From Burkholderiales bacterium (GTDB lineage: Bacteria; Pseudomonadota; Gammaproteobacteria; Burkholderiales; SG8-39), in assembly GCA_014860355.1 (NCBI GenBank), contig JACZJV010000009.1, forward strand, positions 1-64,000: a DNA stretch of 64,000 nt. Reading direction: 5' to 3'. The translations under genes and the position numbers were made by a program. Below are positions 1 to 64,000 of this stretch, in pieces. The first letter of the stretch is position 1. Every line of letters starts with the position of its first letter. Below the pieces are notes generated by a model that worked only from the letters and a program-made list of their open reading frames with translations, searched no databases and was not told the origin of the DNA.

Positions 1-27
1 ATTAGCGCGTTCCTACGCGGCAAGGCA

Positions 28-1719
28 TCAGCTGAGCCCCCATACCTGGGACAGATACTTCCAGTTGATGAAGTAATACAGTACGAATGCCACCAGAAAC
101 ACCATCGCCAGGGAAAACGTGCCTGGCGCGGCGAAGCCGGCGGACCCATGTCCCTGGAGCGCGACATTGGAGGGGACCACCGGAATGGGCACGGTCTCCT
201 GCTTGTGCGCGCCCGCGTCCAATTTCTTGCCCCACAGGAGCGAGCCGACGGTAATGTAGATATACAGCGCGCCGCCGACAATGGCTACCACTCCCGAGAT
301 TCCGACCAGGCCCATCATCAAATAGGCGGCGCCGGGAAACTCATAGGCGAACGGAGAACCGCCCATGGCCATGTCCCAATGGCGGCGGGAGACGCCCAGC
401 GTTCCCGCACCCATCATCACCAGAACGAAAAAGTACATCGACAGGCCGAACAAATAAGGCTGCAGCTTCGCCAGGCCCGGGCTGATCATTTCACGCTTGA
501 ACAGCACCGGTATCAGGAAATAAGTCAGCGACATGAACGAGAGCGAGGTGCCGATCACCACCGTGGCGTGGAAGTGACCGGGGACGTAGATGGTGTTGTG
601 AATGATCATGTTCAGCTGTTCCGTACCCATCATCACGCCGGAGATGCCGCCCAGGAATCCGAAGCCGATCAGGGAGATGAACATGCCTGAGAACACCGGA
701 TTGCCCCAGGGCGCTTTTCTGAGCCATTCGAACAGACCTTTGGTGAATCCCTTTTCGCGTTGTGCCACCTCGATGGCGCCCGGAATGGTGAGGCCGTGAA
801 TCATGGACGCGAGCACCGCGAAGTACATGAAGTAGCTGGTATTGACCACCTTCCATTCGGTACTCAGACCGGGGTCCGCCAGCAGGTGGTGCGCGCTCGC
901 CAGTTGCAGGAACAGGATGTAGAGCAGGAAGGCGCCGCGGCTGACGCGCTCGGACATCGGCTTGGCGCCAAAGCAGATGGCGGCGATGGCATACCAGATC
1001 GAAATATGCGCGGCTACATTGATCTGCTGCGAGGAATGGCCGAAGGCCCACCAGATGGTGCGATACACCAGCGGATCCACCTCCTTGACGACACCAATCG
1101 ACATGAGGAAGGTGGGGATCAGGATAATCGCGCCCGAGGCGATGGTGAACACGGCGATGATGGCGGCCGTGATTGCGCCGAAGGTCACCAACGGCACCGA
1201 GCCTTGGTAGGTCTTCTCATTCTTCGCAATGACGAGCGTGCCGAAGAACACGAAGCAACCGACCAGTGCGCCCACCGCGAATAGGATCAATCCGAGGTAG
1301 AACGCCGGCTCGGCCATCATTGGCACGTAGGAGGTCATCATCACGCTCGATGCGCCCCTGAACACCGCGACGTTGGTGGTGACCGAACCGATCAGCATCA
1401 AGGCGAAGCCCAGCCAGGCCACTCTGGGCGTGGCGATGCGGCAGCGCAGCAGGGTCGAGGAGCAGAAATAGAGGACGGCGATCTCGAAGAAAATGATCCA
1501 GAAGATCAGCATGTCGATGCCATGGGCGGTCAGCACCATGTAGAAATTGTCGGCGGCGAGCCAGTGCACCGCAGGCCAGCGGGTCAGTACCACGCCCACG
1601 GCGAGTATGCCTCCGACCAGCAACCAGACCACTGCCGCGACGGCATTGGCCAGCATCAGTTTTTCGGCTTGGGTGTCGAACTGCAGCCCGGAGCGCGGGC
1701 AGGTGCGGTAAGTAGTCAT
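28..1719 (-). CDS. cbaA: B-family (ba3-type) heme-copper oxidase subunit I, possibly a nitric oxide reductase
   Basis: This is a 563-residue membrane protein with about 13 hydrophobic segments. Metal ligands are visible: His66 (low-spin heme), His228 and His277-His278 (CuB), and the HxH pair His382/His384 that binds the two hemes. In oxygen reductases of this family the first CuB His is followed at +4 by the Tyr of the His-Tyr cofactor; here the run is GHSSQQ and position 232 is Gln. That points to NO reduction (the CuA-NOR type) rather than oxygen reduction, although the overall family is certain only as B-type oxidase. The start follows a GGGGGAGG ribosome site and lies 13 bases after the subunit II stop, in one operon with it. 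Confidence 0.9.
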   Translation of the reverse strand: MTTYRTCPRSGLQFDTQAEKLMLANAVAAVVWLLVGGILAVGVVLTRWPAVHWLAADNFYMVLTAHGIDMLIFWIIFFEIAVLYFCSSTLLRCRIATPRVAWLGFALMLIGSVTTNVAVFRGASSVMMTSYVPMMAEPAFYLGLILFAVGALVGCFVFFGTLVIAKNEKTYQGSVPLVTFGAITAAIIAVFTIASGAIILIPTFLMSIGVVKEVDPLVYRTIWWAFGHSSQQINVAAHISIWYAIAAICFGAKPMSERVSRGAFLLYILFLQLASAHHLLADPGLSTEWKVVNTSYFMYFAVLASMIHGLTIPGAIEVAQREKGFTKGLFEWLRKAPWGNPVFSGMFISLIGFGFLGGISGVMMGTEQLNMIIHNTIYVPGHFHATVVIGTSLSFMSLTYFLIPVLFKREMISPGLAKLQPYLFGLSMYFFVLVMMGAGTLGVSRRHWDMAMGGSPFAYEFPGAAYLMMGLVGISGVVAIVGGALYIYITVGSLLWGKKLDAGAHKQETVPIPVVPSNVALQGHGSAGFAAPGTFSLAMVFLVAFVLYYFINWKYLSQVWGLS

Positions 1720-1732
1720 TGGCGCCTCCCCC

Positions 1733-2272
1733 TTACTTGACGTAGATGCGGCCGGCCATATTGGCGTGGCCGATGCCGCAGTATTCGTTGCAGACAATGG
1801 AAAAAATCCCGGACTGATTCGGTGTCACCTTCACGACGTGCTCATATCCCGGTACGACCTGGATATTGATATTGACCGGCTGCAGCGAGAATCCGTGGTT
1901 GTAGTCCATCGAGGTCAGATGCAGGCGATAGGTCTTGTCCTTCTCCAGTTCCAGGACCGGCCACCAATCCCAGAGACGCGCGATGAGATAAACGTCGCTA
2001 CCCGCGGGCGGATGCACCACCGGGATCTTCCTGTCGGTTTCCGTGCGCACGGTGTATTTGTCCACCATGGCCTGCGTCTTCGCCGTGTACATCTCGCGGG
2101 TGGTCTTGTAGGTTTCGGTCGACAGGTTCTGCTTGCCGTAGATATGCCAGCCAACCATCATCGCGAACATGATCATGCACCAGATAAAAGCGATCAGGAT
2201 CCAGGTCCCTTCGACACGATCCAAAGGCTGTTTCCACCAGAGCCGATCTGAAGGCGGCAGGATTGCGCTCAT
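1733..2272 (-). CDS. cbaB: Heme-copper oxidase subunit II, CuA domain
   Basis: This 179-residue protein has one N-terminal transmembrane helix (about residues 20-45) and a periplasmic cupredoxin domain. The CuA site is complete: a His in DYNHGF, then the CNEYCGIGHANM block with two Cys, a His and a Met. It takes electrons from a soluble or lipid-anchored cytochrome c and passes them to subunit I. A GTG codon two codons upstream is possible, but the ATG at 2272 has a GAGGGG site at the right distance. It is transcribed between the 50-residue subunit and subunit I. The c-type cytochrome gene about 450 bases upstream is a plausible electron donor. Confidence 0.92.
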   Translation of the reverse strand: MSAILPPSDRLWWKQPLDRVEGTWILIAFIWCMIMFAMMVGWHIYGKQNLSTETYKTTREMYTAKTQAMVDKYTVRTETDRKIPVVHPPAGSDVYLIARLWDWWPVLELEKDKTYRLHLTSMDYNHGFSLQPVNINIQVVPGYEHVVKVTPNQSGIFSIVCNEYCGIGHANMAGRIYVK

Positions 2273-2317
2273 ATTCACACCCCTCGTTGAAAAGACACGC
2301 GACGCGTCGACCGACGC

Positions 2318-2470
2318 TTATTTGGCAAGCGGAACTGTCAGAATTTCAATGACACCCCAGAGGGTGTAAACCAGCATGGGAACCATGACGCCGAAAAACA
2401 GCAACAGGAAGGGGTTGTCCAGAAATTTCTGCATCAGGGGAATCTGTTCTTCTTGAGCCGGGCTGTTCAT
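2318..2470 (-). CDS. Small single-helix subunit of the ba3-type oxidase (subunit IIa-like)
   Basis: This is a 50-residue ORF: a short polar N-terminus (MNSPAQEEQIP), then FLDNPFLLLFF and one strongly hydrophobic helix running to the C-terminus. It has an excellent AGAGGAGG ribosome site ten bases before ATG and is the first gene of the operon. Two-subunit B-family oxidases such as that of Thermus carry a one-helix subunit IIa in the same position, so the assignment rests on size, topology and position rather than on a diagnostic motif. Confidence 0.75.
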   Translation of the reverse strand: MNSPAQEEQIPLMQKFLDNPFLLLFFGVMVPMLVYTLWGVIEILTVPLAK

Positions 2471-2571
2471 CTTGTGGCCTCCTCTATGGCGGGTCGAGTC
2501 AGATCAAACACTGGCGGAGCTACGCGGATCTCTACCTCTGACGACTGTAGTGGTCCGGGTCGCGAAAAGAT

Positions 2572-2585
2572 TTAACTTAAGTCAA
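2572..2585 (-). promoter_or_regulatory. Possible FNR/DNR-type box upstream of the oxidase operon
   Basis: Read on the minus strand this is TTGACTTAAGTTAA, which matches 7 of 10 fixed positions of the FNR/CRP-like consensus TTGAT-N4-ATCAA. It lies about 100 bases before the first gene of the operon. NO-responsive Dnr/Nnr regulators use such boxes, which would suit an NO reductase. The match is incomplete and could be chance. Confidence 0.3.
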
Positions 2586-2720
2586 AGAAATCCAAGCTGA
2601 TTTGCGCGGCAAAACCCACGACACCTATAGGGGCTTTGGCATTGCATACGAGTCGCGCGATCCGCCACTTCATTCAATTCGACGAGGCGAACTTCGGTGC
2701 CATTTCGATGCGCGCTCATA

Positions 2721-3119
2721 TTATTTGGCCAGCACCCAATCGACCATCGCCTTCAAGTCGTCGTCGCTGATCTGGCTTGCGGAAATTGGCGGCATTGGTA
2801 TTGAACCGTAGGCGCCTGCACCACCCTCTCGTATTTTCTTCATGAGCATGGCGGCTGCGCCTTGCTCACCTTTGCGCTGTTTAGCGACCTCGGTGTACGA
2901 CGGTCCCAGGATCTTCTTGTCAATCGCGTGGCAACCCGCGCAACCGGCCTTATTCATGATTGCCAGTGCTTTCGTGTCGTCGAGCGAGGCGATCGCAGCG
3001 CTCGGCCCGGCTCCAGCCGCTGGAGCAGGCTGCGGTGCGGCTTGCGGCGGCGGGGCTGGTTTGCCGCAGGCAGATACAATCAACATGGTGAGTGCAGCAA
3101 TCAGTAGCAATCGGTTCAT
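2721..3119 (-). CDS. Lipid-anchored class I cytochrome c
   Basis: This 132-residue protein opens with a lipoprotein signal ending in the lipobox VSAC (Cys18). A Pro/Ala-rich linker (residues 20-40) follows, then a class I cytochrome domain with the heme motif CAGCH at 60-64 and a probable distal Met at 109 in IPMPP. Size and features match c551/c552-type electron carriers. The chosen ATG follows AAGGGA at nine bases and gives a proper signal peptide; the longer reading upstream does not. It points the same way as the oxidase operon and is a likely donor to its CuA domain. A palindromic operator lies about 150 bases upstream. Confidence 0.85.
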   Translation of the reverse strand: MNRLLLIAALTMLIVSACGKPAPPPQAAPQPAPAAGAGPSAAIASLDDTKALAIMNKAGCAGCHAIDKKILGPSYTEVAKQRKGEQGAAAMLMKKIREGGAGAYGSIPMPPISASQISDDDLKAMVDWVLAK

Positions 3120-3269
3120 CGCGTTTTTCCCTTCAGTGATCCACAAAATCGACGTTGCCGCGTGCCTAGACGCCTTTCCTGCCATGTGGCCGCACCGGTC
3201 ATCGCCGCAATAATTCGGCAGATGCAACTCCTCACGCTACGGCACTCCATCAGTGAAGCGGAAGGCAAT

Positions 3270-3286
3270 ATATCATAATGTGATAT
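3270..3286. promoter_or_regulatory. Palindromic operator, copy 1 (ATATCA-N5-TGATAT)
   Basis: This is a perfect 6+6 inverted repeat with a five-base spacer (TAATG). It lies between the divergent cytochrome c and MFS genes, about 50 bases before the latter. The same TATCA-N5-TGATA core occurs at 5272 and 7845, each time in front of a gene of this cluster. The MarR-family protein at 4095-4616 is the obvious candidate to bind it. Confidence 0.7.
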
Positions 3287-3338
3287 CTAGTCAATCATTT
3301 TCCCAACCCAAAACATGCGTTCCCAAAGCGGCGATCGA

Positions 3339-4079
3339 ATGACCAGCGACGAGAGGCGCGCCGGCGCCAGTCTGGCTGCGCTCCTGGCTTTGCGCATGCT
3401 GGGACTCTTCCTTTACGTCGTGCCGACCGCACCGCGAATCCAAGCAGGCCCGAAAGTGCCGCTGCGCGAAGTACTGCTCGATGCGCAACTGCTGCGGCTC
3501 AATTTCGGCATTTTTTCACTGCACCTGATCCAGATTGCGATGTTCGTAGTCATGCCGGGACTGCTCATCAGCAGCGGTAATCTGTCGCTCACGCAACACT
3601 GGCAGGTCTATCTCGGCACCCTGCTCGCCTCGCTGGTGCCCATGGTGCCGGCAATTATCTATGCCGATAAGCGCGCGAGACTCAAGCCCGTATTCCTGAT
3701 CGCAATCGCGCTGCTAATCATTGCCGAGGCGGGGAGTTTCATGGGAAGGGGGGATTTCATCGTGATCGTCGCGATGATGTGGGTGTTCTTTGTGGCATTC
3801 AACATCCTGGAGGCCAGTCTGCCGTCGCTGGTTTCGCGCGTGGCGCCATCGCGCGCCAAGGGTGCAGCACTGGGTGTCTACACCACGTGCCAGGCGCTCG
3901 GCCTCTTCACGGGTGGCACGGTCGGAGGCTTGCTTGTCGAGCGTGTGGGGGTCGGTGGCGTATTCGCCTTCGGCGCCCTGATTGCAGCGCTCTGGCTGCT
4001 GGTCGCTGCATCGATGCGACTGCCCACGCGGATGCCGAGCTGGGGATTGGCAGTCCCGAGTCGCAGCCTGGGCGCGTAG
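3339..4079 (+). pseudogene. MFS transporter with large internal deletion
   Basis: The reading frame is open (246 residues), but the protein is about 200 residues short for a YajR-like MFS exporter. It begins like the family (SLAALLALRMLGLFL) and then jumps directly to the interdomain linker (VVPTAPR) and the C-terminal half starting at LLRLNFGIFSLH. Helices 2-6 are therefore missing and the junction is in frame. The C-terminal half looks normal. A working 12-helix transporter is not possible; the gene is either a relic or an assembly error. No strong ribosome site is visible and the start is chosen by family likeness. Confidence 0.6.
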
Positions 4080-4094
4080 GCTGCTAACAACCAA

Positions 4095-4616
4095 CTAGCG
4101 GTGTTCGAAGGTTCGTATGGTGGGCACGACGAAGCGGCCTTGCAGCGACACCAGCTCGGCCCGGTGCAGGCGCGCCAGTTTGTTGAGCAGCTTGTCAGCT
4201 TTTGCCAGCACGCGAACTTCGATTTGCCGCCGATCCTTCTCGGAGCGTCGACGTTGGACCAGGCCCAGCGTTTCGCAGCGCGAGACGAGCGCAACGACGC
4301 CATGGTGGTGGGCCTGCAAGCGCTCCGCCAGTTCTCCCACCGTCGCCCAGTCGCGGTCGGGATAGCCGCGTATCTGCAGCAGCAGCAGATACTGCTGCGG
4401 CTTGAGCCCGTGTCGCAGGGCAAGCTGCTCGCTGAATCTGACGAACTTGCGGATTTGATAGCGAAAATCGGCGAGCGTCTCGAAATCGCGTTTGCTCAGG
4501 GGGCGGGCGTCGGTTTTCGTCACGGGGTATCCAGCGGAGGAAGTATCGGCAAATTGTCCCGCAATGGTCGCCGAATTCTCCCTCTGTGACAAGCGCCGCG
4601 CGCGGCGCCGCTGCAT
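4095..4616 (-). CDS. MarR-family transcriptional regulator
   Basis: This 173-residue protein has a winged-helix core. RYQIRKFVRFSEQLALRHGL forms the dimer helix, TVGELAERLQAHHHGVVALVSRCETLGLV is the helix-turn-helix, and RRRSEKDRRQIEVRV is the wing. The order and the DRR wing motif are typical of MarR. The start overlaps the stop of the upstream membrane gene (TGATG), so translation is probably coupled; a GTG at 4523 is an alternative giving a more usual N-terminus. It is the only DNA-binding protein of the cluster and the likely ligand of the three TATCA-N5-TGATA palindromes, including the one before its own operon. The effector is unknown; nitrosative stress is inferred from the neighbours. 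Confidence 0.85.
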   Translation of the reverse strand: MQRRRARRLSQRENSATIAGQFADTSSAGYPVTKTDARPLSKRDFETLADFRYQIRKFVRFSEQLALRHGLKPQQYLLLLQIRGYPDRDWATVGELAERLQAHHHGVVALVSRCETLGLVQRRRSEKDRRQIEVRVLAKADKLLNKLARLHRAELVSLQGRFVVPTIRTFEHR

Positions 4617-5176
4617 CAGTGCATCAGCACGATCTGCATCAGCACCAGCCAGGCAAGCAATCCGGCGCCGGTGACGACGGTCGCCATCTGCATCGCGCGC
4701 AGGTCCTCATGCATGTGAAACAGCGCGTACATACCGCGATAGGTTATGGCGAGAGAGCAAAATAGGCCAAGGGCGCCAACGACGATGCAGACGGCAAGAT
4801 TCGGAACGAACAGCACAAGCGCTGAAATCCACATCGGAATGGGTGCAATCGCGGCGAGAGTGAAACACTCCTGATATCCCGCGGGGACGTCATTCGCGCG
4901 ACAGGCCAGATGCATGATCCAGGCCATGGCCGGGACGGTAAGCAGTTCGGCAAGGAAGAAGACGCCGGCCGCGAAATGCCACTGCTGCGGGGAGACTCCG
5001 GGCGAGAAGATATCGCCATAGTGGCCTCCAGCGTAATAAATCATCGCGGCGGGCAGAATCGAAAACGGCAGAACCAGAAGCGTAAACATGCGCGCTATGG
5101 ACGGATGGATTTGAATGAGATCATCCCAACCGTCGTGGAAGGACAGAAGCATCTTCGGCATTTGCAGCAAGGTCAT
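4616..5176 (-). CDS. Yip1-family integral membrane protein
   Basis: This 186-residue protein has five hydrophobic segments (roughly residues 27-48, 68-88, 102-122, 125-150 and 162-184), with no soluble domain. The opening (KMLLSFHDGWDDLIQIHPSI) and the helix pattern resemble Yip1-domain proteins of proteobacteria, whose function is not established. The ATG follows AGGAG at seven bases. It is the first gene of an operon with the MarR regulator, and a long palindromic operator lies about 100 bases upstream, so it is probably under control of that regulator. Confidence 0.7.
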   Translation of the reverse strand: MTLLQMPKMLLSFHDGWDDLIQIHPSIARMFTLLVLPFSILPAAMIYYAGGHYGDIFSPGVSPQQWHFAAGVFFLAELLTVPAMAWIMHLACRANDVPAGYQECFTLAAIAPIPMWISALVLFVPNLAVCIVVGALGLFCSLAITYRGMYALFHMHEDLRAMQMATVVTGAGLLAWLVLMQIVLMH

Positions 5177-5271
5177 GGCAGTCTCCTGCGTTGCGGACCG
5201 TACGAAGGCCCGGATTCGTCAAACCGGCAAGTCGGTTTCGGATGCCTAGAACGCCGGCATGCGATGTGACT

Positions 5272-5294
5272 AATATATCATGCCGTGATATATT
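5272..5294. promoter_or_regulatory. Palindromic operator, copy 2 (9+9 bp arms)
   Basis: AATATATCA and TGATATATT flank a five-base spacer (TGCCG). This is the longest and most perfect of the three copies, and it lies upstream of the yip1-marR operon, as expected for autoregulation. Confidence 0.75.
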
Positions 5295-5502
5295 GTCAAG
5301 CGCGCTTTCTCAGCTACCGCGGAATGGTGCATCGATCCGCCGGGACATGCGTAGTGATGGGGCGCGCTGGCTGCTCAGGCGTCTTCATTGCCGGATTCGA
5401 CTGCGCTGGCGTGCCAGCGCGAAAAGCGCCTCTGCGCGGGGAAACGGATATCGCAGATGCCTAGCCTAGCCCGCTGGCCTGGAGTCTGCCTCCGGAAATA
5501 TC

Positions 5503-6156
5503 CTAGCGACATCCCGCGGCGATCGCGCTCGCCAGCGCCGCAACCTGCGTCCGATCCGTGACTAATTCCAGGCCGGCCGGGCCGACAATATGGATGCCGT
5601 TTTCCGTCACGATGAAGTCCATCGGAATGTCATGCGGCTGCGGCTGGATAGAGGGCATTCTGGACAGTTCGAACGCGACGCCGATTTTGAGCGGCTGCGG
5701 CGCCAGCGCGGCGAGCGTGCGATCGAAGTAGCCGCCGCCGTATCCCAGCCGGTAGCCGTCCAGATCGAAACCAATCGGCGGGATTAGCAACGCCTGGGGC
5801 GTGACGATGTCGGTGCCTACGGGGACCGGCAGGTCGAACACGCCCTTGCTCGTGTCTACGCCCGGCCACCATTCGCGGAATTGCAGCGGCGCGCTTTTCT
5901 GGATCACCACCGGGAGTGCCGCCCTGGCGCCGCCCCCGCGCCAGCCGTGGATGGCAAAGCGCGGATCGAATTCGCCTTTGAATGGCCAGTAGAAACCGAC
6001 TACCATTTGCTGCAGCAGCAGAAAACCCTCGAGCAGTGCTGCGGTGATCGCCTCGTTCCAGGCGCGGCGCTCCTCCGTTGTCACCGACACGCGGCGCGAC
6101 AGGATTTCCTCGCGACGCGCCTTGCGCCATTGTTTGATGCTGTCGGGCATGGTCAT
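5503..6156 (-). CDS. ygfA: 5-formyltetrahydrofolate cyclo-ligase
   Basis: This 217-residue cytoplasmic enzyme makes 5,10-methenyltetrahydrofolate from 5-formyltetrahydrofolate with ATP. The family signature is present near residues 150-166 (LDGYRLGYGGGYFDRTL), and the substrate-side segments FYWPFKGEFDPR and PPIGFDLDG are intact. An N-terminal Arg-rich helix (KQWRKARREEILSRR) is also typical. Length is normal. The start lies four bases after the nnrS stop, so it is probably the last gene of the SirB2-NnrS transcript. No functional link to that group is evident. Confidence 0.88.
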   Translation of the reverse strand: MTMPDSIKQWRKARREEILSRRVSVTTEERRAWNEAITAALLEGFLLLQQMVVGFYWPFKGEFDPRFAIHGWRGGGARAALPVVIQKSAPLQFREWWPGVDTSKGVFDLPVPVGTDIVTPQALLIPPIGFDLDGYRLGYGGGYFDRTLAALAPQPLKIGVAFELSRMPSIQPQPHDIPMDFIVTENGIHIVGPAGLELVTDRTQVAALASAIAAGCR

Positions 6157-6160
6157 AGGC

Positions 6161-7399
6161 TCAACCCGGCTTGCCGTCGCTGCGTGGGCGCAGGTAAGCC
6201 GGGACGTACTTCCACGCCCAACCGGCAAACGCCGCGAGCCAGGCGAGGATGGCTGCGGTTATGAACCACGCGAACGCTTGCGGCCAGAGTTCTGATCCCA
6301 GGCGCAGCATGGTGGCGGTCTGCAGCAGCCAGAACAGCCGCCAGGTCGCATCGTCGGCGGTGAGGCTGCTGCCGGAATGGCCCCGGGTGACGCGCGTCAC
6401 CATGGCGAACATCACCGATGCGGCGAAACCCATTGTCACTGCGTGCAGTGGTGCCAGTCCGAGTCCGCGATTGCCCGTCAGGGCCAGCGCGCCGTCCAGC
6501 GCGGACAGCGCAAACGCTATGCCGAGCCAGACAAAGCCCAGGTGCAGCATCGCGAGCAGGCGGATCCGCAGGCTGTGCAGCAGCCCCCAGCGCAGGCTGA
6601 GCCAGAGGAGGAATACTGCCGCGGGCGCATCCACGGCCCAGGCGTAGGGTCGCAAGTCTGCAATTTCAATGGCGCCATGGGCTACGCAAGCGGCGAGGAA
6701 GCACCACAGCACCCAGAACGGGCGCCAGGCGGCGATGGATGGCAGCACCGCGGCGGTAAAAAAAGGCAGCATGCGGTGTACCACGATCAGGAATGCCGGA
6801 AGGGCGAAGCACCACAGCCCGGCGACGATCACCCAGATGAACCAGCGCAGATCGCCGCTGAAGCACAGTAGCGCATAGCATGCCAGGCCGGCGACGCCCG
6901 GCAGCATGAATGCCAGAACCAGCTTGGCGTGCCTGCGGTCTTGCGCCGTGCTCTGGCGGATCAGGCGCGCGAAAATCAGCAGGTAGCGCGCCCAGCACGC
7001 AGCCAACAGCAGCGCTGCTGCGCCCGACGCGGGTATGGAAACGATGGACAGCACGGTGATCGAAGCGCCGCCGGCGAACGCGAACAGCGCCGTGGGCAGC
7101 AGCTCCGACGCGCTCGGGCCCTTCACGCCGAGCCAGGACGGGCCGGCGGTGAACAGGAAGCCGAACATGTACATCGGAATGAAGGTGTAGAGCATCGCCG
7201 TCGCGTGCACCAGAGTCGGCGCAAGCGCAGCCGGCAGGGCTGCCCCGAACAGTCGCAGCACAAGAACCACGCACCACCAGGTCGAAGCGAGCAGCAACAG
7301 CAGCGACGCGAGGAAGAAGAACAGCCGGTGCGGCGCCGCTTTGATCCAGACCAGGCCGGGTGCTGCCGGCGCCGGAATTGCGTTTGCTTCAGCCGACAT
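6161..7399 (-). CDS. nnrS: NnrS-family heme-copper membrane protein
   Basis: This 412-residue protein is predicted to have about 12 transmembrane helices. Family marks are the N-terminal PHRLFFFLASLL, the segment FGFLFTAGPSWLGV, and the C-terminal LHAVTMGFAASVMFAMVTRVTRGHSG, which carries conserved His residues. NnrS proteins bind heme and copper and protect against nitrosative stress in denitrifiers; they are not NO reductases themselves. The start overlaps the end of the SirB2-like gene by 11 bases. With the unusual heme-copper oxidase upstream it supports an NO-related role for the region. Confidence 0.9.
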   Translation of the reverse strand: MSAEANAIPAPAAPGLVWIKAAPHRLFFFLASLLLLLASTWWCVVLVLRLFGAALPAALAPTLVHATAMLYTFIPMYMFGFLFTAGPSWLGVKGPSASELLPTALFAFAGGASITVLSIVSIPASGAAALLLAACWARYLLIFARLIRQSTAQDRRHAKLVLAFMLPGVAGLACYALLCFSGDLRWFIWVIVAGLWCFALPAFLIVVHRMLPFFTAAVLPSIAAWRPFWVLWCFLAACVAHGAIEIADLRPYAWAVDAPAAVFLLWLSLRWGLLHSLRIRLLAMLHLGFVWLGIAFALSALDGALALTGNRGLGLAPLHAVTMGFAASVMFAMVTRVTRGHSGSSLTADDATWRLFWLLQTATMLRLGSELWPQAFAWFITAAILAWLAAFAGWAWKYVPAYLRPRSDGKPG

Positions 7400-7778
7400 G
7401 GGGCAGCGCCGATTTCGTCATTGCCACGGCCACGATATAGGCGAACACCAGCAGCGCGCTCCAAAACGCGGTGATGCGAATGGCGCGCGTGCTTCCGCGC
7501 CTGAGCGCGATCGTGCCAAGAATGATGTACGCAACGAGTCCGAGGACTTTGGCGGTAAGCCATGCGTCCACCAGGGGGTATTGGCCGATCAGCAGTGCCA
7601 GCGCAATTGCGCTCGCGAGCAGCACAGTGTCCAGCACGTGCGGTGTTATGCGCACCCAGCGGCGCGCGAGCAGGGGAGAAGCCAGCATCATCCATGCGCC
7701 GCGAAGCACGAAACCCGCGCCCGAGAGCGCGACGCAGCTTATGTGCAGGTACTTGAGCAGAATATAGGTCGTGGGCAT
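7389..7778 (-). CDS. SirB2-like membrane protein
   Basis: This 129-residue protein has four hydrophobic helices and no soluble domain. The opening KYLHISCVALSGAGFVLRGAWM and the RRWVRITPHVLDTVLLASAIAL stretch match the SirB family, small membrane proteins of unknown function. In many denitrifying proteobacteria such genes are close to nnrS. The ATG at 7778 follows AGGAAA at a normal distance; the ORF upstream of it is not protein-like. It begins a three-gene run with nnrS and the folate gene, about 70 bases from operator copy 3. Confidence 0.72.
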   Translation of the reverse strand: MPTTYILLKYLHISCVALSGAGFVLRGAWMMLASPLLARRWVRITPHVLDTVLLASAIALALLIGQYPLVDAWLTAKVLGLVAYIILGTIALRRGSTRAIRITAFWSALLVFAYIVAVAMTKSALPHVG

Positions 7779-7844
7779 GTGGACTTTCCTGTTGACATTG
7801 CCGGCGCGGAACTTTTCGTGTAATTTTCTAGCATGATGCTGATA

Positions 7845-7859
7845 TATCATAATATGATA
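7845..7859. promoter_or_regulatory. Palindromic operator, copy 3 (TATCA-N5-TGATA)
   Basis: TATCA-TAATA-TGATA has the same core and spacer length as copies 1 and 2. It lies between the SirB2-nnrS operon (minus strand) and the nitronate monooxygenase relic (plus strand), about 30 bases before the latter start codon. Confidence 0.65.
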
Positions 7860-7887
7860 CACATGTGCAAATTCGAGATGGCGAATC

Positions 7888-8019
7888 ATGCTCAGCACCG
7901 CACTGGCCGATATGTTTGGCCTGCAGCACCCGATCATACTGGGCCCGATGGGAGGCGTAGCCGGCGGTCGTGAAATCATGGAGCTGTCGCACAAGAACCG
8001 TCAGAGGAGCGCAGGATGA
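7888..8019 (+). pseudogene. 5' stub of a nitronate monooxygenase gene
   Basis: Translation gives MLSTALADMFGLQHPIILGP followed by MGGVAGG, the characteristic N-terminus of nitronate monooxygenase (2-nitropropane dioxygenase family). The frame then runs for about 16 unrelated residues into a stop. The intact enzyme is about 320-350 residues, so over 90 percent is missing. The stop overlaps the next ATG (ATGA), which suggests that a deletion fused the gene's beginning to what once preceded the DUF3330 gene. Confidence 0.6.
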
Positions 8020-8228
8020 CGACCGGCAAGATTTCAGATTGCAATATCGGTAACGGCAAAGACCCTGATATGAAGGCTCTGGCAACTCCGATCAAGTGCG
8101 GGCATTGCCACGCAAAAATCCCCGCGACTGTCGCACTCAGCTTCGAGGGCGCCGAATATATCTATAACTTCTGTGGCCCGTTATGCCTCGAGGCGTGGTG
8201 CAAGGAGACAAACGCGCATGGCAAATGA
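8016..8228 (+). CDS. Small DUF3330-like zinc-binding protein
   Basis: This 70-residue protein has two Cys pairs: Cys28/Cys31 (IKCGHCHAKIP) and Cys53/Cys57 (NFCGPLCLEAW). They are separated by a short beta-rich segment, a TRASH/YHS-like metal-binding arrangement. The pattern resembles DUF3330 domains, of unknown role. The start overlaps the stop of the monooxygenase stub, and it follows GAGGAGCGCAGG, a usable ribosome site. It overlaps the next gene by 11 bases. Confidence 0.6.
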   Translation: MTTGKISDCNIGNGKDPDMKALATPIKCGHCHAKIPATVALSFEGAEYIYNFCGPLCLEAWCKETNAHGK

Positions 8229-8502
8229 GGGCGCGGGCGCCGGCGGAATGCGATGCGCGCGGAGCGCCGAGGCGTCGCGTATTGAGTTTCTCCTGCAGCG
8301 CGACGGGGCGGCCGCCACCCTGGTCTTGGTGCGGCGCACGCTTGCGATCTATCGCCGCGCGGTGCTCGATCGCAGGCATTTCGCGCACATGACGCAATAC
8401 CGCCTGAAGTTCGTTGCCTCGTGTCTGGAATTGCGACGCTGGCTGATCGCAAATGGCGACTATGGAAATCGGGCCATTTCATTACCACACCCGCCCGTGT
8501 GA
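8218..8502 (+). CDS. Conserved hypothetical protein
   Basis: This 94-residue protein starts at an ATG inside the end of the DUF3330-like gene, with GGAG ten bases upstream. The middle (SRIEFLLQRDGAAATLVLVRRTLAIYRRAVL) is predicted to be two amphipathic helices rich in Arg, followed by a third helix (QYRLKFVASCLELRRWL). I recognise no family and see no signal peptide or metal motif. Overlap with its neighbour implies co-translation. The reality of the gene rests on codon bias, the helix pattern and the ribosome site. Confidence 0.5.
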   Translation: MANEGAGAGGMRCARSAEASRIEFLLQRDGAAATLVLVRRTLAIYRRAVLDRRHFAHMTQYRLKFVASCLELRRWLIANGDYGNRAISLPHPPV

Positions 8503-8628
8503 GCGAAAATGCGCCTCGAAATGCGACTACGGAAAATCGACTTCAATTGCCCTGAAAGATGAAGAAGACTGCAACGATGCCGGCGGGCTCGCCTGCGCCC
8601 CTCATGCTGGCGGCCGCGGCGACGGCGG

Positions 8629-9234
8629 TCAATTGTGGACAAGGATTACCTCAGGGTCGTCGGCGCGCTCGACGAGGAGCGACCTTACCCGGTCCTGCCA
8701 CAGTGATTGGAACAGCGTTGCTTCGGCGGCAGTCGCGGCGCCGGCAAGACAGCGCGGCAGCAGCGTTGGAATGCGGGGATCGGCCGGCACGCGCTCAAGC
8801 CGGGCACTCACGCTGATGGCCGCGCCGGTGTCGGTACGGGTAAAGCGCATTTGCCCAGGCATATCGGCGCCGAAGAAAAGCAGATTGCGGCGGTCGAAGC
8901 GGCCGCCGATGCCCTTGAAGCCGGTGTCCTGCGTCGCGCCGGTGAGCAGGCTCGCGACATTGGCGACAATACCGGCGACGCCGCCCAGTCTGTCCTCTCG
9001 CAGCTCGACACGGATTGCGCCGCGCTCGGGCAGGGTATCGGGGTGGAGGGAGAGCAGGGCGGCGCGGGTCATCAGGTAGGCGGACGCCACCGTCGGGCAG
9101 GAATGCCCGGCGAGCTTGACCGCGTCGGCGTAGCGGTATTCGATGATGCCGTCTGCTGCCGCGCCCAGAAACCGGGCGAGCGGGTCGCGCACAGTGATCC
9201 GAGGTGCGGCTTTGAAAAATTCCGGGAATTGCAT
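8629..9234 (-). CDS. FmdE-like protein
   Basis: This 201-residue soluble protein carries the HSCPTVASAYLMTRAAL motif (His44, Cys46), like the HxCPG motif of FmdE-domain proteins, which are encoded near formylmethanofuran dehydrogenase or molybdenum enzymes and are thought to bind metal. A second conserved-looking region is GFKGIGGRFDRRNLLFFGAD. The ATG follows AAGGAGAA at eight bases. It is divergent from the TetR gene, with the TetR operator candidate close to it. Its role here is unknown. Confidence 0.6.
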   Translation of the reverse strand: MQFPEFFKAAPRITVRDPLARFLGAAADGIIEYRYADAVKLAGHSCPTVASAYLMTRAALLSLHPDTLPERGAIRVELREDRLGGVAGIVANVASLLTGATQDTGFKGIGGRFDRRNLLFFGADMPGQMRFTRTDTGAAISVSARLERVPADPRIPTLLPRCLAGAATAAEATLFQSLWQDRVRSLLVERADDPEVILVHN

Positions 9235-9300
9235 AGCTTCGTTCTCCTTCTGGCCGGCGCGCTGTCGGACTTATGGCGGGCTTGCCTATCCGTCGCCGGT

Positions 9301-9330
9301 TAGGTAAGATAGTATTCGATTACTTACTTA
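9301..9330. promoter_or_regulatory. Inverted repeat, candidate TetR operator
   Basis: TAGGTAAG and CTTACTTA (7 of 8 bases complementary) are separated by 14 bases and lie 20 bases before the TetR start, in the divergent promoter region shared with the FmdE-like gene. Autorepression is inferred from position. Confidence 0.5.
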
Positions 9331-9349
9331 CGAGCAAGCCCCGAAACCG

Positions 9350-9985
9350 ATGAGCACCCCAAATTCCACTCGCGCGGCGCCGCGCCAGCGCCATATGACC
9401 GACGAACGGCAGCGCGAGATCGTCGCCGCCGTGCTTGCGCTGGCCCGTGAGCGCGGCCCCGATGCGATCACCACGCAGGCGATTGCCGACAGAATCGGTG
9501 TCACGCAGGGCGCGATCTTCCGCCATTTTCCCGATAAAGAGGCGATCTGGCTCGCCGTGTTCTCCTGGGTGCGGGCATCGCTGGGCGCGGTATTCGCCGC
9601 GGCGGTGGCGAAGGCGGATACGCCGCTCGCAAAGATCGAACAGGCATTCCTCGCGCATGTGGGCTTCATCGCCGCTAATCCCGGGGTGCCGCGCATCATG
9701 TTCCACGAATTGCAGTATCCGGGGGATACGCCGGCGCGCGTGGAAGTGCGCGCGATGATGGGCGAGTACCGCAAGAAGCTCACGCTGCTGTTCAAGCAGG
9801 CCAGTGCGGCGGGCCTGCTGCCCGCGGATCTCGATACCGCGCTCGCGCCGGTGCTGTTCATCGGCGCGGTGCAAAGCCTGGTGATCCAGACCGCGTTGGG
9901 CGGAAACGAGGTTGCAATGGTGAAACGCGCACGGCGCCTGTTCCCGCTGCTCCTCGATGGTTATCGCGGAGCGAGGACAGCATGA
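9350..9985 (+). CDS. TetR-family transcriptional regulator
   Basis: This 211-residue protein has the TetR N-terminal helix-turn-helix (residues about 23-65): REIVAAVLALARERG, then ITTQAIADRIGVTQGAIFRHFPDKEAIW. The remainder is an all-helical ligand domain without recognisable motif. Its stop overlaps the start of the HlyD-like gene (ATGA), so it is the first gene of the exporter operon and most likely its repressor, responding to a substrate of the exporter. The substrate is unknown. Confidence 0.92.
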   Translation: MSTPNSTRAAPRQRHMTDERQREIVAAVLALARERGPDAITTQAIADRIGVTQGAIFRHFPDKEAIWLAVFSWVRASLGAVFAAAVAKADTPLAKIEQAFLAHVGFIAANPGVPRIMFHELQYPGDTPARVEVRAMMGEYRKKLTLLFKQASAAGLLPADLDTALAPVLFIGAVQSLVIQTALGGNEVAMVKRARRLFPLLLDGYRGARTA

Positions 9986-11166
9986 GCCCGCGCCTGGGCG
10001 CAAAAGCGATAGTGGCGGCCGCCGGAATCGGCGCCGCGCTGCTGCTCGGCTGGCTGGCTTCGAGCCAGGGGCCGCTCGCACCTACCAAAGTAACGCTGGC
10101 CAAAGTGGAACAGGGGCCGCTGGTCGCGAGCACGTTCGGCATCGGCACGGTCGAGGCGCGACGCAGCTATGCGATCGGTCCAACGTTCGCGAGCCGCGTA
10201 GCGCGCGTATTTGTCGATCAGGGCGATACCGTCAGGGCAGGGCAGTTGCTCGCCGAACTCGATCCGGTCGATCTGGTGGATCGCGTTTCGAGCGGGAAGT
10301 TCGCCGCAGAGCGCGCCTCCAGCACGATCCGGGCTGCGGAAGCGCAACTCGCCGATGCACAGAGCCGTGCGCAACTCGCCAGCGCCAGTGCGCGGCGCTA
10401 CGCCGAATTGCGCGCGCAGGGATTCGTGAGCCAGGAAGCCAGCGACGCCAAGGGGCACGATGCGGACGCCGCGAAGGCCGCGGTGGATGCGGCGGCGGCG
10501 CAACTGGCGGTGTCGCGGCGCGACCGCGAGCGCGCACTGGCCGATGTCGCCGGGGTCGGCAAGCTGCGCGCGCAGGCTCGGTTGGTCAGCCCCGTCGACG
10601 GAGTGGTCAGTGCGCGTCTGGTCGAGCCCGGCACGACGGTGGTCGCGGGCCAGGCGATGCTGCAACTGATCGACCCGGCGAGCCTGTGGGTCAAGGCGCG
10701 CATTGATCAGGGCCAGGCGGGGGGCGTGCGCGTGGGCCAGCCGGCGCAGATTGTGCTGCGCTCGGAACCGAATCGCGCCTATCTTGGCCAGGTCGAGCGT
10801 GTCGACTTGGTGAGCGATGCAGTAACCGAAGAACGCATCGTCAATGTCGGCTTCGCCGCGCGGCCCGAAGGAATTGCCGTCGGCGAGCTGATCGAGGTGA
10901 CCATCCGCACGGCCGAGCTATCCAAGGTACGCTCGGTGCCAGCGGCGGCAGTGAAGCGCCTCGCGCGGCAGGACGGCGTTTGGCAGATCACTGACGGGCG
11001 CGTCGCTTTCAGGCCGGTAAAGTTCGGGATTACAAGCCTGGACGGACGCAGCCAGATTCTCGAAGGCCTGAATGCAGGCGACGAGGTCGTGGTGCACAGC
11101 GAGCGGGAGCTGACGCCGGGCGCCAAGGTCAGGGTCGTTCCTGCGATCGTGCGCGCCGGATCATGA
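9982..11166 (+). CDS. Periplasmic adaptor (HlyD/DevB-type) of an ABC exporter
   Basis: This 394-residue protein has an N-terminal membrane anchor (residues about 8-27), a lipoyl-like half motif (GTVEARRSYAIGPTFASRV), a coiled-coil hairpin rich in Ala/Arg/Glu (about 100-200), the second lipoyl half (ARLVSPVDGVVSARLVEPG) and a beta-barrel. This is the membrane-fusion adaptor plan. With an FtsX-like permease and ATPase directly downstream it fits the DevBCA three-gene exporter type, which connects the inner membrane pump to an outer membrane channel. No TolC gene is present here. Confidence 0.88.
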   Translation: MSPRLGAKAIVAAAGIGAALLLGWLASSQGPLAPTKVTLAKVEQGPLVASTFGIGTVEARRSYAIGPTFASRVARVFVDQGDTVRAGQLLAELDPVDLVDRVSSGKFAAERASSTIRAAEAQLADAQSRAQLASASARRYAELRAQGFVSQEASDAKGHDADAAKAAVDAAAAQLAVSRRDRERALADVAGVGKLRAQARLVSPVDGVVSARLVEPGTTVVAGQAMLQLIDPASLWVKARIDQGQAGGVRVGQPAQIVLRSEPNRAYLGQVERVDLVSDAVTEERIVNVGFAARPEGIAVGELIEVTIRTAELSKVRSVPAAAVKRLARQDGVWQITDGRVAFRPVKFGITSLDGRSQILEGLNAGDEVVVHSERELTPGAKVRVVPAIVRAGS

Positions 11167-12356
11167 TCAACCTTGCCGGCCGCGACATCCTCTACGGCTG
11201 GGGCAAGTTCGTTTTCACCGGACTTGGACTCGGCCTGCTAATCGGCGTCACGCTGTCGATGGCGGGGATCTATCGCGGCCTGGTGGACGATGGCCGGGTA
11301 CTGCTGCAGAACGGCGGCGCGGATTTATGGGTGGTGCAGCGCGATACGCTCGGTCCGTATGCCGAACCGTCGAGCGTGCGCGACGACGCTTATCGCGGGC
11401 TGCTCGGCATCCGCGGCGTCGCCGCGGCCGGCAACGTCACCTATCTGACCATGCAGATTCAGCACCAGCGCGGCGAGGTGCGGGTGATGCTGGTCGGCTT
11501 CGAGCCGGGACATCCGGGCGAGCCGGGCTATCTTGTGGCCGGGCGTCCGATCACGCGCGCGCATTACGAGGCGATTGCCGATCTGCGCAGCGGGCTGAAG
11601 CTGGGTGAACGCATCCGCATTCGCCGCCACGAGTATACGGTGGTCGGATTGACGCGGCGCATGGTGTCCTCGGGCGGCGACCCGATGATTTTCGTTCCGC
11701 TCAAGGACGCGCAGGAAGTGCAGTTCCTCAGGGACAACGACGCGCTGGTCAACGAGCGCGCGCGCACCGCCGCCAATCCGGCATTCAACCGCCCAGGTGT
11801 GCCGGGACTGCTCGAGGCGGTGCAAGCGAGCCAGGCCAGCAGCCACAATGTTAACGTGGTCATGCTGCGCCTGGCGCCCGGCGCCGACGAGGCGGTCGTG
11901 GCGCGCGAAATCCGGCGCTGGAAGCACCTGGAGGCCTATACGCGGGCTGACATGGACGAAATCCTCGTGGCGAAACTCATCGCCACTTCAGCCAAGCAGA
12001 TTTTCATGTTTCTGGTGATTCTCTCCATTGTCAGCGCCGCCATCGTCGCTTTCATCATCTACACCATGACGCTGAACAAGGTGCGCGAGATCGCCGTGCT
12101 CAAGCTGATCGGCGCGCGCAATCGCACCATCGCCGCAATGATCCTGCAACAGGCGCTGGGCCTGGGCGCAATCGGCTTCATCGTCGGCAAGACCGCGGCG
12201 ACCCTGTGGGCACCGATTTTCCCGAAGTACGTGCTGCTGCTCCCCGGAGACGCGGTGCTGGGTGCAATATTGGTGCTGGCTATTTCGGCGCTGGCAAGCA
12301 TCGTCGCGATCCGCGCCGCGCTGCGCGTGGATCCGGCAACGGCGATTGGGGGTTAG
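11163..12356 (+). CDS. ABC exporter permease (DevC/FtsX-like)
   Basis: This 397-residue protein has one N-terminal helix (residues 15-37), a large periplasmic domain (about 40-270) and three C-terminal helices (about 280-305, 325-350 and 365-385). This is the FtsX/MacB topology. The intracellular coupling segment TMTLNKVREIAVLKLIGARN is typical of the family. The start codon overlaps the adaptor stop (ATGA). The N-terminal INLAGRDILYGWGKF is like DevC proteins. It works as a dimer with the ATPase encoded next. Confidence 0.88.
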   Translation: MINLAGRDILYGWGKFVFTGLGLGLLIGVTLSMAGIYRGLVDDGRVLLQNGGADLWVVQRDTLGPYAEPSSVRDDAYRGLLGIRGVAAAGNVTYLTMQIQHQRGEVRVMLVGFEPGHPGEPGYLVAGRPITRAHYEAIADLRSGLKLGERIRIRRHEYTVVGLTRRMVSSGGDPMIFVPLKDAQEVQFLRDNDALVNERARTAANPAFNRPGVPGLLEAVQASQASSHNVNVVMLRLAPGADEAVVAREIRRWKHLEAYTRADMDEILVAKLIATSAKQIFMFLVILSIVSAAIVAFIIYTMTLNKVREIAVLKLIGARNRTIAAMILQQALGLGAIGFIVGKTAATLWAPIFPKYVLLLPGDAVLGAILVLAISALASIVAIRAALRVDPATAIGG

Positions 12357-12358
12357 GG

Positions 12359-13066
12359 ATGACACAGCCTGCAATCGAAATCAGCGGCCTCACCAAGCGC
12401 TACGGCGAGGGCGACGCCGCGGTCGATGCCTTGAAGGGTGTGGACATGATCGTGCAGCCGGGCGAGGTCGTGGGTCTGATCGGCCCCAGCGGCTCAGGCA
12501 AGAGCACGCTGCTGAAGTGCCTGGGTGCGGTGATCGAGCCGACTTCGGGGCGGATGGCGCTGGCCGGCGAGACGATTTACGACAATGGCTGGAAGGTCTC
12601 AGATTTGCGCGCATTGCGGCGCGACCGAATCGGCTACGTGTTTCAAGCCCCTTATCTGATTCCGTTTCTCGACGTCACCGACAACGTTGCGGTGCTGCCC
12701 ATGCTGGCCGGTGTATCCAACGCCAAGGCGCGCGAGCGCGCTCGCGAGATGCTCGCTGCGCTGGACGTCGGTCATCGTGCGCAGGCGCAGGTGCCGCAGC
12801 TCTCAGGCGGCGAGCAGCAGCGGGTGGCGATTGCACGCGCCCTGGTAAACCGGGCGCCGATCATTCTTGCCGACGAGCCGACAGCGCCGCTGGACAGCGA
12901 GCGCGCGCTGACCGTGATCCGCATCCTGAACGAGATGGCGCAGCGCTTCGGCACCGCGATCATCGTCGTCACTCACGACGAAAAGATCATCCCCACGTTC
13001 CGGCGCATCTACCATATCCGCGACGGGCGGACCTACGAGGAGGCCGGCGAGGCGCGGGCGGCCTGA
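12359..13066 (+). CDS. ABC exporter ATP-binding protein (DevA/LolD-like)
   Basis: This 235-residue protein has all nucleotide-binding motifs: Walker [11 protein letters not shown]-loop in [12 protein letters not shown], signature LSGGEQQRV, Walker [13 protein letters not shown] (family members usually have DEPTANLD), and the H-loop in VVTHDEK. It energises the preceding permease. The chosen ATG follows TTAGGG, two bases after the permease stop; the open frame extends upstream but has no likeness to the family there. It is the last gene of the exporter operon. Confidence 0.92.
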
Positions 13067-13121
13067 TTCAGCGGGCACATCGCGCGTCCAGGACGGCTGA
13101 GCGTAGAAGTATGATATCGAT

Positions 13122-13147
13122 GGAACTTTTGTATTCGCCATTCGTTT
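13122..13147 (+). promoter_or_regulatory. ECF-type promoter of the sigma factor operon
   Basis: GGAAC (-35) and CGTTT (-10) are separated by exactly 16 bases. The element lies just before the ribosome site of the sigma gene and implies a very short leader. The same pair with the same spacing occurs at 14727. GGAAC/CGT-N is the classical promoter form of ECF sigma factors, so autoregulation is likely. Confidence 0.7.
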
Positions 13148-13166
13148 ACCAGACGAGGTAATCGGC

Positions 13167-13721
13167 GTGCTGGCTTCAGATGGCCCCGACGATGACTGGG
13201 TAAGACGTGCGCAAGCGGGTGATCGGAAAGCGTTTTCCGAACTAGTGCGGCGCCATCAGGATCGCGTTTACCGCCATTTATCGCGCATGCTCGGGTCGCA
13301 GGACGACGCACTGGAATTGACGCAGGACACGTTCGTCAAGGCTTGGCAGGCGCTGCCGCAGTGGCAGCCCGAAGCGCAGTTCCGCACCTGGCTGTTTCGG
13401 ATCGCGAGCAACGCGGCACTGGATGCCTTGCGACGGAACAGGTTAGTCGATTTCGTGCCGCTGGAGGACTCGTTTGACGCGCCCGCAGCCGGGCCCGATC
13501 CGGAGCGCCAGGCACAGGCCACGCAGGAGGTGCAGAAACTGGAAGCGAGCCTGAAGAAGCTGGCGGCGGAACACCGGGAAATACTGTTGTTGCGTGAGGT
13601 GGAAGAGATGTCATACGAAGAGATCGGACGCGTGCTGTCGCTGAGCGAGGGGACGGTGAAATCGCGGCTGGCGCGCGCGCGAGCCGCTCTGATTGAAATT
13701 CACGCTAGGAGTCGGCAATGA
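13167..13721 (+). CDS. ECF-subfamily RNA polymerase sigma factor
   Basis: This 184-residue sigma-70 family protein has region 2 at about residues 20-90 (AFSELVRRHQDRVYRHLSRML, DALELTQDTFVKAW) and region 4 at about 125-175 (EEMSYEEIGRVLSLSEGTVKSRLARAR). Translation starts at GTG with GAGG eight bases upstream. The gene overlaps the anti-sigma gene by four bases. An ECF-type promoter directly upstream implies that it transcribes itself. The downstream metal-sensor and DUF6448 genes suggest a response to metal or envelope stress. Confidence 0.93.
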   Translation: MLASDGPDDDWVRRAQAGDRKAFSELVRRHQDRVYRHLSRMLGSQDDALELTQDTFVKAWQALPQWQPEAQFRTWLFRIASNAALDALRRNRLVDFVPLEDSFDAPAAGPDPERQAQATQEVQKLEASLKKLAAEHREILLLREVEEMSYEEIGRVLSLSEGTVKSRLARARAALIEIHARSRQ

Positions 13722-14179
13722 GTTCTGCAGAACAATGCCCAAGAACCGAGGCGCTTTCGGCGCTGGTCGACAATGAGCTCGCCGAGCCCGACCGGGGTGC
13801 GCTCGATGAGCATGTCGCGGGCTGCGCGATCTGCGCGCCGGTGTTAGCCGAGTTCAAGCAGCTGCGGACCCGCTTTGCCGTATTACCCGAGCCTGAACAT
13901 GGCGTCGACTTCGTTTCATTGGTGGATCGCCGTATTGCCGCCGCCGCGGCCGTCCCTAAGCCCAAGCCCAAGCTGCAGCGCTGGCGCTGGTGGCAGCTCG
14001 CGCCGGCGGCGCTGGGTGGCGCTCTGTCGCTTTCCCTCGGTGCCCACCTGGGCAGCGCGCTGACTCTCGGTTCGCAGCTGACGGCGCAGCCTTCGGCGCT
14101 GCAAATGGCCGCCTTTGCGGCGAATCCTCCGGGTGCCTTATGCCCGGCCTTGCAAGCCTGCAAACCGGCGGGGAGCTGA
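13718..14179 (+). CDS. Membrane anti-sigma factor with zinc-finger domain
   Basis: This 153-residue protein has an N-terminal anti-sigma domain with the HxxxCxxC zinc motif (DEHVAGCAIC, about residues 30-39), which would hold the sigma factor. One transmembrane segment follows (about 88-112, LAPAALGGALSLSLGAHLG), then a short periplasmic tail with two Cys residues near the end (CPALQAC). Those Cys might serve in redox or metal sensing; this is a guess. It overlaps the sigma gene (ATGA) and lies one base from the periplasmic sensor gene. Confidence 0.85.
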   Translation: MSSAEQCPRTEALSALVDNELAEPDRGALDEHVAGCAICAPVLAEFKQLRTRFAVLPEPEHGVDFVSLVDRRIAAAAAVPKPKPKLQRWRWWQLAPAALGGALSLSLGAHLGSALTLGSQLTAQPSALQMAAFAANPPGALCPALQACKPAGS

Positions 14180-14180
14180 C

Positions 14181-14660
14181 ATGAAACGCTACTGGCTGTT
14201 TCTGCTGCTCGCGCTGTCGCTGCTTCTCAATGCCGGAGTACTCGCCGGCGCATGGTATCAGGCCAGTCGCGCCGAGGGTGCCATCGAATTCGCCTTGTTT
14301 GGCATGGGTCACGAACGCGTGCCGGATTATTTGAAGCTCGATCGCACCCAGCGCGAGCGCTGGCATGCGATGGAACAGGACTTCGTCAAGAGCCTGAACG
14401 ACGCAGGTCGTGCAATCCACGCTCACCGCGAGCGGCTGGTGCGCGAGATTTTTTCGGCACAGCCCGACGAGCCGGTCATCGAGCGCGAGCGGGCCGCGAT
14501 CTTCGCGCTGCAGCAGGCGCAGCAGCGCAGCGTCATCGCGCAACTGCTGAAGGAGCGCGAAATGCTGAGCGCGGAGCAGCGTGCCGCCCTTGCTGATCTC
14601 CTGCTCAAACAGGATCCGCAGAACGCCACCGGCGCGTATCAAAGCGGGCACGCTGATTAG
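14181..14660 (+). CDS. Periplasmic heavy-metal sensor (Spy/CpxP-like metal_resist family)
   Basis: This 159-residue protein has an N-terminal membrane anchor or uncleaved signal (residues 4-25). A long all-helical domain follows with the pattern LKLDRTQRERWHAMEQDF, HAHRERLVREIF and LLKEREMLSAEQRAALADLL, typical of the CnrX/Spy-like fold that senses metals or binds unfolded proteins. A His cluster near 85-88 (HAHRE) could bind metal. It forms one operon with the sigma and anti-sigma genes. As in the cnrYXH system it may set the activity of the anti-sigma factor. Confidence 0.75.
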   Translation: MKRYWLFLLLALSLLLNAGVLAGAWYQASRAEGAIEFALFGMGHERVPDYLKLDRTQRERWHAMEQDFVKSLNDAGRAIHAHRERLVREIFSAQPDEPVIERERAAIFALQQAQQRSVIAQLLKEREMLSAEQRAALADLLLKQDPQNATGAYQSGHAD

Positions 14661-14726
14661 CGCCAGGTTTGCCCAGGCACGCGCAGACGTGTTCATTCGG
14701 ACGTGTGCAACACGTCAAAAATATCC

Positions 14727-14752
14727 GGAACAAATCTCCAGCTACTTCGTTT
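14727..14752 (+). promoter_or_regulatory. ECF-type promoter of the DUF6448 gene pair
   Basis: GGAAC-N16-CGTTT is identical in both elements and spacing to the promoter at 13122. It stands about 108 bases before the first DUF6448 start and places this pair in the regulon of the adjacent sigma factor. Confidence 0.7.
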
Positions 14753-14859
14753 GGATAAGCAGGACCCGGTTGCATCGCGGCCGGGCCGGATGCCCCGCGC
14801 GTCGCGGCGCATCCTGATTGAAAACGAAGTTCCTTACCCATATTGGAGGATTAGCTATC

Positions 14860-15486
14860 ATGAAATTGCATCAATTCACCACCAAAGCTTCGGCCATCGC
14901 GGCCATCTCGGCGGCACTGCTGTTGGCAGCAGGCCCTGCATCGGCGCATTGCGACGGCGAGGACGGACCAGTGCTCAAATCCGCGCGGCAGGCGCTAGCC
15001 AGCGGCAACGTGAATCGCGTGCTGGCCTGGGTGCAGCCCACAGACGAAGCACAGATCAAGGCCGCATTTGGCAAGACGCTTGACGTGAGGCGCTTGAACC
15101 CTTCGGCCAAGGAACTGGCTGACCACTACTTCTTCGAGACCCTGGTGCGGGTGCATCGTGCCGGAGAAGGGGCGCCTTATACCGGAATCAAGCCTGCGGG
15201 CAGCGGGCTTAGCCCGGCGCTTGTGGCCGGCGACAAGGCGCTGGAAACCGGCTCCATCGAGGCTACGGCGAAATTGCTCACGCAGGCGGTTCACGCGAGC
15301 GTCGGCGGGCAATTCAAGGAGGTCATCGAGAAGAAGGACTACAAGCCCGACGACGTTGCCGCCGGGCAGGAGTACGTGAAAGCCTATGTCCAGTACATCC
15401 ACTCGGTCGAACGCATCTACGAAGCGGCCGCAGTCCAGGCACATGGGCAGGCTGAGCAGGCAACCCCGGCAGTGCATAAGCACTAA
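14860..15486 (+). CDS. Secreted DUF6448-like protein, copy 1
   Basis: This 208-residue protein has a cleavable signal peptide (residues 1-29, ending GPASA). The mature protein starts HCDGEDGPVLKSARQAL. Its core (ELADHYFFETLVRVHRAGEGAPYTG, GLSPALVAGDKALETGS, YVKAYVQYIHSVERI) is shared almost throughout with the next gene. It matches what I recall as DUF6448, a family of unknown function. The C-terminus has His residues (HKH). The ATG follows GGAGG at ten bases. The ECF promoter upstream ties its expression to the sigma factor. Confidence 0.7.
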   Translation: MKLHQFTTKASAIAAISAALLLAAGPASAHCDGEDGPVLKSARQALASGNVNRVLAWVQPTDEAQIKAAFGKTLDVRRLNPSAKELADHYFFETLVRVHRAGEGAPYTGIKPAGSGLSPALVAGDKALETGSIEATAKLLTQAVHASVGGQFKEVIEKKDYKPDDVAAGQEYVKAYVQYIHSVERIYEAAAVQAHGQAEQATPAVHKH

Positions 15487-15515
15487 GAATTTTGGACCCG
15501 TTGAAGGAGACCATC

Positions 15516-16226
15516 ATGACTCTACAAAACCTGTTGAAATCGCGCACGGCCCTGGCGCTGTTAGCCGGCCTCGTGTTCCTGGCATGGAAAGCAGCGGCTC
15601 AGCATTTCGGGCTCGATGACCCTGCCGCTGTCTTGGGTACCGATACGCTGGGGTTGGGTACGGGCGGCCTTGGGCTGGTCTGGGCGCTTGGGCACTGCGA
15701 TACGCTCGACGGACCGGTGGTGACGCTGGCGCGAAAGGCGCTCGACTCCGGTAACGTCAACTTGGTCTTGCCCTGGGTCCCGGCCGGGGACGAAGCCGAG
15801 ATCCGTAAAGCGATCGACCAGGCGAGGTCGGTGCGCAAGCTCGGAGGCGAAGCGCGCGAACTCGCCGACACGCATTTCTTCGAAACACTCGTGCGCATAC
15901 ACCGCGCCGGGGAGGGCGCGCCCTTCGTCGGCTTAAAACCGGCCGGTCGCGATCTCGGACCGGCAGTTCCTGCTGCGGACAAGGCGCTCGAGAGCGGCTC
16001 GATCGCGCCGGTGGAAAAACTGCTCACCGACGCGATACGCAAGGGCGTGCACGCGCATTTCGACGCTGCCCTGGGTCGCCGCGAATTCGATCCGGACGAC
16101 GTCAAGGCGGGGCGTGCCTACGTCGAGGCCTATGTGCCTTATGTCCATTATGTGGAACGGCTCTGGCAGGCGGCGCAAGGCGATGCACATGCGCATGACG
16201 ATCATCACGCGGGGCACGGACATTAG
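15516..16226 (+). CDS. Secreted or membrane-anchored DUF6448-like protein, copy 2
   Basis: This 236-residue paralogue of the preceding gene shares LGHCDTLDGPVV, ELADTHFFETLVRIHRAGEGAP, DKALESGS and YVEAYVPYVHYVERL with it. The N-terminus differs: a hydrophobic segment (residues 11-26) is followed by a Gly/Leu-rich stretch before the conserved HCD. The last 14 residues contain seven His (HAHDDHHAGHGH), a likely metal-binding tail. The start follows AAGGAG. It lies 29 bases after copy 1 and is probably on the same transcript. Confidence 0.7.
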   Translation: MTLQNLLKSRTALALLAGLVFLAWKAAAQHFGLDDPAAVLGTDTLGLGTGGLGLVWALGHCDTLDGPVVTLARKALDSGNVNLVLPWVPAGDEAEIRKAIDQARSVRKLGGEARELADTHFFETLVRIHRAGEGAPFVGLKPAGRDLGPAVPAADKALESGSIAPVEKLLTDAIRKGVHAHFDAALGRREFDPDDVKAGRAYVEAYVPYVHYVERLWQAAQGDAHAHDDHHAGHGH

Positions 16227-16635
16227 GCGCCATGCAGATTCGCTCAGGTGGTCCCTAGTCGGTGCCGAAATCCGAGGCGAGCAGGATTGCAACACCGCAG
16301 GAATTCAAGCAGGGTTTTCGGATTTGCTCCAGCTCGTATCGAAAGTGGGTTCGACTCTCTCGGAACCATCCCGGGGAGGCTGTAAGCCAGATCGTCATGA
16401 GGGTCCGAAAATCTTGAGGATTGTTCGATGCCTGCCCTCACGCGCAGGCGTACGATGATTCGGCGAAGCCAGTTGGGCAGGCGTTGGACAATCCTCAAGA
16501 CGAGCGGCCGTACATTTCAATGCCACAGTCAGTCCCCAGCAGGGCGGACTATCGTCGCCGAACCTGCTGGCCAGCCCTTGACCCAGACGATGGGATCCTC
16601 CGAAAGCCGCTGCCGCGCTCAGTGCGAGTCCCGAT
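16227..16635. other. Noncoding stretch between DUF6448 and GST genes
   Basis: No convincing coding frame is present. It contains a 7-bp inverted repeat (AAATCCG near 16268 with CGGATTT near 16319), a T-arm-like string near 16348 that does not belong to a foldable tRNA, and the large stem-loop annotated at 16412-16500. Confidence 0.5.
16412..16500 (+). repeat. Long stem-loop with 26-bp arms
   Basis: The left arm (16412-16437, beginning TCTTGAGGATTGT) and the right arm (16475-16500, ending ACAATCCTCAAGA) pair over 26 positions. The only three non-Watson-Crick positions are all G-U wobbles when the plus strand is RNA. The loop is 37 bases. No T-run follows, so it is not an ordinary terminator. 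Confidence 0.7.
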
Positions 16636-17265
16636 TCAGCCACGAAGCGCGGCTGAGACCTGTGCTCTCCCACGCGCACGCGCGAAGGCATCGCGCATAG
16701 TCAGTGAATTCAGATAACTTGCCAGTGAATCCGGTAATTCCAGCCGCGTGCTTTTCGCCCAAAGGAGGGTGTGGCCGGCAAGAATATCCGCGACAGTAAA
16801 GGAATCTCCAACCAGAAAGGGGTGTTTCGCTAAACCCATAGCCAGAATTTTCGCCGCGACGTCGAACTCCCAGATCGCGGTATCAATCACGGCAGGGACG
16901 CGGCGCTCCTTGGGAAGGCTGAACCGGTGCTTCGCGATGGTCCACAGGGGTGCGTCGAGTTCCGTCAGGATGAAGCTGATCCACTTGTAGCAATCGGTCC
17001 GCTCTGGCGTTCCCGGCGCGGGTAGGAGGCGGCTACCGGGGAATCTCTCGGCCAGCTGCATGCACACCGCGGCGGATTCGGTGATGATGGTCCCGCCGTC
17101 GTCCAGTACGGGGACTTTTCCGCCAGGGTTGATCTCCAGAAACCAAGGCTCGCGTCCCTCTCCGCGCAGGAGATCGACCTCGACGTAATCGTACTGCGCG
17201 CCCACTTCCTCCAGCGCCCAGAGCGCCCGCAGTGTCCTGCCGTTGCGGTAACCGTAAAGCTTCAT
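16636..17265 (-). CDS. Glutathione S-transferase
   Basis: This 209-residue protein has an N-terminal thioredoxin-like domain (KLYGYRNGRTLRALWALEEVG, with the cis-Pro in GGKVPVLDDG and the glutathione gamma-Glu contact in ITESAAVC) and a C-terminal helical domain with FLVGDSFTVADILAGHTLLWA (the N-capping box). Length is normal. The substrate cannot be told. The ATG is preceded by AGGTG, and the upstream selU stop is seven bases away, so the two genes probably form one transcript. Confidence 0.9.
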   Translation of the reverse strand: MKLYGYRNGRTLRALWALEEVGAQYDYVEVDLLRGEGREPWFLEINPGGKVPVLDDGGTIITESAAVCMQLAERFPGSRLLPAPGTPERTDCYKWISFILTELDAPLWTIAKHRFSLPKERRVPAVIDTAIWEFDVAAKILAMGLAKHPFLVGDSFTVADILAGHTLLWAKSTRLELPDSLASYLNSLTMRDAFARARGRAQVSAALRG

Positions 17266-17272
17266 CGTGCAC

Positions 17273-18361
17273 CTAGCTCGCAGCAGTTTCGTTGTGCAGT
17301 CGCCTTGCCGCATCGCTGAGGGTTTCACGGTCGAGCCGGCTAAGTTCCACCTTGAACGCTTCATCGATATTGGGGTAATGTCGGCGAATCGAGCGCGCGT
17401 AGGCAGGATCGTAGTGCGCTTCCATAATCCGCTCGAACAACTCGGCTGCACGTCGCTCGGCCACCAGGCCTTCCCAGCGCGCGCATTCCTCGCCGCCGAT
17501 CAACGGGCGCAGATGGCGCAGCCGATCCATCATCGCGTCCAGGTCGCGCTCGAAGTGACTGTAATCCTCCCGCCATAGGGCGACGCGCTCTGCCATAGGC
17601 GCGCTGAGACTGTAGAGGCGCCCGCCGCGCATCGTTTCGAGCAACGCGGTGGGCACTTCGATGGCGCCGATTTTCTTGCTTTCCGATTCAACCCATATCG
17701 GCCGCGAAGCGTCGAAGCTTCGGAGTTTTTCGACGAGCAGCGAATCGAACCACTTCTGCGTGGGTTGCGCGACACCGGGAATGTCGCCGATCAACGAGCC
17801 GCGGTGGCGCGCCAAATCCTCGAGATCGAGCGCCTGGGCGCCGGCCGAAGCCAGCGCCGCGAGCAGCCGAGTCTTGCCGCAGCCTGTGGGGCCGCACAGC
17901 ACGTGATAGCGATATCGCCGCGGCAGTTCGGTCAATTGTTCGCGAACCCAGGCGCGGTATGCCTTCCAGCCGCCGGGCAGACGATCGACTCGGAATCCGA
18001 TCGTGGCCAGCGCGTCGTACCAGAGCTTGCTGCGCTTGCCCCCGCGGAAGCAGTAAACGAGCATGCGCGCGTCCTTCGGGTGGCGCGCGACCAGCTCGTC
18101 TATCGCATGCGACATGTTCTTCAGCGCATAGGAAACCCCGATGAGGTAGGCGCGATGCTTGTCGGTGCGATGCGTCGTGCCGACTTCGGCGTACTCCTCG
18201 TTGTCCACAACGGGCAGACTGACCGCGCAGGGAAGGTGATCCTCGGCGTACTCGCGCTCGCTGCGCGCATCGATCACAAGCGCGTATTGTCCATCGAGGG
18301 CGCTATGCAGCATCGATGAAAACTGCGCCTGCTTGTCAGCCGGAAGTGATGAACTGCCCAT
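17273..18361 (-). CDS. selU: tRNA 2-selenouridine synthase
   Basis: This 362-residue protein has two domains. The first is an N-terminal rhodanese domain with the catalytic Cys104 in VYCFRGGKRS. The second is a C-terminal P-loop domain with GPTGCGKT at 157-164. It replaces sulfur by selenium in the wobble 2-thiouridine of tRNAs (also called MnmH). Its presence implies that the organism makes selenophosphate, though selD is not in the window. It lies next to the left end of the integrative element. Confidence 0.92.
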   Translation of the reverse strand: MGSSSLPADKQAQFSSMLHSALDGQYALVIDARSEREYAEDHLPCAVSLPVVDNEEYAEVGTTHRTDKHRAYLIGVSYALKNMSHAIDELVARHPKDARMLVYCFRGGKRSKLWYDALATIGFRVDRLPGGWKAYRAWVREQLTELPRRYRYHVLCGPTGCGKTRLLAALASAGAQALDLEDLARHRGSLIGDIPGVAQPTQKWFDSLLVEKLRSFDASRPIWVESESKKIGAIEVPTALLETMRGGRLYSLSAPMAERVALWREDYSHFERDLDAMMDRLRHLRPLIGGEECARWEGLVAERRAAELFERIMEAHYDPAYARSIRRHYPNIDEAFKVELSRLDRETLSDAARRLHNETAAS

Positions 18362-18393
18362 GGTCCATTAGCACAAGTTTTTGCTCAATTCAA

Positions 18394-18419
18394 TAGGAAA
18401 TCGCCCATGCTTTTTCCTA
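18394..18419. promoter_or_regulatory. Inverted repeat upstream of the activator pair
   Basis: TAGGAAA and TTTCCTA are perfect 7-bp arms separated by 12 bases, lying about 90 bases before the FlhD-like start. A regulator of the element could bind here; nothing else supports this. Confidence 0.35.
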
Positions 18420-18503
18420 ATGCCTTTTCAGATTGCTTGCCCTATGCTACGCACACACAATGCCGCGGCTTGCAAACTGCGGCCAGCGCGAGGACCTCAG
18501 GGA

Positions 18504-18962
18504 ATGGATGACCTCGTACAACTGAATCGCAGGATTGCCAAACACTGGCTCGGAAGCCTGAATGCCGACCAGGAGGAATACCTGCGCTACGCCACCGTTT
18601 GCCTGGGCCAATTCGCCCATGGCGTAGCCGAACTCTCGGCGTTTCTGGCGTGCGCGAAGCAGGAGCACCTCAATTCGCTCTCAGTGGCAAAACTCAATCG
18701 TCAGTATCTCAGATTTGCACGTCTGGCGGCGAAGGACGTGGCTGCCGGCAAATTCGACATGCTGATCAGGCTGGGTATCACCCTGGAACAGGGCGAGGTA
18801 CTGGGCGAATTGACGAACCTCGCGCTGAACCGCCTGGCTTTCGGCTGGAACGGTCCGATCATCCGCTTCGCCACCCCGGCATTTCAACGGGGCGTGGCGC
18901 TGCACCTTCGCGCCGCCAGGCATCACGCCACCGCCTTTGTTGCGGTATGCCTCCCGGCTTAG
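18504..18962 (+). CDS. FlhD-like regulator of the conjugative element
   Basis: This 152-residue protein has a central part that aligns by eye with flagellar FlhD: SVAKLNRQYLRFARLAAKDVAAGKFDMLIRLGITLEQGEVLGELT compares with the FlhD segment of the same order (Asn-Tyr-Leu-Ala-Arg, then FRLGI and a Leu-rich helix). It is followed four bases later by a FlhC-like gene. In SXT/R391 (SetCD) and in ICEclc, FlhCD-like pairs activate transfer genes, which is the likely role. The ATG follows GAGGAC and the upstream extension is not conserved-looking. Confidence 0.65.
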   Translation: MDDLVQLNRRIAKHWLGSLNADQEEYLRYATVCLGQFAHGVAELSAFLACAKQEHLNSLSVAKLNRQYLRFARLAAKDVAAGKFDMLIRLGITLEQGEVLGELTNLALNRLAFGWNGPIIRFATPAFQRGVALHLRAARHHATAFVAVCLPA

Positions 18963-18965
18963 TCC

Positions 18966-19601
18966 ATGGCACCCATACCGGAGAACGCGAAACCGGACGA
19001 TCCGCGCTGGGCCCTTGCGTTTCTCGATCTCGCTCAGGGCTTGGTCAGGGCCGGGGCGAAAGCGAAGCTCATCGAGCGCTATACCTATTTGCCCCATAGC
19101 CGGGTGAGGGAAATGTACAAGACCTTGCGCGGCACGGACCCGCCGCCGGGGCCGGTGATGCAGGGCAGCGCCCGTTACTTCGCGCTGGCGGGCAAGAACA
19201 CCTCGGAAGCGTCGCGCATCCAGTGCGCAATTTTCCTCGCCTGTTACAAGCGTATGGGTAGCATCACCACGACGCCGGTGCAGCGCGGATGGCGCTTGCT
19301 CGTCGCGTTCAACGCCTACCTGAGCCTCACCGAAAAGCTCGAGCAAAGCGCCTCGATCAAACGCCTCGACATCAATCAAGCTTACGCGCTACTTACCTAC
19401 TGCGGCTTTCTGTCCCGGGCAAGCGGCGTGGAACTGCAGCTCAGGCAATGCACGGTCTGCTCGATCAACTTTCCTGTCGTCGCCAACGAGCTGCCTGAGG
19501 CGCAAGGCTGTCCGGTGTGCGCCATCAACGCCAACTGCCTGCGCCTGTCCCGCCAGGCGTCCTCTTCGGGGCGCGCCGGCTCCACATCGCAATCGGCATA
19601 G
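18966..19601 (+). CDS. FlhC-like regulator of the conjugative element
   Basis: This 211-residue protein matches FlhC by order of motifs: an N-terminal helical part, VREMYKTLRGTDPPPGPV (FlhC: LYKELRGSPPPKG), SARYF, AYALLTYCGFLSRASGVELQLRQC, and a four-Cys zinc site formed by QCTVC and GCPVC near residues 160-185. It would act as a heteromer with the FlhD-like protein to activate transcription of the element's genes. The zinc site is complete. Confidence 0.72.
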   Translation: MAPIPENAKPDDPRWALAFLDLAQGLVRAGAKAKLIERYTYLPHSRVREMYKTLRGTDPPPGPVMQGSARYFALAGKNTSEASRIQCAIFLACYKRMGSITTTPVQRGWRLLVAFNAYLSLTEKLEQSASIKRLDINQAYALLTYCGFLSRASGVELQLRQCTVCSINFPVVANELPEAQGCPVCAINANCLRLSRQASSSGRAGSTSQSA

Positions 19602-19733
19602 CCAGCCTTTTCCCGTCCATTCCCCGGTCAAACCGGCAGGGTTAGCCGCGGCAAAGATTTTCGACTAACGCGAAAATCGGTGCATGCTCGTGCGCGCCTC
19701 TGCGCCTCAGGAAGTTCATTTGGAATATCGCCT

Positions 19734-20579
19734 ATGATCAAATTCACCGTGATCAGCACCAAGGGCGGTGTCGGCAAGACCACGCTGACCGCCAATCTGG
19801 GCGCGCTGCTCGCAGACCTGGGTTTGCGCGTGCTGATGATCGATGCCGACGTGCAGCCCTCGCTTTCCAAGTTCTACCCGCTCTGCGATCCCAAACCTTC
19901 AGCGGGCCTCACCGAAGTGCTGGTCCGCGGCGAGCTCACCGCCGAATGCATCAGCTCCACGATGTATCAGAACCTGGACATCGTTGTTTCCGACGATCCC
20001 GAAGGCCGGCTTCCGCACTGGCTGCTGAACCGGATCGACCGGGGTTTTCGGCTGCGCATGGCCCTCAATTCGCTCGCGTTCGTCGACGCCTACGACTGCG
20101 TGTTGATCGACACCCAGGGAGCAGTGGGGCCGCTGCAGGACGCCGCGGCGCTGGCGGCCGACATCCTGGTATCTCCGATCACTCCGGAGATACTCTCGGC
20201 GCGCGAATTCAGGAACGGAACGATGGAGCTGCTCGACCGACTGGAGCCGAGCAGCGCTCTGGGCGCAACGCTAGGCCCCATGAAAGCCGTGATCTACCGC
20301 CAGGACCGCACCACCGACGCGCGCGTCATCGCGGCCGGCATACGCGAGGACTTCATCAGGTTGAAGGGCCGGGTGTCGGTGCTCGACACCGTGGTCCCCC
20401 ACGCCAAGGCATACAAGGAAGCCGCGACGCTACGAACGCCGGTGCATCGCCACGAGCGCAAGCGCGACGGCGCCACGCCCAGCGCGTATACGGTGATGCA
20501 CACGCTCGCCTGGGAGTTGATCCCCAGCCTGGAAGGGATACGGGTGGATACGTACTCGGCGCGGGAGCGCGTCGCGTGA
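19734..20579 (+). CDS. parA: ParA-family ATPase of the conjugative element
   Basis: This 281-residue protein has a deviant Walker A (STKGGVGKTTLTAN, residues 8-21), Walker A' region VLMIDADVQPSLS and Walker B YDCVLIDTQGAVGP. This is the Soj/ParA type found at the head of PFGI-1-class elements. It would help maintain the excised element or take part in its regulation. The ATG at 19734 gives the usual MIKF start. The last codons overlap parB (GTGA). Confidence 0.9.
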   Translation: MIKFTVISTKGGVGKTTLTANLGALLADLGLRVLMIDADVQPSLSKFYPLCDPKPSAGLTEVLVRGELTAECISSTMYQNLDIVVSDDPEGRLPHWLLNRIDRGFRLRMALNSLAFVDAYDCVLIDTQGAVGPLQDAAALAADILVSPITPEILSAREFRNGTMELLDRLEPSSALGATLGPMKAVIYRQDRTTDARVIAAGIREDFIRLKGRVSVLDTVVPHAKAYKEAATLRTPVHRHERKRDGATPSAYTVMHTLAWELIPSLEGIRVDTYSARERVA

Positions 20580-21958
20580 CCGGCGCGCCGACCGACTGTG
20601 ACGCTGTAGCCGCCGTTACGGCCGCCGCTGCGCGAGACACCCGCCCGTCTCACGCTTCGATTGACGAGCGACGCCGCTTGGTAGCCGACTCGCTGCAGGT
20701 GGCGAATCCCGGGAATCGGGCGCAGAACCTGCCGGAGCAGGCCGACCCGAAGCAGGACTGCCAGATTGAACTCAGGGTCGAGGATATCCGTCTCTATGAG
20801 CGCAATCCGCGGCGCGCCGAAAATACCCGGTTCAACGAGATCAAAGAATCGATTCGAGCGACCGGCGTCCGCAATCCGCTGACGGTGACGCGCCGCCCCG
20901 GCGAAAAACACTTCATTGTCGAGGCAGGCGGCAACACGCGCTTACTCGCCGTCCAACAGCTGTGGCAGGAGACCCGGGATCCCCGCTTCGAGAAGCTCAT
21001 CGCCCTGTTTCGGCCGTGGCGCTCCGAGGCCCATGTGCTCAGCGCGCACTTGATCGAGAACGAGCAGCGCGGCGAGATGACGTTCTGGGACAGGGCGAAT
21101 GGCGTTTGCGCCCTGAAGGGGCAACTCGAGCTGGAGAAGGGACGCGCGCTTTCCTTGCGCCAGCTCGAAGCGGAACTGAAAGCCGTGGGGTTTTCGGTCA
21201 ATACGGCGACCCTGGCCCATAGCCTCTACGCGAGCACGCGGCTGCGTACCCTGGGCGACGCGGTACCCGTGCTGTCGGGCCTAGATGTCAAGACCATCCA
21301 GCCGCGGCTCAACCTCATGAAGCGCTACGTGCAGATGCGTGGCGAAACAGGGGAGGCGGCTCTTTACGCCGAGGTATTCGAACCGGTATTTCGACGTCAC
21401 GCCGAGCTATACCGGGAAAATAAGAAATTCAATGCATTAGACCTGTGCCAGACCTGCGAGGCGGCGCTGGCTCAACATCTGGGTGAGGGCCTCACGCGGC
21501 TACGCATGCTACTCGAGGCCTTGGCACAGTCGCCGCAGGCATCGCTGGCAGCGCTGTTCGAAACGCTGGATTCGGCGCCGTCCAAACTGCCGGCATCGCG
21601 CACGCAGGGCCTTGCGCCCGATGCTTCCCCGGGTGTTAGCACTGCTGACAAACCCGCGGGGGACATGGTGCAACAAGCGCTGCCTCGCCTGGCCGCTCGA
21701 ACGCCGAACTTGCCGCTTGCGGACCTGCCTGCGCCGGACCGCCTGAAGCAATTGATCGCCCGCTTTGCCAGGCTCGCGAGCGATGTGCCGGCGGTCCAGC
21801 GCCTGGACGCGGAGTTTTTCGGCTGGCTGCTCGAGGGACACGGCGAGCTGGCGGCTGCGTTTTGGGAAATTGTCAGCCTCGCGCGGGAAATACGAAGCGC
21901 GGCGCCACGGCAGGTGAATGTCGCCGAGCAGCCGAACGCCACGCCAGGGTCCGGATGA
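20576..21958 (+). CDS. parB: ParB-family protein of the conjugative element
   Basis: This 460-residue protein starts at a GTG overlapping the parA stop. After a poorly conserved 65-residue N-terminus it shows the ParB nuclease-like fold: IELRVEDIRLYERNPRR, FNEIKESIRATGVRNPLTV, VEAGGNTRLLAV (GGNTR for the usual GERR) and AHLIENEQRGEMTFWDRA. A helix-turn-helix region follows (SLRQLEAELKAVGFSVNTATLAHSLYASTRL). It matches the long PFGI-1-class ParB type. The longer open frame upstream of the GTG is the shadow of parA. Confidence 0.85.
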   Translation: MTGAPTDCDAVAAVTAAAARDTRPSHASIDERRRLVADSLQVANPGNRAQNLPEQADPKQDCQIELRVEDIRLYERNPRRAENTRFNEIKESIRATGVRNPLTVTRRPGEKHFIVEAGGNTRLLAVQQLWQETRDPRFEKLIALFRPWRSEAHVLSAHLIENEQRGEMTFWDRANGVCALKGQLELEKGRALSLRQLEAELKAVGFSVNTATLAHSLYASTRLRTLGDAVPVLSGLDVKTIQPRLNLMKRYVQMRGETGEAALYAEVFEPVFRRHAELYRENKKFNALDLCQTCEAALAQHLGEGLTRLRMLLEALAQSPQASLAALFETLDSAPSKLPASRTQGLAPDASPGVSTADKPAGDMVQQALPRLAARTPNLPLADLPAPDRLKQLIARFARLASDVPAVQRLDAEFFGWLLEGHGELAAAFWEIVSLAREIRSAAPRQVNVAEQPNATPGSG

Positions 21959-22500
21959 TGTTGCCGCTGTCTGACACGCACGTCCGGCTGATCCTGCTCA
22001 ACCATATCGCGGTGAGGCTCACTGGCTGCGATTCCGCCGATATTCGCGCCGCGGGCATAGAAACCGAGCAGTTGCAACATTTGAGGGAATTGTCCGCGCC
22101 GGACTTGCATCGCCTCGCCGCCATGCGCGAGCCGATGATCGCCGTCTCTATCGACAGCCGCAGGTTGAAAGCGGGCTTGCGCGCGCTCACACTTACCAAC
22201 GAGGTCCAGGCCATGGAGACCTACTTCATTCGTCACGGAGCCTCGTGGACCATGATGAAACGACTGTTCAAGCTGCGGCACAAGCTGACCCTGCAGCGCC
22301 GGCGCGAATACGGTGTGCGCCGCCCGCCGGGGCGAACCCCGCTGCCCGATGTCGCCATTCGCAAGCGCATCTGGCAGGTCTGGGCGGCAATCGGCGATTC
22401 AGATCCACGTGCGCGTTACTTCCGCTTGCAGCAGGCATTTCCGAATTTCTCGCTGGACGTGCTCGGCAGCGTGATCGCGAAATTCGAGAAAGACCGATGA
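21955..22500 (+). CDS. DUF2857-family protein of the conjugative element
   Basis: This 181-residue protein overlaps parB (ATGA) and the next gene (ATGA). The N-terminal part (LNHIAVRLTGCDSADIRAAGI, ELSAPDLHRLAAM) and the middle (FIRHGASWTMMKRLFKLRHKLTLQRRREYG) resemble DUF2857 proteins, found after parB in this element class, with a helix-turn-helix-like C-terminal region (PLPDVAIRKRIWQVWAAI). Function is unknown; DNA binding is likely from the basic helix-rich composition. Confidence 0.65.
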   Translation: MMLPLSDTHVRLILLNHIAVRLTGCDSADIRAAGIETEQLQHLRELSAPDLHRLAAMREPMIAVSIDSRRLKAGLRALTLTNEVQAMETYFIRHGASWTMMKRLFKLRHKLTLQRRREYGVRRPPGRTPLPDVAIRKRIWQVWAAIGDSDPRARYFRLQQAFPNFSLDVLGSVIAKFEKDR

Positions 22501-22877
22501 ACGCGCCCTTGGCGAGCACTGCGCGGCTGCATCCGGAGCTGCTGCTGCAAATCCTCGACGTTCCGCTGAGCTTCCATCGCTGTCTGGTGCCGATCAGCGG
22601 AAGCGTCACGGCGGCCTTGCTGCTCTCGCAAGCGATATGCAACGCGCAGGGGGCCGACCCGGCCTTGGACGGTTGGTTCAGCAAATCGCAGGATGAATGG
22701 GGCGAGGAGACCGGGCTTACACGCTGGGAGCAGGCGACGGCCAGACGCTTGCTGCGGGAGGCGGGCTTCCTGGAAGAGCAACGCCTCGGCATGCCGGCCA
22801 AGCTGTGGTTCAGGGTACGCCCCGAGCGGGTGTGGCAAGCACTCCAGGAACGCGCAGGGGCGCTAGCCCCGCGCTGA
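22497..22877 (+). CDS. Single winged-helix-like protein of the conjugative element
   Basis: This 126-residue protein has one domain: SFHRCLVPISGSVTAALLLSQAI, DGWFSKSQDEWGEETGLTRWEQATARRLLREAGFLEE, GMPAKLWFRV. The pattern (a helix, then GWF..S/T, then a recognition-type helix with EQATARR, then a beta wing) is like replication initiator or DnaD-type winged helices that decide on a plasmid-like gene programme. Two more copies of the same domain make up the next protein. It overlaps the DUF2857 gene by four bases. I do not know a name for the family. Confidence 0.6.
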   Translation: MNAPLASTARLHPELLLQILDVPLSFHRCLVPISGSVTAALLLSQAICNAQGADPALDGWFSKSQDEWGEETGLTRWEQATARRLLREAGFLEEQRLGMPAKLWFRVRPERVWQALQERAGALAPR

Positions 22878-22886
22878 CCCGAGTGC

Positions 22887-24335
22887 GTGGATTTCAATGT
22901 GGGGAATGACGCTGATGCCAGACTTCGACCGATCGATGACTCGGGGCCGCTTGTGCTCGCTGACAAGCTGGCGCTTATCTGGCCGCTACTCGGCAGGCAG
23001 ATCGCGTTTCACCGCAGCCTGGTGGACCTGACAGCCAGCGTGAAGGCCGCGCTCCTGTTATCGCAGGCAGTCTACTGGACCAGGCACGGCCGCGATATCG
23101 AGCAGAGAGCCGGATGGTTCTACAAGACGATGGGGCAGTGGGAAATGGAAACCGGACTTTCGACCAAGGAACAGGCGGGCGCCAGGAAAATCCTGCGGCG
23201 GCTCGCCATTCTCCAGGAGCAGCGTGCCGGCGTGCCAGCCAAGCTTCATTTCCGCCTTGCCCTCGACCAGCTGGGCGTGCTGCTGTCAAGCAGGATCGGA
23301 ATGCGCACGCCCTGCGTAGACTGGGATAACGGTGCCCTGGTGGCCGAACTCCTGGGACCCGCGCTTTCCTACCACCGCGCGCTCGCATTGGTTTCCGGCG
23401 GCGTCAATGCAGGCCTCATGCTCTCGCGCGCCTTGTACTTGGTTCGGCGGCACTCGAGGCATCAATCGGACGGCTGGTTTTGCGCGCCGGCCGCGGCGTG
23501 GACGCAAGAGATTGGCCTCAGCCGGCGCGAGCAGGAGACTGCGCGGCGCGACCTGACACGGCGCGGCATGTGGGAAGAGACGATCTGCGGTATTCCTCCC
23601 CGCGTATTTGCACGGATAAGGCTCGCCTGCCTGATTGCAGGGCTCGATCAGTACGCGCGCAGGAATTCCAGGCTCGCGCACGTGTCGGCGCCGCAGGCGG
23701 CATCAGTATGTGGCATCTCCATAAACAGAATTGCACAAAACGGCGTGACTGGATTGCGGGAATCCAGCCTTCTTGTTTCGCACTATGCGCCAAATCAGTT
23801 GCGCCAGAACAGCCATCACAGTTTCGCCGAAAGCGCCACATCACATGTAACAGGTAGTACAAGAGTTTCAGTACAACCACCGGCAGCGGAGGACGAGCGC
23901 GTAGATTCGGGTGATACGCCGTCACCGCGTGGTGGTGACTGGATCTTTCCGGACGGATTGACTCCGGAAGAGAAATGCGCCGCCAGCGCCCTCGTATCGC
24001 GCTGCCCGGCGCTCGCGCAGGCACTGCTAGATGAGCTGACTGCGCGCATGCGCTCGAACTCGGTGAAGACCAGTCGCATCGCTTACCTGCGCGGCATGGT
24101 CACGCGCGCGCTGGCGGGAAAGTTTGTCCCCGAACTCGGTCTCGCAGTCGCTGCCGCCAGACTAAAGCGCCGCGAGGAAGCGATCGTGCGTGCCAGGCGG
24201 GATGCAGACGAACGGCGTCTGGCCGCGGAACGCGCCAGCCCCGAATACCAGCTCAAAGTGGCAGAACACCGCGCCAGGATACGCGGGATGCTCGCCATGG
24301 CGCAGGCGCGGCGTCCGCGGCGCGAGAGACCATGA
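22887..24335 (+). CDS. Tandem winged-helix protein of the conjugative element
   Basis: This 482-residue protein holds two repeats of the domain seen in the preceding gene. Repeat 1 covers about residues 25-135 (IAFHRSLVDLTASVKAALLL, GWFYKTMGQWEMETGLSTKEQ, GVPAKLHFRL) and repeat 2 about 145-255 (LSYHRALALVSGGVNAGLML, GWFCAPAAAWTQEIGLSRREQ, GIPPRVFARI). The C-terminal third is unlike them, with a charged helical tail (about 400-482). It is probably a DNA-binding replication or control protein. The start is GTG without a clear ribosome site; a second GTG four codons later is possible. Confidence 0.65.
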   Translation: MDFNVGNDADARLRPIDDSGPLVLADKLALIWPLLGRQIAFHRSLVDLTASVKAALLLSQAVYWTRHGRDIEQRAGWFYKTMGQWEMETGLSTKEQAGARKILRRLAILQEQRAGVPAKLHFRLALDQLGVLLSSRIGMRTPCVDWDNGALVAELLGPALSYHRALALVSGGVNAGLMLSRALYLVRRHSRHQSDGWFCAPAAAWTQEIGLSRREQETARRDLTRRGMWEETICGIPPRVFARIRLACLIAGLDQYARRNSRLAHVSAPQAASVCGISINRIAQNGVTGLRESSLLVSHYAPNQLRQNSHHSFAESATSHVTGSTRVSVQPPAAEDERVDSGDTPSPRGGDWIFPDGLTPEEKCAASALVSRCPALAQALLDELTARMRSNSVKTSRIAYLRGMVTRALAGKFVPELGLAVAAARLKRREEAIVRARRDADERRLAAERASPEYQLKVAEHRARIRGMLAMAQARRPRRERP

Positions 24336-24443
24336 ACCGGCCCGCCATGCCCGCGCAGCTGGCGCCGCTGCCGTTAGCAATGCTAACGCCACGCGTCGGG
24401 TATGCCGACGCGCAATTGGCCACAAACCACTGAGGAATTCGAT

Positions 24444-25415
24444 ATGGCAACGAGCCAAGGGACAATGCCGGATGCGGTGCTCCCAGCCAGCGGTGCCGGC
24501 TCCCCACCGCCAGCCGCAGCCGACCAGGCGGGCGTCCTGGTATTCCGGCAAGGCCCCGATTCGCCATCTCCAATCGACTACGACATCGCCGCGCAACGCG
24601 ACACCCCGGCGGCCCAAGCGGTGAGCGGTGACGCAAAAGTGGGGCAGCTCGCGGACGCCACGCCCGACACGATGACGTTGCACACCAGGGATGCGTTTCG
24701 CATGTTCACCGGTCGTCCCGCGGATGCCGATGCGGGCCTGGCGCCGATTCCCGGCGCAAGGCGATTTGCGGCGATCCTGAATTCCATCTGGCGCCTGTCG
24801 GCGAACGATAATCCGTACGCCGACTGGCTCCTGGTCCGGATGTACGCCGGTCTGGTCGCGATCCGCGCCCATCTGAGCCGCGCGGTCGCGCGCCAGCAGG
24901 CTGCGATCGATCTGCTCAAGGGCAAAGGCCTGGCGCTGTCCGTCATGGTTTCGCAAAGCCCGAAGCTTGTGGATCTCGGGTTTCGCAGCCCCTACGGCTA
25001 CGCCACCGCGGAGGCGATCGTCGAATTCGATTACTACGTACGCGTGATCAAGACGCTCATTCACAAGGATCGCATGAGCGACCAGCAGGGCAGGGCGGCG
25101 ATCCGCGAAGTCGGCCGCGAGATGCGCGCCTTGTTCCTTGGTCCGATCCGCTGGGAGCGGCAGCTCCTGCGCGAGGATCTGCGGCAATTGAGCCGCAGCG
25201 ATTTCCTCCCGGGGGCGGACGAGCTCGCGCGCGCGCGTGTGCGTGCCGCGGTCGCTCTGTTCGGTGAGTTGCCGCGAAGCATCTTTACCGGAGCAGAGGC
25301 GCCGCGCCATACGCGCCGTAGCCTGAAGCTCACCGATGCCGAATTGCAGCTACTGGAACAGGCGACGCTCAGCGCTGCCGTAGTGGCCGGGCAGCAGGAC
25401 ACGGAACTGCTGTGA
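24444..25415 (+). CDS. Integrating conjugative element protein, PFL_4669 (TIGR03761-like) family
   Basis: This 323-residue protein has an Ala/Pro-rich N-terminus and then DTMTLHTRDAFRMFTGR and NPYADWLLVRMYAGL, the marks I associate with the PFL_4669/TIGR03761 family found only in integrative conjugative elements. Function is not known. The ATG follows AGGAATTCGAT. It sits between the replication-like genes and ssb, in the usual order of the element class. Confidence 0.75.
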   Translation: MATSQGTMPDAVLPASGAGSPPPAAADQAGVLVFRQGPDSPSPIDYDIAAQRDTPAAQAVSGDAKVGQLADATPDTMTLHTRDAFRMFTGRPADADAGLAPIPGARRFAAILNSIWRLSANDNPYADWLLVRMYAGLVAIRAHLSRAVARQQAAIDLLKGKGLALSVMVSQSPKLVDLGFRSPYGYATAEAIVEFDYYVRVIKTLIHKDRMSDQQGRAAIREVGREMRALFLGPIRWERQLLREDLRQLSRSDFLPGADELARARVRAAVALFGELPRSIFTGAEAPRHTRRSLKLTDAELQLLEQATLSAAVVAGQQDTELL

Positions 25416-25460
25416 GCGCGCGGCGGAGGAGCATCGCATTTCAGCACCGTGGAAGCGCCC

Positions 25461-25487
25461 CGGGAAATGCGTTGCAACGGTTTCCCG
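25461..25487 (+). repeat. Nested hairpin upstream of ssb
   Basis: CGGGAAA pairs with TTTCCCG, with CGTT/AACG nested inside. It lies between the PFL_4669-type gene and ssb. No T-run follows. It may be a processing or leader structure. Confidence 0.4.
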
Positions 25488-25604
25488 TGGAACACCACGC
25501 AATAGCGCGGCGGGTCGGCGCGGCGATCGTGAAAGTGCATCGCGCGCATGGAGCAAGGCCGCTCGGCGTGTTTCAGTGAGTCATTCAACCAAACGGAGGT
25601 GTAT

Positions 25605-26000
25605 ATGCCCAATGCGTTTCGTGGTACCGGCAATGCAGCTGAGGTGCCGCTCTTGAAAACTGTCCTGGTCGGCGACGAGGAACGCCAGGTCGCCGAGCTT
25701 CGGGTGTACTTCGACGAGAAGCGCAAGGACGGCAACGGCGACCTGCAGCGGTCCGGCGGGTTCTGGCTCGACGTCAATGTCTGGGGCGATCGACATGCAG
25801 CCGAAGTTGCGCAGATCGTGAGAAAGGGCGCGCGTGTGCATGTCATCGGGCGGCTTGCCGAAAGCAAGTGGATTGTGACCGAGACCGGCGAGGAGCGCCG
25901 CGCCCTGTATCTGAACGCGGACCGTCTGTTCCTGAGCCTGACACGGCTGGCCGAGGCCAGGTTCGAGCCACGCCGGGAAAGCTCCGACGCACGGGCGTGA
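25605..26000 (+). CDS. ssb: Single-stranded DNA-binding protein
   Basis: This 131-residue OB-fold protein is shorter than chromosomal SSB (about 170) and lacks the acidic C-terminal tip. Recognisable parts are GFWLDVNVWGDRHAAEVAQIVRKGARVHVIGRL (the strand-helix-strand core) and SKWIVTETGEERRALYLNADRLFLSL. It fits the SSB encoded by elements of this class. The ATG follows GGAGG at six bases. Confidence 0.75.
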   Translation: MPNAFRGTGNAAEVPLLKTVLVGDEERQVAELRVYFDEKRKDGNGDLQRSGGFWLDVNVWGDRHAAEVAQIVRKGARVHVIGRLAESKWIVTETGEERRALYLNADRLFLSLTRLAEARFEPRRESSDARA

Positions 26001-26300
26001 GCTTGCGAGAGCGAGATGACGAGTCATTACCGATACCGGTGCGACGGAACCAAAGCCACGAGCGGTGGTCAATCGATTCGAATGGGCACTGCTCGATTTC
26101 AAGCCGCGTCCGGCGCGTCGAGCGCCCGCCGTACGAGTTCTACGTTGGCTGTGTCAGCCCGCATGATGCACGTTACGCATCGCCCTGGGGCAAGGGATAC
26201 GCAACTCCCGAACCCCGATGCTCGCAAGAGCGCCCTTAAACCGGTCAGATCTCCTGAGAACCGGTGGCCGCAAGGCCCGGAGGTAGGTGTTGCTTGTTTC
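26001..26300. other. Noncoding stretch between ssb and the DUF3577 gene
   Basis: I see no supported gene here. Short open frames have no protein-like character. The structured leader described next begins at its right end. Confidence 0.4.
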
Positions 26301-26357
26301 ATCCCAGTCGGGGAGTCCTATCCCCGCTTGGGATCTGGTCTCCCCATTTTTTTCTTG
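26301..26357 (+). promoter_or_regulatory. Structured leader RNA, copy 1
   Basis: Outer stem ATCCCA/TGGGAT encloses inner stem GGGGA/TCCCC. A second TCCCC at 26341 could compete for GGGGA, then a T-rich run, then the ribosome site of the DUF3577 gene. Copies 2 and 3 keep the plan while changing the stem bases. It is reminiscent of the published radC RNA motif, which occurs in front of such genes; I could not test it with a covariance model. Confidence 0.55.
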
Positions 26358-26373
26358 TGAAAAGGAGACCACC

Positions 26374-26814
26374 ATGTCCGAGCAATCTCAGACAACTAGT
26401 CAGTCGTCGTTCTTCAACCTGCACGTCGAAGGCGTCGGCTATCTCAATCGCGTGCGCACGGTAAAACCGAAGAAGGGGCAGGAGTTCCTCGCCTGCACCG
26501 TGGCCGCGATGCGAGGCAGCACCGATGACATCGCCTACACCAGGTTCGACTGCAGGGTGAGCGGCACCGAAGCCAGGAAGATCGTAAGCCTGCTGGAGCC
26601 CGAGGTCACGGCCGAGAAGACCGTGCTCATCGGCTTCAAGATCGCCGACATCTATCCCGAATTGTTCACCTTCGAAAAAGGCGACAAGAAGGGACAAGCC
26701 GGCGTGAGCATCAAGGGTCGTCTGCTCCGGGTCAAGTTCGCCAAGGTGAATGGCGAAGTGCTCGAGCTGCCGCAGCCGGCGCGCTCGAGCGATTCCGACA
26801 GCGTTCCAGCCTGA
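26374..26814 (+). CDS. DUF3577 (STY4534-like) protein of the conjugative element
   Basis: This 146-residue protein opens after a Ser/Gln-rich start with FFNLHVEGVGYLNRVRTVKPKKGQEFLACTVAAMRG and continues TRFDCRVSGTEARKIV, matching the STY4534/DUF3577 family that accompanies RadC and SSB in such elements. It has a predicted OB-like beta-rich fold and an SSB-like role is often assumed, without proof. The ATG follows AAGGAG. Confidence 0.75.
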   Translation: MSEQSQTTSQSSFFNLHVEGVGYLNRVRTVKPKKGQEFLACTVAAMRGSTDDIAYTRFDCRVSGTEARKIVSLLEPEVTAEKTVLIGFKIADIYPELFTFEKGDKKGQAGVSIKGRLLRVKFAKVNGEVLELPQPARSSDSDSVPA

Positions 26815-26842
26815 CTGCACGCGCCAGGCAGTAGTTCTTTCA

Positions 26843-26887
26843 CCCCCCGGGGGAGATCTCTCTCCCCGGGGGGAGGTGTTCCCCCCA
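26843..26887 (+). promoter_or_regulatory. Structured leader RNA, copy 2
   Basis: CCCCCCGGGGGAGA pairs with TCTCCCCGGGGGG, one base bulged, and a further TCCCCCC follows at 26880. This is the same plan as copies 1 and 3 in front of radC. The stem is extremely GC-rich and must fold in any transcript. Confidence 0.6.
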
Positions 26888-26907
26888 GTCGTGTAAAGGA
26901 GAACACC

Positions 26908-27501
26908 ATGAGTCAAAGCGTTGAAACCCTGTCGGATGCCGATCTGCTCGGCTTGGTGGTCGGGAACAAGACTGCTCTACGCATGCTTCAGGACGCGGGT
27001 GGCAGTCTCTCGGCGCTGTTGAACGAGTCCCAAGCGTCGAACGGTCTGCAGCCGAAGATGAGAACGAAGCTCCAGGTCGCCAAGGAACTGGTGCGGCGTT
27101 CATTGCTCGAAACCTTGCGCCAGCGGGATGTGCTGTCCTCGCCAGCCAGCGTGCGCGATTTCCTGCGCATGACGCTGACGGGGCGAGACTACGAGGTCTT
27201 TATGGTCTTATTCCTGGACGCTCAGAACCAGGTTATCGAGTCCGAGGAGATGTTTCGCGGCACGCTGACGCAAACCAGCGTGTATCCGCGGGAAGTCGTG
27301 AAGAGAAGTTTGTTCAACAACGCAGCGGCCGTGATCTTTGCGCACAATCACCCGTCCGGCGTCGCTGAACCGAGTCATGCGGACGAGTTGCTGACCCAGT
27401 CGCTGAAGCAGTCCTTGGCGCTGGTCGACGTGAGGGTGCTCGATCATTTTGTAATAGCTGGATCGGGTCTGGCGTCCTTCGCCGAAAGGGGACTCATCTG
27501 A
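26908..27501 (+). CDS. radC: RadC-like JAB-domain protein
   Basis: This 197-residue protein has the JAMM metal site HNHPSG at 146-151 followed by the Asp at 159 (SHADE), and upstream Glu residues at 113-114. The N-terminal helix-hairpin-helix part of chromosomal RadC (about 225 residues) is shortened. RadC-like proteins are regular members of conjugative elements and genomic islands; a recombination or anti-restriction role is unproven. The ATG follows AAAGGAG, after leader copy 2. Confidence 0.9.
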   Translation: MSQSVETLSDADLLGLVVGNKTALRMLQDAGGSLSALLNESQASNGLQPKMRTKLQVAKELVRRSLLETLRQRDVLSSPASVRDFLRMTLTGRDYEVFMVLFLDAQNQVIESEEMFRGTLTQTSVYPREVVKRSLFNNAAAVIFAHNHPSGVAEPSHADELLTQSLKQSLALVDVRVLDHFVIAGSGLASFAERGLI

Positions 27502-27503
27502 TA

Positions 27504-27574
27504 TGCGCGCTGCGGCGCGCGCAGTGCTATAGCCTTGTGCAGTACTACCTGAAGGGGGGATTCCCTTCAGGTAG
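27504..27574 (+). repeat. Two adjacent hairpins after radC
   Basis: TGCGCGC/GCGCGCA with a 4-base loop (27504-27521) is followed by CTACCTGAAGGG/CCCTTCAGGTAG with a 6-base loop (27545-27574). The second has perfect 12-bp arms. Neither is followed by a T-run. They may end or process the radC transcript. Confidence 0.55.
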
Positions 27575-27641
27575 CCCAGGTAGCCGGCGTGACGCGAGTC
27601 GCGCCGATAGTCCGGTCCGGAATCCTCCGGGCCGGTTCATT

Positions 27642-27697
27642 GACCCCGGCGGGGATGTCGCAGCCCCGCTTCGGGGTCTGCCGTCCCCGCATTTTCT
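27642..27697 (+). promoter_or_regulatory. Structured leader RNA, copy 3
   Basis: Outer stem GACCCCG/CGGGGTC encloses GGGG/CCCC. An extra TCCCC at 27684 and a T-rich stretch precede the DUF932 ribosome site. The layout is the same as copy 1 with compensatory base changes. Confidence 0.55.
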
Positions 27698-27710
27698 TGG
27701 AGTATTCATC

Positions 27711-28775
27711 ATGAAAAGCGGATGTTCACTCGTCAATCTGGCGCAGGAACTCGAGCGGCAGCTGGCCGGCAAGCAGGATCTGATCGTGCCTACGTCGCTC
27801 CTGCGATGTCAAACCGACGAGGCGGGCAGTTGCAGGATGATTGTTGAATCGAAGGACGGAGGCGGGGAGTACGGCATCACCAAGCTCGCACGCCGTCAAC
27901 TGGCCGACAAGTTGAAAATTCCGTTTGCGTATTTCGAACGCATGCGCTCGGAGCAACCGACCCTTCTCGACCGTAACGTGAACACGTGGCTGCAGACAGA
28001 GGATGACCGCAGGATGATACGTACGCTGGACGGGCAGGTGCGCGCGGTGCTGTCCGACCGCTATCGCCGCCTGGACAATTACGATCTGGCGGAAGCGGTC
28101 CTGCCGATGCTGCAACGGCTGGCCGATGCGCGCTTCGAGTCGGTCGAGCTGACCGAGACGAGGATGTACCTCAAGGTCGTCACGCCGCGCGTCGAGTTCG
28201 AAATTGCGCCGGGAGATGTAGTGCAGGCCGGTATCGTGGTCACGAACTCCGAAGTCGGTCACGGTACCCTGTCGGTGCAGCCTCTGGTGTATCGGCTGGT
28301 GTGCCGCAACGGGCTGATTGCGTCAGACCGCGCATTACGCAAGACGCACGTCGGCCGCGTTCTGCAATCGGAGGACGAGGCGACCACCGTTTTCAGGGAT
28401 GATACCCTGGCTGCGGATGACAAAGCCTTCTTCCTGAAGGTTCGGGACGTGGTCGAAGCGGCGGTGTCGGAAGCGACCTTCCGTCAGGTCGCGCAGAAGA
28501 TGCAGAAGACGCGCGACATCAAGCTCACCGGTAATCCTGTCAGGGCCGTCGAGGTGCTCGCCAACCGCTACACACTCAATGAGTCTGAACGTGCCGGCGT
28601 GCTGCGCCACCTCATCGTCGACGGCGATCTGTCAGCTTATGGCTTGGTTAACGCCGTGACGCATTGCTCGGATGATGTCGAAGATTACGACAGGGCGACG
28701 GAGTTCGAGGCGCTGGGCGGAAAGTTGATCGAACTGTCTTCGAGCGAATGGAAGGAAGTCGCGGAAGCGGCCTGA
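27711..28775 (+). CDS. DUF932-family protein of the conjugative element
   Basis: This 354-residue protein shows GITKLARRQLADKLKIPFAYFERM, VRAVLSDRYRRLDNYDLAEAVLPML and YRLVCRNGLIASD, typical of DUF932 proteins, phage- and plasmid-related and similar to phage LGT proteins; the biochemical role is unknown. The ATG at 27711 follows TTGGAG. The open frame upstream contains the structured leader and is not coding. It is the last gene of the element that can be recognised. Confidence 0.8.
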   Translation: MKSGCSLVNLAQELERQLAGKQDLIVPTSLLRCQTDEAGSCRMIVESKDGGGEYGITKLARRQLADKLKIPFAYFERMRSEQPTLLDRNVNTWLQTEDDRRMIRTLDGQVRAVLSDRYRRLDNYDLAEAVLPMLQRLADARFESVELTETRMYLKVVTPRVEFEIAPGDVVQAGIVVTNSEVGHGTLSVQPLVYRLVCRNGLIASDRALRKTHVGRVLQSEDEATTVFRDDTLAADDKAFFLKVRDVVEAAVSEATFRQVAQKMQKTRDIKLTGNPVRAVEVLANRYTLNESERAGVLRHLIVDGDLSAYGLVNAVTHCSDDVEDYDRATEFEALGGKLIELSSSEWKEVAEAA

Positions 28776-28841
28776 TCACTTCGACCGAGTTCCGTGATGG
28801 GGTTTCGGTGGCAGTTGACCTCCTGAGATCCGGGTCTATTT

Positions 28842-28868
28842 TTCGGTGCGGCCAACGGCCGCACCGAA
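28842..28868 (+). terminator. Strong hairpin, probable terminator of the element transcript
   Basis: TTCGGTGCGGCC pairs perfectly over 12 bp with GGCCGCACCGAA across a 3-base loop, followed by CCTTTCCTT. It lies 67 bases after the DUF932 stop. Confidence 0.65.
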
Positions 28869-29463
28869 CCTTTCCTTGGGCGCGCTACCATTCACTTCCG
28901 GGGACAAACACAGAAACTTTCGAGCGACTGGAATTGGATTGGAGTTCGCCTTATGCCGCTTTCGCATTGCGCTCGCGTTGTCCGTTGTTGGCGGCCGATT
29001 TCGGAGCCATCTTTTCTTATTCAGCCCTGCCGCATAAACCAGACGACCCGGTCGGGTTCGCCACGCAAGGTACAGCAAGGTCTCGCATGAAGTGATTGCG
29101 GCCACTCTCGTCTGCTGGGGGCAATTGAGTATCCTGCCAGATCGCGCTTGTCATCTATTCGCTAAAGTCACTGTTTGAATGGCTGCTTGACTCAGATATT
29201 TGCCGGATCGACTATGCGTACAGTTCGGCCAGAACGGCCATTGAAGGTATGCGGCGTGGGCGGCGGCTAAACTGCTACACATTGCTGCCGCTCGATGAGG
29301 CCAGGCGTAATATCGGGCGCGAATAATTCGAGTGGCGGCTCATCGAATACCGCTACTCACACTAGCGACGCTGAGCGGCCTTTGGTGGCAGCGATGACCG
29401 AACGGCAGCTTACGCCAGCAGCAGCCAGTCACCCACTTCCACCATCGCACGGATCGCACTAGA
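28869..29463. other. Noncoding, decayed stretch
   Basis: No intact gene is present. On the minus strand near 29279-29350 a short in-frame piece (FDEPPLELFAPDITPGL then a stop) looks like the end of some protein, but I cannot name it. It probably marks the degraded right part of the conjugative element. Confidence 0.4.
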
Positions 29464-31968
29464 CTACCCGGGGATGAGGTAGCCCCCTTCGCGGAACACC
29501 TTGAGGCAAGCGTCGGCGACCGCCGGGTCATAGATGGTGCCGCGACCGCGCTCGATCTCGGCGAGCGCCTTATCGATGCCCAGCCCTGGGCGGTAGGGCC
29601 GGTGCGTGGACATCGCCTCGATTACGTCGGCCACTGCCATGATGCGCGCCTCCAGCAGGATCGCCTCGCCCTTGAGACCCTGCGGATAGCCGCTGCCGTC
29701 CATGCGTTCGTGGTGTTGCAGCGCGACTAGGGCTACTGGCCAGGGAAACTCGACGTCTTTCAGTACATCGTAGCCACCCTCGGCATGGTTTTTTATCAAC
29801 TGGAACTCGATCGGGCTGAGTTTGCCCGGTTTCGAGAGTATCTCTGCCGGAATGGTGATCTTCCCAATATCGTGCAAATAGCCCGCAATCCGCAGCCCCT
29901 CCTGCCTACGTGCGTCGAAGTCGAGTTCGGCGCCGATGGCGACCGCGATCTCCGCCACCCTGCGCTGATGGCCGGCGGTGTAGGGGTCGCGCATCTCGCC
30001 CAAAGTTGTGGCCACCTGCACTGTGCTCATGAACGCGATTTCGAGTTGCGCCAGATGGCGTTGAATCTGTTCCTCGGCGCGCTTTTTCTCTGATATGTCC
30101 TGCAGCAGTCCGATGATTGCCGATCGGCCGCGGTAGGTGGCGCGCGAGCCGTGCAGGCCGACCTCGACGGTTGAGCCGTCCTTGCACAACGCGGTGAAAT
30201 TGTAGCTGAGGCTCCTTGAATCGCCCGCCAGCAACCGCAAATTATTTTCCGCTACCATAGCTCTATCTTTCTCTGCGACCAGTGATAGGGAATCGCGTCC
30301 GATCAATTCGTCAATGGAATCATAGCCGCGTATCTCGGCGAATCGTGGATTGACATAGGCGAATTTGCCATCCTGGATGATGTAAATGCCGGCGATCGAC
30401 TGCTCGACAAGGCCGCGGAACTGCTCTTCCGCAGCCCGCAGATTCTTGTCGGCATCCAGGCGCTCTGCCTCACGCGCGAAGTTGTCGAGCGCAAAGCTGA
30501 TGTCGACGGCCATTTCTTCTAGCAGCTTGCGCGCAGGTTCGTCGAATGCTCCGAACTCGCTGGCATACAGCGTGAGCACGCCTATGGCTACACTCTTTCG
30601 ACGCAGGGGCAGCGTCGCAGAGGCGCCGAAGCCAAAGCGTGCCCGTCGCTCGTGCCAAGGTGCCGTGATCGGTTCGTTCTGGAAATCTTGAAGCCAGACC
30701 GCGTGGTTTGTGCGGATGGCCGAGGCGGTTGGACCGTGCCCGAATGGACTGTCGGCGTCCACCGAGATTTCGACCCCACGCAGATACTCGTCGGCGCAAT
30801 CGCCAAAACTGGCGACGCGTCTGACCATCCGCGTGTCCGGATCGACGATGCCGATCCACGCCATTCTCATACCGCCGAACCACACTGCGATGCGGCAGAT
30901 TGTCTGGAACAACTGTTCCTCGTCGGCCGCGCGCACGATTGCCTGGTTGCACTCGCTCAATGCGGCGTAGAGATTGGTCAACCGCTGGATTCTCGCTTCG
31001 GCGGCTTTGCGTTCGGTAATATCGCGAATGATGCCGGTGAAATACCGGCCCTCTCCGACAGTCCACTCGGACAGCGAAAGTTCTATCGGGAATTCGGTTG
31101 CGTCCTTCCTTTGTCCCCTCAGCTCAACCGCTTTACCTATGACGCGTCGCTCACCCCCGGATTGCGCGCGCCGCATGCCCGCGCGATGCAGGTCCCTGAA
31201 GCGTTCCGGCATCAGCAGAGTCAGTGGTTGCCCAATGACATCCTTTCGCGCGTACCCGAAGAGGCGCTCGGCGCTTGGATTCCATTCGACTATGCGCCCG
31301 GCGCCGTCGCCGGTTACGAAGGCGTCCGAAGCCGAGGTTGCCACTGCGCTGTAGCGTTGTTCGCTTGCGCGCAGTTCTGTATTGAGACGAGCCCTTCTGT
31401 GGCTACCTGTCAGTAGACTGCCCAATAGCGCAACGCATACCGGATAGATGCCGATCACAGGCAAGGCCAGGCTGCTGATGGTTCTTTGAATGACCTCCCG
31501 TGGCAGCAGGAACATGCACAGAATCATGATGACATGCACCACAATACCAAACACGTACATCTCGACGAGTGGCAACTCCTTCGGCTCGCGCAAACGATAG
31601 TGCCGCCAGGCCAGGCCGACCATGCCGGAAGACAAGATAGTCGCGATGCCCATCAGCGCGCCTGCGCCACCAACATAGAGTCGATAACCACACGCGATTG
31701 CCATGGCGAGGAGCGTGGGTATGGCGCCGAAAAAGAGACCCGTCACCCCAAGGAGAATGGTGCGGGTATCGAAAATAATGCCAGCTTCCCATCTGACAGG
31801 GGTCAGCATGAGGCCGACGGCGATTCCGCCGATGACAAGGCCGGCAATTACTTCGTCCAGGACGGTGGAAGGTAATTGCTTCCCTCTGAAAACGACATCG
31901 TAGACGAGGCCGAGCGACAGGAGCAGGGCGGCATTTCCGATAAGACCAACGGTTAAGTCTTCTGTCAT
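29464..31968 (-). CDS. Membrane PAS-GAF-PAS-HD-GYP cyclic di-GMP phosphodiesterase
   Basis: This 834-residue sensor enzyme has a 5TM-LYT type membrane domain (about 1-190, GLIGNAALLLSLGLVYDVVF), a PAS domain (about 205-320), a GAF domain (about 330-490), a second PAS (about 510-630) and an HD-GYP domain (about 640-830). The catalytic signatures are complete: HDIGKITIPAEIL and HHERMDGSGYP. It should hydrolyse cyclic di-GMP in response to two or three input signals. The gene stands alone on the minus strand next to the end of the conjugative element; no partner is evident. Confidence 0.92.
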   Translation of the reverse strand: MTEDLTVGLIGNAALLLSLGLVYDVVFRGKQLPSTVLDEVIAGLVIGGIAVGLMLTPVRWEAGIIFDTRTILLGVTGLFFGAIPTLLAMAIACGYRLYVGGAGALMGIATILSSGMVGLAWRHYRLREPKELPLVEMYVFGIVVHVIMILCMFLLPREVIQRTISSLALPVIGIYPVCVALLGSLLTGSHRRARLNTELRASEQRYSAVATSASDAFVTGDGAGRIVEWNPSAERLFGYARKDVIGQPLTLLMPERFRDLHRAGMRRAQSGGERRVIGKAVELRGQRKDATEFPIELSLSEWTVGEGRYFTGIIRDITERKAAEARIQRLTNLYAALSECNQAIVRAADEEQLFQTICRIAVWFGGMRMAWIGIVDPDTRMVRRVASFGDCADEYLRGVEISVDADSPFGHGPTASAIRTNHAVWLQDFQNEPITAPWHERRARFGFGASATLPLRRKSVAIGVLTLYASEFGAFDEPARKLLEEMAVDISFALDNFAREAERLDADKNLRAAEEQFRGLVEQSIAGIYIIQDGKFAYVNPRFAEIRGYDSIDELIGRDSLSLVAEKDRAMVAENNLRLLAGDSRSLSYNFTALCKDGSTVEVGLHGSRATYRGRSAIIGLLQDISEKKRAEEQIQRHLAQLEIAFMSTVQVATTLGEMRDPYTAGHQRRVAEIAVAIGAELDFDARRQEGLRIAGYLHDIGKITIPAEILSKPGKLSPIEFQLIKNHAEGGYDVLKDVEFPWPVALVALQHHERMDGSGYPQGLKGEAILLEARIMAVADVIEAMSTHRPYRPGLGIDKALAEIERGRGTIYDPAVADACLKVFREGGYLIPG

Positions 31969-32949
31969 CGTTGAATCGTTATGCTCTCAGCATAGGTCTT
32001 ACGCGATGTGCCGATGCCCAGGAACACCAATGCTGGACAGCCGCTTACGTATGCACTTCCGCTGATGTTCCATAAGATTTTAATGGCAATATTTCTCAAT
32101 TGTCATCCTCGCAGCGGGCATGGTACTCCAATTCGAAATCTCCAATTTGCTCCGCCGAGCGAACGACATCGCTTTCAATATATTCTTGCGGACCCAGAAT
32201 GAGCGGCCCGGGGTTTACCGTGCTCTGCACCTAATGGCCAATTACCAGCAGACCAAAAAAGTCCGCCCCTCAGCGAAAACTCTTAAGACCGCAAAATGCG
32301 GAATCGAGTACGGTGAGGTTACGCTCAAGCGATTTCTTCCTCAAACGGGGTGCACCATCGGTACGACCGGGATATGTCAGTGCGTCACCGCCAACGACCG
32401 GATAGGGAAACGGGCACGGAGGGCCGCACCCGGCCGATCCGCGACCGGCAGGGCCGAGCTCCAGCACTCTGTACGGTGGCGGAGTCTTGGCTGACTCATG
32501 CAATCAAAATCAACCCGCGTATGGCAAGCGGCGGCGTGGGCGAGGAATTCCTGCGCCTATCTGCCGGCAATAGAGGTTCGAGCTATCGGTCTTGCGTGGT
32601 CGGCAGTCGCCCTCCACGCTGCGCCGCAGAACTCAGGCGATAGGACTCACACTGCCGCTATCTACGGCACCGATGGAAGAATGTTCGTGTACACGAGGCA
32701 TCAGCTTGCATTAGGAAATGCCATTTTGTTCAAGCCAGCGGCTTTGCGCAGCCAGAACTGCGTCGGCGCTTCGTCCAACGATGCTCTTGTATACGCCGGG
32801 CGCGGTGGCGCCTTCCAACGAAAGGGCGTTCAATCATTTTTAGTGATGACTCATCATCAATCATCGGTATTTGTTAATTACTCGCCGTTCACCGCATAGT
32901 AAAAAAAAGAAAACGGGCCCAGATCAAGCCCGAACGATGCGAGGAGGCA
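31969..32949. other. Long noncoding, probably decayed stretch
   Basis: About 980 bases without a supported gene. Codon bias is lost. On the minus strand at 32711-32830 there is a protein-like tail (APGVYKSIVGRSADAVL, WLEQNGIS, stop) with a stop immediately upstream, likely the 3' end of a lost gene that I cannot identify. A small hairpin (GGGC/GCCC near 32917-32935) precedes the CoA ligase ribosome site. Confidence 0.45.
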
Positions 32950-34551
32950 ATGCATAAAACAGATTCAAAGGCACGGCGTCGCCGCCCCGGGGACGTTCCT
33001 GTACTCAACGTCGGCGAGCTCGTCAGCCGCTATCTGCGCCTGTACGGTCAACAGGAGGCGGTGCGCACCTCGTCCACCTCGATCCGCGGCGCAGAACTCG
33101 ACCGGCGCTCGAACAGGTTGGCCAATGTGCTCTCTGGGTTGGGGTTCACACGCGGCGACCGGATCGGCGTGTACCTGCCCAATCGCCTCGAAGTCGTGGA
33201 ACTGGAAATCGCCTGCTACAAGGGGGCGTTCGCCAAAACGCCAATCAATTCGCGACTGTCGCCGCTCGAAGTCGCGCAGGTGCTCGCCAACAGCGGCGCC
33301 ACCATGGTGTTGACCACCAGGGAGCGCGCGGACTCGTTCATGAATCTGGTGCAGGGTGAGAAGCCGCGCCTGCTGCTGGTCGATGCGCCCGATTCCGAGC
33401 CGCAGTCCTATGAGGCGCTGCTCGCGAAGGCATCGGACCGCCTTGTTCCGGCCAAGGTCTACCGCGACGATCTGGCGGTCCTGCATTACACCTCCGGCTC
33501 GTCGGGCGTACTCAAGGCGGCGATGCAGACCTTCGGCAACCGGCTCGCATTGTGGCGCAAGTTCCGCATTCGCAACGCCGACGAAAGCCAAGGAGACATA
33601 CTCGGCCTGGTGGGCCCGATCACGCATGCTTCGGGCATGAGTCTGGCCCCTGCATTTTGTGCGGGGACGACAGTTCGTTTGTTCGAAAAATTCGAGGCCG
33701 AGAGCTTTCTCGAGACGATGCGCAAGGAACGCGTAACCCACACGTTTCTCGTGCCCACCATGATCAATATGCTGCTCGCCGCCGTCGGCAGCTCGCGCCC
33801 GGCGTTGCCCGATCTCAAACGCCTGGGCTATGGCGCCGCACCGATGGCGCCGGCGCGCATTCTGGAAGCGATGGACGTGTTCGGTCCGGTGCTCGCCCAG
33901 GGTTACGGTGCAGGCGAAACGACTTCCGGCGTGTGCGCACTTACCGCGGCAGACCACATCGAGGCGCGAGCGCGCCATCCGGAACGGCTCGCGTCCTGCG
34001 GGCGCCCTTATGGCGAAACCCTGGTTGAAGTGATCGACGAACGCGGCAAGGTAGTCAGCCATGGCGAGATCGGCGAGATCGTGGTGAGTGGCGACGATGT
34101 ATTCGCAGGTTATTGGAACGCGCCGGAACTGACCGCCGAAGTGCTGAAAAAGGGCCGCTATCACACCGGCGATCTCGCCAAAGTGGATGAAGACGGATTC
34201 ATCTACATCGTGGACCGCAAGAAAGACATGGTCATCAGCGGCGGTTTCAACGTCTACCCGACGGAAGTCGAGACCGTGCTTTATCAGCATCCTGCAATCG
34301 CTGCGGCCTGTGTGTTCTCGGTACCCGACGACAAATGGGGCGAAGTAGTAGGGGCGCATCTGATATTGAAGAACGGCGCGCAAGTGAATGCACAGGACAT
34401 CGACGCGTTTTGCGCAGAACGCCTGGGCGGTTTCAAGAGGCCGAGATTGATCAAATTCGTCGACAAGCTTCCGACGAGTCCGAATGGCAAGATCGTGCGT
34501 AAAGCCGTGCAGGCGGAGTATTGGGCCGGCCGCGAACGCAAAGTCAATTGA
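32950..34551 (+). CDS. AMP-forming acyl-CoA synthetase
   Basis: This 533-residue ANL-family enzyme has the P-loop-like YTSGSSGVLKA (residues about 180-190), motif YGAGETT (usually YGxTE), the hinge region GYWNAPELTAEVLKKGRYHTGDLA, DRKKDMVISGGFNVYPTEVE, and the catalytic Lys in PTSPNGKIVRK near the C-terminus. It activates a carboxylic acid to its CoA thioester. As first gene of an operon with an acyl-CoA dehydrogenase, a carboxylate transporter and a CoA-transferase, it likely starts breakdown of the imported acid. The ribosome site GGAGG is good. The substrate is unknown. Confidence 0.92.
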   Translation: MHKTDSKARRRRPGDVPVLNVGELVSRYLRLYGQQEAVRTSSTSIRGAELDRRSNRLANVLSGLGFTRGDRIGVYLPNRLEVVELEIACYKGAFAKTPINSRLSPLEVAQVLANSGATMVLTTRERADSFMNLVQGEKPRLLLVDAPDSEPQSYEALLAKASDRLVPAKVYRDDLAVLHYTSGSSGVLKAAMQTFGNRLALWRKFRIRNADESQGDILGLVGPITHASGMSLAPAFCAGTTVRLFEKFEAESFLETMRKERVTHTFLVPTMINMLLAAVGSSRPALPDLKRLGYGAAPMAPARILEAMDVFGPVLAQGYGAGETTSGVCALTAADHIEARARHPERLASCGRPYGETLVEVIDERGKVVSHGEIGEIVVSGDDVFAGYWNAPELTAEVLKKGRYHTGDLAKVDEDGFIYIVDRKKDMVISGGFNVYPTEVETVLYQHPAIAAACVFSVPDDKWGEVVGAHLILKNGAQVNAQDIDAFCAERLGGFKRPRLIKFVDKLPTSPNGKIVRKAVQAEYWAGRERKVN

Positions 34552-34557
34552 GGCGGA

Positions 34558-35760
34558 ATGGCTATGACTGAACAGGCATTTATGCAGGTCAGAGACATGA
34601 CGGGCCCGTTCGAGGGCTCCGACCGGGCGCGCGAGATCATCGACCGGCTCGGCGCGTATTTTCGCGACGAACTGATTCCGCTCGCCGAAGAGCATGGGGT
34701 GACGCACGAGGGAGGCGCGGAGCGCGCGCTGCTGCGGCAGGTATGGAAGCGCTCGAACGAACTCGGTTTCTACGGCATGACGCTGCCGCGCGAGATGGGC
34801 GGCGCCGGCTTGTCGCTGGTCGATCATGTGCTGGTCAAGGAATACATCTACTCCGTCGGCTGCCCACTGGCGCCGCACGTATTCGGTGAGCTGAGCGGCC
34901 CGCCCCGGATAGGAGCCTTGGTTCGCTACGCGACGCCCGACCATTTCGAGCGCTTCATTCACCCGGTCGCGCGGGCCGAGAAGTCGATCTGTTTCGCCAT
35001 CACCGAAACCGAAGCCGGCTCCGACGCGGGCGCGCTGCAGACCAAGGCGGTAAGGGACGGCGACACCTATGTGCTGAACGGCCGCAAACGATACATTTCC
35101 GGCTCGCCGTTCGCGGACCTCGCGCTGATCATGGCTTCGACCAGCCTGGATCCGGAGGTGCGCGAGGTCACCGCGTTCGTCGTCGAGGCCAACCGTCCCG
35201 GATACCGACTTCAGGCGGATTACAAGACCCTGGCCGGCCAGTCGTCCACCGCCGACATCTTCCTGGAAGACTGCCGTATTCCCGTGACCAATCAGATCGG
35301 TGAACTCGGCCGCGGTTTGTCGCTTGCACTGGGCCGCATCACGGTGAACCGCCTGCTGCACACGCCGGCGATGCTCGGCCTTGCTTCGCTGGCGATGGAA
35401 GATGCGCGCGCGCACGCGATGAAGCGCCGGCAATTCGGGAAATCCATAGGCTCGTTCCAGGCGATCCAGCACATGCTCGCGGATATGGCGACTGAACTTA
35501 CTGCGGCACGGGCGTTGATGCTGAGCGTGGCGCGCTCGCTGGATGCCGGTGCTGACGGGCGGGCAGTCGCCTCGATGGCGAAGTTGTTCTGTTCCGAGAC
35601 AGCGTTCCGTATTGCGGATCGCGCGGTGCAGATTCACGGCGGTGAAGGCATTATCCAGGGCACGCGCGTGGAATGGCTGTTCAGAATGTTGCGCATGTAT
35701 CGGGTCCTGACAGGGACCAGCGAGATTCAGCGCAACACTATTGCAAAAGCATTATTGTGA
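34558..35760 (+). CDS. Acyl-CoA dehydrogenase family protein
   Basis: This 400-residue FAD enzyme of normal length shows ITETEAGSD, FLEDCRIPV, RRQFGKSIGSFQAIQHMLADM and QIHGGEGI, all expected. The position that carries the catalytic Glu in medium-chain enzymes (YEGTS) reads LTGTSEIQ, and the alternative Glu site of the isovaleryl/long-chain type reads TVNRLL, so neither usual base is present. It may use another residue, like some ACAD10/11-like proteins, or have lost the standard reaction. It lies six bases after the CoA ligase. A second ATG two codons in is an alternative start. Confidence 0.85.
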   Translation: MAMTEQAFMQVRDMTGPFEGSDRAREIIDRLGAYFRDELIPLAEEHGVTHEGGAERALLRQVWKRSNELGFYGMTLPREMGGAGLSLVDHVLVKEYIYSVGCPLAPHVFGELSGPPRIGALVRYATPDHFERFIHPVARAEKSICFAITETEAGSDAGALQTKAVRDGDTYVLNGRKRYISGSPFADLALIMASTSLDPEVREVTAFVVEANRPGYRLQADYKTLAGQSSTADIFLEDCRIPVTNQIGELGRGLSLALGRITVNRLLHTPAMLGLASLAMEDARAHAMKRRQFGKSIGSFQAIQHMLADMATELTAARALMLSVARSLDAGADGRAVASMAKLFCSETAFRIADRAVQIHGGEGIIQGTRVEWLFRMLRMYRVLTGTSEIQRNTIAKALL

Positions 35761-35774
35761 GAGGAGGACGCAAC

Positions 35775-36716
35775 ATGAGACTAGTAATAGCACTTGCCGC
35801 TGCACTTACGCTGCTCACCACGCCGGCGATGGCGCAATGGAAGCCCAGCGGGCCGATTAAGATGATGATTTCGTTCAGCCCCGGCGGCACGGCTGACACG
35901 CTTGCGCGGTTGATCGGCGAGGAGATGGAAGCGCGTGCTGGCTGGAAGGTCATTCCCGAGACCGTTGCGGGCAAAGGCGGCAACGTGCTCGCCGCGAAAC
36001 TCAAAAACGAACCGGCGGACGGTACTTCGATAGGCCTTATAACCGACCAAATAGGCTACGCCGTGCTTGCAGAAAAGGATCCTGGCTTCGCGCCGGGCGA
36101 TTTCGCCTATTTGACCACGGTCGCCGGCACGCAGACCGGATTGGTGGCAAAAGCTTCAAAAGGGTGGAAAACGCTGGCTGACGTGGTCAAGGACGCGAAA
36201 GGGGGCAAGAAGCTCGTCGTTGGAGCGCTGTCTCCCATGTATGCGGATGCTCTCTATCTGCTGGGGAAACACCTCAAAGTGAATTTCAACATCGTGAACT
36301 TCAAAGGCGGCAATAGTGTGCAGAACGCCATCCTTGCGGGCGATATCGACATGGGATTCCTTGCAGGTGTTCAGCGTCGCGGGGTAGAAAGCGGCACCTT
36401 GGTCAACATCGTATCGGGCGAGCGCTCACGGCTCAAGATGACACCCGACGCACCGACCCTCAGTGAGAGCGGGTTTCCTGTGGATCTGGGCGCCCGTTTC
36501 CTGTTCGCCGCACCGAAGGCGCTGAAGCCGGAGGCCAAGCAAGCGCTGACCAAGCTGATCGTCGATATCGTGCAGGATCCGAAATCGAAGGCGCACGGCT
36601 TCATCACCAAGAGCCTCGGCGACCCGGTTGTGATCCAGGGCGCCGACCTGGACAAGCTTATTGCGGATTCTTTTGCACAGGCCAAAATGCTTCTGAGCAA
36701 GGAAGGCGCAAATTGA
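35775..36716 (+). CDS. tctC: Tripartite tricarboxylate transporter substrate-binding protein (Bug/TctC)
   Basis: This 313-residue protein has a signal peptide (residues 1-21, TTPAMAQ). The Bug fold is visible from FSPGGTADTLARLIGEEM, through PADGTSIGLI and PDAPTLSESGFP, to the C-terminal helices. It binds a carboxylate in the periplasm and delivers it to the TctAB pair encoded next. The ATG follows GAGGAGG. The ligand cannot be told from sequence. Confidence 0.9.
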   Translation: MRLVIALAAALTLLTTPAMAQWKPSGPIKMMISFSPGGTADTLARLIGEEMEARAGWKVIPETVAGKGGNVLAAKLKNEPADGTSIGLITDQIGYAVLAEKDPGFAPGDFAYLTTVAGTQTGLVAKASKGWKTLADVVKDAKGGKKLVVGALSPMYADALYLLGKHLKVNFNIVNFKGGNSVQNAILAGDIDMGFLAGVQRRGVESGTLVNIVSGERSRLKMTPDAPTLSESGFPVDLGARFLFAAPKALKPEAKQALTKLIVDIVQDPKSKAHGFITKSLGDPVVIQGADLDKLIADSFAQAKMLLSKEGAN

Positions 36717-36786
36717 TCGCAAGCTGCGACAGTGACGCGTTCGCGCGACGCGAACCGGCGGCTGCCAATTGGAGCGAGCACGCGGG

Positions 36787-37374
36787 ATGAGCGCACGCTC
36801 GTGGAATCTGGCGCTCGGACTGGTCTGCGTCGCGTTTGCGCTGCTGGCCGTGTTTGTCTGGATTCCGCACGACGTCAGCTCAGGTGTGATCGTGCAGGAA
36901 CGCGGGCAGACCAACGTCGGCGATGCGATGGCGCCCACGGCATGGTGTTACGCTCTTGGTGCGCTGGGCCTGCTGCTGGTGCTGACTTCGTGGCGATCCA
37001 GGCCGGCTGCGAAGAGCGCTGTCGCATCGGGTCCGAGGATCACCGCGGCGAACGTCCGCTTTCTCGCGCTCCTGATCTTTATGCTGGTCGTGTCGCTGGT
37101 ATTGATGCGCTATGCCGGTCCGGTATTGGTGGCGCTATTGCACGCGCTGGGCGCAAATGTGACCGACTATCGCAGCTTGCGCGATGCCATTCCGTGGAAA
37201 TACCTGGGCTTTGTGATCGGCGGCACGACCCTGGTCGCCGGACTATTGGCTCTGATTGAAGGAAGGATAAGAACAAGGCAAATCCTGTTGGCGTTGATCG
37301 CTGTCATCGTGATCGCGTTAATCGTCGATCTGCCGTTCAAGCATCTGCCGCTGCCGCCGAACAACGAACTGTAG
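36787..37374 (+). CDS. tctB: Small transmembrane protein of tripartite tricarboxylate transporter (TctB)
   Basis: This 195-residue protein has four predicted helices: residues 7-27, 55-75, 90-115 and 140-185 (the last region may hold two). This is the TctB size and plan. It lies between tctC and tctA. The ATG at 36787 gives an N-terminus ready to enter the membrane; a TTG at 36769 is possible. Confidence 0.8.
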   Translation: MSARSWNLALGLVCVAFALLAVFVWIPHDVSSGVIVQERGQTNVGDAMAPTAWCYALGALGLLLVLTSWRSRPAAKSAVASGPRITAANVRFLALLIFMLVVSLVLMRYAGPVLVALLHALGANVTDYRSLRDAIPWKYLGFVIGGTTLVAGLLALIEGRIRTRQILLALIAVIVIALIVDLPFKHLPLPPNNEL

Positions 37375-37399
37375 ATCGATTGCGCTAGGAGGAGGAAGC

Positions 37400-39004
37400 A
37401 TGACGTTGTCGTTGTACGACTACGTGTCGATCGGCCTGCAGGCAGTGTTCACCGCGCATCCGGCTTTTCATGTACTCGGGGTGCCGATAAGCATGGCGGT
37501 CGTCATGCTCGTGGCGGGACTGTTGACCGGCCTCATTGTCGGCGCGATTCCGGCGCTATCCGGGCCGTTCGCGATGGCGGTAGCGCTGCCGATACTGATT
37601 TCGACCTTCGGATTCAGTGCGGCGGCATTGCTTCCGACGCTCGCATTCCTGCTGGGCGTCATGAAGGCGGCGACCTTGGGCGGCTCGGTTCCGGCCATCC
37701 TGTTCAATACGCCGGGTACGCCTGACGCGTACCTGACCACGTTCGACGGCTATCCGATGGCGCGCAACGGCCAGGCCGGCAAGGCACTGCGCGTCGCACA
37801 GTTCGCCTGCGTCAGCGGCGACACGATGTCGGATATGGTGTTGATTACCACCGCGCCGTTTCTCGCAGTCTTCGTCGAACGCTACATGGGCTTCCCGGAA
37901 AAAGGCGCACTGATCATCTTGTCCATGGCTTTCATTGGGGCCGCGGTTGGAGCATCGGCGATCAAGGGCCTGATATCCGCGGTCTTCGGCCTGTTCCTCG
38001 CGTCGATCGGCCGCGGCGATGACCAGACGCCGCGCTTGACGTTCGGCATACCGGACTTGGCAAACGGTTTTTCCGTAACGGTCGCAGTTGTCGGCGTGCT
38101 GATATTGGGAGAGGTCTACCAAGCGATCGAAGATCTTGCGCACCAGCACCGCAGCAAGACCAGCCCGAGTCCGGTAGTCGACCGTGGCGATCAGAAATTG
38201 CACTGGCACGAGCGCCTGGCCTTGATGCCCATCATCGGCCGATCGGGACTGATCGGAATCACCGTCGGGGCACTGCCCGGCATCGGTTCCACACTGGCGG
38301 CCACGCTGGGCTACGCGATTCAGAAACGGCGCCATAAGGGAGCCGTTCCCATGGGGCAGGGTGCTCCGGAAGGCATCGCAGCGACCGAAGCGGCCAGCGC
38401 GGCGGTCTCCGGCGCCAATCTTATTCCGGTGCTGAGCCTGGGAATTCCCGGCAATGTTGCGGCGGTCTTCATCCTGATCGCGATCGATACCATCGGCGGC
38501 CTGAATCCAGGGCCTTCTGTGTTTACCTTGAATCAGCATGAGTTGAACCCCGAGTTGGTAATGGTGATCGGTGTGTTCGTGATCATGATGCTCGGCAACG
38601 CGATTAACTGGACCTTGGGATCCATGCTCATGCGGCGTCTCGGGGTGCTGCAGCACATTCCACCCCGGATCATGATGCCGCTGGTGCTCGTCATAACCGT
38701 CGCCGCCATCTACCTGCAGGAAGGGAAAATGACTTCCATCTATTTCGCGCTCGGGTTCGGCGTAATCGGCTACCTCATGCGCAAGATGCAGATGTCGGGT
38801 CTGCCGTTCGTGATTGCCTACATCCTCGCGGACGATCTCGAGCGCTTGCTGCGGCAGGGCTTTTCAGCCTCCGGAGCCGATCCGTGGTTCCTGTTTTCGA
38901 GTCCGCTCGCAGTCGCGTTCCTGCTTGCCTCCGTCGTCGTCGCGTTCACCATGAGCCGCAACCCGATCGGCAAGACCATAATCAAGAACGCTGATCCCGA
39001 GTAG
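37400..39004 (+). CDS. tctA: Large transmembrane protein of tripartite tricarboxylate transporter (TctA)
   Basis: This 534-residue protein has about 11-12 helices. The family repeats are present: GLIVGAIPALSGPFAMAVALPI (the TctA motif, usually GxxxGxxPGLG), TLGGSVPAILFNTPGTPDA, and the second half GITVGALPGIGSTLAATLGYAIQKR and EAASAAVSGANLIPVLSLGIPGN. It is the sodium- or proton-driven permease of the system. GGAGGAGG precedes the start. Confidence 0.93.
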   Translation: MTLSLYDYVSIGLQAVFTAHPAFHVLGVPISMAVVMLVAGLLTGLIVGAIPALSGPFAMAVALPILISTFGFSAAALLPTLAFLLGVMKAATLGGSVPAILFNTPGTPDAYLTTFDGYPMARNGQAGKALRVAQFACVSGDTMSDMVLITTAPFLAVFVERYMGFPEKGALIILSMAFIGAAVGASAIKGLISAVFGLFLASIGRGDDQTPRLTFGIPDLANGFSVTVAVVGVLILGEVYQAIEDLAHQHRSKTSPSPVVDRGDQKLHWHERLALMPIIGRSGLIGITVGALPGIGSTLAATLGYAIQKRRHKGAVPMGQGAPEGIAATEAASAAVSGANLIPVLSLGIPGNVAAVFILIAIDTIGGLNPGPSVFTLNQHELNPELVMVIGVFVIMMLGNAINWTLGSMLMRRLGVLQHIPPRIMMPLVLVITVAAIYLQEGKMTSIYFALGFGVIGYLMRKMQMSGLPFVIAYILADDLERLLRQGFSASGADPWFLFSSPLAVAFLLASVVVAFTMSRNPIGKTIIKNADPE

Positions 39005-39157
39005 GGCACGGATTGGAACTGGCGCGATCGCGCCAAGCGCGGTCGGGCGGCTGTTTGTCAGAATGGTGCGGCAGAACCTGCGCTGAGCTACGCGATGATT
39101 GCTGGTCCCGCGCCTATAGAGTCAGAGTGGCGCGCCGATTTTTGTGGAGGGATGATC

Positions 39158-40276
39158 ATGTCGTTTAAGGAATTTCGGCCGCTCGACGGCGTGCGGGTTT
39201 TGGACTTCTCGCTTTATTTGCCCGGCCCGTATTGCACCTCGATCCTTGCCGGTTTCGGTGCCGAGGTGATCAAGGTCGAACCACCTGGCGGAGATCCGGT
39301 GCGCCGCAGGGCGACCATGTTTGGCATCGTCAATCGCGGCAAGAAATCCATATGCGTTGATTTACGCGACGACGCAAAGCGCCGCGCGTTGATTGCACTC
39401 GCTGCGAAATCGCAAGTTCTGGTCGAAGGCTTCCGCCCGGGCGTGCTCGAGCGCGCCGGTCTCGGGCCGACGGGGCTGCTGCAGCTAAACCCGTCGCTGG
39501 TGATCGCCTCGATCTCTGGCTTCGGATGGAGCGGCCCCTACCGCGAGCGCGCCGCCCACGATTTGAATTTGCTTGCACTATCGGGCTACTTTTCTGTGCC
39601 ATCGCAGCTGAAGCATCGCCCGTCCCGGCCGCAGGTCAGGCTGGCTGATCTGGTTGCCGGACAGACTGCGGCGATCGCCATATCCATGGCCTTGCTTCAT
39701 ACGAAACAAACAGGGCGCGGCTGTCACGTGGATGCGTCGATTTTCGACGCCATGGTTGGGTGGACCGCGCCGACGATGCTGTCTGCGGACGGGGAGATCG
39801 ACCCCGTGCGCCTGCCGCACGTAATGGCCGACAGCGACATGTATCTGACTGCCGACGGCGCTTGGCTCGCCTTTGGGACGCTGGAAGACAAGTTCTGGTT
39901 GAACTTTGTCAATGCGGTGGCTGAGGTTGCGCCTGAACTGGCCGATCCGCGCTTCGCGACGCGGATTGGACGAGATCGCCACAAGCGGGCGTTGGCGGAT
40001 TTGCTTGAAGCTACGCTCGCCCGGCACCCGCTGGCATTCTGGACTCGACGATTGCAGGGCGTGGACACGGCCGTCGCGCCCGCTTACGACACGGCAGAAG
40101 CGCTGAGCGACGCGCATTTGCGCGCGCGTGGATTCGTGCGCGAAGACGCGGAGGGCGGTCCGGAGGTGAAGTTTCCGGTAAATTTTGGCGGGTATAGCTT
40201 GCCTGGCCTTGGTCCCGCGCCTGCACTGGGCGCCGACAACGATTTGTTGAATGCGCACTTAGCTACCGGCCAATGA
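39158..40276 (+). CDS. CaiB/BaiF-family CoA-transferase
   Basis: This 372-residue class III CoA-transferase opens with LDGVRVLDFSLYLPGPYCTSILAGFGAEVIKVEPPGGDPVR and has the catalytic Asp164 in RLADLVAGQT. The Gly-rich SGFGWSGPYRERAAHDLN is also typical. It exchanges CoA between carboxylates and could act besides or in place of the CoA ligase in activating the imported acid. GGAGG precedes the ATG. It is on the same strand, 150 bases after tctA. Confidence 0.9.
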   Translation: MSFKEFRPLDGVRVLDFSLYLPGPYCTSILAGFGAEVIKVEPPGGDPVRRRATMFGIVNRGKKSICVDLRDDAKRRALIALAAKSQVLVEGFRPGVLERAGLGPTGLLQLNPSLVIASISGFGWSGPYRERAAHDLNLLALSGYFSVPSQLKHRPSRPQVRLADLVAGQTAAIAISMALLHTKQTGRGCHVDASIFDAMVGWTAPTMLSADGEIDPVRLPHVMADSDMYLTADGAWLAFGTLEDKFWLNFVNAVAEVAPELADPRFATRIGRDRHKRALADLLEATLARHPLAFWTRRLQGVDTAVAPAYDTAEALSDAHLRARGFVREDAEGGPEVKFPVNFGGYSLPGLGPAPALGADNDLLNAHLATGQ

Positions 40277-40375
40277 ATTATTTGGCAACGAATAGAGATT
40301 GACTGCTTCAACGGCGTTAGATTGCAGTTCAGCCCCGCGCCATGGCGCAGGAACAATTCATAAGCGAGATAAGAC

Positions 40376-40468
40376 ATGATCCGAGACAGGACGCGCCTGG
40401 AAGCGCTGATTGCCACGGTGCGCCATTTCGTCGGCGAAGTTGCCATTCCGAAGGAGCGCTGCGGATGA
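40376..40468 (+). pseudogene. 5' stub of an acyl-CoA dehydrogenase gene
   Basis: ATG opens MIRDRTRLEALIATVRHFVG and then EVAIPKERCG before a stop. This is the usual N-terminal helix of acyl-CoA dehydrogenases (LxxLxxTVRxFVxExxxP), and nothing of the rest follows. Only 30 of about 380 codons remain. Confidence 0.5.
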
Positions 40469-40559
40469 TGCCGCGTGATTCCAAATCGCGTTCTACGCGA
40501 AAACAATCAGTGAATCTATAATGGTCCCCCAAGCAATTACGCTTGCTGGAGCCGAAAGC

Positions 40560-41576
40560 ATGGCCAGTCGTCCGCTGGATCTTCGGAGCTTGCGCTATTT
40601 CGTGGCCGTGGTCGAGGCGGAGAGCATCACGCGCGCGACCAAGGCGTTGTATATTGCGCAGCCGGCGCTCACGGCGCAGATAAAGAACCTCGAGGCCGAC
40701 CTTGGGGTGAAGCTGCTCGAGCGTTCGCACGCCGGAATCAAGCCCACGGCCGCCGGCATGCAACTGTATTCGGAGGCGGTGCGCTTGCTCGCGGCTGCGG
40801 ATGCGTTGCGTACTCGCATTGGCAATCCGTCCGGAGAGCCGGAGGGCCAGGTTACGATCGCTTTTCCAACGCTGTTGGCAGGAACGCTGCTCGGCGAACT
40901 GGTGATTGCGGTGACTAGACGCCATGCCAAGATCCGCCTTTTCGTGATCGACGGCTTCAGCCTCGCAATTCAGAATGCCGTGCAGGATGGGCGCGCAGAT
41001 TTCGGGCTGCTGGTGAATCCCCCGACAAACGCCGGGATGAGGGTGCATCGCGTGGTGGTGGAGTCGATGTACTTTGTCGGCCGTGATCACGACGGTTCGG
41101 TGCGTCGCCTGCTGCGGACCCCGAGTGCGCGAAAGGCGCGTCGGGGAGGCCCGGATGCCGATCCGACCATACGCTTTTCGCACGCGGCGGCACAACCCCT
41201 GATCATGCAATCGCGCCCCTATAGTATTCGGCGCCAGGCCGAAGAGGCGGCGATGGCGAAGGGGATCCGCCTGAATGTCGTGCAGGAGCATGATTCCGGG
41301 AACGTAATCGGTGCGCTCAGCAGGGTAGGTGCCGGATTCACGTTCGCACCAGCATGTTCGGCACCGGAACTGGTCAACAAACCGTCCGAAATCCGCGCGC
41401 GCATTGTTGAGCCCGAGTTTTCGCGTACCTATGCGGTGTGCTGGCTAGCTGGCCGGCAACTTTCCGATGCCGCACGGGCCGTCATCAAGGTTTTGCGCTC
41501 CGAACTGCGTTCCACCATAGGCGAAGGGCGCTGGTCGGCGCGGCTCGTGGATCAGACCGACGATCAAATCGACTGA
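40560..41576 (+). CDS. LysR-family transcriptional regulator
   Basis: This 338-residue protein has the LysR helix-turn-helix near the N-terminus (LDLRSLRYFVAVVEAESITRATKALYIAQPALTAQIKNLEADLGVKLLER), followed by the periplasmic-binding-like effector domain. A loop near residues 185-205 (SVRRLLRTPSARKARRGGP) is longer and more basic than usual. The ATG at 40560 follows GGAG. It ends the operon region and probably regulates the uptake and CoA-activation genes in response to their substrate. Confidence 0.92.
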   Translation: MASRPLDLRSLRYFVAVVEAESITRATKALYIAQPALTAQIKNLEADLGVKLLERSHAGIKPTAAGMQLYSEAVRLLAAADALRTRIGNPSGEPEGQVTIAFPTLLAGTLLGELVIAVTRRHAKIRLFVIDGFSLAIQNAVQDGRADFGLLVNPPTNAGMRVHRVVVESMYFVGRDHDGSVRRLLRTPSARKARRGGPDADPTIRFSHAAAQPLIMQSRPYSIRRQAEEAAMAKGIRLNVVQEHDSGNVIGALSRVGAGFTFAPACSAPELVNKPSEIRARIVEPEFSRTYAVCWLAGRQLSDAARAVIKVLRSELRSTIGEGRWSARLVDQTDDQID

Positions 41577-41612
41577 CCTCGGTCCGAACATGGAAGGCGC
41601 TACCGGGGGGTA

Positions 41613-41630
41613 CCCCTGCAAAGGCAGGGG
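41613..41630 (+). terminator. Hairpin after the LysR gene
   Basis: CCCCTGC/GCAGGGG with loop AAAG lies 37 bases after the stop. No T-run follows, so it is only a possible terminator. Confidence 0.35.
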
Positions 41631-41860
41631 ATACGCGAGGATTGCGCTACGTCTTCCTGTTATAGAAATAGAGAAAGCTCTCCGGACCTCTAGGCGATGA
41701 AGACCAGCTACTTGCGGTAGATCTGCCATCAAAATTCATACCGCGAACGAGTGCTCATCGGCCATCGCCGCTGTTCATCAAATGAAGTTCCATCGGCCGG
41801 TCTACACCGGTGACGCGACATTGACCTGAGCACCGCCGCGTAGTCGTCAGTATTGGCGAA

Positions 41861-42448
41861 CTACCCGACCCATTTCGTGAAGTTGTCGAAGCCGTTGTCC
41901 GATACCCAGTCGTAGATTTTGCAGAAACGGTCAAGCTTGAAACCTTGACCGCGGTACGGCTGCGGCACGGCCACCTCGGTACGGTATGACGCGGATCCAT
42001 CTATTTTGTCGTATGCGACCCATTTGTCATTCTTGTGCTCCCAGATGGTGGCTGTTAGGCCGGATTCGGAGAACGTAACCCCGACGTACTCAAGCGGGTT
42101 TTGGCCTTTTGTCTTTGTTGTTCCTTCCTTTGACTTTATCGAGTTGATGTGCACTCCGAAGATATGGTTCCCTCGCTTGAAGCTCTTCAACAGCTCGTAG
42201 CGTACCCAAGGCCGGAGGTAGGTTTCGCTCCCGATCAACAGACAGGTATTCGACGTTTGCTCTAGGCCCGAATTGATGAGGCGCTTGAGCGCCACGTCGC
42301 CTTGCTTTTGTGCAGATTCCCAAATGGATACATCGTAGTAACCACAGATTTCGCGGTCGGGCTTCGTCATCCAGTGGTTCCGAACGACGTTTGCACGGAA
42401 GTCGATTACATCTCTGTAATGGAAGCTGAAGAACACGCGCTTGGCCAT
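41861..42448 (-). CDS. thsB: Thoeris ThsB (TIR-domain sensor/cyclase)
   Basis: This 195-residue protein is very like the ThsB of Bacillus cereus MSX-D12 as I remember it: the opening AKRVFFSFHYRDVIDFRANV, the ALKRLINSGL and CLLIGSETY segments, RPWVRYELLKSFKRGNHIFGVHI and the C-terminal YDWVSDNGFDNFTKW. Glu85 in WVRYE matches the catalytic Glu of TIR NAD-cleaving enzymes. ThsB senses phage and makes a cyclic ADP-ribose isomer that activates an effector. It is the last gene of a four-gene minus-strand group whose effector is a SLOG-patatin protein. Base composition is lower in GC than the chromosome around it. Confidence 0.88.
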   Translation of the reverse strand: MAKRVFFSFHYRDVIDFRANVVRNHWMTKPDREICGYYDVSIWESAQKQGDVALKRLINSGLEQTSNTCLLIGSETYLRPWVRYELLKSFKRGNHIFGVHINSIKSKEGTTKTKGQNPLEYVGVTFSESGLTATIWEHKNDKWVAYDKIDGSASYRTEVAVPQPYRGQGFKLDRFCKIYDWVSDNGFDNFTKWVG

Positions 42449-42500
42449 GCAACTACCCCACTTTCCAGATCAATTGAGCCTAGGAACAGGTTTAAAGCCC

Positions 42501-44150
42501 CTATAGCTTCCAGTCCATCGTCGCAATGCCGTTGAGGAAGCGCGACTTCACCTGATAGAGGATTGAAGGGTCGGAAGCCGTCTTATTGCCGAGTGCAATA
42601 AGACTCTCAATCTCTTTCGAGTCATCGAGCTTATATAGTCCCTGCGATGTAGTCGCGTTGACCCGCAAAAATCTCGGGTCTCCGACCAACTGGCGAGCAT
42701 GCTGAATAGCCGAGTCGACTTGAGCGTTCATCAGTAGATCGATCAGAGTTTTATTCCACCCTGCGATTCCAGCGTTGGCAAGCATCTTCACCGTAAACGG
42801 TTCGTCGGTGGTGCCAATGCTCAGCACATCGATTCGATCCAACGGAACGTTCAGATAGCAGACCGCTTCGACAATGCCTGCCATAACGGGACAATTGGCC
42901 CATACTCCACCGTCGAAATATGACGGGTTGGCGATCATGTTCTTAACTCTGGCGGCGGAAAAGTAGGTCGGAGCCGATGCGGTCGCAAGAGCCACTTCAG
43001 CTGCGCACGTCCCCGCATCCGCTGTCAGCAATTCGTTATGCGGAGTTCTAAAGGTATGGCACGCACCGCTACCTGCATCGTATGCTGGTATGACAAGACG
43101 ACAGATCGAATTACCCAATGTTTTTTGTTTACCATCTGGGAAATATGCCGCCTCGATCTCCTCTAGCAATATCTCCTGCGAGTGCTTTGGTCTGAAGAAG
43201 TGACGAAGCTCACGGCGCAGTTTTCCAAGCAACCGAGTAACGGGGAAGATCACTGGGCCTCGCTCGCGATAAAACTTGAGCATTTGAAGGGGGGTCAGCC
43301 CCATTCCAAGGCCAACCGCGAGTATCCCTCCGGTGGATGTTCCAGCAATCAGATCGAAATGCCGTCCCACCGACTCGCCGATCGCTTCCTCCAATGTTGC
43401 CAGCACAGAAGCAGTAAAGGCCCCCCTAATTCCTCCGCCGTCCAACGCTAATATACGGAAGGATATCCCGTCAGAGACTCGGCCATGAACGAGCGGCAGC
43501 CGGGTAAGCTGAGTACAAACGGTGTCGACGAGTGCTGAAACATCCTCTCGTGTTGCAATTGCTGCGTTGAAATCTTGATCTAGTCCATTTCGCAGGAAAT
43601 TAATCAATTCAGGGTGATCGCGAACAAAGCCTTGCGCCGCCCCTCCCAGGCCGCCCAGGAGGAAACACGGAAGTCCGCGATCTATTGCGAGCCCTGCTTC
43701 AATTGGCACCCCGGCGCGTCCGGCAACTTCTTGCCACCAGCGCCCGCCAACGGCAACAAAGGCGTCGCAACGTTCGGACATCCAACGACGGAGTTCCGAC
43801 AGACTTTCGTCTCGAGCGTTATCACCGGAGGACTCGGGCGTTTCGTAGACCATGCAGTGTTCGCGCCACTCCTGGATCGGCACGGCGTCGGGGGTCTTCG
43901 ACCAATAACGGGAAACAGCTAGTGTGAGACAGTCTTTGCGGCCCTCAGCCCTAATAAACCTATCTGCCTCAGCCAATAAGGTTGGAGTAAAGCTAGGATG
44001 GCTGCCGTGAAGAATATGCCCTCCGCTGCGAAACACTAACGCGGCGAATTGCGCGACGAAAGCAAGGATGGATTCTCGCTGCGCCTCCGTGGCGTCCGGA
44101 GGTACCGCCCCGGAAAGCCAAATTCGAACGCCATGCAGTGATCCTGTCAT
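42501..44150 (-). CDS. SLOG-patatin fusion: predicted nucleotide-sensing phospholipase effector
   Basis: This 549-residue protein has two parts. Residues about 1-180 form a Rossmann-like SLOG domain (VRIWLSGAVPPDA, GGHILHGSHPSFTP, CDAFVAVGGRWW, GVPIEAGLAIDRGLPCFLLGG), resembling SLOG families that associate with TIR proteins. Residues about 230-549 form a patatin-like phospholipase with LDGGGIRG, the nucleophile Ser272 in GTSTGG and the catalytic Asp413 in FDGG. By position it replaces ThsA of Thoeris, whose SLOG domain binds the TIR product. The prediction is that signal binding turns on membrane lipid hydrolysis, as CapV does in CBASS. The start has only a weak ribosome site. Confidence 0.85.
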   Translation of the reverse strand: MTGSLHGVRIWLSGAVPPDATEAQRESILAFVAQFAALVFRSGGHILHGSHPSFTPTLLAEADRFIRAEGRKDCLTLAVSRYWSKTPDAVPIQEWREHCMVYETPESSGDNARDESLSELRRWMSERCDAFVAVGGRWWQEVAGRAGVPIEAGLAIDRGLPCFLLGGLGGAAQGFVRDHPELINFLRNGLDQDFNAAIATREDVSALVDTVCTQLTRLPLVHGRVSDGISFRILALDGGGIRGAFTASVLATLEEAIGESVGRHFDLIAGTSTGGILAVGLGMGLTPLQMLKFYRERGPVIFPVTRLLGKLRRELRHFFRPKHSQEILLEEIEAAYFPDGKQKTLGNSICRLVIPAYDAGSGACHTFRTPHNELLTADAGTCAAEVALATASAPTYFSAARVKNMIANPSYFDGGVWANCPVMAGIVEAVCYLNVPLDRIDVLSIGTTDEPFTVKMLANAGIAGWNKTLIDLLMNAQVDSAIQHARQLVGDPRFLRVNATTSQGLYKLDDSKEIESLIALGNKTASDPSILYQVKSRFLNGIATMDWKL

Positions 44151-44256
44151 CGGTCATTACCCCAACTTGGGAGGTTGCACACTACGACCGTTCGGATAGC
44201 GGCGATAGGCATGATGCAGCGCTATCCAGGGAGAGTAAGGATCCAGTTCTTGCGGT

Positions 44257-44631
44257 TCAAGACAGCAGTTTCTTGAGGTTTTCCCAGTTCCATGCGTACA
44301 GTCGCCCAGCGTCCGGCACGGGTGTGTAATTGCCATCCTTGTAGCCAATGACCTGCACGATCTTTACCCCAGCATTGCGTGCCATTGCTATTTCCTTCAA
44401 GACGCCAGACGCTTTGTGGGTCTTCACGCCTACCATTACCAAGACAATTTCAGAACGGGCGATTGCCGCCGCCGCTTTCTTCTCCCAGTCCTTCTCGGGT
44501 GCGGCTTCCTTCAACGAGTGGTCGATAACCTCAAAGGGCGAATCCTCGTGCTTCGATTGCCCGATGACGAAGTCCTTAAGCACGCGATCGTTGTCAAAGT
44601 CAAAGCTGACGAACACACGTTTTTTTGCCAT
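44257..44631 (-). CDS. Small TIR-like (ThsB-like) protein
   Basis: This 124-residue protein begins AKKRVFVSFDFDNDRVLKDF, resembling TIR-like DUF1863 (MTH538) domains, and continues AIARSEIVLVMVGVKTHKASGVLKEIAMA, where Glu80 could be the catalytic Glu, then GVKIVQVIGYKDG. It lacks the C-terminal extension of the larger ThsB at 41861. AGGGAG precedes the ATG. Thoeris loci often have several ThsB genes per effector, so it may be a second sensor for other phages. Confidence 0.75.
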   Translation of the reverse strand: MAKKRVFVSFDFDNDRVLKDFVIGQSKHEDSPFEVIDHSLKEAAPEKDWEKKAAAAIARSEIVLVMVGVKTHKASGVLKEIAMARNAGVKIVQVIGYKDGNYTPVPDAGRLYAWNWENLKKLLS

Positions 44632-44910
44632 TGATTTCTCCCTGAAAAAATGACCTCACAACAGTTTCCACAATGCCGCCGAGATTTGCACCGCCTGCGC
44701 CGGGCACGACGGCATGTCCAACAGCATCCCCGATACCAGCCGCTATAATTTCGCCTGAAGAAACCTGTCCGCGATGAACTGCGCAGTAGTCACCTTTAGT
44801 GACATTGTTAAGGCAACGTCGACCGGTCTTAGTAACCGCCTAATATCTACGCATGGTCGATGGCTAAGGAAGGCTGGCAAACGGTGCGGGCTGGCCGTAA
44901 ACGCCATCGT

Positions 44911-45441
44911 TCATACCCTAGCGGTAGAAATATCGCGCAAGAACCGGCCACCTTGTACACTAGCGGCCTCGAAGAGGGCCAGACCTCGTCCACCGTCTGT
45001 CTCGCTAATCTGCCGATACAACTTTAGATATTCACTGCCATATGTGCCGCTACTGTCGCTGGTGGCAATGATGATTATTGAGTCGGCTCCCTTTTTGCCG
45101 TCGGCATAGCCTACTTCCCAAGGGCACCAGCGTGAGCCTTCCGAATTCGGTGTCGCGAGATATAGAAGCCAATCACAGGCCAAGATGCTTTTCTGCAACC
45201 ATTCGGCCGTTTCTCGCGTCGGCCGCTCGTCCAGCGTGTTGTGCTCCCAATCGATGAAAAGCTCCCAGCCTTGCTCTGCCAATAGTGTCTGCAATCCTTT
45301 GGCGCGGGTACGGTCCAGGTGGCTGTGACTTAGGAACGCCGATCTTTGCGATTTTGCCAATGCTTCGTTAAGCGATTTGGCGAGACCTGTGCGTGAGGGC
45401 CGTTGTGCCGCGCGGTCAAGAGTGTCTAGCAAGATTGACAT
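44911..45441 (-). CDS. TIR-domain protein, third putative sensor
   Basis: This 176-residue protein has a 30-residue helical lead and then a TIR domain: SAFLSHSHLDRTRAKGLQTLLAEQGWELFIDWE, SILACDWLLYLATPNSEGSRWCPWEVGYADG, where Glu109 is the expected catalytic residue (the usual WxxxE pattern). It is the first gene of the four-gene group, 279 bases from the next. It differs from the two ThsB-like proteins and is closer to the general bacterial TIR type. No clear ribosome site is visible. Confidence 0.75.
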   Translation of the reverse strand: MSILLDTLDRAAQRPSRTGLAKSLNEALAKSQRSAFLSHSHLDRTRAKGLQTLLAEQGWELFIDWEHNTLDERPTRETAEWLQKSILACDWLLYLATPNSEGSRWCPWEVGYADGKKGADSIIIIATSDSSGTYGSEYLKLYRQISETDGGRGLALFEAASVQGGRFLRDISTARV

Positions 45442-45913
45442 GCTATTAGGGAGAGCGTGCCTAGTGAGACGTTTTCACTGCCTAGCTGTTGGCTCACTGG
45501 CCAGCGTGACCGCCTTTAACGGTACAGCGTCCACGGTGCGCTGTACTGAGGCAGTATACCCATATGCATGTAAGGGTCAATATGATTTGCCGTATAGCGC
45601 ACGTTTCGACTAGGAACCTTCTTATGCGCGGGCTGCTACGACCGTACGATTTGAGCAATTCTTAGAACCGATTCGGTCGGTTTCCAGTTACCGAAATCGA
45701 GTGCATCGTTTCGACGGCCTGCACCTCCGGAATGACCGCTCGACGGCCCAATGCTGACTCATTGCGCCTAGAATCCGGGCGTCCGCTTCGGCCGATAAGT
45801 GTGCATTCGAGCAATGCCGCGCAGCCCCAGAGTCTGGTCATATATAGAGCCCCATTTAACACCGATGAGCGGTCTTCCATGACGATCTAGTCGATTCTGG
45901 CTAAACTGTCTGC
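45442..45913. other. Intergenic region between the TIR operon and yedK
   Basis: The two genes are divergent, so both promoters should lie here. I see no gene and no strong repeat. It is less GC-rich than the flanks. Confidence 0.4.
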
Positions 45914-46606
45914 ATGTGCGGCCGCTACGTTTCCCCGGAACAAGCTGCAATTGAGCGCCAATGGCACATTGGTCGCCACAACCAGCCGAACTTGTCTGAG
46001 CCATTCGCTGCGCGCTACAACGTCGCGCCACAACAGGGCAATCCGAAAAATTTCATCCCGGTGGTGCGGCAGTCGGACTCCGACGAGCTTGAACTCGTCC
46101 AGTTGCAGTGGTGGCTCCTGCCGTTCTGGTCCAAGGAGCCGAGGATCAAGTACAGCACCTTCAACGCCCGGATCGAGACCGTGGCCAAGGCGGCGAGCTT
46201 CCGGGATCCGCTGAAGCGCCGGCGCTGCGTCATTCCGGCCCTGGGCTGGTACGAGTGGCAGGAGTTGCCGTCAGGCAAGCTGCCCTGGTACTTGCACAGC
46301 GCCAAAGGCGAACTCCTGGCGTTTGCCGGAGTGTGGGACCGGTGGCAGGGCACGGACGGGGCGATCGAGTCCTGCTCGATCATAGTGGGTCCTGCCAATA
46401 GCGCATTCGGAAAGATTCATGATCGCATGCCATTCGTGATTCCGCCGGACAGGGCAGGGCCGTGGCTTGATCGCGACCAGACCGATGCCGATAAGGCAAT
46501 GGAACTACTACTGCCGAATCCTGACGACGCAATTGCCTTTCACCGCGTGAGCACCCGTGTCAGCAACGCACGCAACCAGGGCGCGGATTTGATCGACGCC
46601 GTCTAG
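45914..46606 (+). CDS. yedK: SRAP/HMCES-family DNA-abasic-site crosslinking protein
   Basis: This 230-residue protein has the catalytic Cys2 (MCGRY), and then RYNVAPQQ, WWLLPFWSKEPRIKYSTFNARIET, the active-site region RRCVIPALGWYEW and the conserved His in KIHDRMPFVI. It shields abasic sites in single-stranded DNA by forming a covalent thiazolidine bond. Such genes are common near mobile and defence genes. The start is fixed by Cys2. No ribosome site is obvious. Confidence 0.93.
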   Translation: MCGRYVSPEQAAIERQWHIGRHNQPNLSEPFAARYNVAPQQGNPKNFIPVVRQSDSDELELVQLQWWLLPFWSKEPRIKYSTFNARIETVAKAASFRDPLKRRRCVIPALGWYEWQELPSGKLPWYLHSAKGELLAFAGVWDRWQGTDGAIESCSIIVGPANSAFGKIHDRMPFVIPPDRAGPWLDRDQTDADKAMELLLPNPDDAIAFHRVSTRVSNARNQGADLIDAV

Positions 46607-46669
46607 GCTTGTATCGGAGGCGGCAAATTCTCTGGCGCTGGCGAGCATGGATTCGAGCAGGTCTAGGCA

Positions 46670-47635
46670 ATGAAACGAACGCTGCAGCTTGCCGGAATCA
46701 TACTGATCCTCCTCTTCGGGTTGATCTACGTTCAATACCGATCCGATTTCTCGGCAGCCCGCGAGGAATTGGCAGCGGGCAGCCAGATCGCCAATACAGT
46801 GTGCGGACCGCTCGAGTACGCTGTTGCCGGTTCGGGTCCCGCAGTTCTGGTCATACACGGCGCCGGCGGCGGCTACTCGCAGGTCGCGGCGATCACCGAG
46901 TCGCTCGCGGCTTCGGGTTTCAAGGCGATCGCGATGTCGCGCTTCGGCTACCTCCGCACGCCCCTGCCGACAGACGCGTCCCCGGCCGCGCAGGCTGACG
47001 CCCACGCCTGCCTTCTGGATATCCTGGGTATATCAAAGGCTTCCGCCATAGGACTGTCGGCCGGTGCGCCCTCGGCCATCCAGTATTGCCTGCGCCATCC
47101 GGGGCGCTGTTCGGCCTTGGTCCTGCTCGTGCCGGCCATCTCCGTACCAGGACGCGGCGTTAGCGAGACGACTCCACCGTCGCCGTTCTGGCAGTTCGTA
47201 TTCGACTACGTGCTCAGGTCGGACTTCGTGATCTGGGGCGTGACGCGGTTCTGGCCGGAGATGCTGGTTGAAACTGTGCTGGCCACTCCCTTGGAACAGT
47301 TTCGTCGCGCGAGCCCGGCGGAGCGAGCGCGCGGTCTCAGCGTGATCCGGGATATTTTTCCGGTGAGCCTCAAGACGAACGGTTTGAAAAACGACGCGCT
47401 CGTTACGACGGTTTCGATCGCCCGCGGCCTAGCTCGGATAACGGCCCCGACGCTGGCGATCAGCGCGAAGGACGACCTGTACCGTACGGATGGCGGCGCC
47501 AAATATGTTGCAGAGCAGATTCCGGGCGCGCGCCTAGTCTTGTATTCCACGGGCGGACACGCTTGGCTGGGACATGATGCCGAGGTCCGTGACGAGCTGG
47601 TGCGCTTCCTTCGAGGATCGACTGCGCCTCGATAA
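46670..47635 (+). CDS. Alpha/beta hydrolase with N-terminal membrane anchor
   Basis: This 321-residue protein has a hydrophobic helix (residues 5-22) and then the alpha/beta hydrolase fold: oxyanion-hole HGAGGG (63-68), nucleophile Ser130 in GLSAGAPS, acid Asp in SAKDDLY, and catalytic His in GGHAWLGH. The substrate is unknown; it might act at the outer face of the inner membrane. It follows yedK by 63 bases on the same strand. Confidence 0.85.
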   Translation: MKRTLQLAGIILILLFGLIYVQYRSDFSAAREELAAGSQIANTVCGPLEYAVAGSGPAVLVIHGAGGGYSQVAAITESLAASGFKAIAMSRFGYLRTPLPTDASPAAQADAHACLLDILGISKASAIGLSAGAPSAIQYCLRHPGRCSALVLLVPAISVPGRGVSETTPPSPFWQFVFDYVLRSDFVIWGVTRFWPEMLVETVLATPLEQFRRASPAERARGLSVIRDIFPVSLKTNGLKNDALVTTVSIARGLARITAPTLAISAKDDLYRTDGGAKYVAEQIPGARLVLYSTGGHAWLGHDAEVRDELVRFLRGSTAPR

Positions 47636-47655
47636 CGACGGGCAGCTTTCGGACC

Positions 47656-47679
47656 CGCGTTAGCGGTGCTGACAGCCGC
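47656..47679 (+). repeat. Imperfect 24-bp inverted repeat, left copy
   Basis: It begins CGCGTTAGC and matches the reverse complement of 49625-49648 at 20 of 24 positions. The two copies flank the tyrosine recombinase gene and its hairpin-rich upstream region. Confidence 0.45.
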
Positions 47680-47714
47680 GGCAGCCACGTCCGCAGGGCT
47701 ACCTACCGATCATC

Positions 47715-48581
47715 TCAGCGGCCTACGTAGACTCCGACTATTTGACTGCGAAAATGCCCGAGTTCCAGGCTGATCGTGAGCCGCGCCTCCTGGTCGATCG
47801 CCCTCTGCGCCGGTGTCAAATCCTTAGAGCGCGGCCCGCCGGCGGCCGGCGCCGCCCAGCCGGTGAGTTCCCGGTAGCGCGTCTGCGCGTACTGGTGGCG
47901 GTGTCCGTGCATGCGGTGGATGCCGGCTTTTTCACACTGGTATTCGAAGCGCCGGAGCTGCTCCACGTAGCGCTTGTCGGCCGGAATGAGGCTGCCCCTG
48001 CCGGCCAGGCGCTTCGCCTCGTCGAGCACCCGGCGCTGCGCCTCGTTGCGGATCGGAATATCCCGCGCGCGGCCACCCTTGGTCCAGGTGTCTTTCAACA
48101 CAAGCCTGTCCCCGCGATCCGCCCAACCGGGCCGGATCTTGATCGATTCTGCGCGCCGCAGTCCGAACGCCGCCTGTAGCTGCAGCGCCATCCGCGTGTA
48201 CGGGTCGCTGAGCCTCGACAGGTCGCCGCTGGTCAGTTCGCGCGCCTTGCTGACGTTGCTGACGTATTGGCGCTTGCCGATACCGTAATGCACGTTGTCG
48301 CAGGCGACGACTTTTTGCTTGTCGATCTTCTCCGCCCACCATCGAAGCTCCGCCATGCGATTCTTGATCGTACCGGCAACCAGACCCTCCGCCTGCCAGC
48401 GCCCGACCAATCGCTCGACGTGCTTTGACTTCAGGCTGGCTGCTACCATGTGCCGATAGCCCAGCTCGTGGAGCTGGTTGGCGATCAGGGCGAGCACGCG
48501 TTCGCGGTCGCGCTGCGTGGCAAAGCTGCCGTCGCGATTACGATGGCAGAGCTGTTTCAGCTCGAAGTTCAGATTCCGCAT
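47715..48581 (-). CDS. Tyrosine recombinase (integrase-domain protein)
   Basis: This 288-residue protein has an N-terminal SAM-like core-binding part (residues 1-95) and a catalytic domain with the expected residues: Arg142 or Arg143 in FGLRRAES, Lys168 in TWTKGG, HGHRH at 225-229, His276 in LELGHFRS and Tyr285 in VGVYVGR, three residues from the end. It belongs to the short integrase type met in conjugative elements and islands. GAGAGGA precedes the ATG. Whether it moves the neighbouring defence genes is not known. Confidence 0.88.
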   Translation of the reverse strand: MRNLNFELKQLCHRNRDGSFATQRDRERVLALIANQLHELGYRHMVAASLKSKHVERLVGRWQAEGLVAGTIKNRMAELRWWAEKIDKQKVVACDNVHYGIGKRQYVSNVSKARELTSGDLSRLSDPYTRMALQLQAAFGLRRAESIKIRPGWADRGDRLVLKDTWTKGGRARDIPIRNEAQRRVLDEAKRLAGRGSLIPADKRYVEQLRRFEYQCEKAGIHRMHGHRHQYAQTRYRELTGWAAPAAGGPRSKDLTPAQRAIDQEARLTISLELGHFRSQIVGVYVGR

Positions 48582-48897
48582 TTCTTCCTCTCCAGGTTTT
48601 GGCCGTTTCTTCCTTTCCTCCTTTTTCCCTTTCGTTGCCCTTTCGGTTCTGCCCTTTACGTTGCTGCTGGTGTGTGAAGCCGGTCAGCTCAGTGTTTCTG
48701 TCCGTCCCGTACGCTCGGCGTATCGGGATCTACTAGGGACTCGGGACACCACTCCCGTTTCGTGCCGTTTGCTTTGCTTCTTGCCGCCGCGGCACGCGGC
48801 ATTGGCGTCGATGGCGCTTCCTGTGGGAAGCCGATTCATCGAGGAGCCGTTGACCCAGGGCTCGAAGGGGCGCTTCTCCAGCGCGGCATTGCACAGA

Positions 48898-49432
48898 GCC
48901 CGCGGGGAGCGGGCATGAGGGCGGACCGCATTGCGCGGTCCAAGAAGACGACGGGTCAGGGACCCCGTCACGTGGGCTTGTAACTTGCGCCAGCCACCGA
49001 TAAGTCCTTGATGGCTGGGGCATCGTGCGCATCGTCACTACCGGCTGGCGCCGGGTAGTAACGATGCGATTGGCGCAGAGGTACTGCCGCAGTTACGCGG
49101 CAATTTATTGGTGCAGCGATCGAAGCGGCTCGTGCCGCCGCGATCCGCCGGAGTCAGGCTGCCCCGTGTACGTCACACGCAGACGCGCCTGGCGCAGACC
49201 ATCGCAGGTTGAAACAGGTGTTGCCGCTGGGGCAGTGGAGCAGGGCCCATCCGCACGCGAATGCGCTGAGCCCTGATCGGGACCGTGCTGCCTATCGGCG
49301 GAGCCGCGCCATGACTGCGGCCCGCGATGGTTTGCTGGACGCTGTTCGGACCTGGATGTCCGAACCTTGACTGCAGGCTTAACTTGTATCTCCTAGCCTT
49401 GCGGCTGCCGGTTTTCAGGAGATGAGACCGGC
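48898..49432. repeat. Cluster of at least six stem-loops
   Basis: Stems seen: GCCCGC/GCGGGC (48898-48914), GGACCGC/GCGGTCC (48923-48941), CCAGCCA/TGGCTGG (48990-49018), a 17-bp stem with one bulge, one G-U pair and a 4-base loop (49029-49067), GTTCGGAC/GTCCGAAC (49344-49365), and ATCTCCT/AGGAGAT with AGCC/GGCT nested (49388-49423). The last overlaps an alternative CCGGT/ACCGG pairing. This could be a structured RNA, a recombination site array or a decayed one. Confidence 0.5.
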
Positions 49433-49624
49433 TTTGGCGCTCGACGTCGCGAGCAAGGGCGATGCGATTACGGGCATCAACCGGGCTGACGCAGCCAGCG
49501 TAAATCGACGTTCATTATCCTGCGATCCTGCAATGGATGCCAAAACCAACTTGCGCTGCGCATCGATTGCGGATCCAACGATTGGACCATCAAACCAAGG
49601 CGCAAGTTCCGCAGTCACGGGGAC

Positions 49625-49648
49625 GCGGCTGTTTGCAGTGCTAACGCG
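49625..49648 (-). repeat. Imperfect 24-bp inverted repeat, right copy
   Basis: It begins GCGGCTGTTTGC and ends GCTAACGCG; it is the partner of 47656-47679. It is followed by CTTGTTAGG, which with CTAAC makes a short palindrome. Confidence 0.45.
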
Positions 49649-49752
49649 CTTGTTAGGGAGGAGTTGACGCGGGCGGCTTACCCACCGCCGCGCGTTCCGT
49701 GCGTGAGAGGCGCCTCCACGCGCGAGCGTGGATAAGGCCCACTCTGGCCACG

Positions 49753-49992
49753 TCAGGTTTTCGGTGTGCGCGCCGCAAGATCGATCGCCGGCTCAAGCGC
49801 AGAGCGGATTCGGTTGACCACATCGGCAAGCGGAATCATCGCGAGATCATTCTTTCTCACGAACGCTGCCCATAGGGCTTGTCTCGACGGATCGGCTGCA
49901 AATCCACCGGATAGGCCCATCGGCAATGCCGTGGGCACGGACATGCCGCGCCGCGTGAGGGTCGCGGAGATTGCCTGGGCGCGGGTATTCAT
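49753..49992 (-). pseudogene. 3' fragment of a second AbiEii-like nucleotidyltransferase
   Basis: About 79 residues remain open (RGMSVPTALPMGLSGGF, DPSRQALWAAFVRKNDL, LADVVNRIRSAL). They resemble the C-terminus of AbiEii/AbiGii nucleotidyltransferases other than the intact one beside it. The catalytic N-terminal domain is absent. It directly follows the intact abiEii gene and overlaps no other supported gene. Confidence 0.45.
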
Positions 49993-50029
49993 TTTATTAG
50001 CTGCCAGCGCTACGGCCGCAGACCGATGC

Positions 50030-50998
50030 TCAGCGTCCCTGCTGTTGTCGAACGTTGAGAGATTTCCATTCCAACAGTGGATGCCGCTGAATTTTCGCGG
50101 CCCAGGCTGCATCCGCTGTCAGGAGCGACGGAACGATCTCGCCGTGGTCCAGCAGCCGATCCAGAAACGCGCGCTCTGCGTCGGACATGGGTAGTACGGC
50201 GCCGAGAGCGCTGCGGCACTCATCGACCAAACGCCGCGCCCAGGTGTCGGCTTGCCCGATTCCGCGTGCGTAGTCATTGCGAAACGTGGGTAGCAACTGG
50301 TTCTTCAGTTCGTTGGGATCGAAATTGACATCGTCCACCGAGACCGTGCGCCAGTCCCTGCGGTTCATCGCGCCGTAGAGCACGAAAGCGGCACGCAGGC
50401 GATCGCGATCCAGATTGTGTCGGGTGAGCAGCTGATGCGCGTCGAACAGGTCGCGGCTTGCCCGGCGTGCCAGCAACGCTGCGAGTTTGCCGGCCGCAAG
50501 CTCATGCAAATCCAGCACCGGAATTTCGCGGGCCTGGTAGGAACCCAGCATTCTGGAGTCCTGCTTGGCGATGTCCCAGAGCGGAATCCGGAACATGAAA
50601 TTCAGATCGAGTTCCAGATTACCGCCTTGCCCGAGCGCGCTTTCGTAGCGCAGGCGCCATTTGCCGCCGGCGTGATCATCGGGTAGCCGCTGCAGCGCGT
50701 AGCCTTCACGGGCGCAGACCGCCTGAATGGCCTGCTCCACTTTGGGCCGTTCGGCGAGCATGGTCTCCCGGTCGATCGCGCCGATATAGTTGAGGTCGAT
50801 GTCGACTGACAAGCGAGGCATGTCGAACACGAACAGGTTCAACGCCGTTCCGCCCTTGAGCGCCAGGCGTCCTTTGAGAAAGGGGTGGCTGCGGAGGCCT
50901 TCCAGAAGCGTGAGAAGTTGAATGACCTTTTCCAGCACCTCGGGGCGAAATCCGGTGGTCTCTGCCTCGAAGCGCAGTCTTTCTTGTGAGATCTTCAT
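50030..50998 (-). CDS. abiEii: AbiEii toxin (nucleotidyltransferase)
   Basis: This 322-residue nucleotidyltransferase-fold protein has the motifs KGGTALN (48-54) and SVDIDLNY (64-71), with the metal-binding Asp pair, ELDLNFM and the helical C-terminal half (LDLHELAAGKLAALLARRASRDLFD). AbiEii is the toxin of the type IV system AbiE, active on tRNA or GTP pools depending on the homologue, and causes abortive infection of phage. The start overlaps the antitoxin stop by four bases. Confidence 0.9.
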   Translation of the reverse strand: MKISQERLRFEAETTGFRPEVLEKVIQLLTLLEGLRSHPFLKGRLALKGGTALNLFVFDMPRLSVDIDLNYIGAIDRETMLAERPKVEQAIQAVCAREGYALQRLPDDHAGGKWRLRYESALGQGGNLELDLNFMFRIPLWDIAKQDSRMLGSYQAREIPVLDLHELAAGKLAALLARRASRDLFDAHQLLTRHNLDRDRLRAAFVLYGAMNRRDWRTVSVDDVNFDPNELKNQLLPTFRNDYARGIGQADTWARRLVDECRSALGAVLPMSDAERAFLDRLLDHGEIVPSLLTADAAWAAKIQRHPLLEWKSLNVRQQQGR

Positions 50999-51798
50999 GC
51001 GACGTCAGCCCAGGATCGATCCAGGACCTCGGCGGGCACGATCAGGTTCCAGTTGGAGACGAGGCGGCCTCCGCGATGCCCGCGCTCAAGATAGTGCGGC
51101 TCGCGCGGCCGGCGCGCGCGCAGTCGACCGAGATGATGCTCGTCGACCATCAGCCGCTCTTTGTGCTGCTCGAGAAAGAAGCCGACCTTCGCGGCCGTGG
51201 TCGAGTTATCGAGCAGCAGGGCGTACTCGACGACAACGTCCAAGTCGAAAAACTCGATCGATTCCAGCGATCGCCATATTTCTTCCCAGCCGCCGGCCAG
51301 ATCGGGTCGGTCAAATACATCGACCAGCGCGCGTTCCAGCGTTGTCACCCGCACAGTCAGGCCGGCCCGGTCCATCTCTTTTACACCGAACAGCGGTTTG
51401 TCCTTGACGGCGAGTTTCTTGGGAAACCGCACCGGCCGAAACCGATAGGATCGGAAGCTCAGCGGACGGGCAGCGCGGCTGGTCAGGTACTGCAACTCCT
51501 CGAAGATCGAGTGAGCTTTGCCATGGAATTCCAACGCGGTGTGATAAGCAAGTACCGCGTCATCGGTCATCTTTGCGGCCAGCAAGTAGGCGTCCACGGG
51601 GCAGGTGGCGGGGTCGGCGCCAGGCGGGACCACGCAGTAGAGTCCGCGCCGAACGCGCAGGATACGGCCGCGCTGCTGGTGGTAGGCCAGGAGCGCTTCA
51701 CGGGTCTTTGGGCTGCGCACTTTGTCCGTCCGGAGGAAAGCGACGAGTTCCTCGTGCGTGAAGACAGGGTGCGTGGCGAAGAATCCTTGCAGCGTCAT
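50995..51798 (-). CDS. abiEi: AbiEi antitoxin and autorepressor
   Basis: This 267-residue protein has an N-terminal winged-helix domain (about residues 10-60, VFTHEELVAFLRTD, GRILRVRRGLYCVVPPG) and the AbiEi C-terminal antitoxin domain (DDAVLAYHTALEFHGKAHS, VTTLERALVDVFDRPDLAGGWEEIWRSL). It neutralises AbiEii without binding it and represses its own promoter by binding two inverted repeats. Such repeats are visible just upstream. There is no strong ribosome site. Confidence 0.92.
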   Translation of the reverse strand: MTLQGFFATHPVFTHEELVAFLRTDKVRSPKTREALLAYHQQRGRILRVRRGLYCVVPPGADPATCPVDAYLLAAKMTDDAVLAYHTALEFHGKAHSIFEELQYLTSRAARPLSFRSYRFRPVRFPKKLAVKDKPLFGVKEMDRAGLTVRVTTLERALVDVFDRPDLAGGWEEIWRSLESIEFFDLDVVVEYALLLDNSTTAAKVGFFLEQHKERLMVDEHHLGRLRARRPREPHYLERGHRGGRLVSNWNLIVPAEVLDRSWADVA

Positions 51799-51804
51799 GC
51801 GAAT

Positions 51805-51869
51805 CTACTTGACAAGAAATATCTATACCAATGGTAATACTAGGTGTGTTGATATATATAGTCAAGTAG
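51805..51869 (-). promoter_or_regulatory. abiE promoter flanked by two AbiEi operator repeats
   Basis: On the minus strand TTGACT (-35, 51860-51865) and TAGTAT (-10, 51837-51842) are 17 bases apart. Inverted repeats with perfect 9-bp ends (CTACTTGAC at 51805-51813 and its complement at 51861-51869), similar over about 24 bases each, bracket the promoter; the right repeat includes the -35 box. This fits known AbiEi autorepression. Confidence 0.75.
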
Positions 51870-51922
51870 CGCGGACGCGATAGTTGATAAAAACAGTCAT
51901 TACACCTAACAATACGCTTGGT

Positions 51923-52180
51923 TCATGCGTGCATAGTCAAATCAATGCTCTGACAAGGGAAGTGGAGAATTGCCGCGCGCGCATCCATCAATCGCCGCCA
52001 GACCGGAGGAATCATTGCAGGGAAGAACAGCGTCAGATATCCGCCGGGCAATAGCGGCATCGATTCGATAAATTCCAGGTCATAGTTGGGCACGCCTGCG
52101 TCCAGGTGGTGATGAACGTGACGGGTGATGTTCAGCGTGAACGCGTTGGTCATGAAGCCGTTGCTATTCCAGGTCCGGAG
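51923..52180 (-). pseudogene. 3' fragment of an AlkB-like membrane di-iron hydroxylase
   Basis: The frame is open from 52180 with TWNSNGFMTNAFTLNITRHVHHH, then PLLPGGYLTLFFPAMIPPVWRRLMD. This matches the last 80 residues of alkane 1-monooxygenase-type proteins (WNSN..., the third His box RHxxHH, LPxGY...IPPLW...MDPR). A TAG precedes it, and the first two His boxes and the membrane helices are lost. Confidence 0.6.
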
Positions 52181-52297
52181 CTAAGAATGATTCGCATCAT
52201 ATAGCTGCCGCGCGCCTGTGAAAACAAGCGGGCGCAGCACAGGAGAGGCCGACGCTTTTAGCAGCGTTGCATGCGAGGTGATCGGAACATCTCGCTC

Positions 52298-52322
52298 AAA
52301 CCGCCTTCTGCGGGGCGGTTTT
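52298..52322 (+). terminator. Intrinsic terminator-like hairpin
   Basis: AACCGCC/GGCGGTT with an 8-base loop is followed by TTTT. It lies upstream of the ribbon-helix-helix gene and may shield the operon from upstream reading. Confidence 0.6.
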
Positions 52323-52426
52323 CCGACATTTCCTGTCATGCCCCTTTGTATTGAGAGTTCTAAGACTTTGCATTCGTACGCATTAGGCAGTACATTGCAT
52401 TACCTCCCATTCCAAACACTTTACCG

Positions 52427-52615
52427 ATGCCTCGCACCAAAGACGAAATACTTTCGATCCGAACTACTTCTGAGGTTAAGCGTCTCCTACGCTTAGCTGC
52501 GGATCGGGAACATCGATCCGTAGCCTCCATGATCGAGGTGATGGTTTTCGACTACGCGCAGCGCCACAAGTTGGACGCTGACAGCCCTGATTCCGTGCGC
52601 AAGCCAAAGAAGTAG
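52427..52615 (+). CDS. Small ribbon-helix-helix-like protein
   Basis: This 62-residue protein begins TKDEILSIRTTSEVKRLLRLAADREHRSVASMIEVMVFDYAQRH, fitting a beta strand followed by two helices as in CopG/Arc repressors and antitoxins. No toxin gene stands beside it; the SNF2 helicase gene starts 43 bases later, so it may control that operon. The ribosome site is weak. Confidence 0.6.
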   Translation: MPRTKDEILSIRTTSEVKRLLRLAADREHRSVASMIEVMVFDYAQRHKLDADSPDSVRKPKK

Positions 52616-52658
52616 TGCGCCCTCCGAAGACACATCCGGCGCACCTGGATCACCCGCG

Positions 52659-55559
52659 GTGGAATTGACCGCCTATCACGCCAAGTACTTCGCTCACGAC
52701 CTCACGCGTCGTGCTGCGAGTGGAATGGATCGCCTGTCGATGGCGCTGTTTGATGCGGCCGTGGACCTTAACCCGCACCAGATCGAAGCCGCCCTTTTTG
52801 CTCTCCAATCGCCCCTCTCGAAGGGCGTGCTCCTGGCCGACGAGGTAGGGCTCGGAAAGACAATTGAAGCGGGGATCGTACTTTGTCAGTTCTGGGCGGA
52901 GCGCAAGCGCCGGTTGCTGGTGATCTGCCCGGCTTCCATCCGAAAGCAATGGGCTCTGGAACTCGAAGAGAAGTTCAACCTGCCTGCGCAGGTGCTCGAC
53001 GCGAAGGCATATCGCGAAGCCAGGCGCAGCGGCCAAGCCCCGCTAGGTACGAAAGCCGTCGTCGTCATGTCGCACCACTATGCCAACAGTCTGCGCGAGG
53101 AACTCAAGGCCATAGCCTGGGACCTTGTCGTGATCGACGAAGCTCACAAGCTCCGCAATGCATATCGGCCGAGCAACAAAGTCGGGCAGGGCATCCGCTG
53201 GGCAACCGAGGACTGCCGAAAGCTGCTCCTTACCGCGACGCCGCTGCAGAACTCGCTGCTTGAGCTATACGGCCTCTCGACGCTCATCGACGAGCGCCTC
53301 TTCGGCGATGCCAACTCCTTCCGGTCGCAGTACGCAGGCGCAGGCAGCAATCTGGAGGCCCTGAGGCAGCGTGTCGCAGTTTTTTGCAAGCGCACCCTTC
53401 GCAACCAGGTAACGGAGTACATCCGATACACCGAGCGGCGCCCGATCACGCGGCCATTCAAGCCCACGGACGACGAGCATGCGCTCTATGAGGCGGTGTC
53501 TGGCTTCCTTCAACGGGAAAACAGCTACGCACTTCCCCAGCGCCAACGGCATCTGACGGCCTTGATCCTGCGGAAGCTGCTTGCCTCGTCGTCGCAGGCT
53601 ATCGCTGCTACCCTCGACACGTTGCGGGTGAGGCTGGAGAATCTACGCGACGAGAAGGCGCGGAGCGATCCCGAGTTTGCCGAGCAGCTGATCGAGGCCG
53701 AGGAGATCGAGGATGAGTTGCTCGATGAGATCCTCGCGGAGGACGAGAACGCTGAGCAGCCCGAGGCAGCTCCGGTCGTCATCGACAGGCATCGGCTGCG
53801 CGAAGAGATCGACATCCTGCAGCGACTTGCCACTTGGGCGCGCGGCATCGGTATCGACACCAAGACACAGACACTGCTGAAAGCGCTGGAAATTGGATTC
53901 GTGCAGATGGCGACGACAGGCGCTGCGCGCAAGGCTCTGATCTTCACCGAGTCACGACGGACCCAGGAGTATCTGAAGGACTTCCTCGAATCGCATGGCT
54001 ACCGGGGGAAGGTCGTTCTCTTTAACGGTACCAACGGCGGGACAGAGGCCACCGGGATCTACGAGCGCTGGGTAGAGCAGCATCGCGACACCGGCCGTGC
54101 CTCAGGCTCGCGCGCGGTGGACGTACGCACGGCGCTCATCGAGCACTTCCGGGACGAGGCGACCATCCTACTCGCCACCGAGGCGGCAGCGGAAGGCATC
54201 AACCTGCAGTTTTGCTCGCTGGTCGTGAACTACGACCTGCCATGGAACCCGCAGCGCATAGAGCAGCGCATCGGCCGGTGCCACCGCTACGGACAGAAGC
54301 ATGACGTGGTCGTAATCAACTTCCTGAACGAACGCAACGAAGCCGACCGCCGCGTCCTGGAGCTTCTGACCGAGAAGTTCAGTCTCTTTAGCGGCGTCTT
54401 CGGCGCCTCGGACGAGGTACTCGGCAGCATCGAGTCAGGCGTCGATTTCGAGAAGCGAATCCTGGCCATCTACCAAGAATGTCGGACGACCGAAGAGATC
54501 GACGCCGCCTTCCGCACGTTGCAGGCGGAGATGGACGAACAGATCCGCGCGCGCCTCGACGACACGCGCCAGACGCTCTTCGAGCACTTCGACGAGGACG
54601 TGCACCAGCGGCTGCGCCTCCAGCTCGCCGACGCGCAGGCCCAGCTCGACCGCGTAGGCCGCCGGTTCTGGTCGGTTACGCGCTTCATGCTTGATGGGCG
54701 CGCGCAGTTCGACGACGCGGCACTGGCCTTCGACTTGCATCAGCCACCACGTGCCGATATCCCGAAAGGGCGATACCACCTGATCTCGAAGGCGCATCCG
54801 CGGGCCGATGAGGACGGCGGCGAGGAGAGAAGCCTCTTTCTTTATCGTCTTTCGCACCCGCTGGGCGAGCATGTTGTCGACGGCGCGAAGGCGCTACCGA
54901 CCCCGCTCGATCAGGTCGTCTTCGATGTGAGCAATCATCCGACACGAATCTCCGTGATCGAGGCGCTCCGCGGGACGACGGGGTACCTGACATTGACCCA
55001 CCTCACCATAGATTCCTACGAGCGGGAGGAGTACCTCCTCTTCTCTGGCTTCGACGACGCCGGGGGCACGCTCGACCAAGAGACGATGGAAAGGCTGTTT
55101 GGTTGCGCGGGACAAATCAAGTCTGAAGGCCTTGGCGAAGGCGCAATCCCTGCCTCGGCGGCCGGACGGCTCGCCGCCGAAGCCGAGCAACACGCCAAGG
55201 CCACAGTCAGCCGTTCCCTGGAGCAAAACAGCAGGCACTTCAATGAGGCGCGCGAAAAGCTCGAGAAGTGGGCCGACGATATGGTGCTCTCGGCGGAGAA
55301 AGCGCTTCAGGACACCAAGGAACAGGTCAAGGCCTTGCGGCGCCAGGCGCGGCAGGCAGTCACTCTTGCAGAGCAGCACGAGATTCAAGAGAAGATCCAG
55401 AAGCTCGAACGCCAGCAGCGTCGTCAGCGACAGGAAATTTTCAAGGTCGAAGATGAGATCATGGAGAAGCGTGACCAGCTCATCGAGTCGCTGGAACGAA
55501 GGCTGGCGAAACGAACCGAGACGGAGACACTTTTCACCATCCGCTGGGCGGTCGAGTAG
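52659..55559 (+). CDS. SNF2-family helicase/ATPase of a defence operon
   Basis: This 966-residue superfamily 2 ATPase of the RapA-like type has DEVGLGKTIEAG (residues 61-71), DEAH in VIDEAHKLRN (near 160), TATPLQNSL, the C-terminal helicase lobe with ATEAAAEGINLQFCSLVVNYDLPWNPQRIEQRIGR, and RCHRYGQ (motif VI). A long helical, coiled-coil C-terminal part (about 820-960) is rich in Glu, Lys and Gln. The start is GTG. Similar helicases (DrmD) occur in class 1 DISARM; here the partners are a methyltransferase and a type III-like helicase-nuclease. Confidence 0.85.
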   Translation: MELTAYHAKYFAHDLTRRAASGMDRLSMALFDAAVDLNPHQIEAALFALQSPLSKGVLLADEVGLGKTIEAGIVLCQFWAERKRRLLVICPASIRKQWALELEEKFNLPAQVLDAKAYREARRSGQAPLGTKAVVVMSHHYANSLREELKAIAWDLVVIDEAHKLRNAYRPSNKVGQGIRWATEDCRKLLLTATPLQNSLLELYGLSTLIDERLFGDANSFRSQYAGAGSNLEALRQRVAVFCKRTLRNQVTEYIRYTERRPITRPFKPTDDEHALYEAVSGFLQRENSYALPQRQRHLTALILRKLLASSSQAIAATLDTLRVRLENLRDEKARSDPEFAEQLIEAEEIEDELLDEILAEDENAEQPEAAPVVIDRHRLREEIDILQRLATWARGIGIDTKTQTLLKALEIGFVQMATTGAARKALIFTESRRTQEYLKDFLESHGYRGKVVLFNGTNGGTEATGIYERWVEQHRDTGRASGSRAVDVRTALIEHFRDEATILLATEAAAEGINLQFCSLVVNYDLPWNPQRIEQRIGRCHRYGQKHDVVVINFLNERNEADRRVLELLTEKFSLFSGVFGASDEVLGSIESGVDFEKRILAIYQECRTTEEIDAAFRTLQAEMDEQIRARLDDTRQTLFEHFDEDVHQRLRLQLADAQAQLDRVGRRFWSVTRFMLDGRAQFDDAALAFDLHQPPRADIPKGRYHLISKAHPRADEDGGEERSLFLYRLSHPLGEHVVDGAKALPTPLDQVVFDVSNHPTRISVIEALRGTTGYLTLTHLTIDSYEREEYLLFSGFDDAGGTLDQETMERLFGCAGQIKSEGLGEGAIPASAAGRLAAEAEQHAKATVSRSLEQNSRHFNEAREKLEKWADDMVLSAEKALQDTKEQVKALRRQARQAVTLAEQHEIQEKIQKLERQQRRQRQEIFKVEDEIMEKRDQLIESLERRLAKRTETETLFTIRWAVE

Positions 55560-55600
55560 TGGCGGGCGGAATCAATAAAAGGCAATGGACGGGACACCAG

Positions 55601-55711
55601 ATGAGCCAGAATTACGAGAAGCTGGCAACGCTGGTGAAGGAACTGTTCTCGATCGGCCAACCCAATCTGGACTTAGGGCTCTACGGCGTCATACACGCCA
55701 AGAGCGCCTAG
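55601..55711 (+). pseudogene. 36-codon stub of a second methyltransferase allele
   Basis: It encodes MSQNYEKLATLVKELF and then IGQPNLDLGLYGVIHAKSA before TAG. The intact methyltransferase at 57593 begins [16 protein letters not shown] with [18 protein letters not shown]; 25 of 36 residues agree. It therefore is the front end of a diverged homologue, left 41 bases after the SNF2 gene and cut off where the tcmP module begins. Confidence 0.8.
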
Positions 55712-55758
55712 ACAGAAGTGGCAGTAGCCAATATGGCGACGAGCAGCGAGGGGCCGGA

Positions 55759-56850
55759 ATGACCACGCCGAAGGAAACACTGTGGGAGCTGGACCCTCAC
55801 ACGAAGGCCAAGCACGAGATACTCAGACGGTATCTTGCGGCTTGGTTCCCGATCCTCGGAACCTATAACAGCCGCATCGTCTACATCGACGGCTTTTCCG
55901 GACCCGGCCGGTACAAGAACGGCGAGCCTGGGTCGCCGACGATCGCGCTTGATGTTGCCGTCAACCACCGCAAGTCGACTACCGGCGAGATCGTGTTCTG
56001 GTTCATCGAGGAGCGTGACGACCGGCTCGCGCACCTGAAGCAGGAACTCGCCGCGGTTCGCGTGCCGGCGCATTTTAAGGTGACCGCAGAGTCTGGACGA
56101 TTTCACGAGAAGTTCGGGAAGGTCCTTGGCTCGATCGAAGCGGACAAGAACGCGCTCGCGCCAACGTTCGCGTTCATCGATCCCTTCGGCTTCTCGGGGA
56201 TTCCGTTCTCCTTGATCGAGCGGCTTCTGAGCCACAAGCGCTGCGAGGCGTTCATTACCTTCATGGTGGACGCCATCAACCGCTTCCTCGAGCACCCTGA
56301 GGACAAAGTGGTCCAGCATATCGTGGAGGCCTTTGGTGGCGACGAGGCCGTCAAGATCGCAAAGGGTCCCGGCGATCGCATCGTAAAGCTGCGTGAGCTG
56401 TACCAGTCGAAGCTGTCGAGCGTGGCCAAGTACGTCCGTTTCTTCGAGATGCGCGACCGCCAGGATCGAACGCAGTACTACATGTTCTTCGCGACGAACA
56501 GCGAGCTAGGACACCTCAAGATGAAGGAGGCGATGTGGAAGGTGGACCCTGACGGCGACTTCAGATTCTCCGATGCGACCAATCCCGGCCAGTTGGTGCT
56601 CTTCGAGGCCGATCCCACCAAGGTTCTCGCTTCGCAGGTCCGCGACCAATTTCGTGCGAAGGGAACGATCACCGGGTTCCAGGTCCGTACCTTCGTTGAG
56701 AACCGAACTGCGTACCTCAAGAAGCACATGACCGGTGCGCTGAAGCAGGAGGAGGAAAGCAGGTCCCTCAAGGTGGAGGCGATCAAGACTGACGGGAAGA
56801 GGCGTCGCGCGAACACGTTCCCTGACGAGGCGAGGCTGACATGGGCTTGA
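55759..56850 (+). CDS. tcmP: Three-Cys-motif partner protein TcmP
   Basis: This 363-residue protein has the TcmP core: [46 protein letters not shown] (a methyltransferase-like Rossmann motif), [15 protein letters not shown], and AMWKVDP toward the C-terminus. The name comes from its constant pairing with a radical-SAM-like three-Cys protein, here the next gene, which it overlaps by ten bases. Function is unproven; DNA or nucleotide modification in a phage or defence setting is assumed. The ATG follows GAGG. Confidence 0.85.
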
Positions 56851-57596
56851 AGTCAGCGATCGAGTGGACTGAGTCCACCTGGAATCCCATCACGGGCTGC
56901 ACGAAGGTCAGCCCGGGCTGCAAGCACTGCTACGCCGAGCGGATGGCCGAGCGCCTACAGGCGATGGGCCAGGAAAACTACCGGAACGGGTTTCGGCTGA
57001 CGCTGCAGCCACACATGCTGGAGCTGCCGATCCGGTGGAAGAAGCCGCAGACGATCTTCGTGAACTCCATGAGCGACCTGTTCCACAAGGACGTGCCGAT
57101 CGACTACATCCAGCGGGTGTTCGACGTCATGCGCCGTGCCCATTGGCATCGCTTCCAGGTGCTGACGAAACGGGCTGATAGCGTCGCCCAGCTCGATCCG
57201 AAGCTGGTGTGGGCGCCCAACATCTGGATGGGTGTGAGCGTCGAGAGCGCCAAGTACAAGTCTCGTATCGACGAGCTCCGATCCACGGGTGCGTTAACGA
57301 AGTTCCTATCGCTCGAACCGTTGCTCGGGCCGCTTCACCACCTCGACTTGCGAGGCATTAATTGGGTTATCGTTGGGGGTGAGTCAGGCCCGAAGGCGCG
57401 GCCAATGGATCCCGCGTGGGCCACGGACCTTCGCGACCAGTGCAAGCGGGCCAACGTTCCGTTCTTCTTCAAGCAGTGGGGCGGGAAGAACAAGAAGCAA
57501 GCCGGGCGTGTCCTCGCCGGTCGTACGTGGGACCAGATGCCCGACGATTCCGTCGTGCCGACGGGCATGAAGACTTTATTGGAACAGCGCGCATGA
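56841..57596 (+). CDS. DUF5131 (phage Gp37/Gp68-like) three-Cys-motif protein
   Basis: This 251-residue protein has the Cys triad at 20, 27 and 30 ([17 protein letters not shown]), similar to a radical-SAM cluster site but with CX6CX2C spacing. It continues [40 protein letters not shown] and [19 protein letters not shown], all typical of the Gp37/Gp68 family. It overlaps tcmP upstream and the methyltransferase downstream (ATGA), so the three are translated together. Confidence 0.9.
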
Positions 57597-60500
57597 GCCA
57601 GAAATACGAAAGACTGAAGACCCTGCTGAAGGAGCTGTTTCAGCTCGACCAGCCCGATTTGGACTTCGGCCTCTACCGCGTCATGCACGCGAAGAGCGCC
57701 GAAGTATCGCAGTTCCTGGACAGGGACCTGCTGCCTCAGGTGCAGGCGGCATTTGGCCAATACAAGACAGCCGACAAGGCTGAGATCGAAAAGGAACTGG
57801 CCAAGGTCATAGCGGGCATCGAAGCCGCGGGTATGGACCCTGCACAATCTCCCAAGGTCAAGGACCTGCGCGAGCGGATGAAGAGCGACGCCGTGGACCT
57901 GGGGGCGCTGGAGAGCGAAGTCTACGATCATCTGTTCAGCTTCTTCCGTCGCTACTACTCCGAGGGCGACTTCCTGGCCAAGCGCGTCTATAGGCCGGGT
58001 GTCTATGCCATTCCCTACGAGGGCGAGGAAGTCACGCTTCATTGGGCCAACAAGGATCAGTACTACATCAAGACTAGCGAGTATCTGCGCGATTACGCTT
58101 TCCGCCTGCGGCCCGACGACGACAAGAAGCCCATGCGCGTGCACTTCCGGCTAGTTGACGCCGCTGAGGGTGAGCACGGCAATGTGAAGGCCGCTGGGGG
58201 GGAAAGCCGCGTTTTCATTCTGGCCGCGCCCGGCGAATCCGGCCGCGATTTCAGCGCCGACGAGGAGGGCGAATCGGGCAAAGATCTCGTCATCCGCTTC
58301 GAGCACCACCCAGCTACCCTGACCGACTGGCCCGAGGACGCACGCGCCGGCAAGAGCAAACCACCGGTACAGAAGGATCTGACCGCGCTCGCGGTGAAGC
58401 GCGTGCTGGCCGCGACGGGCGCGAACCTGGCACCGTGGGTGGCAGAACTGGGCAAGCCGCACGTCACGGCGGGCGGCGAGAAGGCCGACTACACGCGGCT
58501 GGAGGCGCACCTCAAGCGCTATACCGCGCGCAACACCTTCGACTACTTTATCCACAAGGACCTCGGGACCTTTCTGCGCCGGGAACTGGACTTCTATATC
58601 AAGAACGAAGTCATGCACCTGGACGACGTGGAGAACGAGTCGGTCCCGCGCGTCGAGCAGTATCTGTCGAAGATAAAGGTCATCCGCAAGATCGCTGGGA
58701 AGATAATCGACTTCCTCGCGCAGCTCGAAGACTTCCAGAAGAAGCTGTGGCTGAAGAAAAAGTTCGTGGTGGAGACCAATTACTGCATCACAGTCGGGGC
58801 TATCCCCGAAGCGTTCTACGCGGAGATCGCCGCGAATGATGTTCAGCGTGAGGAGTGGGTGAAGCTCTTGGCGATTGACGAGATCAAGGGCGACCTGACG
58901 AAGCCTGGCTATAGCAAGAAGCTCAAGCCGGAGTTCCTGAAGGCGCACCCAACCCTGGTGGTTGACACGCGACATTTTGGTGTCGACTTCAGTGCGCGCC
59001 TATTGGAGGCGTTGGGAGATGTGGACGGGTCTATCGATGGGCTGCTGGCTCACGGGGAGAACTTCCATGCGCTCGCTCTGATTGAGGCGCGCTACAGGGA
59101 ACAGGTTAGATGTATCTACATCGATCCACCATACAACACAGATGCGGGGCCAATTGACTACAAGAACGGCTACAGAAGCTCTTCATGGATGTCTATGATC
59201 CAGAACCGACTTTCGTTGTCACGACGGTTCTTGTCAAATGAAGGGGTGCTCTGCGTCACTATCGATGACTATCAAGTTCATGAATTGGCAAGCCTCATTG
59301 ACCAAGAATTCGGGAAAGAGAACCAGCTCGGTACTGCGGTGATTCGCAATAACCCATCCGGACGACCGTCCGTACGTGGGCTGTCCGTGAGCCATGAGTA
59401 TGCCTTCTTCTACACGAACGGTGACAGCTCTCTCCAGCGACTTCCTCGAACCGAGAAACAGTTGGAGAGATTCTCCGAGGAAGATGGTGGGTACGTAAAT
59501 TGGCAGCCATTTCGGAAGGGCGGTGGGTCAGTAACGTACCGCGCGGCACGACCAAAGCAGTACTACCCTATTTATGTGCAGCCGGCGTTGCGCACGATGC
59601 GTATACCAGCGCTTGCGTGGAACACGGCGCATAGATCGTGGGATGTGCTTGAACAACCTGCTGATGGGGAGGTCGTTGTCTGGCCTAAGGACGAGAAGGG
59701 CCAAGAGCGAATATGGAGTTTCAACCACCTGTCAGCGATAGAGAACCTTGGCGATCTTGAGGTTCGACTGGACAAGGATGGCACTCCTCAGGTGCATCGC
59801 AGGCATCGTCCGACTGATGGAGTCTTGCCGCGATCGTGGTGGGACAAGAACACGTACGCTGCTCGCGAGTATGGCAGTGCTGCACTCACACAGCTATTTG
59901 GTACAGCAGCTTTCTCATTTGCGAAATCACCATTCGCAGTCCAGGACAGTCTTTGGGTGGCGGGCCTAGCGAGCGAGTCTGATGGCGAAGTACTCGACTA
60001 CTTTGCTGGCTCCGGCACGACCGGCCACGCCGCAATCAACCTCAACCGTGAGGACGGCGGACGGCGCAGGTTCATCCTGGTCGAAATGGGAGATTACTTC
60101 GACACGGTGCTATTGCCGCGGATCAAGAAGGTCACGTTCACACCGGAGTGGAAGGACGGCAAACCGAAGCGCCTCGCTAGTCCCGAGGAGGCAGAGCGCA
60201 GCCCCCGCATTGTCAAGGTCATCCGTCTCGAATCGTACGAGGACGCCCTCAACAATCTGGAAACGCGCCGCACCGACAAGCAGCAAAGCTTGCTCGGCGC
60301 CGCTGAGGCGCAGAGCGCGGACGGCCTTAGGGAACAATACATCCTGCGTTACATGCTCAATGTCGAAACGCGCGGCAGCCAGTCGCTGCTCAACGTCCAG
60401 GCCTTCACCGACCCCACGGCCTACAAGCTCAAGGTCAAGCGTCCCGGATCGGACGAGAGCCGCGAGGTCAACGTTGATCTGCTGGAGACGTTCAACTGGC

Positions 60501-60892
60501 TCGTCGGTCTCACGGTTCGGCACATAGCGGCGCCGCAGTCGTTTAGCGCCGCATTTGAACGCGACAGCGAGAAGCGGCTGCGCCTCAAGGGCCGCCTCAA
60601 GCGGGAGGCGGGCGGGGCGTACTGGTTGCGCACCGTCACTGGCACAACGCCTGACGGCCGCAGGACGCTCATTATCTGGCGCAAACTAACCGGCGAGCCG
60701 GAGCAGGACAACCTAGTGCTCGACGAGTGGTTCGCCAGGCAGGGTTATTCGGCCAAGGACAGTGAGTTCGACCTCATTTACGTCAACGGCGGTAACAACC
60801 TTGAAAACCTCAAGACCCCCGACGACCTGTGGAAAGTACGCCTCATTGAGGAGGACTTCCATCGCCTGATGTTCGAGATGGAGGGGGCGTGA
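57593..60892 (+). CDS. Adenine-specific DNA methyltransferase (type III Mod-like, large)
   Basis: This 1099-residue protein has the catalytic DPPYNT near residue 511 and the S-adenosylmethionine motif [13 protein letters not shown] near 802, in the beta-class order of type III Mod enzymes. It is almost twice as long as Mod; the N-terminal 450 residues are a helical region without clear homology and may do target recognition or partner binding. It should methylate host DNA at N6 of adenine. The start overlaps the DUF5131 stop and its stop overlaps the helicase start (TGATG). Confidence 0.9.
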
Positions 60893-63800
60893 TGGCACGA
60901 GGACGCCCGAAAAAGAGCGCCGCCACGGTTGCACCCGCCGGTTCTTCTGCGCCGCGGAGTCGCGCTAACAATCGGCCGCAGGTCCCGTTCGCCTACAAGC
61001 TCGTTCTCAACCAGTGGCTACTCTCGCTTTTCAACGTGAAGCGATTCGAGGACCTGGCCGAGCACCTGCGCAACGAGGCGCTGGAAGGACTGGATGAGAA
61101 CAACATCCATCACTTCCACCACGCGCTCACCGCACAGCTCTTCAATCTCACGCAACTGCCGACTGAGCTTTTGCTTGAGTACGACCAGAACATTGTTAAA
61201 CATACGCAGCGGCTAAATGAACGCCGGATCACACGCGGCGAGGAGCCGATTGTCTGGAAGTACTTCCAGTACCTGACACTGCTCTTTACCGAGATCTATC
61301 TCGACCGCTACTTCCGCGACCCAAAGGCCCTGCTCGCGGCACTGAACGCGCAGGTGGCTATCTATAACGCCGACAAGCCCGAGGCTGACCAGGTCGCACC
61401 TTTTGACGTGTCCGTCGAGGCCTGGCCACAGCTCAATAAGCTCGCCTACTGGATGGCCACTGGCAGCGGCAAGACGCTGCTCATGCACGCCAACATCCTG
61501 CAATACCAGTATGCCCTCAGCAAGCACGGCCGGCGGCGCGAGATGAACCGTATCCTCCTGCTGACGCCCAACGAGGGGCTCTCGCAGCAGCACTTGCGCG
61601 AGTTTGAGGCGGCGGGCATTGAAGCGGAACTGTTTAATAAGGACGGACGCGGGCTGTTCAGCGGACAGGCTGTCGAGATCATCGAAGTGACGCGGTTGCG
61701 CGACGAGATGGGCGATAGAACGATCGCCATCGACGCCTTCGAAGGCAACAATCTGGTGCTGGTTGATGAAGGGCACCGCGGCGCCAGCGGCGGCGAAGAG
61801 GGTGCGTGGATGCGTTTTCGCAATGCCCTGTGCGAGAAGGGCTTTTCCTTCGAGTACTCGGCCACCTTTGGGCAGGCGGTCAAGGGCAGCCCCAGGCTCA
61901 CTGAGGTGTACGCCAAGGGTACGCTGTTCGACTATTCATACCGCTACTTTTACGGCGACGGCTTTGGCAAGGACTACCAGATCCTCAACCTCGACGAGGG
62001 AACCCAGCAGAATCACCTCGAGTTGTATCTGGTCGCGAGCCTGCTCTCGTTCTACCAGCAGCAGCGGCTCTATCGAGAGCGTAGCGCGGACTTTCGGCCA
62101 TTCAACATCGAAAAGCCCCTGTGGATTTTCGTTGGCGGCAGCGTGACCGCGACGCTGGCCACGCGGGATGCTTCAGACATCGTTGAGATTCTGCAGTTTT
62201 TCGGGCGCTATGTTGCAGACCGATCGGGCAGTATTCAGCGTATCGAGCGCGTCCTGAACCAGGGCCTCATTACGGCGGCGGGTAGGAATCTGTTCACCGG
62301 GCGCTTTGCGTATATCAATGCTTGCGGACTCTCACCGGCCCAGGTTTTCGACGAGACGCTCGCGACACTTTTCAACGCACCTGGCGGCGGGCAGCTCTAT
62401 GTCGAGAACCTGAAGGGGGCGACCGGCGAAGTGGCGCTAAGGTTGGGTGCGGAGAACGAGGCGTTCGGTGTTATCAACGTCGGCGACGACGCCAAGCTGG
62501 TAAAGCTGTGCGACGAGAACGGACTTTCCACGGGCCAGCGCGAGTTTTCGGGGTCTCTTTTCCACGAGATCAACAAGCCGGAATCGACGGTGAACCTGCT
62601 GATCGGGTCAAAAAAATTCACCGAGGGCTGGAACAGCTGGCGTGTCTCGACGATGGGTCTGATGAACGTGGGCAAAGGGGAGGGCGCGCAGATCATCCAG
62701 CTCTTCGGGCGCGGGGTGCGGCTAAAGGGCTATGACCTCAGCCTCAAGCGCAGCGGCAAGACGGATCTACCGGAAGGCGTGGAGCGGCCCAAGCACATCG
62801 GCGCGCTCGAGACACTCGGTATCTTCGGCATCCATGCTGACTACATGGCACAGTTCCGGGACTTTCTCGAAGAGGAGGGGTTGCCCACCAATGATGACCG
62901 CGTCGAGTTCCTGCTGCCGGTGATCAAAAATCTCGGCACACAGAAACTCAAGACGATCCGACTCAAGAAGACGATCAACGGTGTCAGTACCGAGTTCGGC
63001 GATGCGTTTCGCAAGCTCGCGCCGGTACCGACGCTGGCAATACCGGACCCCGGCCGTGATCCGAGCACCGAGTACTTGCAGAAGAACCAGGTCGTTCTCA
63101 ATTGGTATCCGAAAATCCAGGCAATGAAGTCGGGTGGGCTGGTGGGCGGCGATGCGGATGCCGCGCCAAATGAGACACATCTGAGCCCCCGGCATGTAGC
63201 TTTTCTCGACATCGACCGTCTTTACTTCGAGCTGGAGGGATTCAAAGCGGAGCGAGGCTGGTACAACCTGAACCTGACGCGGCTCGGGGTCGAGGCGCTG
63301 CTCGCTGACCAAAGCTGGTACAGGTTGCAAATTCCCGCAGAGGAGCTGAAGGGCGATTCGTTCGAGAAGGTGCGCCTCTGGGAGGAAATTGCCGCCGCGC
63401 TCCTCAAGAAGTATACCGAGCGGTACTACACATTTCGCAAGCGCGAGTGGGAGCTGCCGCACCTCGAGTATCGCAATCTGGAAGCCGACGACCCGAACTT
63501 CATGGGTGTAAGGGACTCGCCGGATGCGGGCTACTACCGCATTTTGATCGACAAGTCGCAGGAGGAGATCGTCGCCAAGCTCGGCGAGCTCAAGGCCTCC
63601 ATCGAGAACGGCGAGCTCAAGCCCTGGGAGTTCCGGGGCATGAAGGCCATTTGGTTTGGCAAGCACCTGTACCAGCCGCTGCTCTACCTAGACTCGAACA
63701 TCGTCGAAATCAGCCCGGCGCCGTTGAACAAAGGCGAGCGCCACTTCGTGGAGGATCTCAAAGCATTCCACGATGGGCATGCCGATTTCTTCAAGACGCG

Positions 63801-64000
63801 AGAGCTCTATTTGCTGCGCAACCTCAGCAAAGGCCGCGGTGTGGGCTTCTTCGAAGCGGGCAACTTTCATCCGGACTTTATCCTCTGGCTGCTTACGGGC
63901 GCCGAGCAGCAAGTCATATTCGTGGACCCTAAAGGGATCCGGAACCTTGGGCCGAGCGATCCTAAGATCCAGTTCCACGAGACCATCAAGGAGATCGAAC
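60892..64000 (+). CDS. Type III restriction-like helicase with C-terminal nuclease domain (runs off the window)
   Basis: At least 1036 residues are present and the end is missing. It has Walker [13 protein letters not shown] (near 188), DEGH in [10 protein letters not shown] (near 290), SATF as motif [15 protein letters not shown] and the motif VI region [13 protein letters not shown]. Near residue 985-1015 a nuclease-like site occurs: [10 protein letters not shown] and VIFVDPKG, the PD-(D/E)XK pattern with Asp in place of the usual Glu. The N-terminus is basic (ARGRPKK). It would cut unmodified DNA together with the methyltransferase. Confidence 0.88.

Follow-up and report, generated by a model that had tools for sequence, protein, structure and literature searches.

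A probable eNOR-type nitric oxide reductase operon with glutamine at the cofactor-tyrosine position in a Burkholderiales contig

A minus-strand operon at positions 28-2470 of the stretch analysed here (64,000 nucleotides of a Burkholderiales contig, hereafter the window) very probably encodes eNOR, a B-family-derived heme-copper nitric oxide (NO) reductase with a CuA subunit. The placement is made by a glutamine signature in the predicted active site together with grouping with other Gln-type enzymes. eNOR, reportedly the subject of Hemp and Gennis 2008 and Murali et al. 2024, is an already described family whose published members include those of Natronomonas, Ardenticatena and Rhodothermus marinus, the last of them a characterised enzyme. 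As an enzyme the window's eNOR is therefore ordinary and the finding is of modest interest; the more unusual lead, and a testable one, is a conserved partner, a heme-copper-oxidase (HCO) homologue that is apparently CuB-less, encoded beside eNOR in relatives.

The active site of subunit I and its operon

The features of the operon and its surroundings are as follows.

28-1719, minus strand: predicted eNOR-type heme-copper subunit I, 563 aa, ATG at 1719 (Pfam COX1, 213.9 bits)
1024-1041, minus strand: GHSSQQ motif of subunit I, residues 227-232, with CuB ligand H228 at 1036-1038 and Gln232 at 1024-1026 in place of the cross-linked Tyr
1733-2278, minus strand: CuA subunit II, 181 aa from a GTG start (PF00116, 29.6 bits); an ATG at 2272 matches the start in close relatives
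2318-2470, minus strand: small ORF upstream of subunit II, 50 aa with one hydrophobic stretch (MNSPAQEEQ...)
2572-2585, minus strand: palindrome TTGACTTAAGTTAA resembling an FNR/Dnr box, some 100 bp ahead of the small ORF
2721-3119, minus strand: c-type cytochrome, probably a lipoprotein and a possible electron donor (PF00034, 35.1 bits)
6161-7399, minus strand: NnrS family protein (PF05940, 210.3 bits)

Subunit I matches 7deg, which we take to be the Aquifex subunit I (E 2.9e-46), and Thermus ba3 oxidases in phmmer searches. MAFFT alignment, in Thermus thermophilus ba3 numbering, pairs H72, H233, H282, H283, H384 and H386 with H66, H228, H277, H278, H382 and H384 of subunit I, so that all six His ligands of heme and CuB are present, given the roles that we assume for the Thermus residues. 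The same alignment and that of phmmer both pair ba3 Y237 with Q232, which lies at H+4 from H228 and is encoded by CAG at 1024-1026 in the subunit I reading frame. The cross-linked Tyr at H+4, a feature of the B-family oxygen reductase ba3, is absent from subunit I, with Gln in its place; oxygen reductases split O2 by oxidising this Tyr. The first-pass annotation of the window had reported a GHSSQQ motif with Gln232 at the cofactor-Tyr position within 1020-1060, and its residue number and coordinates are exact, the codon falling inside that interval. Its further claim that the other metal ligands and a CuA subunit are retained is borne out by H66, H277, H278, H382 and H384 and by the CuA motif. 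In subunit II, which adjoins subunit I as the cupredoxin/CuA subunit does in eNOR, alignment with relatives and with ba3-type subunit II recovers the CuA ligands CNEYCGIGHANM and, upstream of them, HGF. The active-site Glu without a CuA subunit that characterises cNOR and qNOR is not found in this operon, where GHSSQQ and CuA are present, and neither is the active-site Asn of bNOR and sNOR, subunit I having Gln232.

Several positions that we take to form the K-type channel of the Thermus enzyme are also recognisable in the alignment. Y248, S309 and T315 of ba3 are retained as Y243, S305 and T311, while T312 is replaced by His308 and Y244 and Y237 are lost; a Glu near the N terminus of subunit II is common to ba3-type subunit II. 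These putative channel residues would be compatible with the single channel predicted for eNOR but are no proof of pumping.

A working scheme can be drawn on this basis. Electrons would reach CuA from a donor in the periplasm, for instance a c-type cytochrome, and would then move to the low-spin heme (H66/H384) and on to the binuclear centre of high-spin heme (H382) and CuB (H228, H277 and H278). There two NO molecules would be coupled to N2O, with Gln232 standing where oxygen reductases have the Tyr. The modified K-type channel (the subunit II Glu, Y243, S305, H308 and T311) could deliver protons and perhaps contribute to energy conservation. In the window's lineage the enzyme would probably serve to remove NO arising from Nar-dependent nitrate metabolism or from neighbours.

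Conservation of the signature and family placement

The residues that define the site are strictly conserved among relatives. Q231, Q232 and the six ligand His are kept in every one of the 129 loci that were fetched with matches at 50% identity or more, an overlapping set with 109 distinct subunit I sequences. In a wider alignment Q231, Q232, N234 and H308 occur in 23/23 Gln-type rows versus 0/22 Tyr-type rows, and Tyr stands at H+4 in all 22 ba3-type rows. Given this conservation, the Gln substitution is not due to chance. The eNOR gene is common: at least 557 stretches encode a relative in one genome_contigs scan, and the best 80 of these all carry the Gln, their titles being mostly Betaproteobacteria. 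Viral contigs yielded no relative. One departure among the ligands was seen in two Thermus plasmid eNORs (L137:7983-9665 and L138:7983-9668), which read GHFK, with Lys at the H384 position of the low-spin heme ligand, where His is found in the remaining 21 Gln-type rows.

In a 47-row tree, one branch (100/100) sets the 23 Gln rows apart and another (100/100) does so for the 22 Tyr-bearing B-family rows; the Gln/Tyr label needs a single change on the tree. Subunit I groups (100/100) with the Gln-type enzymes of Thermus (two plasmids), Thermomicrobium and Defluviimonas. A quick tree of 56 rows that includes second HCOs (see below) gives the same picture, although the Gln group is less well supported there (SH-aLRT 85). 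Both trees gave long-branch warnings. Their input comprised 15 of the 29 sequences of L007-L035 and 3 of the 80 genome_contigs sequences; it omitted L149, which has no usable ORF, L157, a fragment, and the partial second-HCO ORFs L101 and L092, and was drawn up without the Natronomonas, Ardenticatena and Rhodothermus marinus eNORs and without a verified bNOR.

We file subunit I as eNOR because Gln at the active site is the published signature of eNOR subunit I (PMC8756737). Table A4 of that paper gives the active-site residue as Q for eNOR, N for sNOR and CuANor, D for gNOR, and E for cNOR and qNOR. The sections of the same paper that deal with eNOR report it from Alpha-, Beta-, Gamma- and Deltaproteobacteria and include a Thermus sequence in their alignment, and a statement in PMC11388526, citing its reference 22, has eNOR biochemically characterised. 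The signature residue and the Gln-type grouping thus both argue for the earlier proposal of an oxidase-derived, CuA-type NO reductase lineage that lacks the cofactor Tyr. It had also been anticipated that such operons would be annotated automatically as oxidases, and PLSDB indeed calls four fetched Gln-type relatives “cbb3-type cytochrome c oxidase subunit I”. Since automatic annotation reads eNOR-type enzymes as terminal oxidases, genomes are under-called for N2O production.

Neighbouring genes, nitrite reductases and a second HCO

The conserved surroundings of subunit I are narrow. By tblastn, subunit II is matched in 78/80 genome_contigs loci and 20/20 G loci, and the small ORF in 77/80 and 20/20; matches to the c-type cytochrome (13/80 and 0/20) and to NnrS (1/80 and 0/20) are fewer, counts to be read with many relative loci being too short to reach further genes. 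The c-type cytochrome named as a neighbour in the first-pass annotation is real, with its PF00034 domain. The NnrS gene is real too, separated from the operon by five genes (c-type cytochrome, MFS, MarR, Yip1 and FTHF cyclo-ligase), but as an argument for NO detoxification it is weak, because its proximity is conserved in only 1/80 and 0/20 loci and because in Mesorhizobium an annotated NnrS also neighbours a Tyr-type oxidase; we therefore reject it as a conserved neighbour. Similarly, the FNR/Dnr-like box exists at 2572-2585, but its occurrence is near chance for the whole window (expected mean 0.41, with at least one box in 23 of 100 shuffles), and it was set aside as evidence. Between these genes, the MFS-family ORF at 3315-4076 has only 254 aa and is possibly a truncated transporter, with a counterpart in 1/80 and 0/20 relative loci.

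Co-occurrence with NirS is a stronger context than either NnrS or the FNR box. Among 369 genomes of the class, eNOR was found in 34 (three of them with fragments only) and a NirS-type match (E <= 1e-60) in 73. Such a match occurs in 30/34 eNOR genomes versus 43/335 others (Fisher p 7e-20, kinship not corrected), and with a stricter cut (E <= 1e-140) in 21/34 versus 19/335 (p 7e-15, kinship again not corrected); we chose both thresholds ourselves, and PF02239 also catches NirN/NirF-like paralogues. In genomes G342, G227, G014, G268, G157 and G167 eNOR and a strong NirS match are no more than about 10 kb apart. In Thermus TTHNAR1 the genes after eNOR encode an Rrf2 regulator and a DUF542 protein, and an annotated nitrite reductase lies within 5 kb. 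An Ardenticatena eNOR is described in an operon with nirK in the account given in PMC4653789. Seven named relatives are mixed in this respect: NirS is found in the genomes of L064, L065 and L067, no NirS match in those of L056-L059, and no NirK over the cut-off in any of the seven, the completeness of these genomes being unstated.

The window's own genome has one partial NirS match (104 residues, 40.4 bits against a Pfam cut-off of 25.5) and no full-length NirS; NirK is not found over the cut-off, nor NosZ with either NosZ profile, and NapA is below its cut-off. It does carry a full narG (G000:C50:14549-18253) and, about 6 kb away on the same contig, a qNOR-like gene (24550-25881, L005) that reads HLWVEGFFE. 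A role in denitrification does not follow for this lineage, because the window's genome and those of L056-L059 are without full-length NirS and without NirK over the cut-off. NO removal is likelier here than a full denitrification chain, since full-length NirS is missing and NirK and NosZ do not exceed their cut-offs, but narG and qNOR are present. The window's genome adds a case of eNOR with narG and a qNOR-like gene and with no recognisable nitrite or nitrous oxide reductase.

The window's contig stops at base 1, and L056, which is 99% identical, was therefore used for the genes downstream of eNOR.

L056, downstream of eNOR: heme O synthase; SCO protein
L056:11536-13308: fusion protein joining cytochrome b, 4Fe-4S clusters and a FlpD/MvhD domain
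L056, in the eNOR cluster: 167-aa protein with no Pfam family
L056:13804-15186: second HCO, 461 aa, COX1 family (43.1 bits, cut-off 34.8)
L056:15186-17066: cytochrome b fused to 2Fe-2S and to an FAD/NAD reductase

A relative of the second HCO is a 471-aa ORF ending at L037:15247. Where at least 6 kb of downstream sequence is available, the second HCO is found on the same strand as eNOR in 57/60 genome_contigs loci and 12/18 G loci (of 20 fetched). Across 78 second-HCO sequences H66, H228, Q231, H382 and H384 are kept in every one, and the Q232 position is Phe in 75. At the H277 and H278 positions, in a region of low-identity alignment, His occurs in 0/78, so to judge from these columns the protein appears to be without two CuB ligands; another residue may act as a CuB ligand, given the low identity and some His within eight columns of these positions in 32/78 sequences. 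With the set cut at E <= 2e-50, 45 of the 369 sampled genomes have the second HCO, 27 of them together with eNOR, 10 with NirS but not eNOR and 8 with neither. Seven of the 34 eNOR genomes are without it, the window's included: in that assembly, whose contig ends there, the only match is eNOR itself (E 1.9e-14).

We tentatively suggest that in Betaproteobacteria eNOR could be part of a larger respiratory module (heme O synthase, SCO, the cytochrome b-4Fe-4S-FlpD/MvhD protein, the 167-aa protein and the second HCO), with the apparently CuB-less partner working with eNOR in, for example, electron entry or NO sensing. A narrow literature search on gene context found no description of the second HCO or of the module and, among the papers listed, no mention of MvhD; the cytochrome b-MvhD fusion may be published nonetheless.

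Alternative readings and comparison with known systems

The best-surviving alternative, although an unlikely one, is an oxygen reductase of high affinity that dispenses with the cross-linked Tyr and uses another donor, such as Tyr267 or a water at Gln232. Such an enzyme would be consistent with the conserved CuA and metal ligands and with the retention of most K-channel positions, and the part of PMC6967387 concerned with Nitrosomonas europaea sNOR makes a terminal-oxidase case for that enzyme from transcription data. However, the Tyr is missing in 129/129 loci, eNOR is associated with nirS across the class, and by motifs the window's genome already has two A-type oxidases and one cbb3 oxidase. 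A replacement Tyr could in principle come from another helix, which the first-pass annotation had named as the finding that would count against its reading. In cbb3 oxidases the Tyr comes from helix VII, six residues ahead of the His pair, as it does in the cbb3-type gene of the window's genome; the corresponding position in subunit I is Leu271, and the alignment places no Tyr there. This comparison rests on alignment because the AlphaFold2 model of subunit I (37 close homologues, mean pLDDT 55.6) was of too low quality for an assessment of the active site. Tyr267, likewise on helix VII and four residues ahead of the position of the cbb3 Tyr, is present in 23/23 Gln-type rows versus 0/22 Tyr-type rows, which have Phe, Leu or Ile; this clade-specific residue may have a redox role.

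That the protein senses NO or redox state, or has some other non-respiratory function after descent from an oxidase, is very improbable. Its clustering in relatives with the second, apparently CuB-less HCO could be read in this way, but the full set of active-site and CuA ligands is under strict conservation, and PMC11388526 contains the statement that an eNOR has been characterised as an NO reductase. Least probable of all is the first-pass suggestion that the nearest family is the Bacillus azotoformans CuA-NOR (bNOR), a B-family relative that likewise has a CuA subunit (PMC11388526; PMC8756737, Table A4), since Table A4 lists Asn for CuANor and Gln for eNOR, and the passages of PMC11388526 on bNOR report it from Bacillota only. 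Membership of sNOR was rejected together with that of bNOR, the listed residue being Asn for both and Gln here.

The preferred reading therefore remains eNOR, from which no feature was found to separate the window's enzyme. The two share the active-site Gln, the cupredoxin/CuA subunit II immediately upstream, B-family kinship, the putative channel residues, annotation as an oxidase and occurrence in Betaproteobacteria; the window's lineage shows no full-length NirS and no NirK over the cut-off. Relative to the two Thermus plasmid eNORs the window has His, not their Lys, at the H384 position. The window's enzyme resembles bNOR of B. azotoformans in having a CuA subunit and one listed channel, in coming from the B family and in lacking the Tyr, and differs from it in active-site residue and in reported taxonomic range. 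The sNOR of Nitrosomonas (norSY) is similar in its B-type subunit I, cupredoxin subunit II and lack of an active-site Tyr (PMC8756737, Table A4), but the entries for sNOR in that paper give Asn and list no proton channel. Finally, Thermus thermophilus ba3 shares homology over 440 residues, the His ligands, CuA and most K-channel positions with the window's enzyme, which differs from it by the substitutions Y237 to Q232, V236 to Q231, W239 to N234, T312 to H308 and Y244 to I239.
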